This document shows, piece by piece, positions 1-35,813 of a stretch of DNA of 35,813 nucleotides. The notes beneath the pieces are model-generated. The model was not told the origin of the DNA. It searched no databases and was given only the letters and a program-made list of their open reading frames with translations. Within the stretch, counting starts at the first letter, position 1. Each line of letters opens with the position of its first letter. Origin of the DNA: Solidesulfovibrio aerotolerans (GTDB lineage: Bacteria; Desulfobacterota; Desulfovibrionia; Desulfovibrionales; Desulfovibrionaceae); contig NZ_WVUD01000038.1 of assembly GCF_009856865.1 (NCBI RefSeq), positions 1 to 35,813 of the forward strand, written 5' to 3'. Made by a program: the position numbers and the translations under genes.

Positions 1-1
1 T

Positions 2-115
2 AAATTGCGTAGTCTGGCCATGCGGGGCCGCGAGGCGTTGCTGCGCCTATACAGCTTTGAGCAACAGATGGTGCCGCGCATTGAACTGTTGAAAGACGAG
101 TTGAAGCGTTCGTGA
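2..115 (+). CDS. C-terminal end of an unidentified protein (partial)
   Basis: An open frame enters from the left edge and stops with TGA at 113-115, giving about 37 residues ending in ELLKDELKRS. The piece is charged and probably helical. It vaguely resembles the tail of a GT-B glycosyltransferase (an arginine-rich helix, then an LYSFEQQMVPRIE-like stretch), which would suit the surroundings, but it is too short to assign. It ends 45 bases before IS copy A. Confidence 0.4.
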   Translation, partial: KLRSLAMRGREALLRLYSFEQQMVPRIELLKDELKRS

Positions 116-160
116 AAGAGTCCCTAATAAGCCCGTCGTCCGTGAAATCAGCTACCACCG

Positions 161-984
161 GGCACCGTCAACTTGTCGGTGGAGAGGTTGCTGAAAACGT
201 CTCTTCCGGGTATTGAGCAGCATGTCGACGCACCCTAATCCCCGTTTTGCCGGTTATCGCTACCCCGCCGAGGTCATTTCGACCGCTGTCTGGCTGTACT
301 TCCGCTTTCCGCTGAGTCTGCGAATGGTTGAGGAAATGCTGGCGGCACGGGGCATCGCGGTCAGCTATGAGATGGTCCGGCAGTGGGGGCTGAAATTCGG
401 CCGCGATATCGCCAACACCCTGCGCCGACGGGCACCGCGCCGGGGCGACCAAGGCACCTGGATGAGGTCGTCCTGGCCATCGGCGGCAAGCGCCATTATC
501 TCTGGCGGGCTGTGGACAAGGATGGCTTCGTCCTTGACGAGCTGGTCCAGAGCCGGCGGGATGCGAAGGCGGCCAAGCGGCTGCTGCGAAAGCTGCTGAA
601 GAGGCAGGGTGTGGAGCCAAGTAATGGTGACCGACAAGCTTAAACGCTACGCCGCCGCCAAGCGAGAGACTATGCCTGGCGTCGAACATCGTCAGCACAA
701 GGGTCTCAACAATCGAGCCGAGAACTCCCACCAGCCGACGAGGCGACGAGAACGGCAGATGAAACGCTTCAAGTCGGCTCGCCAAGTCCAACGATTTCTC
801 TCCATCCACGACCCGATCGCCAACCTCTTCAACCTTCGCCGAGACCACCGAACCGCCCGAGCCCAAGCCTTCGAGACCTGGGCCGAAGTCGCCGGCGCTT
901 GCCTGGCTGCGTGATCCCAAGATGCCCTACCATACACGTTTCGGCACCCTATGCGCAAACCGGCCCAAACAAGTTGACGGTGCC
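161..984 (+). mobile_element. IS6-family insertion sequence, copy A (decayed)
   Basis: The left end GGCACCGTCAACTTGT begins at 161 and the complementary end finishes at 984, about 824 bp. The element contains one transposase frame broken by small deletions. The flanking octamers (taccaccg and ttcgaaac) differ, so there is no target duplication. It is the same IS as the other copies in this window. Confidence 0.88.
213..914 (+). pseudogene. IS6-family DDE transposase, frameshifted (copy A)
   Basis: It begins at a TTG (213) like the intact copies and keeps the family core: the HTH-like segment around SLRMVEEMLAARG, the first-Asp segment HLDEV, WRAVDKDG and NNRAENSH. Against copy C, one T is missing near 452 (gaccaaggc instead of gaccaatggc) and two bases are missing near 620 after gtggagcca. 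Six codons (RSVADY) are also lost near 850. The product is therefore split over three frames and should be inactive. Confidence 0.88.
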
Positions 985-1061
985 TTCGAAACCATAGGGC
1001 CAATTTGGCTGCCGTTATTCTGTAACGCAAGAAGCAATTTTTATTGACAAACGAGAGCACA

Positions 1062-1967
1062 ATGAGCGTCAAAAAACCTGCTATATCAGTTTTATGTGTT
1101 ACATTTAATCATGAAAATTTCATTAAAGATGCTCTTGAAGGTTTTGTGTCGCAGCAACTCAACGTGCCTTTTGAGGTTTTAGTTGGCGATGATTGCTCTA
1201 CAGATGGCACATCCTCTGTTATTCGTAAATATGCTTCACAATACCCACACATCATCAAGCCAATATTGCATAAGGAAAATATTGGTGCTTCCAGAAATTT
1301 TGCAAGCCTTGTGCGCCGTATACAAGGAAAATATGTCGCGCTCTGCGACGGCGACGACTATTGGACTGATACGCTAAAACTCCAAAAGCAATATGATTTT
1401 CTGGAGTCATTCCCAGATTATTCTATGTGTTTTCATCTGGTCAGGCAATCTTATGATGACGGTTCGCAACCAGATATTCTATATGGCCCTGGCCACTACC
1501 TTCCAGATGTGGTAACTTCTCGTAATTATTTTAAACTTGCAGATTTATTACGTATAAATGTTATAGCAAGCCTGTCGGTCTTGTATCGCTGGAAAATGGG
1601 GAATACTCTTCCAGAATGGATGCTAAAATATAACATTTGCGATTTGCCAATCCATCTTATTCATGCAGATATCGGTAAGATAGGCTACATTGACGAAGAA
1701 ATGGGTACGTACAGAAAGCACGCCAGGGGTTCGTGGTGGAATCATGAAACTCCTGCTCACAAAAAAGAAAATTCAGCACGCTATATATCTCTACTGGAAG
1801 ACATAAATGCAAGCCTTAACTATCGCAATGAATCCGACTTTCGCGCCATTATCAATGTGTCAAAAATTGAACTGGCAAAGCTGCAAGGAGATAAATCTCC
1901 TTTTTATAGAGTGCTCTCAAGTAAATTAGCATACGCTATTCGTATCCTTCGACAGCGCTGTTCCTGA
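1062..1967 (+). CDS. Family 2 glycosyltransferase
   Basis: A protein of 301 residues, starting at the ATG at 1062 rather than the in-frame TTG at 1044. It is a GT-A fold inverting glycosyltransferase: the N-terminal strand AISVLCVTFNHENFI (residues 7-21), the GDDCSTDGT loop (42-50) and the metal-binding DGDD followed by YW (96-101). The acceptor half carries RKHARGSWWN. No membrane segment is seen, so it is cytosolic and probably adds one sugar to a lipid-linked glycan. The DNA is clearly AT-richer than the flanking IS copies, which suggests separate transfer. It stands alone between IS copies A and B. Donor and acceptor cannot be told from sequence. Confidence 0.85.
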   Translation: MSVKKPAISVLCVTFNHENFIKDALEGFVSQQLNVPFEVLVGDDCSTDGTSSVIRKYASQYPHIIKPILHKENIGASRNFASLVRRIQGKYVALCDGDDYWTDTLKLQKQYDFLESFPDYSMCFHLVRQSYDDGSQPDILYGPGHYLPDVVTSRNYFKLADLLRINVIASLSVLYRWKMGNTLPEWMLKYNICDLPIHLIHADIGKIGYIDEEMGTYRKHARGSWWNHETPAHKKENSARYISLLEDINASLNYRNESDFRAIINVSKIELAKLQGDKSPFYRVLSSKLAYAIRILRQRCS

Positions 1968-2074
1968 TGAATTGGCATCGCGTCGCCGTTTACCCACGTC
2001 TAGTGGTTCTGTCTCCTTGACAACTAAAACCATTAGCACCTCCCACTGCGCCAGTGAAGCATTCGGTCGAGGCA

Positions 2075-2090
2075 GGGGGGGGGGGGGGGG
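2075..2090. repeat. Poly-G tract of 16
   Basis: Sixteen G in a row, nine bases upstream of IS copy B and about 110 bases after the glycosyltransferase stop. Such tracts slip easily, but this one lies in no gene. It may also be a sequencing or assembly length artefact. Nothing else is recognisable between 1968 and 2098. Confidence 0.9.
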
Positions 2091-2098
2091 AATTAGAC

Positions 2099-2420
2099 GG
2101 CACCGTCAACTTGTCGGCCGAGAGGTTGCTTGAAACGTCGCATCCGGGTATTGAGCCGCATGTCGACGCACCCTGATCCCCACTTTGCCGGCTATCGCTA
2201 CCCTGCCGAGGTCATTTCGACTGCCGTGTGGCTGTACTTCCGCTTTCCGCTGAGCCTGCGAATGGTTGAGGAAATGCTGGCTGCACGGGGTATCACGGTC
2301 AGCTATGAGCCGGTCCGCCAGTGGGGGCTGAAATTCGGCCGCGATATCGCCAACAGACTGCGCCGACGGGCGCCGCGCCGGGGTGATAAATGGTACCTTG
2401 ATGAGGTCGTCCTGACCATC
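2099..2420 (+). mobile_element. IS6-family insertion sequence, copy B (5' stump)
   Basis: A complete transposase-proximal end starts at 2099 (GGCACCGTCAACTTGTCGGC). Homology to the other copies stops abruptly at 2420, just after the codons for LDEVVLTI. About 500 bp including the other end are missing, so the element cannot move by itself. Confidence 0.85.
2151..2420 (+). pseudogene. IS6-family transposase, N-terminal fragment (copy B)
   Basis: It starts at TTG 2151 like the intact copies and runs through the HTH region and the first catalytic Asp (YLDEV). After about 90 codons it passes into unrelated DNA and stops at 2532-2534. The second Asp and the Glu of the DDE triad are absent. Confidence 0.85.
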
Positions 2421-2559
2421 ATCGACTGGTCCGAAGAATGCCGGCAGGTCACGGCCTTCGATCTCAGATATTGTCTCTGGACACCACAAGTGAAATATGC
2501 TTTCTATTCCCCAACTGATATCTTTGTAGGCTAACTGAGCCAGAAGGACATATGCAAGC
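2421..2559 (+). other. Unassigned 139-bp stretch upstream of the acyl module
   Basis: It sits between the IS B deletion edge and the acyl carrier protein start. It matches nothing I recognise and is probably the remnant of the gene or leader that once preceded the acyl operon. A purine run (agaaggac) about 12 bases before the ATG at 2560 may be a weak ribosome binding site. No clear promoter is seen. Confidence 0.4.
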
Positions 2560-2787
2560 ATGAATTACGACATTAAACTATTTCAAGAACAATTCGTTGA
2601 AATCATCGAGATGGATAGCGACGAATTTGATATTGATGCTCCTTTGTCGTCTTTGGAAGGCTGGGATTCGCTGGCTGCTTTGGGAGTTATCGCCATGCTC
2701 GACAAGCAATTTGGCATTGTCGTGTCCATCCAGGCCTTGAACGAAGCAACGTCTCCCCGAGACATCTTTAACCTGCTTCCGCGATGA
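2560..2787 (+). CDS. Acyl carrier protein
   Basis: A 75-residue acidic protein of the usual ACP length. The GWDSLAAL motif (34-41) places the phosphopantetheine-accepting serine at residue 37, at the start of helix II. It would carry the growing acyl chain as a thioester for the next two enzymes. Its TGA overlaps the ATG of the reductase (ATGA), so the two are translationally coupled. Encoded among glycosyltransferases and next to a sugar-type acyltransferase, it is more likely a dedicated ACP for glycan acylation than the housekeeping AcpP. Confidence 0.9.
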   Translation: MNYDIKLFQEQFVEIIEMDSDEFDIDAPLSSLEGWDSLAALGVIAMLDKQFGIVVSIQALNEATSPRDIFNLLPR

Positions 2788-3548
2788 ACCCGTATCTACC
2801 TGGACTTGCAGGCGAGACGGTCATAGTGACCGGGGCCTCGTCTGGGTTGGGGCGTGCCGTATCCCTCAATGCCGCTTTGTATGGGGCCAAAGTTGTCTTG
2901 ATCGCACGGGATTCAGAGCGTCTGCGCCTCGTCCGGGAGGCACTTCCAGGCGAGGGGCACTCGTGGTTCAGTTTCGACCTACAGCACGTTGATGCTATAC
3001 CAGTATTGCTTTCAAACGTGGTGGCTACGGCCGGTCGGCCGAGAGCCCTTGTGCATTGTGCCGGCATCTGCATCCAGCAACCACTTCGATTTATTGACCA
3101 AGACAGCTTACAGAAGACTATGCGGGTCAATGTGGAGAGCGCATTTTTCTTGACCCAGGCCATACGCCACAAGCAAATTCGCGGCGAGAGGATGAGCATC
3201 GTGTTGGTTGCGTCTGTAGCGGCTATGCTTGGTTCTAGCAGTTTGGCAACCTACTGCGCCAGTAAGGGCGCGCTCGTGGCTGGCATGAAGGCGATGGCCG
3301 AAGAATTGGCCCGAGATAAAATCCGTATCAATTGCGTGGCGCCAGGCTGCTTCCAATCTGATATGTTGCAACAATTAGGTGGTTCCGTTGGAGGAAAACA
3401 CCTTGAATCTTTGCAGGCGAAGCATCCTCTAGGTCTGGGTACGCCTGATGACGTTTCTCATGCCTGCCTTTTTCTAATCTCCCACCTGAGCAGCTGGATT
3501 ACTGGTTCAACCTTGGTGGTCGACGGGGGGTACAGTGCCTGTAAATAA
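2784..3548 (+). CDS. SDR-family 3-oxoacyl-ACP reductase (FabG-like)
   Basis: A classical short-chain dehydrogenase/reductase of 254 residues. The cofactor loop TGASSGLG is at 16-23, HCAG is at 91-94, the catalytic serine is in VLVAS (about residue 144), the YCASK motif gives Tyr157 and Lys161, and the C-terminal SSWITGSTLVVDGGYS is typical of FabG. The likely reaction is NADPH-dependent reduction of a 3-oxoacyl-ACP to 3-hydroxyacyl-ACP. The start overlaps the ACP stop and the end overlaps the KAS III start by 14 bases. Reduction of a sugar ketone is a less likely alternative. Confidence 0.85.
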   Translation: MNPYLPGLAGETVIVTGASSGLGRAVSLNAALYGAKVVLIARDSERLRLVREALPGEGHSWFSFDLQHVDAIPVLLSNVVATAGRPRALVHCAGICIQQPLRFIDQDSLQKTMRVNVESAFFLTQAIRHKQIRGERMSIVLVASVAAMLGSSSLATYCASKGALVAGMKAMAEELARDKIRINCVAPGCFQSDMLQQLGGSVGGKHLESLQAKHPLGLGTPDDVSHACLFLISHLSSWITGSTLVVDGGYSACK

Positions 3549-4551
3549 CTCCTTGGGAAGGAATCCTGCGGCAGCGATTCTCGCCACGGCCTATTATCTT
3601 CCTGAGCAGATAGTCAGCAACGAGGCCCTGGCCGCCGAGTTTCCTGAATGGAACGTGCACAAGATATCGGACAAAACCGGCTTCGTCAGTCGTCGGTTGG
3701 CCGGTGAGGATGAATTTGCCACAGACCTTGCCTACAAAGCCTGTCAAAAACTCTTTGAGGAAGTGACCGTTAGCCCGTCAGAAGTGGACTTTCTGATCCT
3801 AGTGACGCAGAGTCCTGATTATGCCTTGCCCACCTCGGCATGTATTATGCAAAACAGGCTGGGGTTGCCGACAACGATCGGAGCGCTGGACGTCAATTTG
3901 GGTTGCTCTGGTTTCATCTACGGGCTGAGTCTTGCCAAGGGCTTGGTAGAGACTGGCCAAGCAACTTGCGTTCTACTCGTGACCGCAGAAACGTACAGCA
4001 AGCACATGAATCCGTGTGATAAATCAGTTCGGACCATCTTCGGTGACGGTGCTGCGGCTACTCTTGTGGGTGCGACAGATCCTGACACGCCGCCGCATTT
4101 GGGACCGTTTGCTTTCGGAACAGACGGCAGTGGGGCTATGAATTTGGTGGTTCCCGGCAGCGGGGTTCGCCCTGCATTTGTCACTCCAGCCGGGAACAAC
4201 AAATATCTCTATATGAACGGCCCTGAGATTTTCGCGTTTACCCTGCAACGGGTGCCCGAAATCGTCTCGCAAATACTGGCAAAGGCGGAATTGTCCTTGG
4301 ATGCAGTGGACGCCTTCGTCTTCCATCAGGCCAATAAATATATCCTGCAGCACCTGCAGCAGAAGCTTGATATAGATGATGAGCGATTCATCATGGCCAG
4401 TGCCGAGGCAGGCAACACGGTGTCTTCTAGCATTCCCATCGCATTAGCCAATGCCAAGCAGAGTGGTTCATTGCGCGCCGGGCAACGAATTATGCTCGTT
4501 GGTTTTGGGGTGGGCTATTCCTATGCTGCCTGTTTGGCCCGTCTCTTATAG
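3535..4551 (+). CDS. 3-oxoacyl-ACP synthase III (KAS III, FabH-like)
   Basis: A thiolase-fold condensing enzyme of 338 residues starting with GTG at 3535, inside the end of the reductase gene. The full FabH triad is visible: Cys124 in LGCSGF, His264 in FHQAN and Asn294 in EAGNT. The C-terminal GFGVGYSYAA loop is also typical. It would condense an acyl-CoA starter with malonyl-ACP to give a short 3-oxoacyl-ACP, which the preceding SDR reduces. The genes around it argue for a specialised copy making a 3-hydroxyacyl group for a sugar rather than membrane fatty acids. Confidence 0.88.
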   Translation: MPVNNSLGRNPAAAILATAYYLPEQIVSNEALAAEFPEWNVHKISDKTGFVSRRLAGEDEFATDLAYKACQKLFEEVTVSPSEVDFLILVTQSPDYALPTSACIMQNRLGLPTTIGALDVNLGCSGFIYGLSLAKGLVETGQATCVLLVTAETYSKHMNPCDKSVRTIFGDGAAATLVGATDPDTPPHLGPFAFGTDGSGAMNLVVPGSGVRPAFVTPAGNNKYLYMNGPEIFAFTLQRVPEIVSQILAKAELSLDAVDAFVFHQANKYILQHLQQKLDIDDERFIMASAEAGNTVSSSIPIALANAKQSGSLRAGQRIMLVGFGVGYSYAACLARLL

Positions 4552-4623
4552 TGCAGTTTATTAAGAGAGCCAGCGAAAAGAAGCACTCCCGTTTTTCCAT
4601 CCAACACGGGGAAAGGCGACGAA

Positions 4624-5214
4624 ATGTCAATATCATTTCTGTACGAAGAAGGTGAACTCCAGGCGCTCGGATTTGCCGCTATCGGAAAAAACGTCAGCAT
4701 AGATCGCAGTGTGCGTTTTTTTGGTATTGGCAATATAAGCATCGGTGATAACGTGAGGATTGATCCTTTCTGCCTCCTGAGCGCTGGCCCCGGTGGCATC
4801 AGCATCGGCCGTAACGTGCACTTGGGGGTGTCTTGCTCTCTCATCGGCAGAGCGCGCATTGAGTTGCATGACTTTGCGGGCCTGTCTGGCAAGACATCCA
4901 TCTATTCCTCGACTGATGACTATCTCTCTGGGGCTATGACCAATCCGACCGTTCCCGAAGAGTTTACCAATGTTGTTAGCAAACCGGTGATCGTTTACCG
5001 CCACGCGGTTGTTGGAACTGGGAGTGTATTGTTGCCAGGAGTCACGGTAGGTCAAGGTGCGGCTATCGGAGCGCTCTCGTTGGTTCGCAAGAATGTTGAG
5101 GAGTATGCAATCCTATTAGGCAATCCGGCCAAGAAGATCGGCCAGCGTGGACGGACTTTCCTCGATCACGAAATAGTACTGCGTCGATGGGAAGAGGGTA
5201 AGGACCCCACTTGA
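4624..5214 (+). CDS. Hexapeptide-repeat (left-handed beta-helix) acyltransferase
   Basis: A 196-residue trimeric-type acyltransferase. Imperfect hexapeptides run from about residue 20 to 90 (IGKNVS, IGNISIGDNV, ISIGRNV), then an insertion loop. A second set follows (VVGTGSVLLPGVTVGQGAAIGA), ending in the usual NPAKKIG turn. AAAGG-type spacing upstream (aaaggcgacgaa) supports the ATG at 4624. It lies 72 bases after the KAS III gene and is probably the last gene of the acyl operon, moving the acyl group from ACP, or acetyl from acetyl-CoA, to a sugar hydroxyl or amine. The acceptor is not visible. Confidence 0.85.
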   Translation: MSISFLYEEGELQALGFAAIGKNVSIDRSVRFFGIGNISIGDNVRIDPFCLLSAGPGGISIGRNVHLGVSCSLIGRARIELHDFAGLSGKTSIYSSTDDYLSGAMTNPTVPEEFTNVVSKPVIVYRHAVVGTGSVLLPGVTVGQGAAIGALSLVRKNVEEYAILLGNPAKKIGQRGRTFLDHEIVLRRWEEGKDPT

Positions 5215-5340
5215 CCTTAAAAAGCTTGGTAACTCTGCTTTTGTGGAAAACGTCGGGGAAGACTGAGCAACGTCTTGCCACTAAAGCGCGGAGTGACCTT
5301 ACCCCATTGAGTACACCAAGGATAAGTTCGGACTATTGGT

Positions 5341-6185
5341 GGCACCGTCAACTTGTTTGGGCCGGTTTGCGCATAGGGTGCCGAAACGTGTATGGTAGGG
5401 CATCTTGGGATCACGCAGCCAGGCGAGCGCCGGCGACTTCGGCCCAGGTCTCGAAGGCTTGGGCTCGGGCGGTTCGGTAGTCGGCGACGGAGCGGAGGTC
5501 TCGGCGAAGGTTGAAGAGGTTGGCGATCGGGTCGTGGATGGAAAGAAATCGTTGGACTTGGCGAGGCGACTTGAAGCGTTTCATCTGCCGTTCTCGTCGC
5601 CTCGTCGGCTGGTGGGAGTTCTCGGCTCGATTGTTGAGACCCTTGTGCTGACGATGTTCGACGCCAGGCATAGTCTCGCGCTTGGCGGCGGCGTAGCTTT
5701 TAAGCTTGTCGGTCACCATTACTCTTGGCTCCACACCCTGCCTCTTCAGCAGCTTTCGCAGCAGCCGCTTGGCCGCCTTCGCATCCCGCCGGCTCTGGAC
5801 CAGCTCGTCAAGGACGAAGCCATCCTTGTCCACAGCCCGCCAGAGATACTGGCGCTTGCCGCCGATGGCCAGGACGACCTCATCCAGGTGCCATTGGTCG
5901 CCCCGGCGCGGCGCCCGTCGGCGCAGGCTGTTGGCGATATCGCGACCGAATTTCAGCCCCCACTGCCGGACCGTTTCATAGCTGACCGTGATACCCCGTG
6001 CCGCCAGCATTTCCTCAACCATTCGCAGACTCAGCGGAAAGCGGAAGTACAGCCATACGGCGGTCGAAATGACCTCGGCGGGGTAGCGATAACCGGCAAA
6101 GTGAGGATTAGGGGGCGTCGACATGCTGCTCAATACCCGGAAGAGACGTTTTCAGCAACCTCTCCACCGACAAGTTGACGGTACC
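5341..6185 (-). mobile_element. IS6-family insertion sequence, copy C (intact)
   Basis: The ends GGCACCGTCAACTTGT (5341) and its complement with a GGTACC tip (ending 6185) enclose one intact transposase on the minus strand, 845 bp in all. It is nearly identical to copy E including the outer 70 bases. The flanks ctattggt and tgtccaag do not match. The 126 bp between the acyltransferase stop and this element show nothing recognisable. Confidence 0.92.
5411..6133 (-). CDS. IS6-family DDE transposase (copy C, intact)
   Basis: A 240-residue protein, the normal length for IS6/IS240-type transposases, starting at a TTG conserved in all copies. Domains in order: HTH-like N-terminus (about 20-60), then an RNase-H-like catalytic core with Asp84 (WHLDEV), WRAVDKDG, Asp142 (VTDKL) and Glu171 (NNRAENSH). 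An Arg-rich stretch (TRRRERQ) and IHDPIANLF follow. It would catalyse replicative transposition through cointegrates. This is the reference copy for judging the damaged ones. Confidence 0.92.
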   Translation of the reverse strand: MSSMSTPPNPHFAGYRYPAEVISTAVWLYFRFPLSLRMVEEMLAARGITVSYETVRQWGLKFGRDIANSLRRRAPRRGDQWHLDEVVLAIGGKRQYLWRAVDKDGFVLDELVQSRRDAKAAKRLLRKLLKRQGVEPRVMVTDKLKSYAAAKRETMPGVEHRQHKGLNNRAENSHQPTRRRERQMKRFKSPRQVQRFLSIHDPIANLFNLRRDLRSVADYRTARAQAFETWAEVAGARLAA

Positions 6186-6258
6186 TGTCCAAGACCGCAT
6201 CCGCCAGGGTCGGGTCTTGAAACCGCCCGTGCCATTCCGCCACCGGGAACTGAGTCGC
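6186..6258 (-). pseudogene. IS21-type IstB helper protein remnant
   Basis: On the minus strand the segment reads TQFPVAEWHGRF then QDPTLADAVLD. This is the characteristic C-terminal portion of IstB-like ATPases of IS21 elements (consensus roughly TSQLPVxxWHxxxxDPTLADAILDR). About 24 codons remain, cut by IS copy C on one side. No IstA or Walker motif is present nearby. Confidence 0.6.
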
Positions 6259-6315
6259 AAAGTCATCGGCTATCCGCATCATTGGACGTTTATCGAGGCC
6301 TGGCGACCTGCCAGG

Positions 6316-6508
6316 GGCACCGACAAGTTGACGGTGCCCCCAGCCATAAACATTTCGGTACCCGATGCGCAAACCAGCACAAACAAGTTGACGGTGCCCG
6401 GCGGGGTAGCGATAATTGGCAAAACAGGGATTAGGGTGCGTCGACATGCTGCTCAATACCCGGAAGAGACGTTTTCAGCAACCTATCCACCGACAAGTTG
6501 ACGGTGCC
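6316..6508. repeat. Three stacked solo ends of the IS6-family element
   Basis: Three end fragments lie in tandem, all pointing the same way. A 21-base tip ends at 6338. The transposase-distal end occupies about 6341-6398. A longer transposase-proximal end at 6399-6508 still carries the first codons of the transposase. No complete element is present. They look like left-overs of IS copies that inserted next to one another and then deleted. Confidence 0.8.
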
Positions 6509-6564
6509 CTTGCTTCCGCCCTTGACCTGCGAAACCATACCCTACTAACGCCCAAGGATAGTGC

Positions 6565-7425
6565 ATGTCGCCCACGTGCCATGTCTGCCCGGTCTGCGGC
6601 CGCCTCGCCGTCCCCCGTCTGGTCTTCCCGGCCTTCACGGTTCTGGCTTGTCCGGGCTGCCGCCATGAATTCACCCCGGAACTGCCGCGCAGTGCGGCCG
6701 AAACCTATGATCCGGCCTATTTCCAGAAAGCCCATGCCAATTGGTTTGCCAATCCCGACACCGACCTGTTTGCGACCCTGGCCGCTGCCATTGCCCGGTT
6801 CCACGGCAAAACGGCCCGTGTCATTGACATCGGCTGCGGCAACGGCGCCTTTCTCAGCTATCTGCAAAAACAGGGCTTTACCCATTTAGCAGGCCTGGAC
6901 ATCATCGCGCAAACCCTGCCCGCGCCCATGCGTTACTTTAAAACCCCCATCGAGGACTATGCCGGCGGCGAAACCTTTGACGCGGTGGTGTCTTTGGCCA
7001 ATGTCGAGCATTTGCCCAACCCCCAGGCCGCCCTGGCCGCCCTGGCCCGATTGGTCACCCCGGGGGCTTTGGTGGCTGTCTATACCGTGGTCAACCATTC
7101 GCTGCTCTACAGTGCGGCCAAGGTTTTAGCCGATTGCGGTGTTCCTTTTGCCGCCGCCCGGCTCTACGATCCCCACCACGTCAGCCACTTTTCCGTGGCT
7201 TCCCTGGCCCGGGCCGCTGTGGCCGCCGGCTTGACCCCGCTGGCGCTCAGCCGGCGCGACATCCCCAAAAAGGCCGTAGATCTGCCCCAAGGCCCGTTAC
7301 GCCCGGCGGTGTCCCTGGCCGTTTCGGCCATTGCCGCCGTGGCCGCCGCCAGCGGGGCGCAGATGTTGCAACTTGCCCTGTTTACGAACGGCAACGCCCA
7401 TGGTAGCCATATTGATGCCTGCTAA
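6565..7425 (+). CDS. SAM-dependent methyltransferase with N-terminal zinc ribbon
   Basis: 286 residues. The N-terminus carries two CxxC pairs (Cys8/Cys11 and Cys29/Cys32), a likely structural zinc site. A class I methyltransferase domain follows, with motif I VIDIGCGNG (about 86-94) and the acidic GLDI at the end of strand 2. FDAVVSLANVEHLPNP is the motif IV region typical of the UbiE/Methyltransf_11-12 group found in polysaccharide loci. The C-terminal part is Ala/Pro-rich. Its end overlaps the following glycosyltransferase by 26 bases, so the two are probably co-translated. The substrate is likely a sugar or glycan end, but not defined. Confidence 0.8.
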   Translation: MSPTCHVCPVCGRLAVPRLVFPAFTVLACPGCRHEFTPELPRSAAETYDPAYFQKAHANWFANPDTDLFATLAAAIARFHGKTARVIDIGCGNGAFLSYLQKQGFTHLAGLDIIAQTLPAPMRYFKTPIEDYAGGETFDAVVSLANVEHLPNPQAALAALARLVTPGALVAVYTVVNHSLLYSAAKVLADCGVPFAAARLYDPHHVSHFSVASLARAAVAAGLTPLALSRRDIPKKAVDLPQGPLRPAVSLAVSAIAAVAAASGAQMLQLALFTNGNAHGSHIDAC

Positions 7426-8149
7426 CCAAGGTTACCTGCCCCGAATTTCTGTTGTCATTTTGTGCTACAAGGCCGGGCTGACCCTCCCGGCCTTTGTCGA
7501 TGCCGTGCGCGCCGCCATGGAGCGTCTGGGCTGCGCCTACGAATTGGTGCTGGTGGGCAATCACAACCGGGGCGACGTGGCCGACCAGACCCCGGCCGTG
7601 GTGCGCCGGCTGGCTGCTGGCGATTCCCGCATCATCCCGCTTACGCTGGAAAAACGCGGCATGATGGGCTGGGACGCCCGGCAAGGGCTGGCTGTGGCCA
7701 CGGGCGAGGTAATTGCCCTTATTGACGGCGATTACCAGATGCCCCCGGAAGACCTGGAACATGTCTGCCGGCTGCTTATCGAGCAAAACCTGGAGCTGGC
7801 CATGACCTGCCGGGCCGTTCGCAAGGACGGTTTGGTACGCCGGATCAACAGCCGCCTGTACAATCTGGTCTTTAAGGCGCTGTTTCCCGGCTATCCGGTG
7901 CGCGACGTCAATTCCAAGCCCAAGGCCATGACCCGGGCCTTTTTTAACAAGCTGCGCCTGACCGCCGACGGCTGGTTTCTCGACGCCCAAATAGTTATTC
8001 AGGCCCGCCGGCTGCGCGCCCGCCTGGGGCAGATCGAAACCGTGTTTCTCCAGGGCGCCCGCAAATCCTTTGTGCGCCCTGACGCGGTGCTGGAATTTAT
8101 CCGCAGCCTGCTGGCCGCGCGACTGCGCGAGTTTTTTATCCAATCATGA
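7400..8149 (+). CDS. Family 2 glycosyltransferase (dolichyl-phosphate-sugar synthase-like)
   Basis: A GT-A protein of 249 residues. Visible are ISVVILCYKAG (16-26), RGMMGWDARQGLAVATGEVIA in the nucleotide-sugar region, the DGD metal motif at 109-111 (ALIDGDYQMPPE), and a KAMTRAFFNKL acceptor region. It resembles polyprenyl-phosphate mannosyl/glucosyl transferases but lacks C-terminal membrane segments. The ATG at 7400 is preferred to an upstream frame extension; ATG 7415 is also possible. It overlaps the methyltransferase and ends 8 bases before an IS end fragment, so downstream genes may have been lost. Confidence 0.82.
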   Translation: MVAILMPANQGYLPRISVVILCYKAGLTLPAFVDAVRAAMERLGCAYELVLVGNHNRGDVADQTPAVVRRLAAGDSRIIPLTLEKRGMMGWDARQGLAVATGEVIALIDGDYQMPPEDLEHVCRLLIEQNLELAMTCRAVRKDGLVRRINSRLYNLVFKALFPGYPVRDVNSKPKAMTRAFFNKLRLTADGWFLDAQIVIQARRLRARLGQIETVFLQGARKSFVRPDAVLEFIRSLLAARLREFFIQS

Positions 8150-8156
8150 AATTTTC

Positions 8157-8206
8157 GGTACCGTCAACTTGTCGGTGGAGAGGTTGCTAAAAACGTCTCT
8201 TCCGGG
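8157..8206 (+). repeat. Solo 50-bp end of the IS6-family element
   Basis: A transposase-proximal end (GGTACCGTCAACTTGTCGGT, then the usual leader) stops at 8206. Copy D begins at the very next base. The abutting ends suggest that one IS inserted at or beside the end of another and the rest was deleted. Confidence 0.85.
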
Positions 8207-9037
8207 GGCACCGTCAACTTGTTTGGGCCGGTTTGCGCATAGGATGCCGCAATGTGTCTGGCTGCGCATGCCAGGATCACGCTGCGAGGCGAGCGCCGGC
8301 GACTTCGGCCCAGGTATAGAAGGCTTGGGCTCGGGCGGTTCGGTAGTCGGCGACGGAGCGGTGGTCTCGACGAAGGTGGAAGAGGTTGGCGATCGGGTCG
8401 TGGATGGAGAGAAATAGTTGGAATTGGCGAGCCGACTTGAAGCGTTTCATCTGCCGTTCTCGTCGCCTCGTCGGCTGGTGAGAGTTCTCGGCTCGATTGT
8501 TAAGCCCCTTGTGCTGACGATGTTCGACGCCGGGCATGGTTTCGCGCTTGGCGGCGGCGTAGCTCTTGAGCTTGTCGGTCACCAGCACCCGTGGCTCCAC
8601 CCCTCGCCTCTTCATCAGCTTTCGCAGCAACCGCTTGGCCGCCTTCGCATCCCGCCGGCTCTGGACCAGCACGTCAAGGACGAAGCCATCCTTATCCACA
8701 GCCCGCCAGAGATAATGGAGCTTGCCGCCGATGGCCAAGACGACCTCATCAAGGTGCCATTTGTCGCCTCGGCGCAGTCTGTTGGCGATATTGCGACCGA
8801 ATTTCAGCCCCCACTGCCGGACCGTTTCATAGCTGACCGTGATACCCCGTGCAGTCAGCATTTCCTCAACCATTCGCAGACTCAGCGGAAAGCGGAAGTA
8901 CAGCCATACGGCGGTCGAAATGACTTCGGCGGGATAGCGATAGCCGGCAAAGTGGGGATTAGCGTGCGTCGACATGCTCCTCAATACCCGGACGCGACGT
9001 TTCCAGCAACCACACCGACCGCCAAGTTGACGGTGCC
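8207..9037 (-). mobile_element. IS6-family insertion sequence, copy D
   Basis: It runs from GGCACCGTCAACTTGT at 8207 to the complementary end at 9037 (831 bp), with an uninterrupted transposase on the minus strand. It is more diverged from C and E than those are from each other. The flanks do not match. Confidence 0.9.
8277..8984 (-). CDS. IS6-family DDE transposase (copy D)
   Basis: 235 residues, in frame throughout. Relative to the 240-residue copies it lacks five residues in the basic loop before the first catalytic Asp (RLRRGDKWHLDEV instead of RRRAPRRGD). All three acidic residues (LDEV, VTDKL, RAENSH) are retained, so it may still be active. Confidence 0.88.
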   Translation of the reverse strand: MRSMSTHANPHFAGYRYPAEVISTAVWLYFRFPLSLRMVEEMLTARGITVSYETVRQWGLKFGRNIANRLRRGDKWHLDEVVLAIGGKLHYLWRAVDKDGFVLDVLVQSRRDAKAAKRLLRKLMKRRGVEPRVLVTDKLKSYAAAKRETMPGVEHRQHKGLNNRAENSHQPTRRRERQMKRFKSARQFQLFLSIHDPIANLFHLRRDHRSVADYRTARAQAFYTWAEVAGARLAA

Positions 9038-9187
9038 GTTATCGGTTTAAAACACCCTGGCGGAGGTGGCATGGAACGTGCAGGCTGCATTGAACCGGAC
9101 TATTGGGAAAAAATCGCCACTTTACCGGCAAGCTGTGCGCGTCTCAAACCCGAAGCCTGGCAGTGCGGATGCCAAGAAGGAAAAGTT

Positions 9188-9736
9188 ATGGGCTATGATA
9201 TCGCAGCCACCAATATCCATCAGATCGAGGATTGCCCCAGCCCCGCGTCAGCTTGGTCATACCCGACACCGCGAAGTCTCATTGAGCACGTCATCCATGA
9301 GGGACAGTCTCTGGTCATTGTGTTGCGCACCGGGTTTGCGGCACAAGGTATCCATTTTTTCACGCCGAATAGTTTTTCACAGCAGCTGGGCTACATGCAG
9401 CGGGACGCGGGGTATTCCATCGCGCCTCACACCCACAATCCCATCCCGCGCACCGTTACCTGGACTCAGGAGACACTGTTCATCAAGTCTGGAATGGTTC
9501 GTCTGGACGTCTACAGTCACGAACGCTGCTATCTGGAAAGCCTTGTGCTCATGCCGGGCGACGTGGTCCTCATGGCCGCTGGCGGACATGGCTTAGTGAT
9601 GCTTGAGCCCTCGGAGATCATTGAGGTCAAGCAGGGTCCGTATGTTGGCGAAGCCGACAAGAGCCATTTCGAGCGGGTGCTCGACGATGCGGTGGTCTAT
9701 CATGTCGAAGAGAGTGACGATCGGAATCGAACATGA
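9188..9736 (+). CDS. Cupin-fold protein of a sugar-modification cassette
   Basis: 182 residues from the ATG at 9188, which has AAGGA seven bases upstream. An in-frame ATG at 9071 with GGAGGT close by would add 39 residues. The core is a single cupin barrel: HTHNP (metal-binding type histidines), LFIKSGMVRLDVY, LMPGDVVLMAAGGHG and a C-terminal EVKQGPYVG. Proteins of this kind accompany nucleotide-sugar aminotransferases and may act as isomerases or binding proteins; its reaction is not known. The stop overlaps the aminotransferase start (ATGA), implying one operon and a shared substrate path. Confidence 0.72.
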   Translation: MGYDIAATNIHQIEDCPSPASAWSYPTPRSLIEHVIHEGQSLVIVLRTGFAAQGIHFFTPNSFSQQLGYMQRDAGYSIAPHTHNPIPRTVTWTQETLFIKSGMVRLDVYSHERCYLESLVLMPGDVVLMAAGGHGLVMLEPSEIIEVKQGPYVGEADKSHFERVLDDAVVYHVEESDDRNRT

Positions 9737-10854
9737 CCATGCTGCCAGTCTGTGAGCCGCTTTTGGCGGGCAATGAACTGCGTTACGTCACGGACGCCGT
9801 TTCTTCGGGCTGGATCAGTTCTTCGGGGAGTTACGTCACCGCCTTTGAGCAGGCGTTCGCAGCTTGGTGCGGCGTGGCCCACGGCGTGGCCGTTTGCAAC
9901 GGGACTGTCGCCCTGCATCTGGCCCTGGTTGCCCTGGGGGTCGGCCCGGGCGACGAAGTCATCCTGCCGGATTTCACCATGGTGGCTTCCGCTTTGGCCG
10001 TATGCCATACAGGGGCCATGCCTGTCTTTGTCGATGTCGACCCGGCAACCTGGAACATCAATCCCCTCGTCGTAGAGGCTGCAGTCACCCCGAGGACCAA
10101 GGCCATTATGGCGGTGCATATCTTCGGCACCCCCTGCGACATGACGGCGCTGGCCGCCGTAGCCGTCCGTCACGGCCTTGAGCTTATCGAGGACGCCGCT
10201 GAGGCTCATGGGGCGACGTTTCAGGGAAAAAAGGCCGGAAGTCTGTCGCGTATCGCCGCTTTCAGTTTTTTTGCCAATAAAAACGTCACGACAGGCGAGG
10301 GGGGCATGGTGGTGACCGATGACCCGAAACTTGCCCGGGCCTGTCGCTACTACAAAAATCTTTGCTTCCCCCTCGACGCGCCCCGGGATTATCGGCACGC
10401 CCACATTGGCTACAACTACCGCATGAGCAATCTGCATGCCGCCATTGGCCTAGCCCAAACGGAAAAGGCCGACGACTACACGACGCTTCGTGTTAAAAAT
10501 GGCCGGCTGTATCGGGAACTGCTTGCGGAGATCCCGGGAGTGCGGCTCCAGGCCGCACAGCCGGGCGGCGGTGCTGTCCACTGGATGAACGGGATGGTGG
10601 TTACCTCCGAATACGGCCGCACCCGCGATTCGCTGATGGCCCACCTCAAAATCCGGGGCATCGACTCTCGGCTTTTCTTCAATGGCATGCACCGTCAGCC
10701 CGCCCTGGAACGCTATGGCTGCCAGTGCGCCGGAGCCTTTCCGGTCAGCGATTGCCTCGCCGATGGCGGTTTGTACCTGCCAAGTGCGAGCGGTTTGACG
10801 GAATCAGACATCCGGCGAGTCTGCCAGGTCGTACGCGAGCATGGAAGGAGCTGA
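9733..10854 (+). CDS. DegT/DnrJ/EryC1-family sugar aminotransferase (perosamine synthase-like)
   Basis: A PLP-dependent fold-type I enzyme of 373 residues. Features include SSGWISSSG (24-32), the CNGTVALHLAL substrate loop, IEDAAEAHGA with the PLP-pyridine Asp154, and SFFANKNVTTGEGG with the Schiff-base Lys183. The C-terminus has the usual LPSASGLTESDIRRV. It transfers an amino group, normally from glutamate, to an NDP-keto-sugar. The closest look-alikes by eye are GDP-perosamine synthases. No dehydratase making the keto-sugar is present in this window, so it must be elsewhere. Coupled to the cupin upstream and to a methyltransferase two bases downstream. Confidence 0.88.
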   Translation: MTMLPVCEPLLAGNELRYVTDAVSSGWISSSGSYVTAFEQAFAAWCGVAHGVAVCNGTVALHLALVALGVGPGDEVILPDFTMVASALAVCHTGAMPVFVDVDPATWNINPLVVEAAVTPRTKAIMAVHIFGTPCDMTALAAVAVRHGLELIEDAAEAHGATFQGKKAGSLSRIAAFSFFANKNVTTGEGGMVVTDDPKLARACRYYKNLCFPLDAPRDYRHAHIGYNYRMSNLHAAIGLAQTEKADDYTTLRVKNGRLYRELLAEIPGVRLQAAQPGGGAVHWMNGMVVTSEYGRTRDSLMAHLKIRGIDSRLFFNGMHRQPALERYGCQCAGAFPVSDCLADGGLYLPSASGLTESDIRRVCQVVREHGRS

Positions 10855-10855
10855 C

Positions 10856-11632
10856 ATGGATGCCACGTTCGGGGATTACGCCCGCTACTATAATTTGCTT
10901 TATCGGGACAAAGATTACGCCGGAGAGGTTGATTTCATCGCTGAGGCACTGGCCCGGGCCGGGAACCGTCCGAAAAGCCTGCTTGATCTCGGCTGCGGTA
11001 CCGGGCGTCACGCCCTGGAGCTGGCCCGACGTGGCATGGCGGTGACCGGCGTGGATCGGTCGGAAGAAATGCTGCTCCTCGGCCGCCAAAGCCTTTCGGC
11101 CGCCGGACCCCTGCCCACAGGAACGGCTGTGCCACAGTTCGTCGGGGCGGATGTCCGGGCCGTGCGGCTCGGCCGCCGTTTCGAGGCCGTCACGAGCCTT
11201 TTCCATGTGCTCAGCTATCAGCTGACCGAGGAGGACGCCTTGGCCCTCCTCATCACGGCCCGGGAGCATCTCGCGCCGGGAGGCCATTTTTTGTTCGATT
11301 TCTGGCACGGCTTGGGAGTGCTTTCCGATCCCCCCGCGCGGCGGGAAAAGGTCATGGAGGATACGGCGATCCAGGTGCGGCGCGAGGCCGTGCCAACGAT
11401 GCATCCCCTTGATGATACAGTAGATGTGACCTACCATGTCACCATGACGGATAAGACCACGGGCAGAATCTCACGTTTGAGCGAGACCCACCGCATGCGC
11501 TACTGGTTTTTACCCGAATTGCGCTACTTGGCCCGGCAGGCCGGATTCATGCCCATGGAGGAGGGCGCGTGGTCCTGCTTCGCCCCCCCCACGTGCGCAA
11601 CTTGGTACGCCTGGATGCTGCTCACCGCCTGA
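10856..11632 (+). CDS. Class I SAM-dependent methyltransferase
   Basis: 258 residues from the ATG at 10856, which follows a strong GGAAGGAG; an in-frame ATG at 10841 lies within the aminotransferase end. Motif I is LLDLGCGTGRHALEL (about 42-56), with GVDRSEEML after strand 2, EAVTSLFHVLSYQ in the motif IV region and APGGHFLFDFWHG. It resembles sugar N- or N,N-methyltransferases found after DegT aminotransferases (for example DesVI/TylM1-like proteins), so N-methylation of the new amino sugar is a reasonable inference, not proven. Confidence 0.82.
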   Translation: MDATFGDYARYYNLLYRDKDYAGEVDFIAEALARAGNRPKSLLDLGCGTGRHALELARRGMAVTGVDRSEEMLLLGRQSLSAAGPLPTGTAVPQFVGADVRAVRLGRRFEAVTSLFHVLSYQLTEEDALALLITAREHLAPGGHFLFDFWHGLGVLSDPPARREKVMEDTAIQVRREAVPTMHPLDDTVDVTYHVTMTDKTTGRISRLSETHRMRYWFLPELRYLARQAGFMPMEEGAWSCFAPPTCATWYAWMLLTA

Positions 11633-11671
11633 CGCACCGGTTCACGTCGCCGCTCTGGAAGGAGAGATTTC

Positions 11672-12820
11672 ATGTGCCCCTCTGTCCATCGTCGAGTCGC
11701 CTTGGTCCTCGCGCATCCCTGGGGCCAGGTATCTACGCCGCCGCTCATGACGGCGCAATTCCTGGTGGAAAATGGTTATGACGTCGATATGTTCGTCGCC
11801 TTTGACCAGGAACTGCACGACATGGGAATCTGTCTGCCCGAGTTCCACCGACCGGGTGTGCGGGTGTTCGCTAGCGTTTCGGGGCAGGCCTCGCCACCGG
11901 CCCGTTTGGCCGACGGAACGGTGCTTCCCCCCGAACATTGGGCGGCCGTAGCGGCGGCCAGACGGCTTCCGGCGGCCTATGACTGGATCATCGGTTTTGA
12001 TCCCGGCGGGTTGGCGCGGGCGGCCGCGTTGTCGGGCATCTGGGGTGCCCCCTACATCTACCATTCCTTGGAAATTGACGATCGGCCCAGTCCGGCCAAG
12101 GATTTGGAACGGCATTGCAACAAGGGAGCCCTTTTCACGCTGACCCAAGACCGCCAGCGAGCCGACGTGCTGGCGAAACTCAATCGTCTCGATCGTAAAA
12201 GCGTGCACATCTCGATCAATAGTTCTCTTGGCCCCGTGCTGCCGCAAAAGGATTCTTATTTCCGCGATCGTTTTCCCATCGGAGATCGGCGCCTTGTCCT
12301 GGCCTTGGGTACCTTACATCCGAGCACGTGTACGGATGCGATCCTGGCCTCTCTGGCCGCCTGGCCCAAGAACTTTGCCCTGGTTATGCACGGCTGGCTT
12401 CCCGACAAATCTTTTCGGACTGCCGTTGAAGCCTTCGTCGCCGAGCGTGACAATGTCTGGCTTTCCCTCAAAATAGTCCCACCCGAACAAAAGTTCCAGA
12501 TATTCCAAAGCGCGGACGTGGGTCTCGTATTTTTCTCCCCCGATGACCATAATCTCAAATACGCCGCCGGTTCGGCCGGTAAACTCTACGATTTCATGCG
12601 CTGCGGCGTGCCCATGATCGGCAATGACATCCCTGGCATGGCCGCACTGCTCAACGATTCCGGCTGCGGCTTTGTCGTGCCTGACGCCGCCAGCCTGCCG
12701 GCGGCCTTGCCGCTTGTGGCCTCGCGCTACGACGGCTTTCGTGAAAATTGCTTGCGGACATTCCCTCGATATGAATTCGCCATGAGCTACGGACCGCTGT
12801 TACGTTTGATGCAACGGTGA
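11672..12820 (+). CDS. GT-B glycosyltransferase (group 1 / GT4-like)
   Basis: 382 residues starting at ATG 11672 after GGAAGGAGAG. The N-terminal Rossmann half has VALVLAHPWGQVSTPPLMTAQFLVENGYDV. The C-terminal half has the donor-site pattern LVLALGTLHP, FALVMHGWLP, FQIFQSADVGLVFFSPDD and a GSAGKLYDFMRCGVPMIG stretch, where an E/D-x7-E-type site normally sits. No membrane segment. It would transfer the cassette's amino sugar onto the growing glycan. It is the last complete gene of this cassette, 40 bases after the methyltransferase. Confidence 0.8.
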   Translation: MCPSVHRRVALVLAHPWGQVSTPPLMTAQFLVENGYDVDMFVAFDQELHDMGICLPEFHRPGVRVFASVSGQASPPARLADGTVLPPEHWAAVAAARRLPAAYDWIIGFDPGGLARAAALSGIWGAPYIYHSLEIDDRPSPAKDLERHCNKGALFTLTQDRQRADVLAKLNRLDRKSVHISINSSLGPVLPQKDSYFRDRFPIGDRRLVLALGTLHPSTCTDAILASLAAWPKNFALVMHGWLPDKSFRTAVEAFVAERDNVWLSLKIVPPEQKFQIFQSADVGLVFFSPDDHNLKYAAGSAGKLYDFMRCGVPMIGNDIPGMAALLNDSGCGFVVPDAASLPAALPLVASRYDGFRENCLRTFPRYEFAMSYGPLLRLMQR

Positions 12821-12834
12821 CTGGAAATGGAATC

Positions 12835-12871
12835 ATGAACACGGACAAACAGCTATTGAAGCGCGACGAGG
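12835..12871 (+). CDS. Start of a gene cut off by IS copy E
   Basis: A short frame (ATG 12835, residues MNTDKQLLKRDE) follows the glycosyltransferase by 14 bases and runs straight into IS copy E at 12872. The first dozen residues look like a plausible N-terminus. The rest is not found beyond the IS, where transposon debris begins. The family cannot be named. Confidence 0.4.
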
Positions 12872-13715
12872 GGCACCGTCAACTTGTTTGGGCCGGTTTG
12901 CGCATAGGGTGCCGAAACGTGTATGGTAGGGCATCTTGGGATCACGCAGCCAGGCGAGCGCCGGCGACTTCGGCCCAGGTCTCGAAGGCTTGGGCTCGGG
13001 CGGTTCGGTAGTCGGCGACGGAGCGGAGGTCTCGGCGAAGGTTGAAGAGGTTGGCGATCGGGTCGTGGATGGAAAGAAATCGTTGGACTTGGCGAGCCGA
13101 CTTGAAGCGTTTCATCTGCCGTTCTCGTCGCCTCGTCGGCTGGTGGGAGTTCTCGGCTCGATTGTTGAGACCCTTGTGCTGACGATGTTCGACGCCAGGC
13201 ATAGTCTCGCGCTTGGCGGCGGCGTAGCTTTTAAGCTTGTCGGTCACCATTACTCTTGGCTCCACACCCTGCCTCTTCAGCAGCTTTCGCAGCAGCCGCT
13301 TGGCCGCCTTCGCATCCCGCCGGCTCTGGACCAGCACGTCAAGGACGAAGCCATCCTTATCCACAGCCCGCCAGAGATAATGGCGCTTGCCGCCGATGGC
13401 CAAGACGACCTCATCAAGGTGCCATTGGTCGCCCCGGCGCGGCGCCCGTCGGCGCAGTCTGTTGGCGATATCGCGACCGAATTTCAGCCCCCACTGCCGG
13501 ACCGTTTCATAGCTGACCGTGATACCCCGTGCAGCCAGCATTTCCTCAACCATTCGCAGACTCAGCGGAAAGCGGAGTACAGCCATACGGCGGTCGAAAT
13601 GACCTCGGCGGGGTAGCGATAACCGGCAAAGTGAGGATTAGGGGGCGTCGACATGCTGCTCAATACCCGGAAGAGACGTTTTCAGCAACCTCTCCACCGA
13701 CAAGTTGACGGTACC
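12872..13715 (-). mobile_element. IS6-family insertion sequence, copy E
   Basis: Ends at 12872 and 13715 (844 bp). It is nearly identical to copy C, one base shorter because of a deletion in the transposase. The flanks cgacgagg and cgttgaac do not match, and different genes lie on each side. Confidence 0.92.
12942..13663 (-). pseudogene. IS6-family transposase with one-base frameshift (copy E)
   Basis: The conserved TTG start (13663) and about the first 28 codons are in one frame, and the remainder from RFPLSLRM onward is in another. The cause is one missing A near 13578 (gcggagtac where copy C has gcggaagtac). The catalytic residues are all downstream of the shift, so a late internal start would lack the N-terminal domain. 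Otherwise almost identical to copy C, so the lesion is recent, or a sequencing error. Confidence 0.85.
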
Positions 13716-13716
13716 C

Positions 13717-13824
13717 GTTGAACGATACAATGACCAGTGGCTCGTGGAGAAAAATGGCTTCAAAAGCCCACGCCAAGCTCGACGTGATTGGCAGGCTGCC
13801 GGCAAAATGCTAACGGCGGCTTAA
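13717..13824 (+). pseudogene. IS3-family transposase OrfB, C-terminal remnant
   Basis: It reads VERYNDQWLVEKNGF then KSPRQARRDW, ending AAGKMLTAA and TAA at 13822-13824. The RYNxxWLxEKxGxxxPxxAR pattern is the usual C-terminal end of IS3-type integrase-core transposases. IS copy E has removed everything upstream. Confidence 0.62.
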
Positions 13825-13833
13825 AGCTAAACT

Positions 13834-14007
13834 GTGTCCAGAAAACCGGGCGCGGTACACTTCCTCGTGCGGGAGGAGGATGTGACCCGGCTCTCGCCCC
13901 TGATCCACGACCATATCAACATGCTGGGCCGGTATTCCTTCGCAGTCCCGGAGGCCGTCATCCGAGGAGAATTGCGTCCCCTTCGGGACCCCACGGTCGA
14001 TGATTGA
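13834..14007 (+). pseudogene. Tn3-family transposase TnpA, C-terminal remnant
   Basis: Fifty-seven codons ending with TGA at 14005-14007. The stretch VTRLSPLIHDHINMLGRYSF and the closing RGELRPLRDP match the C-terminus of Tn3-type transposases, where LSPLxxxHINxxGxY and KGxLRPLR are standard. The main body is absent here. Confidence 0.65.
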
Positions 14008-14010
14008 TCC

Positions 14011-14190
14011 TTAACCCGGTTTTCTGTTCCGTTGCTCCCCAAACCCCAGTATCTTGAGACCGATACCTCGCTGCTCCAAAGCTTCCACCGTCTCCAGCAA
14101 TTGACGGGTGGAGCGCGCCAGCCGGTCGAGTTTCCAAACCACCAGAGTGTCGCCGCTTCGCATATAGTCATAGGCCGCTACGAGTTGGCG
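14011..14190 (-). pseudogene. Tn3-type resolvase (serine recombinase) fragment
   Basis: On the minus strand the frame reads [20 protein letters not shown], then [20 protein letters not shown], ending NRKPG and a stop. [15 protein letters not shown] is the signature of the resolvase/invertase catalytic domain. The N-terminal part with the catalytic Ser and the C-terminal HTH are missing. It lies back to back with a TnpA fragment, as expected for Tn3 debris. Confidence 0.72.
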
Positions 14191-14841
14191 CACTACCGGC
14201 AGGGCGTTCTTGTCACGACCGAATTGGCGTTGCAGACCGACAAGGGCATCATGCTGGCCAGCAGTGTCCTCGATCCATTCGCCGCTATCGAGACGGTCAT
14301 GTCCTGGGAGGCCTTCGCCGAGAGCGTCAACGAGGCGCAGAAGCTTGCGCAGCCCGAAAATTTTGATTTCCTGCACCGCATCGGCGAGAACTACGTCACG
14401 CTGCGCCGCTACGCGCCGAAATTCCTCGCCGTGCTCAAGTTGCGGGCCGCGCCCGCCGCCAAAAACATGCTCAACGCCATCGAAGTGCTGCGCGACATGA
14501 ACACCGACAACACCCGCAAGGTGCCCGGCGATGCCCCGACCGATTTCATCAAGCCGCGCTGGCAAAAGCTGGTGATGACCAATGCTGGCATTGGTCGGCG
14601 TTACTATGAGCTTTGCGCGCTGTCGGAACTGAAGAACGCGCTGCGCTCCGGTGACATCTGGGTTCAGGGCTCGCGCCAGTTCAAGGACTTCGAGGACTAC
14701 CTGATGCCGTCAGAGAAGTTCGCCACCCTCGAGCAGGCCAACGAATTGCCGCTGGCCGTGGGCACCGACTGCGACCAGTACCTCTATGACCGGCTGACGC
14801 TGTTGGAAACGCGGCTCGCCACGGTCAATCGCATGGCGTGA
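14173..14841 (+). pseudogene. Tn3-family transposase TnpA, central fragment
   Basis: About 222 codons of a Tn3-type TnpA interior: [40 protein letters not shown], the [20 protein letters not shown] block and [20 protein letters not shown], ending at TGA 14839-14841. Both the N-terminus and the catalytic C-terminal half are absent. A second, reversed piece of the same gene lies at 25209-25342. Confidence 0.75.
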
Positions 14842-15441
14842 CGCAGCCTTGCGGCGGCAGCAGTCAGCAAATGCCCTTCGGCTGGTAGACAACAAAGGCG
14901 CGCAACGGCTGCTTGCTGCTCTCAGGGCCTTTGAGAGCCCGCCTCCCTGCCGAACCTTTGGGCCTGATCGTCCTGGAGAAGGGGTGACTCAACATGAGAC
15001 CGCTGCACGAAAAATGTCTACAAATATATTGTAAAATTCTGTAGAGTCTGTCTTTAAAATGTTCCTTGATATTCTAGAGTGTGTGATACATTCTCCGCAC
15101 GAGTAGATGCGATATTCTCGACGAACTCTGGCTACGGCTTGAACCAATTGTTTGTCCACTTTTCGGCAGGAGCGCCGTGGCAGGCCAGTCAAAAATCCCC
15201 GTCTCATCCTCAACGGCATCCTGGCGCTGCACCCGGAAGGCCCTACCCTGTAGTGGCTCGAATTGCTGGTCCTGGCCTGCCAACTGTTGGAAACCGTTCT
15301 CGCGCATCATTCGGAGGACGAGGGAAGTGGAGTAGCTTTTGGCCTCAATTCGTCAATCCCTGCACCTCAAACCGTCAATAATATGACGTTGCTACAAAAT
15401 AATATCCCCTTTTTGACTTTATCAAACATGGTTGCCATGCC
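14842..15441. other. 600-bp transposon graveyard without an intact gene
   Basis: From 14842 to about 15116 I see no gene; 15000-15100 is clearly AT-richer than its surroundings. An IS5-like fragment occupies about 15117-15243. The remaining 200 bp to 15441 contain no recognisable coding sequence. Confidence 0.5.
15117..15243 (+). pseudogene. IS5-type transposase N-terminal remnant, frameshifted
   Basis: Two frames together give LDELWLRLEPIV and then GRPVKNPRLILNGILALH, separated by a frame change near 15175. This follows the N-terminus of IS5-like transposases (DxxWxxLxPLLP...GRPxxxxRxxLNGILWxL). No catalytic DDE region follows. Confidence 0.4.
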
Positions 15442-15703
15442 TTGCCGCCGCAACCGACGACACATCCGCCCCAGGAGAATCGCATACTCCGCCTGCTAAA
15501 TCTTGGCTGCGGCAGGGCCTACCATCCGGATTGGGTCAATCTAGACTTCACGCCGTGCCCGCCCCACGTGCTCGGATACGACCTAAGCCAGGGTATTCCC
15601 TTTCCAGACGGCCTGTTCGATGTGGTCTATCACTCCCATGTGCTGGAGCACTTCTCTCAGGTCGACGCCACGCGCTTTTTGCGTGAATGTCTGCGCGTAT
15701 TCC
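15442..15703 (+). pseudogene. SAM-dependent methyltransferase, N-terminal half of a deletion fusion
   Basis: The frame carries RLLNLGCGRAYHPDWVNLDF (motif I), GIPFPDGLFDVVYHSHVLEH and FLRECLRVFR. These are the first two thirds of a small methyltransferase of the kind that begins LNLGCGxxxHPxWVNxD. Normally RVLRPGG and a C-terminal part would follow. Here the reading is lost at about 15700 and glycosyltransferase sequence takes over in another frame. No convincing start codon or ribosome binding site is visible, so the head may be damaged too. Confidence 0.68.
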
Positions 15704-15962
15704 GGACATGGTGGAGGACAGAGTGGTTGGCAGACTCGCCCCCAAGGGGGATATTGCGGCCCTGGCGGAATCTATCGCTTTCTTGCGCGACCTGCCGCCC
15801 GAGGAAACCCAGCGGATGCGGATGCGCTGCCGTCAGACCGTCCTGGCCCGGTTCACCATCCTGCACCAGGCGCGGACTTACGCGGAACTTTATGAATCGT
15901 TGCTTGTACAGGATCGGCACCAGCGCGTGCGAAGATCAGATCCCCGCCACTGGCATGGATAA
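15700..15962 (+). pseudogene. GT-B glycosyltransferase, C-terminal remnant
   Basis: In the second frame the sequence reads PDMVEDRVVGRLAPKGDIAA, LAESIAFLRDLPPEETQRMR, then VLARFTILHQARTYAELYES. This is the usual C-terminus of a group 1 glycosyltransferase: the V-x-G-x-L-x-P-x-GD loop, then the closing helix. About 85 codons remain. It is joined out of frame to a methyltransferase head, so a deletion removed the end of one gene and the start of the other. Confidence 0.65.
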
Positions 15963-15983
15963 TGCTAATTCCAACAGATAAAC

Positions 15984-16153
15984 CACCGCATCTGGCGGTG
16001 TGACCCGAATAGGTTCGACCGATCCGGGAATTTGGCCTTTGGTAATCAATACAGCGAGTGGTTCGTAATGGCAGGATACCGGAAGTTTCTTATTCTTGAG
16101 TCGTTAGCCCCCTTCGAGGGGGCATCATCATACCACCGGCTATGCCGGTGGTA
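15984..16153. repeat. Three hairpins, possible IS200/IS605-type end
   Basis: Perfect inverted repeats lie at 15984-16000 (CACCGC/GCGGTG), 16107-16123 (GCCCCC, 5-nt loop, GGGGGC) and 16131-16153 (TACCACCGGC, loop TAT, GCCGGTGGTA). The ccaccggctatgccggtgg type is common at IS200/IS605 ends and in REP sequences. There is no Y1 transposase nearby and no T-tract, so a terminator is less likely. Confidence 0.5.
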
Positions 16154-16231
16154 GCTGATTAGGGCCATGCCATCCAAGGCGACATACGCTACCGCTATGG
16201 TCGCCAGACCCGTCCGAACCGGAGCCGTCCT

Positions 16232-17293
16232 ATGACCGCACAGCACGACGACCAATCCGCCACCGCTCCAGCAGCCGACAGCCAGCCCGGCGCCAAGATG
16301 CGCCAACTAACCGCCCAGCTCTATCGTCTGGCTAAGGCGCCCATCCCGGAACAGGCCCTGCGCGCCTTGCTCGACGACGTGACGGACACCCTGCGAAGCC
16401 TTGTCGAGGCAGGAGAATACGCCCCTGCCCACAAACTGGGGGCGGCGGCAAAATCCCTACGCCTGCCCGTGCGCAATTTGGATCTGTGGCGTTCTCTGGT
16501 TTTCGCGGGCCAGGGTGATCCATTGGCCGCCCGGGAGTCTCTCAAGGAAGAACTGCGCTATTTCCCGGACAACGACGCGGCCAGGCACATGCTGGAATTA
16601 CTCGATTCCCAACACGACCACGAGGAGGCCGCCGGATTGGATCCGGAACTGTCCACCGTCCTGCCGGTTATCCGCTCCTACACCATGGTCGGTCTGCCCC
16701 GGCTCAAGTCACTTTTTGCCCTGGCCAAGCATGCCTGTCTGGCGGACATCCCCGGGGATTTCGCCGAATGTGGCGTGGCTGGCGGCGGCTCAAGCGCCCT
16801 TTTGGCCTTCGTGATCCGACGCTTCAGCCGCCGGGCCAGGGTCCTTTACTGCTTCGACACCTTTTCCGGCATGCCCGACCCCGGTCCTCAGGACACCCAC
16901 CAGGGCACCAACGCCCAGGACAGTGGATGGGGTGCCGGCACGTGCGCGGCCCCGGTGGAAAGCCTGTACGCTGTCTGCCGCCGGATCGGGGTAGACGATC
17001 TCATTCGCCCGGTTCCGGGCTTTTTCAAGGACACGCTGCCCGCCGCCGCCGCCAGCATCCCTGCCCTGGCCATGCTCCACATGGACGGCGACTGGTACGA
17101 TTCAACCAGGGACATCCTGGTCAATCTCTTTGACTTGGTCACGCCGGGCAGCCCGATCCAAGTGGATGACTTCGGTTACTGGGAAGGATGCGACCAGGCC
17201 CTAGCCGATTTCACGGCCGCGCGCGGACTCTCGCTGTCTCTGCGGCGCATTCCCGGCGGCGTAGGGGCGGTCTTTTTCAAGCCTGTCGCATAA
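16232..17293 (+). CDS. TylF/MycF-family O-methyltransferase
   Basis: 353 residues. An N-terminal helical extension (about 1-140, TPR-like in character) precedes the catalytic domain. Family motifs: DFAECGVAGGGSSALLA (SAM binding, about 176-192), CFDTFSGMPDP (about 207), HMDGDWYDSTRDIL (metal-binding acidic residues, about 283) and QVDDFGYWEGC (about 309). Characterised relatives methylate sugar hydroxyls on macrolides, and homologues are frequent in polysaccharide loci. It therefore probably caps or decorates a glycan. It is isolated between debris and IS copy F, so its original neighbours are unknown. Confidence 0.85.
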   Translation: MTAQHDDQSATAPAADSQPGAKMRQLTAQLYRLAKAPIPEQALRALLDDVTDTLRSLVEAGEYAPAHKLGAAAKSLRLPVRNLDLWRSLVFAGQGDPLAARESLKEELRYFPDNDAARHMLELLDSQHDHEEAAGLDPELSTVLPVIRSYTMVGLPRLKSLFALAKHACLADIPGDFAECGVAGGGSSALLAFVIRRFSRRARVLYCFDTFSGMPDPGPQDTHQGTNAQDSGWGAGTCAAPVESLYAVCRRIGVDDLIRPVPGFFKDTLPAAAASIPALAMLHMDGDWYDSTRDILVNLFDLVTPGSPIQVDDFGYWEGCDQALADFTAARGLSLSLRRIPGGVGAVFFKPVA

Positions 17294-17324
17294 ACCCCGG
17301 CTTGCGAAAGACACTTCGTGATCG

Positions 17325-17357
17325 GCGACAATTACTCCTGAGCATCAGCGACAATTA
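17325..17357. repeat. Direct repeat GCGACAATTA (x2)
   Basis: GCGACAATTA occurs at 17325-17334 and 17348-17357, 23 bases apart, between the TylF-type gene and IS copy F. Short repeats of this type are found at the ends of IS21-like elements, and an IstB remnant occurs at 6186. The link is only suggestive. Confidence 0.35.
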
Positions 17358-17386
17358 GAATTGTGCATCCACCTCCCCTTGGAGGC

Positions 17387-18183
17387 TGTATGGTAGGGCA
17401 TCTTGGGATCACGCAGCCAGGCGAGCGCCGGCGACTTCGGCCCAGGTATCGAAGGCTTGGGCTCGGACGGTTCGGTAGTCGGCGACGGAGCGGTGGTCTC
17501 GGCGAAGGTGGAAGAGGTTGGCGATCGGGTCGTGGATGGAGAGAAATAGTTGGACTTGGCGAGCCGACTTGAAGCGTTTCATCTGCCGTTCTCGTCGCCT
17601 CGTCGGCTGGTGAGAGTTCTCGGCTCGATTGTTGAGACCCTTGTGCTGACGATGTTCGACGCCGGGCATGGTTTCGCGCTTGGCGGCGGCGTAGCTTTTA
17701 AGCTTGTCGGTCACCAGCACCCGTGGCTCCACACCCAGCCTCTTGAGCAGCTTTCGCAGCAGCCGCTTGGCCGCCTTCGCATCCCGCCGGCTCTGGACCA
17801 GCGCGTCAAGGACGAAGCCATCCTTGTCCACAGCCCGCCAGAGAGAGTGGCGCTTGCCGCCGATGGCCAGGACGACCTCATCCAGGTGCCATTTGTCGCC
17901 CCGGCGCGGTGCCCGTCGGCGCAGGGTGTTGGCGATATCGCGGCCGAATTTCAGCCCCCACTGCCGGACCGTCTCATAGCTGACCGTGATACCCCGTGCC
18001 GCCAGCATTTCCTCAACCATTCGCAGACTCAGCGGAAAGCGGAAGTACAGCCAGACAGCGGTCGAAATGACCTCGGCGGGGTAGCGATAACCGGCAAAAC
18101 GGGGATTAGGGTGCGTCGACATGCGGCTCAATACCCGGATGCGACGTTTCAAGCAACCTCTCGGCCGACAAGTTGACGGTGCC
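17387..18183 (-). mobile_element. IS6-family insertion sequence, copy F (one end missing)
   Basis: Homology starts at about 17387 inside the transposase-distal region, so roughly the outer 45 bases including the terminal repeat are missing there. The other end is complete (GACGGTGCC finishing at 18183). The transposase is intact, but the element cannot transpose by itself with one end. Confidence 0.88.
17409..18131 (-). CDS. IS6-family DDE transposase (copy F, intact)
   Basis: 240 residues from the conserved TTG start (an in-frame ATG lies 21 bases further upstream). The full basic loop RRRAPRRGDKWHLDEV, WRAVDKDG, VTDKL and RAENSH are all present. It could act in trans on the other copies, since the ends are near-identical. 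Confidence 0.88.
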   Translation of the reverse strand: MSRMSTHPNPRFAGYRYPAEVISTAVWLYFRFPLSLRMVEEMLAARGITVSYETVRQWGLKFGRDIANTLRRRAPRRGDKWHLDEVVLAIGGKRHSLWRAVDKDGFVLDALVQSRRDAKAAKRLLRKLLKRLGVEPRVLVTDKLKSYAAAKRETMPGVEHRQHKGLNNRAENSHQPTRRRERQMKRFKSARQVQLFLSIHDPIANLFHLRRDHRSVADYRTVRAQAFDTWAEVAGARLAA

Positions 18184-18188
18184 GCGGC

Positions 18189-18485
18189 CTAGTATCCGGA
18201 TTCTTTCTGGTGGCGCACGGCTAGCACCAGGATAATTTCGGCGTGAACCTCGTAGACCAGCACATATCCGGACACGCCGAATGGGATAAGGAATTCTCGG
18301 TGTTCCGGGTCTAAATCGTCAGCAGGCCGGCCGGCGCTTGGAAACTTTTTCAGAATAGCAGCTTGTTTCCTGATGGTTCCCACTGCGGCCTTCGCCGCGT
18401 CTCTGTCCTTTTCGGCAAGGAAACGGTAGGCCCGCTGAACTCCCAGGAGGGCATAAGGCGACCACACCAACTTTAAACGTGGCAT
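18189..18485 (-). CDS. ParE/RelE-superfamily toxin
   Basis: 98 residues, typical length. Family pattern: LVWSPYALLGVQRAYRFLAE at the N-terminus, KKFPSAGRPADDL in the middle, and a C-terminal YVLVYEVHAEIILVLAVRHQ ending in a conserved basic residue. ParE members poison DNA gyrase while RelE members cleave mRNA. The ParE side is favoured by the P-xxGRP-x-D motif. It overlaps the antitoxin gene by 13 bases, and its stop is five bases from IS copy F. Confidence 0.82.
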   Translation of the reverse strand: MPRLKLVWSPYALLGVQRAYRFLAEKDRDAAKAAVGTIRKQAAILKKFPSAGRPADDLDPEHREFLIPFGVSGYVLVYEVHAEIILVLAVRHQKESGY

Positions 18486-18766
18486 TTAGGCGGCTCCACA
18501 TCGTTGCCCGCTTCGAGTTCAGCAAGCCAAGCATCCGCCTCTTCCGCAGTCACATGCAGCCCCGTAAGCATAAATTCATCATGCGCGGCCCTGGCTTCCT
18601 GGCGCAAGGATTCCCGCTGTTCTTCTCTGGTTACATACGTTTCAAGCGCTTGAAGCATGAGTGAGTGAGGAGTTCGTTTCCGAACTTTCGCAAGATTTTG
18701 CAGCCGATCCCGCAATTCCACGGGAAGTTTAATACTTGTAGGCGTTGAATGAGTTTGCGTCTGCAT
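18473..18766 (-). CDS. Ribbon-helix-helix (CopG-type) antitoxin
   Basis: 97 residues. The N-terminal TSIKLPVELRDRLQNLAKVR then KRTPHSLMLQALETYV is a ribbon-helix-helix DNA-binding fold. The acidic C-terminal half (EEADAWLAELEAGNDVEPP) would wrap the toxin. The ATG at 18766 has AGGAGGGT six bases upstream on the minus strand. It precedes and overlaps the toxin, as in parDE operons, and probably represses its own promoter. Confidence 0.82.
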   Translation of the reverse strand: MQTQTHSTPTSIKLPVELRDRLQNLAKVRKRTPHSLMLQALETYVTREEQRESLRQEARAAHDEFMLTGLHVTAEEADAWLAELEAGNDVEPPKCHV

Positions 18767-18781
18767 GGTGACACCCTCCTG

Positions 18782-18817
18782 GGTAGTATTTTTAACTACT
18801 AATCACTACCTAGTCAA
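18782..18817 (-). promoter_or_regulatory. Toxin-antitoxin promoter and probable operator
   Basis: On the minus strand TTGACT is followed after 17 bases by TAAAAA, a fair sigma-70 pair. The -10 side overlaps an inverted repeat GTAGT-N7-ACTAC, and a further TAGT repeat lies between the boxes. Short repeats over the -10 are what RHH antitoxins normally bind, so autoregulation is likely. Confidence 0.55.
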
Positions 18818-18841
18818 GCTGGAGATTGGCAACGGACTTTT

Positions 18842-19529
18842 GGCACCGTCAACTTGTTTGGGCCGGTTTGCACAGAGGGCGTCGAAATGGGTACAGCTGG
18901 GCATGCCAGGATCACGCAGCCAGGCGAGCGCCGGCGACTTTGGCCCAGATATCGAAGGCTTGGGCTCGGGCGGTTCGGTAGTCGGCGACGGAGCGGTGGT
19001 CTCGGCGAAGGTGAAAGAGGTTGGCGATCGGGTCGTGGATGGAGAGAAAACGTTGGACTTGGCGAGCCGACTTGAAGCGTTTCATCTGCCGTTCTCGTCG
19101 CCTCGTCGGCTGATGGGAATTCTCGGCTCGATTGTTAAGCCCCTTGTGCTGACGATGTTCGACGCCGGGCATGGTTTCGCGCTTGGCAGCGGCGTAGCTC
19201 TTCAGCTTGTCGGTCACCAGCACCCGTGGCTCCACCCCTTGCCTCTTGAGCAGCTTTCGCAGCGGCGCAGTCTGTTGGCGATATCGCGGCCGAATTTCAG
19301 CCCCCACTGGCGGACCGTCTCATAGCTGACCGTGATGCCCCGTGCCGCCAGCATTTCCTCAACCATTCGCAGACTCAGCGGAAAGCGGAAGTACAGCCAG
19401 ACAGCGGTCGAAATGACCTCGGCGGGGTAGCGATAACCGGCAAAACGGGGATTAGGGTGCGTCGGCATGCGGCTCAATACCCGGAAGAGACGTTTTCAGC
19501 AACTTCTCGGCCGACAAGTTGACGGTGCC
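18842..19529 (-). mobile_element. IS6-family insertion sequence, copy G (internal deletion)
   Basis: Both ends are complete (18842 and 19529) but the element is only 688 bp, about 140 bp shorter than its relatives. The missing part is inside the transposase, with the junction near 19262. It may still be mobilised in trans. Its right end is fused into the coding sequence of the membrane protein at 19452-21896. Confidence 0.9.
18912..19477 (-). pseudogene. IS6-family transposase, internally deleted (copy G)
   Basis: The N-terminal part (MSRMPTHPNPRFAGYRYPAE to FGRDIANRLRR) runs into an out-of-frame junction. The C-terminal part (LRKLLKRQGVEPRVLVTDKL onward) resumes in another frame. The first catalytic Asp (LDEV) and WRAVDKDG are lost. 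Confidence 0.88.
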
Positions 19530-21896
19530 CGTCCGGGGCGTCAACACAAAATCCTGTAGTAAAGCCGCTACGGGCCGGCCGCCGTGAATGCCTGACGGCC
19601 CCTGCCAGGTCTTGAAGTCGAACTCCAGAATGTTGCGGCCGGCGACCGTTGTGAAAGGCAGCGTCGCCTCGACCACGTCCCCTGCTTTGGCAAAAAAAAG
19701 GACGTCCATTGCATGGCCGTTGACGGATACCTGCACTTCCTGGCTTGGAAAAGGACTGGAGAGCCGCAGGAACACACGCATCTGCCGTCTGTCGACAAGG
19801 TCGAAGGCTATGGCCGCCTGAGGCCCCAGCAGCCAACGCCAACTGGTTTCCCTGACGCCCTGGGGCATTTCGACGTTGTCGCAGGCAAACAGCGCCGCAC
19901 CCCTTTCGCTCCCAAATCGTGGGAAACTCGCCGCGACGAGGCCTTTGTCCCTGGAGTAAAAGTGTGTTTGCCCGAGTCCGGGGGAGGTCATAAACGGCGT
20001 CTTCCCGTCCAGACAGGCGCTCTGCCCGATGACGGTGAGCAGGTCACGTTCGTCTGCGGCCTGCTGTAACGTCTGGCACGGCACAACAGCGCCAGCCGCA
20101 AGGCCCGCCGGGGTTTCTGTCTGCGCCGGGGCCACCTCCCAGCGCAGTTTGTCCAGCATCACAAAGTGGGGAAATACCACGGCGTTTCGCCCGGCGACGA
20201 GCAGCCCCAGCCCCGAAAAGCCGTATTGCCCCAATCTGTGGAAATCCACACCCGTCTGGCGCTCATAGTGTTCCGCACGGTCCAGGCTCTGGCGCACCCA
20301 CCAGGGGAACTCCTCCACCTTGCCCCAAAGCGTCAGGGGGTCTGGCGCGATGCAGGCGTGATGCGCGTTGCCCAGTGCCGCATACAGCAAGCCAAGCATG
20401 GAGATAACGGCGACGGTGCGTAGTGCTGCAGCCCACCGGCCCAAATCTCGTAAGAACAAAGCCAGGGCAGGTAGGGTCGTCACCAGAACCATGGAAAAAA
20501 AACGTAGATTCCAGGGCATCCAGCCCCAAAACCAAGACATGAGTCCGAAGGTCGTCAGTGTGACAAGGGCTGAACGGAACGCGAAGTCGTAATGGTGAAA
20601 CAGGGCACCGATGGTGGCGGCCAGGGCGAGAAGAAAAACAGGCGTCCCAAATCCTGAAAAATCCTCTAAGGGTAGGATAGGATTGCGAAATTCCGCTGCA
20701 AAGGACATGTGCCCGCCAAGGCCCGCCCGGTCGCCAAGCACGGCATCGTGAAACCGTACGGCCATCTGCCTCCAGCCTTCGCCGGGGATGTCGACCAGTT
20801 GCAAGCCGTACCGAAACGCATTGTACGCCGCGCCGGCCAGACCGTCGGGATTGCCATGGGCGGCCACGGTTTCCCTGGGGCCCAGGGGAGAGCCGAAATC
20901 CTGCGCGGTGCGCCAAGCGAACCCAGCCAGGAAGAGGGCGCAAAGGAGCGCAGCCGCGACTAAACCGGCTCGCGCCGGGCCGGGAAGCGGGTTCTTGTCC
21001 GGGGCGTCGCTCCGCCAAATCCGCCACAGCGGCCAGCCAAAACACACCACGAACGCGGCAATGAAAAAGACGAAGTATGTCTTCACCGACACCCCGTACA
21101 CGGCTGTCAGCAGGAGAAAGTACCATTGAAAACGTTTGCGGCCGCAGCCTTCGTACAGCAGTTCGTACGTGGCCAGGAAAAACGCCAGGGCCATGGCGGC
21201 CAGAGGGATGTCGTTTTTGACGGAAACGGCCTGGAGTACAAAGAGTTTGGCTGAGGCCGCCAGCAGACTGGCGACAAAGGCCACGTCCGGCCTTCGGCTT
21301 ATGCGCAGACTTAGGCTATATGACACGACGATAATGCACAGATAGCTGAGATAACACCAGGCAGAGAGTCCATAGTCCGAATGGAAGCGAAGGTTGGCAT
21401 AATGCAGGATGTCAAAGCCTATTGGGAAAATTCGCTGGCGGATGTCGTTGTAGTGTGCTGGAAAAAGCGTATTTTCTTGCTGCATCATAAAGATGCGGGG
21501 GAGATTGTAGCACAGTCCATCCTGGCTTGCTGGTGGAACAAATACGGCCTGGACGGCCAGATAGGCCAGGGACGCCAAAAACAGCCAGACCAGATACCGC
21601 GTATATGACTGGCGAAATGCACGAAACGCCGCACGAAAGGGAGTAAGGCCCGTGTGCGATCGGGCAAGCCCCCACCCGCACCCGCAGATGACCAGGGCCT
21701 CGCCGATGAGTGTTGCCTCCGGACGGCCCAAGGCAAAGGCCCCTTCGATGATGAGGGCATAAACGGCCATGGCCAGGAGGATGGCGTAGGCGAAGCAGGA
21801 CCCCGGGCGCAGTCGCAAGCCGGCAAGCAGCACGGCCAAAGCGGCCACGACGAACAGGATTCCCGCCAGGACTGCAAGGGAAAGCACCAAGGTCAT
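19452..21896 (-). CDS. Multi-pass membrane protein, GT-C glycosyltransferase-like, with IS-derived C-terminus
   Basis: About 814 residues from the ATG at 21896 (AGGAA seven bases upstream; ATG 21911 is possible). The N-terminal 500 residues hold roughly a dozen hydrophobic helices. Asp126 in SQDGLCYNLPR sits in the first large periplasmic loop, the pattern of lipid-phosphosugar-dependent GT-C enzymes (DxxxYHLPR-like). The C-terminal 300 residues are soluble and may be a beta-domain. The native frame ends at 19530; the last 26 codons and the stop come from IS copy G, so the true C-terminus is lost. The enzyme would transfer sugar or act in glycan assembly in the inner membrane. Family assignment is by pattern only. 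Confidence 0.68.
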   Translation of the reverse strand: MTLVLSLAVLAGILFVVAALAVLLAGLRLRPGSCFAYAILLAMAVYALIIEGAFALGRPEATLIGEALVICGCGWGLARSHTGLTPFRAAFRAFRQSYTRYLVWLFLASLAYLAVQAVFVPPASQDGLCYNLPRIFMMQQENTLFPAHYNDIRQRIFPIGFDILHYANLRFHSDYGLSAWCYLSYLCIIVVSYSLSLRISRRPDVAFVASLLAASAKLFVLQAVSVKNDIPLAAMALAFFLATYELLYEGCGRKRFQWYFLLLTAVYGVSVKTYFVFFIAAFVVCFGWPLWRIWRSDAPDKNPLPGPARAGLVAAALLCALFLAGFAWRTAQDFGSPLGPRETVAAHGNPDGLAGAAYNAFRYGLQLVDIPGEGWRQMAVRFHDAVLGDRAGLGGHMSFAAEFRNPILPLEDFSGFGTPVFLLALAATIGALFHHYDFAFRSALVTLTTFGLMSWFWGWMPWNLRFFSMVLVTTLPALALFLRDLGRWAAALRTVAVISMLGLLYAALGNAHHACIAPDPLTLWGKVEEFPWWVRQSLDRAEHYERQTGVDFHRLGQYGFSGLGLLVAGRNAVVFPHFVMLDKLRWEVAPAQTETPAGLAAGAVVPCQTLQQAADERDLLTVIGQSACLDGKTPFMTSPGLGQTHFYSRDKGLVAASFPRFGSERGAALFACDNVEMPQGVRETSWRWLLGPQAAIAFDLVDRRQMRVFLRLSSPFPSQEVQVSVNGHAMDVLFFAKAGDVVEATLPFTTVAGRNILEFDFKTWQGPSGIHGGRPVAALLQDFVLTPRTGTVNLSAEKLLKTSLPGIEPHADAP

Positions 21897-21996
21897 CAAT
21901 TGTTCCTGCATTTCGTTGCGGCTCTGGTCATCGCTTCTGCCCCGGCCGTGATGGAAAAAAGCGATCAGCCGGCTGCCCCCGAGGGGGGGCTGCGGC

Positions 21997-22841
21997 GGCA
22001 CCGTCAACTTGTTTGGGCCGGTTTGCACATAGGGCACCGCAATGTGTCTGGCTGTGCATGCCAGGATCACGCAGCCAAGCGAGCGCCGGCGACTTTGGCC
22101 CAGGTTTCGAAGGCTTGGGCCCGGGCGGTTCGGTAGTCGGCGACAGGTCGGTGGTCTCGACGAAGGTGGAAGAGGTTGGCGATCGGGTCGTGGATGGAGA
22201 GAAATAGTTGGACTTGGCGAGCCGACTTGAAGCGTTTCATCTGCCGTCCTCGTCGCCTCGTCGGCTGGTGAGAGTTCTCGGCTCGATTGTTGAGACCCTT
22301 GTGCTGACGATGTTCGACGCCGGGCATGGTTTCGCGCTTGGCGGCGGCGTAGCTCTTGAGCTTGTCGGTCACCAGCACCCGTGGCTCCACCCCTTGCCTC
22401 TTGAGCAGCTTTCGCAGCAGCCGCTTGGCCGCCTTCGCATCCCGCCGGCTCTGGACCAGCACGTCAAGGACGAAGCCATCCTTGTCTACAGCCCGCCAAA
22501 GATACTGGCGCTTACCGCCGATGGCCAGGACGACCTCATCCAGGAGCCATTTGTCGCCCCGGCGCGGTGCTCGTCGGCGCAGGGTGTTGGCGATATCGCG
22601 GCCGAATTTCAGCCCCCACTGCCGGACCGTCTCATAGCTGACCGTGATACCCCGTGCCGTCAGCATTTCCTCAACCATTCGCAGGCTCAGCGGAAAGCGG
22701 AAGTACAGCCACACGGCAGTCGAAATGACTTCGGCAGGGTAGCGATAGCCGGCAAAGTGAGGATTAGGGTGCGTCGACATGCGGCTCAATACCCGGACGC
22801 GACGTTTCAAGCAACCTCTCGGCCGACAAGTTGACGGTACC
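21997..22841 (-). mobile_element. IS6-family insertion sequence, copy H (intact)
   Basis: 845 bp between GGCACCGTCAACTTGT at 21997 and the GGTACC-tipped end at 22841. It stands 100 bp upstream of the membrane protein start and 9 bp downstream of the stop of the winged-helix gene. The flanks gctgcggc and agcgccgc differ. Confidence 0.9.
22067..22789 (-). CDS. IS6-family DDE transposase (copy H, intact)
   Basis: 240 residues from the conserved TTG. A longer frame continues upstream through the IS end without meaning. All catalytic segments are intact (LLDEV, VTDKL, RAENSH). Tryptophan 81 of the other copies is replaced (KWLLDEV), and QPTRRRGRQ differs by one residue. Confidence 0.88.
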   Translation of the reverse strand: MSRMSTHPNPHFAGYRYPAEVISTAVWLYFRFPLSLRMVEEMLTARGITVSYETVRQWGLKFGRDIANTLRRRAPRRGDKWLLDEVVLAIGGKRQYLWRAVDKDGFVLDVLVQSRRDAKAAKRLLRKLLKRQGVEPRVLVTDKLKSYAAAKRETMPGVEHRQHKGLNNRAENSHQPTRRRGRQMKRFKSARQVQLFLSIHDPIANLFHLRRDHRPVADYRTARAQAFETWAKVAGARLAA

Positions 22842-22850
22842 AGCGCCGCC

Positions 22851-24182
22851 TCAGTCAGGCTCCCCGATCTTGGCCCACACGTTACGCAACCACGTTTCCT
22901 CCGGCCCTCTCCGTCCCTCCAGGGCCTTTTCCCGTGCATCCCGGGTCAACCCTCCAACCCAGGCCCGAAAACGTTCCTGCCGCGCTTTTTCGCGGGCTCT
23001 CGCCAGCGCCCACTCCATTTCCTCGGTGCGGATTTTAGCGTCGATCTCTGCCTGCTCCTCGGCGCTAAGGTACCCGGAAGGACGCCGGTAACTGCCCAGC
23101 CCGGCCAAGGAACGAAACACCCAGGCGCACGGATCGGCCACAGGCTGGCCCGTCTTGTCCAGCATCTTCCCCTCGGCCAGTTCCCATTCGGCGTAATCAA
23201 GCCCTTGCACGACCCGTTCCGGACTTTTACCGCGTTCCGCCAGGGCGGCGTAAATCTGTTCGAGTTGCTCAAGTCCGAACCCGGCACGGGAGAGCGTGGG
23301 CCATGCGGTTTGCAGCGTCTCAAAAGAGATAGATAGATTCTTTCTATCTATCTTAAGAGGGGCGTTTGCTCTGTTGAATGCGACAGTTTGATTCAACTGT
23401 TGGAGTTGTCTGTTTAGCTTGTCGATTTGGTTGGTATGCTTTTCTTGTGTGTTTGATTTGTCTGCGTTGTTACGCCCCCAGGTCGCAGCCAGAGAGTCGG
23501 TTGGCGCCAGGGAAAGCGCGCGGTTGCGGCCTGCTCCCCATTGTTGTTTTTCCAACCAGCCGGCGGCGACGAACTTGTTGATGATGGTGCGCGCCGTGCC
23601 CATGGGAACGTCGGTTTCCGCAGCAATGACGGCGTATGTGGTCACTACTGGGCCTGTTTCCAGGAAGTGGGCGGCCAGGGTTTTCTGGGCGGCCGTGGCC
23701 AGGGGAAGGCGCTGCGGCAACCGCATGGCCGGGTGGGTTTGTCTGTCCGAATTGTCTGTTTTTTTAGTCTGTTTTATTTGTCTGTTTATTTTGAATGTTT
23801 TGTTTTCTTGTTCGCCTTCTCTGAGCGATTTGTCTGTTCTTTTTTTGTGTTCTTTTTTTGTGCTCGGCTCGTCTGTTTGTCTGTGTTCTTTGTCTTCTTG
23901 CTTTGTCTGTTCGACAGTTGAGTTCGTCTGTTGGATTTTTCTGATTGACTCAACTGTCGAGTTTGTCTGTTCCTCTTGTCTGTTTTTTTTGTCTGTTTTT
24001 TTTGTCTGATCGTTTTGTCTGTGCTGTTCGTCTGCTTTGTTCGTCTGCTCGCGTTTGAGGGGAAGGGGCTGGACGATGGCATCCTTGAGACACACCTCCG
24101 GGGCGGCTGGCTGCGTCGGCGATTGGCTGCCCAGGCGGCTTTGGGCGGCCTTGCGCAGGAGTTGGGTCATTGATATGGCCAT
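22851..24182 (-). CDS. Winged-helix protein with internal repeat region, probable replication initiator
   Basis: 443 residues; ATG at 24182 with GGAG upstream. Order: N-terminal 44 residues; a low-complexity linker (45-150) of 13-residue repeats such as QTKKTDKKNRQEE; a winged helix (160-228, with TYAVIAAETDVPMGTARTII as the HTH); a second repeat linker (238-272); and a helical C-terminal domain (284-443) ending in charged helices. It follows parA by 15 bp in one operon. The linkers are encoded by 13-bp DNA repeats, as if the gene contains its own binding sites, like the origin inside phage lambda O or inside RepA_N genes. Replication initiation or centromere binding are both possible. I do not recognise a named family. 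Confidence 0.6.
   Translation of the reverse strand: MAISMTQLLRKAAQSRLGSQSPTQPAAPEVCLKDAIVQPLPLKREQTNKADEQHRQNDQTKKTDKKNRQEEQTNSTVESIRKIQQTNSTVEQTKQEDKEHRQTDEPSTKKEHKKRTDKSLREGEQENKTFKINRQIKQTKKTDNSDRQTHPAMRLPQRLPLATAAQKTLAAHFLETGPVVTTYAVIAAETDVPMGTARTIINKFVAAGWLEKQQWGAGRNRALSLAPTDSLAATWGRNNADKSNTQEKHTNQIDKLNRQLQQLNQTVAFNRANAPLKIDRKNLSISFETLQTAWPTLSRAGFGLEQLEQIYAALAERGKSPERVVQGLDYAEWELAEGKMLDKTGQPVADPCAWVFRSLAGLGSYRRPSGYLSAEEQAEIDAKIRTEEMEWALARAREKARQERFRAWVGGLTRDAREKALEGRRGPEETWLRNVWAKIGEPD
23327..23353. repeat. Perfect 11-bp palindrome next to the iteron cluster
   Basis: AGATAGATAGA, loop TTCTT, TCTATCTATCT. It is AT-rich and lies 16 bases from the smaller array of 13-bp repeats inside the winged-helix gene. 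It could be a binding site, a melting region or a hairpin. Confidence 0.75.
23369..23472. repeat. Iteron-like array 2: about eight 13-bp repeats
   Basis: GTCTG-like pentamers occur at 23408 (gtctg), 23421 (gtcga), 23434 (gtatg), 23447 (gtgtg) and 23460 (gtctg), each exactly 13 bases apart. Weaker members in the same register lie at 23369 and 23395. It encodes the second linker of the protein (residues about 238-272), just after the winged helix. Confidence 0.65.
23741..24055. repeat. Iteron-like array 1: up to about 20 direct 13-bp repeats
   Basis: GTCTG occurs at 23965, 23978, 23991, 24004, 24017, 24030 and 24043, seven times at exactly 13-bp pitch; the unit is roughly GTCTGTTYTTTTT. Other members in one common register are at 23741, 23754, 23767, 23780, 23832, 23871 and 23936, with degenerate units between. 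A short offset set is at 23879, 23892 and 23905. The whole array lies in the first third of the winged-helix gene. Confidence 0.8.
23911..23960. repeat. 13-bp inverted repeat inside array 1
   Basis: TCGACAGTTGAGT (23911-23923) and ACTCAACTGTCGA (23948-23960) are exact reverse complements separated by 24 bases. Both encode the peptide NSTVE on the minus strand, using different codons. Confidence 0.75.
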
Positions 24183-24197
24183 GGCCTGCTCCGATGC

Positions 24198-24983
24198 TTA
24201 CTGCGACAGAATTTGCAACAGTTCCGTGGCCAAGGTGCGGTAGGCCTGGGCACCGGGACTCTTCGACGCGTGTCGCAAAACGGTCTTGCTCAGCATTTCA
24301 GATTGCTGGATGTCGGTATTGACCGGAATGATGGTGGAAAAGACCTTGCCTGGGTAAGTTTGCTGGATCTGTTCGATGGTCACTTTGCTGACAGCGGTGC
24401 GCCGGTCGGCTTTGTTGATGAGCAGGCGCAAAAAGCGGCCCGAGGGGTGGTCTGGATCAGCCTGGGCTATGCCGGCGATGGTTTCGATGGTGCGGTCCAG
24501 GCCGTCCATGGCGTAGCGGCTTCCGGCTTCGACGGGCACGAGGATGAAATCCGAAGCGATCATGGCCTGAATGGAAAAAAGGCCCAGGTTCGGCGGGCAG
24601 TCGATAAGGGTGAAATCAAAGGTTTTGACGGCGTGTTCGCGCAAACGGTCGCGCAGCATGTACCAACCGTAGTCGTCGCGTCGCGCCAGGGCTGGCTCCA
24701 GGGCGGCGCTGTCGGTTTTGTTGGGCAACACGTGCAAGCGTTCGTAATCCGGGGCCGGCGTAAGACAGGCTTCCGCCGTGACGCCGTCGCCGTCAAGGAG
24801 TTCCAGCAGGCTGTTGCCGCCCCAGGGGCTGCCGAGAAAGGTGCTGGTGAGATTGCATTGGCTGTCGGCGTCGACGATGAGGACGCGCTTTTTCCGGGCG
24901 GAAAGGGCGTGGGCCAGATTGGCCGTGGTGGTGGATTTGCCCACTCCCCCCTTGTTATTGGACACGGTGAGTATAATTCCCAT
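24198..24983 (-). CDS. parA: ParA-family partition ATPase
   Basis: 261 residues from the ATG at 24983 (GGGAGAG upstream; a TTG lies one codon earlier). It has the deviant Walker A motif of MinD/ParA proteins, KGGVGKSTT (11-19), the Walker A-prime region LIVDADSQCNLT (about 35-46) and Walker B FTLIDCPPNLG. It has no N-terminal HTH, so it is the small type. It would form an ATP-dependent gradient on the nucleoid to segregate a plasmid or integrative element. No ParB follows; the next gene in the operon is the winged-helix repeat protein, which may serve as the centromere-binding partner. Confidence 0.88.
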   Translation of the reverse strand: MGIILTVSNNKGGVGKSTTTANLAHALSARKKRVLIVDADSQCNLTSTFLGSPWGGNSLLELLDGDGVTAEACLTPAPDYERLHVLPNKTDSAALEPALARRDDYGWYMLRDRLREHAVKTFDFTLIDCPPNLGLFSIQAMIASDFILVPVEAGSRYAMDGLDRTIETIAGIAQADPDHPSGRFLRLLINKADRRTAVSKVTIEQIQQTYPGKVFSTIIPVNTDIQQSEMLSKTVLRHASKSPGAQAYRTLATELLQILSQ

Positions 24984-25208
24984 CAACTTACTCTCCCTGT
25001 AGATGTCTGCTGCACGCCGTGATTAGCACCGGGAATCGAGGATCAGCAAGGTTTTTTTAGGGGTATTTGGTCTGTTGATTTGGAATGACATGCTCTACGC
25101 ACAGGGCCTCAAGTAAGTTCGTTTTTCCGCCGACAAAGAGCCGCCGCAGGTCCCTTTATGCCGTCGGCATCTCCTCAACCATGCGCAGACGCGGCAGAAA
25201 GGTATGAC

Positions 25209-25342
25209 CGTGGCGAGCCGCGTTTCCAACAGCGTCAGTCAGTCATGTAAGTACTGGTCGCAGTCGGCAGCTACGGCCAGCGGCAATTTCGCTGGCCTGC
25301 ATGAGGCTGGCTAACTTCTCCGGTGGCACCAGGTAGTCTTCG
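25209..25342 (-). pseudogene. Tn3-family TnpA fragment, reversed
   Basis: This segment is the reverse complement of 14690-14822 with scattered differences (for example tggcgagccgcgtttccaac and actggtcgcagtcgg). It corresponds to the TnpA part around FEDYLMP to [19 protein letters not shown]. It is older and more mutated than the piece at 14173-14841. Confidence 0.72.
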
Positions 25343-25378
25343 CGCCGAGTTTCCTCCCGCTCAGCATACTGCGGCTAA

Positions 25379-25391
25379 GGCACCGTCAACT
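25379..25391. repeat. Extra 13-base IS tip abutting copy I
   Basis: GGCACCGTCAACT lies directly in front of the full end of copy I (GGCACCGTCAACTTGT from 25392), a tandem partial terminal repeat. Confidence 0.85.
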
Positions 25392-26222
25392 GGCACCGTC
25401 AACTTGTCGGTCGTGGTGGTTGCTGGAAATGTCTGGTCCGGTTATTGAGTAGCATGTCGACGCACCCTAATTCCCACTTTGCCGGCTATCGCTACCCCGT
25501 CGAGGTCGTTTCGACCGCCGTGTGGCTTTACTTCCGCTTTCCGCTGCGTCTGCCAATGGTTGAGGAAATGCTGGCGGCACGGGGGGGCACGGTTAGCTAT
25601 GAGACAGTCTGGCAGTGGGGGTTAAAGTTTGGCCGTGATATCGCTAATAGCCTGCGCCGGGGCGACAAGCGGTACCTGGATGAGGTCATCCTGACCATCG
25701 GCGGTAAGCGCCACTCTCTCTGGCGGGCTGTGGACAAGGATGGCTTCGTCCTTGACGTGCGGGTTCAAAGCCGGCGGGATGTAAAGGCGGCCAAGCGGCT
25801 GCTGCGAAAGCTGCTCAAGAGGCAGGGAGTGGAGCCAAGGGTAATGGTGACCGACAAGCTCAAGAGCTACGCCGCCGCCAAGTGCGAGACCATGCCGGGC
25901 GTCGAACATCGCCAGCGCAAGGGTCTCAACAACCGAGCTGAGAATTCCCACCCGCCGACGAGGCGACGAGAACGGCAAATGAAATGTTTTAAGTCGGCTC
26001 GCTTAGTTCAACGGTTTCTTTCCTTCCACGACCCGATTGCCAACCTCTTCCACCTTCGCCGAGACCACCGCCCCGTCGCCGACTACCGGACCGCCCGAGC
26101 CCAGGCCTTCGAAACCTGGGCGGAAATCGCCGGCGCTCGCCTCGCAGCGTGGTCCTGGCATGCCCAGCCATACACATTTCGGCAGCCTACGTGCAAACCG
26201 GCCCAAACAAGTTGACGGTACC
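25392..26222 (+). mobile_element. IS6-family insertion sequence, copy I (most diverged)
   Basis: 831 bp from GGCACCGTCAACTTGT (25392) to the GGTACC-tipped end at 26222, plus orientation. It is the most diverged of the full-length copies. It ends 11 bases before the phosphatase gene, so any original promoter of the downstream operon has been displaced. Confidence 0.88.
25445..26215 (+). CDS. IS6-family transposase with read-through C-terminus (copy I)
   Basis: 256 residues instead of about 235-240. The normal stop TGA is replaced by TGG (gcagcgtggtcc), so translation continues about 20 codons into the terminal region and stops inside the end repeat. The basic loop is short as in copy D (SLRRGDKRYLDEV). 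LDEV, VTDKL and RAENSH are kept, but several conserved positions differ (VWQWG, RLPMVEE, MKCFKSARL). Activity is doubtful. Confidence 0.8.
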   Translation: MSSMSTHPNSHFAGYRYPVEVVSTAVWLYFRFPLRLPMVEEMLAARGGTVSYETVWQWGLKFGRDIANSLRRGDKRYLDEVILTIGGKRHSLWRAVDKDGFVLDVRVQSRRDVKAAKRLLRKLLKRQGVEPRVMVTDKLKSYAAAKCETMPGVEHRQRKGLNNRAENSHPPTRRRERQMKCFKSARLVQRFLSFHDPIANLFHLRRDHRPVADYRTARAQAFETWAEIAGARLAAWSWHAQPYTFRQPTCKPAQTS

Positions 26223-26233
26223 CCCTATTAATT

Positions 26234-26713
26234 ATGAAAAAAAGCCAACCAGACATTTTCATCCTCGATGTTGACGGAGTCATGACGACCGGGCAATTTG
26301 TTTACTCTGACCAGGGTAAATTATTAAAAGTTTTTGGTGCCCATGACAATGACGGGATAAAGATGATACAAAAGCATGTTGCGATTTTATTTATTACAGC
26401 TGACAAAAGAGGCTTTGGTATAACAAAAAAAAGAATTGTCGAAGACATGGGGCAGCAACTCATGTTAGTCAAAGAATACGAAAGGATGGAATTTATTGAA
26501 AAAACCTATGGCTTAGCAAATATTGCGTACATGGGAGACGGCTACCACGACGCCCAAATATTAAAAGCCTGCTTCTACGGAATAGCCCCTGGAAATGCCA
26601 GAATTGAAGCAATCCGTTCAGCAAATTTCGTTACACCTTCCAAGTCAGGTGAAGGAGCCGTTTTAGACGCATGCCTTCATCTTATTGAACGTTTCTTTTA
26701 CAGGGCACTGTAA
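26234..26713 (+). CDS. HAD-family phosphatase, KdsC-like
   Basis: 159 residues, the size of small capless HAD phosphatases of the KdsC type. Asp12 and Asp14 (FILDVDGV) are nucleophile and acid/base, ITADKRG holds the motif II Thr55, and GDGYHD (101-106) is the metal-binding motif. KdsC removes phosphate from Kdo-8-phosphate. This one could dephosphorylate the product of the aldolase-type enzyme encoded 20 bases downstream. The ATG is 11 bases after IS copy I and has no clear ribosome binding site, so the 5' end of the operon may be damaged or driven from the IS. The DNA here becomes AT-rich. Confidence 0.85.
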   Translation: MKKSQPDIFILDVDGVMTTGQFVYSDQGKLLKVFGAHDNDGIKMIQKHVAILFITADKRGFGITKKRIVEDMGQQLMLVKEYERMEFIEKTYGLANIAYMGDGYHDAQILKACFYGIAPGNARIEAIRSANFVTPSKSGEGAVLDACLHLIERFFYRAL

Positions 26714-26733
26714 ATTAATACAAGAGAAACAGA

Positions 26734-27900
26734 ATGATCCGACACACGTTCGAACGTATCTTGGCCAGTCGACGTACCTTGTTAGGCGTTGGCCCTATGA
26801 GCCAGAACTGTGTTGATGCGACTATTGAGCTAGCAAATGAATATGAAATCCCCATATTTCTCGTCGCCAGTCGCCGTCAGATAGATTCTGAAGCATTTGG
26901 AGGCGGCTACGTCAATAATTGGACGACGGAAGAATTTTCACGATACGTTATCGACAAAGACAAAAAGGGCAAGGTAATCTTGGCTAGGGACCATGGCGGA
27001 CCTTGGCAGAACACCATGGAATCCCTTTACGGCCTGAGCCTGCGTCGGGCCATGGAATCGGCAAAATTATCGTTTCGAGCAGATATAGATGCGGGTTTTC
27101 AAGTGCTGCACATCGATCCAAGCGTTGACATCCATGGCGACCCAAGCGCCGACGAAATATTAGACCGTGTATTTGAACTGTATGAATACTGCTGGAGCTA
27201 TGCACAATCACAAGGAAATAAAATTCTTTTCGAAATAGGAACAGAACAGCAAAGCGGAGGCGTGAATATGTTAAACGATCTCCACTATACTTTGTCATCT
27301 GTTCTTAAATTCTGCAAAAAAACAAACGTTCCGCTGCCTCTATTTGTTGTCGTGCAGAACGGAACAAAAGTCATGGAGACACGAAACATTGGTTCATTTG
27401 ATCAATCTATCAGGGTGGCAAATGAACTTTCCCCTGAGATTCAAATGCCGAAACTCGTCGAACTTTGTAAAGATTTTAATATTTTCATGAAAGTACACAA
27501 TACCGACTATCTTTCTGACGAAAGCCTTATTTGGTATCCTCGCCTGGGCATCCATGCAGCCAACGTTGCTCCTGAATTTGGCATAGTAGAGACCAAAGCC
27601 TTACTCGAAATTATGCACAAAAATTCCTTGCACCGCCATGCGGAGCGATTTAACGAAATCGCTTTCAACTCAAGAAAGTGGGAGAAATGGGTGCTCGACG
27701 CGCAGAGGACTTCGGATAACGATAAATCGATAATAGCAGGACACTATGTCTTTTCAAGCCAGGAGTTCATTGAACTGAAAAAGGAAGTGACCCATGCTCT
27801 TGCAGCCAGTGGCATACATTTAGACGCTTACCTCAAAGCGAGCGTCAAGGCGTCAATTATGCGGTATTTGCGTAATTTTAGGCTGGTGAGGTCATCATGA
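26734..27900 (+). CDS. GatZ/KbaZ-like tagatose-bisphosphate aldolase family protein
   Basis: 388 residues with a TIM-barrel pattern: LLGVGPMSQNCVDATIELAN, ARDHGGPWQN (about 88-97), HIDPSVDIHGDPSADE, LFEIGTEQQSGG, VVQNGTKVMET and MKVHNTDYLSDE. These match GatZ/KbaZ, described as the non-catalytic or stabilising subunit of class II tagatose-1,6-bisphosphate aldolase. No GatY/KbaY partner is present, and the gene sits in a sugar-activation operon, so it may itself be an aldolase or lyase on a sugar phosphate. It ends with an ATGA overlap to the next gene and starts 20 bases after the phosphatase. Confidence 0.75.
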   Translation: MIRHTFERILASRRTLLGVGPMSQNCVDATIELANEYEIPIFLVASRRQIDSEAFGGGYVNNWTTEEFSRYVIDKDKKGKVILARDHGGPWQNTMESLYGLSLRRAMESAKLSFRADIDAGFQVLHIDPSVDIHGDPSADEILDRVFELYEYCWSYAQSQGNKILFEIGTEQQSGGVNMLNDLHYTLSSVLKFCKKTNVPLPLFVVVQNGTKVMETRNIGSFDQSIRVANELSPEIQMPKLVELCKDFNIFMKVHNTDYLSDESLIWYPRLGIHAANVAPEFGIVETKALLEIMHKNSLHRHAERFNEIAFNSRKWEKWVLDAQRTSDNDKSIIAGHYVFSSQEFIELKKEVTHALAASGIHLDAYLKASVKASIMRYLRNFRLVRSS

Positions 27901-28721
27901 AAAACGTCGCGACCTTGATATTGAATCGCAATCTTCCTGAACCGACGGACGCGCTTGTTGAACATCTCAAACGTTATGACGGAGATGTAACAGACGTTTT
28001 TGTAATTGAGTCGGGATCAGACCCAACTAACCTCTCCAGAAACGTTACATGGTATGCCGATTGGCCCGAGGCTCTTGAGCAGGGTTTACGCTACTCCAGA
28101 GGAATGAACTATGGTCTCAGCCAACTCTGGAAACAAGGTTATTTCCAAAATTATGACGCCTTTTTCTTGCTAACTAATGATACCGAATTTTCACGTCAAC
28201 CAACAATTCCTCAACTCCTCGAAGTATTTAATTCGCATCAACGAGTTGGTATTTTATCTCCATGCTCAAAACTATGGGGAGAAAAAACCTTATTACAAGA
28301 AGAACATACGAAATATTTTTGGTTCATTCATAACACTGCATATTTTTTACGAAGAAAATTTATTGAATCTATATGCAACTACTCAGAAACTAGCCATGTA
28401 AACTTTCTTTTCGACGGTGAAAATTTTCGCGGCTATGGGAATGAAAGTGAACTCATAGCAAAGGCCTATGCAAATGACTGGGCGGCGGCTATAACATCTA
28501 AAGTCTGGGCAGAAGAAAATGAAAGTTACCTGCTGACAAAATCGGATATCATAAAAACTGAAGCATACAAAGAGAACATTAGACTTTATATTGCAGAAGG
28601 TCGCGCCTGGATGAAAAAAAAATATGGATTTAACAGCAGATGGACTATGCAGCAGTATGTCAAGTCCATGTATGATAATTTCTTTGAGTTTTACCCAGAA
28701 TACAACAACTTCAAGATATAG
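27897..28721 (+). CDS. Glycosyltransferase, GT-A fold
   Basis: 274 residues. NVATLILNRNLPEPTDALVE at the N-terminus, VFVIESGSDP, YSRGMNYGLSQLW and FFLLTNDTEF (the acidic metal motif, about 90-99) give a GT2-like order. RVGILSPCSKLWG and a C-terminal aromatic tail follow. It overlaps the preceding gene by four bases and precedes the cupin by 10. It probably transfers the sugar made by this operon. It is divergent, so family number and linkage are open. Confidence 0.72.
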   Translation: MKNVATLILNRNLPEPTDALVEHLKRYDGDVTDVFVIESGSDPTNLSRNVTWYADWPEALEQGLRYSRGMNYGLSQLWKQGYFQNYDAFFLLTNDTEFSRQPTIPQLLEVFNSHQRVGILSPCSKLWGEKTLLQEEHTKYFWFIHNTAYFLRRKFIESICNYSETSHVNFLFDGENFRGYGNESELIAKAYANDWAAAITSKVWAEENESYLLTKSDIIKTEAYKENIRLYIAEGRAWMKKKYGFNSRWTMQQYVKSMYDNFFEFYPEYNNFKI

Positions 28722-28731
28722 GAGAAGTAAA

Positions 28732-29073
28732 ATGATCACCATAGAAAAGCCTTGGGGAAAAGAAGAGATTATCGAAACAAACCAACGCTACACTGTGAAG
28801 CGACTCACTATGTGGAAGAACATGCGATGCAGCTTACAATACCACAACCTTAAGTGTGAGACAATTGTTGTAGTCAGTGGAGTCTTGCGGATAATTCAGG
28901 GCGATTCTCCGAAAAGCCTGGATGCAAAAGACTATCATCCAGGCGAATGTGTCACTTTAAAGCCTGGAGTTGTCCATAGGATGGAATGTGCAGAGGATTG
29001 CGTATATCTTGAAGCAAGCACAAGCGAACTGAACGATGTTGTTCGTCTTGAAGATGACTATAATCGAGCATGA
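28732..29073 (+). CDS. Small cupin, mannose-6-phosphate isomerase type II-like
   Basis: 113 residues. EKPWGKEEIIETNQRYTVKR at the N-terminus and the barrel SLQYHNLKCETIVVVSGVLR, then YHPGECVTLKPGVVHRMEC. This is the RPWGxxxxxxxxxxxxVKxLxxxPGxxLSLQxHxxRxEHW layout of the PMI domain of type II enzymes, with His and Glu metal-binding positions partly changed (YHNLKCET). It follows AGGAG (ggagaagtaaa). Isomerisation of a phosphosugar before nucleotidyl activation is the likely role. The stop overlaps the next start by four bases. Confidence 0.78.
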   Translation: MITIEKPWGKEEIIETNQRYTVKRLTMWKNMRCSLQYHNLKCETIVVVSGVLRIIQGDSPKSLDAKDYHPGECVTLKPGVVHRMECAEDCVYLEASTSELNDVVRLEDDYNRA

Positions 29074-30659
29074 TGATGAGCTATCGAGTTCTTATTCCAA
29101 CAGCTGGCACCGGATCAAGACTCTGGCCACTAACAAAGCATTTAAACAAATCACTTGTCAACGTTTCACACAAACCACTTGTCTCACATATCATTGACTA
29201 TTTTCCAAAAGACGTCGAATTTGTGATCGTCTTGGGATATAAAGGGGAAATTGTACGGGATTTCTTTACCATCACCTACCCCAAACGACGTTTTTTGTTT
29301 GCCGAAGTCTCGCCATATGAAGGGGAAGGCTCGGGACTTGGGCTTAGCATTTGCGCCTGCGAGCAATATTTGCGCCAGCCGTTCATTTTTATTGCCTGCG
29401 ACACCCTCGTCTGCGAACCTATCCCGGCCCCCACTTGCGACTGGATCGGCTATGCCGAAGGCAAGCCATCCGAACACTACCGCACGGTGGAAGTTCATGC
29501 GGGGAATGCGGTGAACTTTTTTGAAAAAAGTCATCCCAGGACGGCCTCAGAAAAAAATTATATCGGCTTGGCTGGTATTTACCACCATCAGAAATTCTGG
29601 GATCGCATGCAGTCAGGGGGGCCAGCAGCAATCACTGCAGGGGAAGTCTATGGGTTGCAAGGCTTAACCGGCAAAGGAATGAAAGCGCTAGCCTTTACTT
29701 GGAACGACACAGGAACAATTGAAACCCTCAACCACGCTCGAACATTTTACAAGGATCCTGACGGACCGAACATTCTGGAAAAAGACAACGAAACTATTTG
29801 GTTTGTTGGAGAAAAAGTCGTAAAATTCTGTACTGACACGACGTTTATCAAGAATCGGGTCGCCAGAGCTGATATCCTGCAAGGATTTGTTCCAGAAATT
29901 CTTGGCCATTCGAATTTCATGTACTGTTACACAAAAGCTTCGGGAGACATTCTCTCCAAGGTGGTCACGCTTCCCATTTTCTCAAGACTGCTGCTTCACT
30001 CCAAACAGTTATGGCAGCCTCATATTCTTGACTCACAAGACAGAAACGCATTCAACCAACGATGCATGCACTTTTACAAAAACAAGACCTATGAGCGCAT
30101 CCATCTTTTCTACAAAACGTTTAACGAGACAGACGATTCTGGTATAATAAACGGGAAATGCATTACCACCCTTGAATCTTTGTTGCAACGCGTCGATTGG
30201 AATTCCATCAGTCAAGGTCTCCCAGGCCGCTTCCACGGAGACTTTCATTTTGAAAACATACTTTATAATACAGCTGAAGATAAATTTATTTTTTTGGATT
30301 GGCGACAGGACTTCGGGGGCGATCTTGTTATTGGTGACATTTATTACGACCTTGCAAAGCTCCTCCATGGCCTGATAGTATGCCATGAACTCATCAATAA
30401 AAATTACTTCTCTGTCACTTGGCATGGCCGTAACGTTGATTTTGACTTCTACAGAAAACAAATTCTTGTTGAATGCGAGCTGTTTTATTACAATTGGATT
30501 GTTGAAAATGGCTTTGACAAGGGCAAAGTCTTAACTCTAACGGCTTTAATATACCTTAATATTGCAGCATTACACCACTATCCATACTCACATATGCTAT
30601 ACGCACTCGGGAAATACATGCTACATTCTATTCTGGAGGCAAACAATGAAACTCATTGA
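29070..30659 (+). CDS. Fused nucleotidyltransferase and APH-type kinase
   Basis: 529 residues. Domain 1 (1 to about 235) is a sugar-1-phosphate-type nucleotidyltransferase: PTAGTGSRLWPLTKHLNKSL (10-29) is the nucleotide-binding signature and FIFIACDTLV holds the metal Asp. Domain 2 (about 240-529) is an aminoglycoside phosphotransferase/choline kinase fold: HGDFHFEN (389-396) is the Brenner catalytic loop and FLDWRQDF (about 407-414) replaces DFG. One chain could phosphorylate a sugar or alcohol and then couple it to CMP, GMP or UMP. A LicC-LicA-like phosphocholine role is the main alternative. It overlaps the cupin by four bases and the methyltransferase by 14. Confidence 0.82.
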   Translation: MMMSYRVLIPTAGTGSRLWPLTKHLNKSLVNVSHKPLVSHIIDYFPKDVEFVIVLGYKGEIVRDFFTITYPKRRFLFAEVSPYEGEGSGLGLSICACEQYLRQPFIFIACDTLVCEPIPAPTCDWIGYAEGKPSEHYRTVEVHAGNAVNFFEKSHPRTASEKNYIGLAGIYHHQKFWDRMQSGGPAAITAGEVYGLQGLTGKGMKALAFTWNDTGTIETLNHARTFYKDPDGPNILEKDNETIWFVGEKVVKFCTDTTFIKNRVARADILQGFVPEILGHSNFMYCYTKASGDILSKVVTLPIFSRLLLHSKQLWQPHILDSQDRNAFNQRCMHFYKNKTYERIHLFYKTFNETDDSGIINGKCITTLESLLQRVDWNSISQGLPGRFHGDFHFENILYNTAEDKFIFLDWRQDFGGDLVIGDIYYDLAKLLHGLIVCHELINKNYFSVTWHGRNVDFDFYRKQILVECELFYYNWIVENGFDKGKVLTLTALIYLNIAALHHYPYSHMLYALGKYMLHSILEANNETH

Positions 30660-31782
30660 AAGAACAGAATGCGCGATTACGCACTTGCCAGACCTTGAAG
30701 ATCTATACGTACTAAAAAATTTTCCTATTCACATGGGATGCACGACGGATCCCCCCGAAAGTGACATCCGCAGCGACATGGCATGGTCCATTGGTAAGTC
30801 TTCGGGCCTCATTCAATTAAAATACCTTATTCCAATCGATGTCCTATATGCCAAGGCGCATGGGTCAGGGTGTGTTGGAGCGCTCTGGCTTGAACACCAC
30901 AAGGCTTTTGCTCGCTTTATCTCTTCATTTTCTCCCCAGGAAGTTCTCGAGATAGGCGGTGCCCACGGCGTATTGGCGCGCGAATACAATAAAATAAATA
31001 CAACGCAATGGACTATACTTGAACCAAACCCTACCCCAACGGACGGTACACCTGCACGATACCTCGCTGGATTTTTCGACAACAATTTTCAATGTGATTT
31101 TCCTGTAGGCGCCGTTGTCCATTCACATGTTTTTGAGCATATGTATGAACCAGACAAATTCATAAAACAAATTTCAGACTTTCTTTTGACTGGAAAGTAC
31201 ATGTTTTTTTCGGTCCCAAACATGGAAGAAATGATAAAAAGATCCTATGTTAATTGCATAAACTTCGAACACACCATGCTTCTTACAGAAGCACACATTG
31301 AACACTTGCTTTCAAAACATCATTTAAAGGTTCTTAGCAAAGAATATTTCAAGGATGACCACAGTATCTTCTACTCCACAACAAGGGACCATTCAGCCGA
31401 CCTTAAAATGCTTACAATAGGTCTATACAAAGCCAACAAAAAAAACTATAATGAATATATAAAAACACAAATAGCTGTAACAAATAGGCTCAATTCCCGA
31501 CTGATGTTACATAGTGGCCCTGTTTTTCTTTTCGGCGCTCATATATTCTCACAGTACCTCATTGCTTTTGGGCTTGATGAATCTAAAATTTCATGCATCC
31601 TGGATAACGACAATAACAAACAAGAAAAGCGTCTGTACGGGACAAAACTTCAAGTTGCCTCGCCCATGATCCTCGGCGGTCTGGATGCGCCGGTGGTTAT
31701 TCTGAAAGCCGGCGTCTACAACGATGAAATTCGAACAGACATAATAAACGAAATTAATGCTTCGACAATATTTTGGGAGTAG
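30646..31782 (+). CDS. Sugar C-methyltransferase-like protein (three-domain type)
   Basis: 378 residues from the ATG at 30646 (GGAGG seven bases before); the longer upstream frame is discarded. N-terminal domain (about 20-90) matches the zinc-binding module of NDP-sugar C-methyltransferases, but the CxxCGLxQL element reads KSSGLIQL (51-58), so the zinc site seems lost. The central SAM domain has VLEIGGAHG (100-108), HSHVFEHMYEPDKF and YMFFSVPNMEEM. The C-terminal domain has VFLFGAHIFSQYL and ISCILDNDNNKQ, as in Methyltransf_14. Relatives add a methyl at C3 of a 4-keto sugar; the substrate here is not known. Confidence 0.78.
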   Translation: MKLIERTECAITHLPDLEDLYVLKNFPIHMGCTTDPPESDIRSDMAWSIGKSSGLIQLKYLIPIDVLYAKAHGSGCVGALWLEHHKAFARFISSFSPQEVLEIGGAHGVLAREYNKINTTQWTILEPNPTPTDGTPARYLAGFFDNNFQCDFPVGAVVHSHVFEHMYEPDKFIKQISDFLLTGKYMFFSVPNMEEMIKRSYVNCINFEHTMLLTEAHIEHLLSKHHLKVLSKEYFKDDHSIFYSTTRDHSADLKMLTIGLYKANKKNYNEYIKTQIAVTNRLNSRLMLHSGPVFLFGAHIFSQYLIAFGLDESKISCILDNDNNKQEKRLYGTKLQVASPMILGGLDAPVVILKAGVYNDEIRTDIINEINASTIFWE

Positions 31783-31789
31783 TTGACGG

Positions 31790-32557
31790 ATGACTAAGAT
31801 TACGATTTTTGCCAATTTTTTCATTGACACAGAAGAACGTTTTTTGCGGATGCAGGATTCTTTTCTCTCATTCTACCTTGTCAAGCCATCAAAGTGGGTA
31901 GTCAATATTCGTGGGAAATTCAAGCATCGTGCCGCATCATTTTTACGCAAACATCTTGGCAAGGAACTTACCATTACTTACCTGCACAGCAAGACTGGGT
32001 GGTTTCACGACACCGCGTCACTCCTGCAGTATATCAATACAAAATATTTAATGATATGGATGGAGGACCATATAAATATTGCCGATATCGATTACTACAA
32101 ATCAGTGCTTGAGGACATTGAATCAACAGACATCGATCTATTGTACTACACTTTCCACGATATAGATTCAAGATACGACGACATGCCTCTCTCATCGACT
32201 AAGACAATGTATTATTTTTTACTTGACATGCGTTCCTACAAAATTATGCAGAAAAATCAGCCTGGAGCATTCATTATTTGGTACGGCGCAATCATGAAAA
32301 ATACTTTGTTTCGAAAGATCATTTTGAACCCTCCTCGAAAATCTGAACGAAAATACCCGGTGGAAACTCCCTTTGATTTTGAAAAATGCGCAACCCAGGT
32401 TCAATGGTTACCGCTTTTGACTGGATTTACACGAAAAGAATTCTTTGCTTCCGTCGATGACGACAGAAAGCCAGGCTACAGCCTCCAAAGCCGAGGAATG
32501 TATCCTATTCGCGAAGGACGCAAAAGTTACGCGCTCAAATCGACCAACATCGAATAG
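31790..32557 (+). CDS. Putative glycosyltransferase
   Basis: 255 residues, AT-rich like its upstream neighbours and seven bases after the methyltransferase stop. Possible GT-A elements: ITIFANFFIDTEERFLRMQD, LRKHLGKELTIT, YLMIWMEDHINI (WMEDH would be the metal-binding acidic motif, about 86-90) and an acceptor-side FTRKEFFASVDDDRKPGYSL. No membrane helix. Assignment rests on length, position and the acidic motif. It is the last gene of the AT-rich operon. Confidence 0.55.
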   Translation: MTKITIFANFFIDTEERFLRMQDSFLSFYLVKPSKWVVNIRGKFKHRAASFLRKHLGKELTITYLHSKTGWFHDTASLLQYINTKYLMIWMEDHINIADIDYYKSVLEDIESTDIDLLYYTFHDIDSRYDDMPLSSTKTMYYFLLDMRSYKIMQKNQPGAFIIWYGAIMKNTLFRKIILNPPRKSERKYPVETPFDFEKCATQVQWLPLLTGFTRKEFFASVDDDRKPGYSLQSRGMYPIREGRKSYALKSTNIE

Positions 32558-32609
32558 CCCGTTTTTTTCAACATGCAGGCTACGGTTTTCCCCACAGGAG
32601 ATTCATCCC

Positions 32610-35360
32610 ATGGGCATATCTTACGATGCCGCCTTTTATGATGAGCAACGCGAAGGTTCCCTGGCTTCCGCGCAGTTGATCGTACCGCAAATTTTTGATG
32701 TCGCTCCAGTCAAATCCGTGGTCGACATCGGGTGCGGCGTCGGGGGGTGGCTCTCCGTGTTCAAGGCGCTAGGCGTGGAGAGACTCGCTGGCTACGACAC
32801 CAACGAGATGCCTGGAGAAGCTTTTTACATCGATGCGAACTGCATCCATACTGGCATCGACTTCACACATCCCGGGCTACGAGTGAAGGCCAGGGCCGAT
32901 CTCGTCTTGAGTCTAGAAGTCGCGGAACATTTGCCGGAATCAAATGCCGATGCCTTCGTCGATTTGTTGACGTCCATCGCGCCCATGGTCTTTTTTTCTG
33001 CCGCACTTCCCTTCCAAACCGGCGTTGGCCACTGCAACGAACAACCGCCCTGGTACTGGCGCAACAAATTCAATGCGTGCGGCTATGTCGAAGTTGATTG
33101 GCTGCGACCGCGCTTTTGGTTCGATACCCGTATTGCCTGGTGGTACCGCCAAAACATGACTATGTTTGTTCGCCCTCAGGTATTGAAGCGCTACCCCAAA
33201 ATGGCTTCCTTGGCTCAGGCGCATATGCAGCCCCCAGGACCGCACAAATTGACGCTGATCAACGAATGGGTGCTGAGCAACGCCTTCAACCATCTCCAAC
33301 GCCTCAACCAAAATCTGCAGGCTGCCGGCGATCATGCCGCCGTCGAACGCGCACAGCGCATTGCCGCAACCATAACCCGCTGCATAAAGACGGAAGAGTC
33401 GCGTCGGGCCTTGTGCAGGGAGTTCCTGGAGGAAGGATTGGTTGCCGAGGCGGACGCCCAGCACGCCTCCTTGCGCCTAGCACCGGTGGATCACTCATTG
33501 GCACGCAACGATGCAAGCAACCAAACGGCTCATGCCGCAGCCATCGCCAAGCAGGTTCAAGAACGCGACGCAACCCCAGCCACGCGCTATCAGGGTGCCG
33601 CGACGCGCGATATCGAGGCGCTTTGCAGACGTCTTGAAAAAGTCGGCGTCCCGGTGGAACGGGCACGCCTCAATGTTGCGGATTTTCTTGACTGGTGCCA
33701 GCATTTTGCAGAACTTAAAAAAGTTTATAGGGATTACGCTGATGTCGGCATCGAAAAGCTCCTGGAACACTACCTAGCTTATCAAACAATAGGGTTGCAG
33801 TCCGGGCAAACATACATGGATGTAGCGTCAGCTGGCAGCTCCTGGTGCGACGCGCTGCAGCAAAAAGGTTTGGCTGCCTATCGGCTTGATTTGAGTTATC
33901 CAAGCGGATTACATGGAAACACGATCGGCTGTGATGCGACGAAGACATTTTTGGGCGACAATGCCTTCGACGGAGCTTCCCTGCAGTGCGCCTTCGAGAC
34001 GTTTACCGGCGAAGCCGACAAGAACCTTTTGCCGGAAATGGAGCGATTGCTGAAGCCCGGCGGCGTCCTTGTCATCACGCCCCTCTATCTTGACGCCGTC
34101 CACAGCATCATCACCAGTCCGTTTTGCGGCCAGGACGCCGTGGAAATCGATCCCGGTGCGATACGCCTATGGCGGGAAGACGACTATAAGGAACCCTTCA
34201 GCCGCCATTACTCGCCGGAAGCCCTCGCCGAGCGGGTCCTGGCCCATTGCGACGGGCTCGACGTCCGGCTGGTCTATTTAGAGAATCTGGACGAGCTGCG
34301 GGAACGCTTTCCGGGACAACGCATTTACGCCGAATTCCTGCTCAAGGCTCGCAAAATGCGTTCCGAAAAGGCGGCCCCGAACATTCACGGAGGTTCAGGC
34401 CATGTCCCGGCCGCCCCTCTCGTTTCTGTCATCATTCCCACCTGCAACCGCGCCACACTCTTGCGCAAAACCCTGGCCGGCCTTAAACGGCAAACGCTGT
34501 CCCTCGACCAGTTCGAGTGCATCGTGGTTGACAACGGATCCACCGACGACACCGTCAACGCGTGCCGGGAAATGGCATCGTGCTTCCCCCGCTTCAAATA
34601 CATCCGGGAGGACCGTCCCGGGTTGCATATGGGTCGCCACACCGGCTGGCGGCATGCCGATGCGTCGGTCCTGGCCATCCTGGACGACGACGCCATCCCG
34701 TTGCCCACCTGGGCGGAAGGCATGGCGGAGGGGTTCGCGGATTGGAAAGTGGGGCTGGTCACCGGAAGGATTTTGCCGAAATTCGAAAGGCCGCCGCCGT
34801 CCTGGCTTTCGTCACTCTGGGTGGCAGACGCCTACGGAAAGCACCTGCCCTGGTATACCCTGCTCGATTTTGGCGACGTCTTGCGGGAGATTCCCCATAA
34901 ATACGTTTGGGGAGCGAACTTCGGCGTCAGAAAAGCTACGCTGGAAGCCGTCGGCGGCTTTCATCCAGACTCGCTGCCCAATGACCGCCTCGCCTACCGG
35001 GGCGACGGCGAATGCGCGACGACAGAGGCCATTGAGAAACTTGGCATGCGTTGCCTATATCATCCCAAGGCCTCGGTCCTACATTGCCTTAATGCTTCGC
35101 GCCTGAACCTGAACTATCTGTACGAACGGGCTTTTCGGCAGGGGATTTCCGACTCCTATACGAAGACGCGCCGCACCGGCGCGTTGCAGGGGCTGCTCCC
35201 TGTCCGGGAACACGGCACGACGCCGGAATCCCATTTGGCCCGCGGCTACGCGGAAGGCTTCAATTTCCACCAGCGAGCGCTGGTGGACACCCCCGACTTG
35301 TATGCGTGGGTCATGCAGTCGGACTATCTGTTCGATTCGCCTCCCTGTTCCACACCGTAG
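32610..35360 (+). CDS. Trifunctional methyltransferase-methyltransferase-glycosyltransferase
   Basis: 916 residues from the ATG at 32610 after AGGAG. Domain 1 (1 to about 220) is a SAM methyltransferase: VVDIGCGVGGWLSVF (36-50), LSLEVAEHLPES. A helical linker (about 225-390) follows. Domain 2 (about 390-590) is a degenerate methyltransferase: MDVASAGSSWCDALQQ in place of a Gly-rich motif I, MERLLKPGGVLVIT. Domain 3 (about 600-916) is a GT2 glycosyltransferase: VSVIIPTCNRATLL, DNGSTDDTV, ILDDDAIP (about 689-696), WGANFGVRK. Such fusions probably add a sugar and methylate it, possibly capping chain length. Base composition returns to GC-rich, so it likely belongs to a different acquisition than the preceding operon. 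Confidence 0.82.
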   Translation: MGISYDAAFYDEQREGSLASAQLIVPQIFDVAPVKSVVDIGCGVGGWLSVFKALGVERLAGYDTNEMPGEAFYIDANCIHTGIDFTHPGLRVKARADLVLSLEVAEHLPESNADAFVDLLTSIAPMVFFSAALPFQTGVGHCNEQPPWYWRNKFNACGYVEVDWLRPRFWFDTRIAWWYRQNMTMFVRPQVLKRYPKMASLAQAHMQPPGPHKLTLINEWVLSNAFNHLQRLNQNLQAAGDHAAVERAQRIAATITRCIKTEESRRALCREFLEEGLVAEADAQHASLRLAPVDHSLARNDASNQTAHAAAIAKQVQERDATPATRYQGAATRDIEALCRRLEKVGVPVERARLNVADFLDWCQHFAELKKVYRDYADVGIEKLLEHYLAYQTIGLQSGQTYMDVASAGSSWCDALQQKGLAAYRLDLSYPSGLHGNTIGCDATKTFLGDNAFDGASLQCAFETFTGEADKNLLPEMERLLKPGGVLVITPLYLDAVHSIITSPFCGQDAVEIDPGAIRLWREDDYKEPFSRHYSPEALAERVLAHCDGLDVRLVYLENLDELRERFPGQRIYAEFLLKARKMRSEKAAPNIHGGSGHVPAAPLVSVIIPTCNRATLLRKTLAGLKRQTLSLDQFECIVVDNGSTDDTVNACREMASCFPRFKYIREDRPGLHMGRHTGWRHADASVLAILDDDAIPLPTWAEGMAEGFADWKVGLVTGRILPKFERPPPSWLSSLWVADAYGKHLPWYTLLDFGDVLREIPHKYVWGANFGVRKATLEAVGGFHPDSLPNDRLAYRGDGECATTEAIEKLGMRCLYHPKASVLHCLNASRLNLNYLYERAFRQGISDSYTKTRRTGALQGLLPVREHGTTPESHLARGYAEGFNFHQRALVDTPDLYAWVMQSDYLFDSPPCSTP

Positions 35361-35484
35361 GCGGACCCGGCTACGGGCGACGCCCCGGGCCTCAGGGCAA
35401 GGTCCCTTTGGGATCAGGTCGCGGTAGGGACGTACGCGCTCAATAAGACGCGTCTTGTCAGGGCGAGCAGGAAGCGGCAGAAGC
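35361..35484. other. Gene-free stretch before IS66 debris
   Basis: GC-rich and without a recognisable gene. It probably includes the outer end of the older IS66 element, but I cannot place its terminal repeat with confidence. Confidence 0.35.
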
Positions 35485-35687
35485 TCAGGCAGGGATGATC
35501 AGGGAGCAGGGATCGAGATGTTGTGGCAGGAGGGCCTTGCGTTGGGCATCGGTAGTTGCCGCCGGCAAGTGCTCGAAGAGGTAGCGTAGATAGCGATATG
35601 GCTCCAGGCCATTGGCCTTGGCGGTCTCGATGAGGGTGTACAGAGTGGCCGAGGCGTCGGCTCCGCGCGGATGGCCTGAGAACAACC
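35485..35687 (-). pseudogene. IS66-family transposase TnpC, C-terminal remnant
   Basis: On the minus strand: LFSGHPRGADASATLYTLIE, then TAKANGLEPYRYLRYLFEHL, ending LLPQHLDP and a stop. This is the standard IS66 C-terminal element. The preceding RKNW part of the usual RKNWLFS is lost where a second IS66-type end begins at 35688. Confidence 0.82.
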
Positions 35688-35813
35688 GTAACCGTCAAAA
35701 GAACCCCTTCTTACGCCTCCTGAATTTTCTGGCATGGAGTGTCCCCAGGAGGGGCGACCATGGTAGCATCGGCACCGGAGCATAGATCCGAAAAGGCGGC
35801 GTATTGGGCTGGA
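35688..35813 (+). mobile_element. IS66-family element, left end (continues beyond the window)
   Basis: It starts with GTAACCGTCAAAAGAACCCC at the point where the older TnpC is interrupted, and carries the beginning of an IS66-type first gene 72 bases in. It therefore looks like one IS66-type element inserted in another. Confidence 0.6.
35760..35813 (+). CDS. tnpA: IS66-family accessory protein TnpA, N-terminus (partial)
   Basis: ATG 35760 follows AGGAGGGG. The first 18 residues (MVASAPEHRSEKAAYWAG) show the KxxYWxxHV-type start of IS66 TnpA proteins, small DNA-binding proteins needed for IS66 transposition. The window ends inside the gene. Confidence 0.6.
   Translation, partial: MVASAPEHRSEKAAYWAG

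Follow-up and report, generated by a model that had tools for sequence, protein, structure and literature searches.

A parA gene and the repeat-bearing gene behind it, here called the array gene, probably form a self-contained plasmid maintenance module, in which the encoded protein binds its own gene and this gene holds the replication origin and probably a ParA-dependent centromere as well. We put the probability of this reading at roughly two in three. The arrays of short repeats inside the gene are kept as DNA. ParA, the winged helix of the encoded protein, and the arrays vary jointly while the C-terminal domain stays constant, with the change located at an inverted repeat. In several plasmids, strand bias reverses at or close to the array gene. 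Comparison of these sequences suggests a unit that plasmids of sulfate-reducing bacteria and related organisms can swap and that serves both their copying and their sorting.

In the proposed mechanism, the winged helix would bind 13-bp sites within its own coding sequence and the repeated DNA would act as the iterons of a plasmid replication origin, with the inverted repeat as a putative part of the strand-opening element beside them. The C-terminal domain would recruit the replication machinery. The same protein-DNA complex probably doubles as the centromere for ParA, since no gene lies between parA and the array gene and an insertion sequence follows in the window, by which we mean the whole stretch of 35,813 nucleotides that was analyzed.

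Organization of the parA-array gene locus

On the minus strand of the window, parA (24198..24986) encodes a ParA-family ATPase of 262 amino acids (Pfam AAA_31, E 3.1e-36), which is the ParABS feature present at the locus and is 95% identical to the ParA adjoining L034, the homologue on pDCAR1. The array gene (22851..24182, minus strand; 443 amino acids by translation) begins after a gap of 15 bp, with parA upstream, and its product is 61% identical across its length to the proteins of pDCAR1 and pDMC1. The pair is flanked by two IS6-family copies, one of which ends about 10 bp past the array gene stop codon; the 35.8-kb contig has six similar copies of this family (161-984, 5341-6188, 12872-13718, 17387-18183, 22064-22841, and 25445-26215).

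The array gene codes, in order, for a short N-terminal segment, a first array-coded linker, a winged helix, a second array-coded linker, and a C-terminal domain. An AlphaFold model was confident for two parts only, the winged helix (residues ~159-240) and a helical C-terminal domain (~277-443); confidence was very low elsewhere, and the arrays are encoded in these low-confidence stretches. G+C content is 39% in the array DNA and 64-65% in the DNA coding for the winged helix and the C-terminal domain.

The window protein had no family match at E ≤ 0.01 in Pfam or NCBIfam. At E ≤ 1 in Pfam it matched HTH_IclR and PhageMin_Tail only, and RepA_N (PF06970), ParB-family, and Rep_3 (PF01051) domains were absent at that threshold. 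For the AlphaFold-confident winged helix-turn-helix domain (amino acids 158-228; 23499..23711, minus strand), PHROGs "O-like" profiles, which represent phage replication initiators, gave weak matches in 5 of 10 relatives (E 0.0015-0.32) and none in the window protein. The conserved C-terminal domain (amino acids 284-443; 22854..23333, minus strand) is a candidate for recruiting the replisome. It matches no known family and no known replication domain, and among the PDB entries searched by fold and by sequence it had no match, the best E values being 1.9 with Foldseek and 0.76 by sequence.

Comparison of N-termini by eye makes the N-terminal segment (amino acids 1-44; 24051..24182, minus strand) a candidate ParA contact. 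A conserved contact motif looked plausible by eye, but a simple pattern for it matched members with and without ParA alike and missed the window protein, and it is therefore not counted as evidence.

The arrays are maintained as DNA

Array 1 (23739..24047, minus strand) is made up of CAGACAA-type sites spaced by 13 bp and spread over all three reading frames. Array 2 (23406..23464, minus strand) has three CAGACAA-type sites at multiples of 13 bp and is weaker than array 1; it sits past the winged-helix domain, and arrays thus lie on both sides of the winged helix. An earlier note on this DNA had described a GTCTG recurrence at 13-bp pitch, and the recurrence is found exactly where it was placed, at 23741, 23754, 23767, and 23780, with seven more copies in 13-bp steps from 23965 to 24043. 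The range given there, 23741..24055, does contain an array but was incomplete, since array 1 spans 23739-24047 and array 2 was missed.

On the plus strand, the array gene contains 18 GTCTG and 0 CAGAC, while the rest of the window contains 48 and 36. These 18 copies share a single orientation and are distributed 6/6/6 over the codon frames, which bears out the claim that the 13-bp unit is read through all three frames. They fall into four registers modulo 13 (8, 6, 2, and 2 copies), a sign of register slippage in the array. Allowing up to one mismatch, TTGTCTG occurs at 24 sites in the gene, and 14 pairs of these are exactly 13 bp apart; in 500 codon-block shuffles the means were 8.1 sites and 0.09 pairs, and the maxima 17 and 2. 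Same-letter runs at lag 13 numbered 136 versus 14 expected from codon shuffling (z 13.8, 60 shuffles), and the signal also stood out against synonymous-codon shuffling (z 6.8, 60 shuffles). The tandem-repeat check proposed in the earlier note gave a positive result: Tandem Repeats Finder reports 13-bp units in five stretches (23752-23805, 23835-23862, 23876-23910, 23962-24034, and 24025-24049).

Per-codon-position comparison with the pDCAR1 and pDMC1 homologues favors conservation of the repeat as DNA and not as peptide, in agreement with the earlier note. The 7-bp core is conserved at 0.72-0.76 at codon positions 1, 2, and 3 (50-53 positions per class), and the spacers at 0.52-0.66 (87-90 positions per class). 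Since the core is equally conserved at every codon position and the spacers are less so, what is maintained is the DNA. Both of these closest homologues keep a gapless 13-bp grid in array 1, and the opposite pattern, with the peptide kept and the 13-bp period lost, was not seen in them; several of their units are degenerate, leaving 8 pairs at 13 bp in each versus 14 in the window gene. Homologues with other motifs retain the 13-bp period too, and 13 is not a multiple of three.

Two extra GTCTG copies upstream of parA (25005 and 25070) are 65 bp, or 5 x 13, apart, which may be due to chance. By eye, a 12-bp inverted repeat, CGACAGTTGAGT / ACTCAACTGTCG, built of degenerate units, lies inside array 1 (23912-23959).

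An inverted repeat before the C-terminal domain

Between array 2 and the C-terminal domain lies a perfect inverted repeat, AGATAGATAGA-5-TCTATCTATCT (23327..23353). None of 1000 synonymous recodings with the gene's own codon use reached its stem. A search of 59 genomes located the exact pattern in 7 of them, at 9 distinct places, every one inside a family gene. A stem test on 24 family members, which left out the 15 of 39 that could not be placed by a simple motif, found stems of at least 11 in 8 (p ≤ 0.006) but not in the other 16; one of these 16, L038, has the repeat just beyond the tested stretch, and two unplaced members, L040 and L051, also carry it. L034 and L035 show a matched double change that preserves the stem.

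Distant members have a repeat of other letters (for example TAGTAGTAGTAG-loop-CTACTACTACTA) in the corresponding region in 9 of 9 tested cases, with L157 left out; their stems are 11-16 long (p_syn ≤ 0.01, 200 trials each). Because the letters vary while position and pairing are kept, the repeat may have a structural or opening role in the DNA or may form an RNA hairpin. We infer that it is a candidate opening element of the origin. In L151-L156, the TAGTAGTAGTAG arms face an A+T-rich core on both strands in a DnaA-trio-like arrangement. The published DnaA-trio 3'-GAT-5' (PMC8287927) fits these arms of the distant group and does not fit the GATA-type arms of the window.

Distribution of the family and its link to ParA

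Of 99 genomes searched with the protein, one of them the window's own, 22 had matches. Eleven plasmid records had matches, all from genera of Desulfovibrionales, and in the plasmid records examined the array genes are mostly annotated as "hypothetical protein". Our literature search, whose coverage of subscription journals was small, found no description of the family. The family set used here comprises 39 ORFs including the window's, obtained from a list of 41 by removing L065 and L066, which are copies of L064. Named plasmid records supplied ten of these ORFs (L034-L043) and genome contigs the remainder; near-duplicates within the set are L036/L055, L034/L035, L042/L043, and L061/L063/L067.

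A strong 13-bp array was present in 10 of the 39 ORFs (z 9.9-32.6; synonymous-shuffle z 4.8-12.4). By our own reading these arrays make up about seven motif groups, one of which is common to the window, L034, and L035. Other members have 12-bp arrays, several with extra lags in 4-bp steps. At lag 12 or 13, z ≥ 5 was reached by 19 of 39 family ORFs, and not by the other 20, versus 2 of 146 control ORFs; the first of those two controls is L065, the family copy removed above, the second is an ORF antisense to the broken L052 gene and probably represents a similar array, and the remaining 144 have z ≤ 3.2. In 30 of 33 members, 7-mer sharing is higher between arrays 1 and 2 of the same gene than between these arrays and the average other gene; in 17 of 33, a set that does not include the window gene, the two arrays are mutual best matches.

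ParA lies directly upstream in 29 of 39 family ORFs, with an overlap of up to 166 bp or a gap of at most 54 bp. The other ten include L051 and L058, at contig ends, and L052, which is broken and has ParA 1.2 kb off. With three unclear members set aside, arrays of z ≥ 5 occur in 18 of 29 members with ParA versus 0 of 7 without (Fisher p 0.008, among members that are not independent). Three relatives without ParA (L053, L054, and L056) adjoin relaxase genes, indicating that the gene is retained without ParA too.

An even sample of 395 genomes from the phylum contained 9 with the C-terminal domain. Eleven stretches from six of these 9 genomes were analyzed, and 10 gave an ORF with the C-terminal domain (L150 is fragmentary at a contig start and L157 is short). 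Among these distant ORFs, a 12-bp array is present in 8 of 10 (lag-12 z 4.8-26), and for 7 of 10 the stretch includes ParA. Genome contigs yielded no match to a single-protein query and 8 loci to an alignment query. On viral contigs, 30 stretches fit a search pattern and none encodes a relative.

Several features of individual members were also noted. L047, L050, L060, L062, L059, and L068 form a subgroup that overlaps parA and shares an N-terminus of the IPPxExFxAFPxLxAFPExAIAFLTG type; array lags in 4-bp steps occur in several of its members, and in L047, L050, and pDCAR1 this type is present together with the first. A further array gene in the genome of L069 (G000:C142) carries another 13-bp motif (GGACAG type), as would be required of two compatible plasmids. 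The contig of L072, a close relative, is binned as a Spirochaetia MAG and is possibly misbinned or transferred. The annotation of pDsulf-L2-2 (L103-L105), from a sulfate reducer in swine waste, includes sul1, tet(C), blaOXA-21, and mercury resistance genes.

Exchange of ParA, winged helix, and arrays

Pairs of members with C-terminal domains 74-87% identical include some whose winged helices are unrelated (14-24%) and whose arrays have a 7-mer sharing of 0.06-0.12, and others with winged helices 77-87% identical and 7-mer sharing of 0.26-0.31. L046, L049, and L069, for instance, have C-terminal domains 81-87% identical, winged helices 14-24% identical, 7-mer sharing of 0.07-0.10, and ParA proteins 40-44% identical. 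Among the ten members compared, ParA identity is 0.85-0.95 where the winged helices are alike, 0.40-0.45 where they are unrelated, and 0.43-0.73 in intermediate pairs (winged helix 0.46-0.49), and ParA thus tracks the winged helix irrespective of the C-terminal domain. As the winged helix is flanked by the arrays, their joint inheritance could stem from physical linkage alone.

In all five swapped pairs, DNA homology restarts within 11 bp of the inverted repeat, and four of the five have an additional short homologous stretch in parA. In the intermediate pair L044/L069, homology begins about 80 bp ahead of the repeat. One genome of the phylum carries five copies, with C-terminal parts 74-97% identical, N-terminal parts 22-41% identical, and, in four of the five, ParA 47-57% identical; in all 10 pairs of these copies, homology starts no more than 13 bp from the repeat. 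Differing arrays in copies that share a cell are what compatible plasmids would be expected to need.

Evidence bearing on a replication origin

The minimum of the cumulative GC skew is commonly used as a marker of replication origins. Since raw minima are biased by the gene's own skewed arrays, a test with the gene masked was used, and relative to the raw minima this loses D. sulfoxidireducens p1 and weakens pDCAR1. The masked minimum lies 18-19 bp from the gene in the related D. vulgaris plasmids pDsulf-L2-1 and pDEVAL01 (175 and 202 kb) and 86 bp from it, with significant amplitude, in pDsulf-L2-2. It is 86 bp away in pDRET01 and 324 bp away in pDMC2, with amplitudes that are not significant. 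Distances are 1.8 kb in D. bizertense, 1.9 kb in D. sulfodismutans p1, and 2 kb in contig G010:C3, and 5.7 kb in pDCAR1 and 6.9 kb in contig G010:C2, each of the latter two with two gene copies. The minimum is far from the gene in pDMC1 (20 kb), which carries one of the two closest relatives, and in D. sulfoxidireducens p1 (27 kb), whose own Rep_3 gene is about 6 kb from the minimum.

For the 11 plasmids or contigs combined, masked minima are nearer to the gene than expected by chance (Fisher p = 0.0026), although p exceeds 0.15 in 6 of the 11 taken singly; over the 8 replicons with significant amplitude, Fisher p is 0.0087. These sums leave out the twins pDsulf-L2-1 and G007:C37, and G010:C2 and G010:C3 were assumed to be circular.

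In a search with a positive control, Rep_3 (PF01051) was found in one of 10 plasmids, D. sulfoxidireducens p1, in a separate gene. A search for RPA in the 10 plasmids gave a single match, below threshold, at one plasmid's Rep_3 gene, and Toprim_3 (PF13362) was absent from all 10, with positive controls. DnaA boxes were rejected as an origin mark: exact boxes (TTATCCACA, which we take to be the consensus) were absent near the 16 loci scanned, and one-mismatch boxes, present within 1.2 kb in 11 of 16 loci, have no fixed place. In addition to ParA and the array gene, pDRET01 (L082) encodes a distinct ParA-ParG partition pair, which would be consistent with an initiator role for the array gene on this plasmid.

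Alternative explanations

The earlier note proposed that the gene encodes an initiator or centromere-binding protein with binding sites in its own gene, and this agrees with the winged-helix fold, the ParA neighbor, the skew minima of several plasmids, and the joint swapping. In an alternative reading, the protein could be a ParB-like adaptor and the arrays an intragenic partition site, with the origin elsewhere on the plasmid. ParA does vary with the winged helix and not with the C-terminal domain, the winged helix resembles AspA of pNOB8 (MarR proteins tie with AspA) and has phage TubR at rank 38 among its viral matches, one plasmid has a separate Rep_3 gene, and the restriction of strong arrays to members with ParA fits a centromere as well or better. 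However, GC-skew minima lie at the gene in several plasmids, 9 of 10 plasmids lack Rep_3 (one initiator family), relatives without ParA persist beside relaxases, and a plain centromere has no obvious need for a conserved C-terminal domain and an inverted repeat. We therefore consider a purely centromeric role unlikely; the skew minima, the rarity of Rep_3, and the ParA-less relatives lead us to rank the origin reading above it, and a joint role is likely. Autoregulation, with the arrays mainly serving as operators that titrate the protein or block its own transcription and as neither origin nor centromere, would agree with the shared orientation of the intragenic sites in the window gene and with the excess of array motifs upstream of parA in 4 of the 21 members with 300 bp to inspect (L045, the second gene of L047, L049, and L060). 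Such an excess is absent in the other 17, so that motif copies before parA were dropped as a general operator, and the skew minima and a number of sites far above what a simple operator needs make this reading very improbable. Least of all do we expect the repeats to be a product of replication slippage in a low-complexity linker, with no function as DNA. The linkers are predicted at very low confidence, like disordered stretches, and 12-bp arrays translate into 4-residue peptide repeats, but the 13-bp unit runs through three frames with its wobble positions equally conserved, the ten 13-bp members keep their signal under synonymous shuffling, and arrays are rare in control ORFs. Codon-frame use and wobble conservation speak against the peptide-repeat reading.

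The preferred reading, a maintenance module whose protein binds its own gene, can be extended to a more specific form that we regard as tentative and somewhat doubtful. One protein would be both initiator and ParA partner, its own coding DNA would be both origin and centromere, and the inverted repeat would be a dedicated exchange point that trades ParA, winged helix, and arrays in one step while the host-fitted C-terminal domain is kept, giving compatible copies that share a cell. If the module is real, it would name a replicon type common to a phylum, array motifs could be used to locate origins and to predict compatibility groups, and a single stretch of DNA would be under simultaneous selection for its protein code, for its binding array, and probably for its origin function. 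With exchange at a fixed inverted repeat, the gain of new incompatibility identities by plasmids would be directly testable.

Comparison with known plasmid and phage systems

The nearest known design is that of the Staphylococcus plasmids pSK41 and pPR9, with intragenic sites in a linker, a separately conserved C-terminal domain, and a natural swap (PMC5703833). The winged helix of the RepA_N initiator of pSK41 binds boxes in its own gene, where the origin encodes the linker (PMC5703833); for the array gene, binding is what we infer. Between pPR9 and pSK41, the DNA-binding part and the origin differ while the C-terminal domains are >97% identical, and mini-replicons of the two are compatible with each other (PMC5703833). 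Unlike pSK41, the array gene lacks a RepA_N domain and has arrays on both sides of the winged helix, with 24 near-consensus sites, and a 12/13-bp pitch in the family, against four boxes in pSK41 (PMC5703833). It also differs in having ParA joined in front and changing along with it, and in the inverted repeat that borders the exchanged part. An origin inside the initiator gene (pSK41, SPP1 gp38, and RepC) and a swap of the pPR9 type are thus already known from the available portions of the sources cited here. What seems to be new is a joined ParA that co-changes, arrays flanking the DNA-binding domain at 12/13-bp pitch, and an inverted repeat at the exchange boundary.

The lambda O origin-binding protein binds direct repeats in its own gene beside an A+T-rich opening element. 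The same holds for gp38/oriL of phage SPP1 in the available portion of PMC6316719, and the array gene would resemble it in this respect; that system belongs to a phage and that portion mentions no ParA partner, and the likeness of the winged helix to phage initiators is a weak profile similarity. In RepABC plasmids, oriV lies near or within a large A+T-rich region of repC, according to the excerpted text of PMC3155836. The likeness there would be that the coding sequence of the initiator contains the origin and that partition genes share its operon, and the difference is that RepABC, in that text, has three genes with a separate RepB (PMC3155836). AspA and TubR are winged-helix proteins that coat centromere DNA, as the proposed array-binding protein would, but in the available portions of PMC5120986 and PMC5016525 their site is upstream of the genes and not intragenic, and AspA acts via a separate ParB and does not associate with ParA. 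In the same portions (PMC5120986, PMC5016525), tubC is described as several direct repeats divided into blocks.
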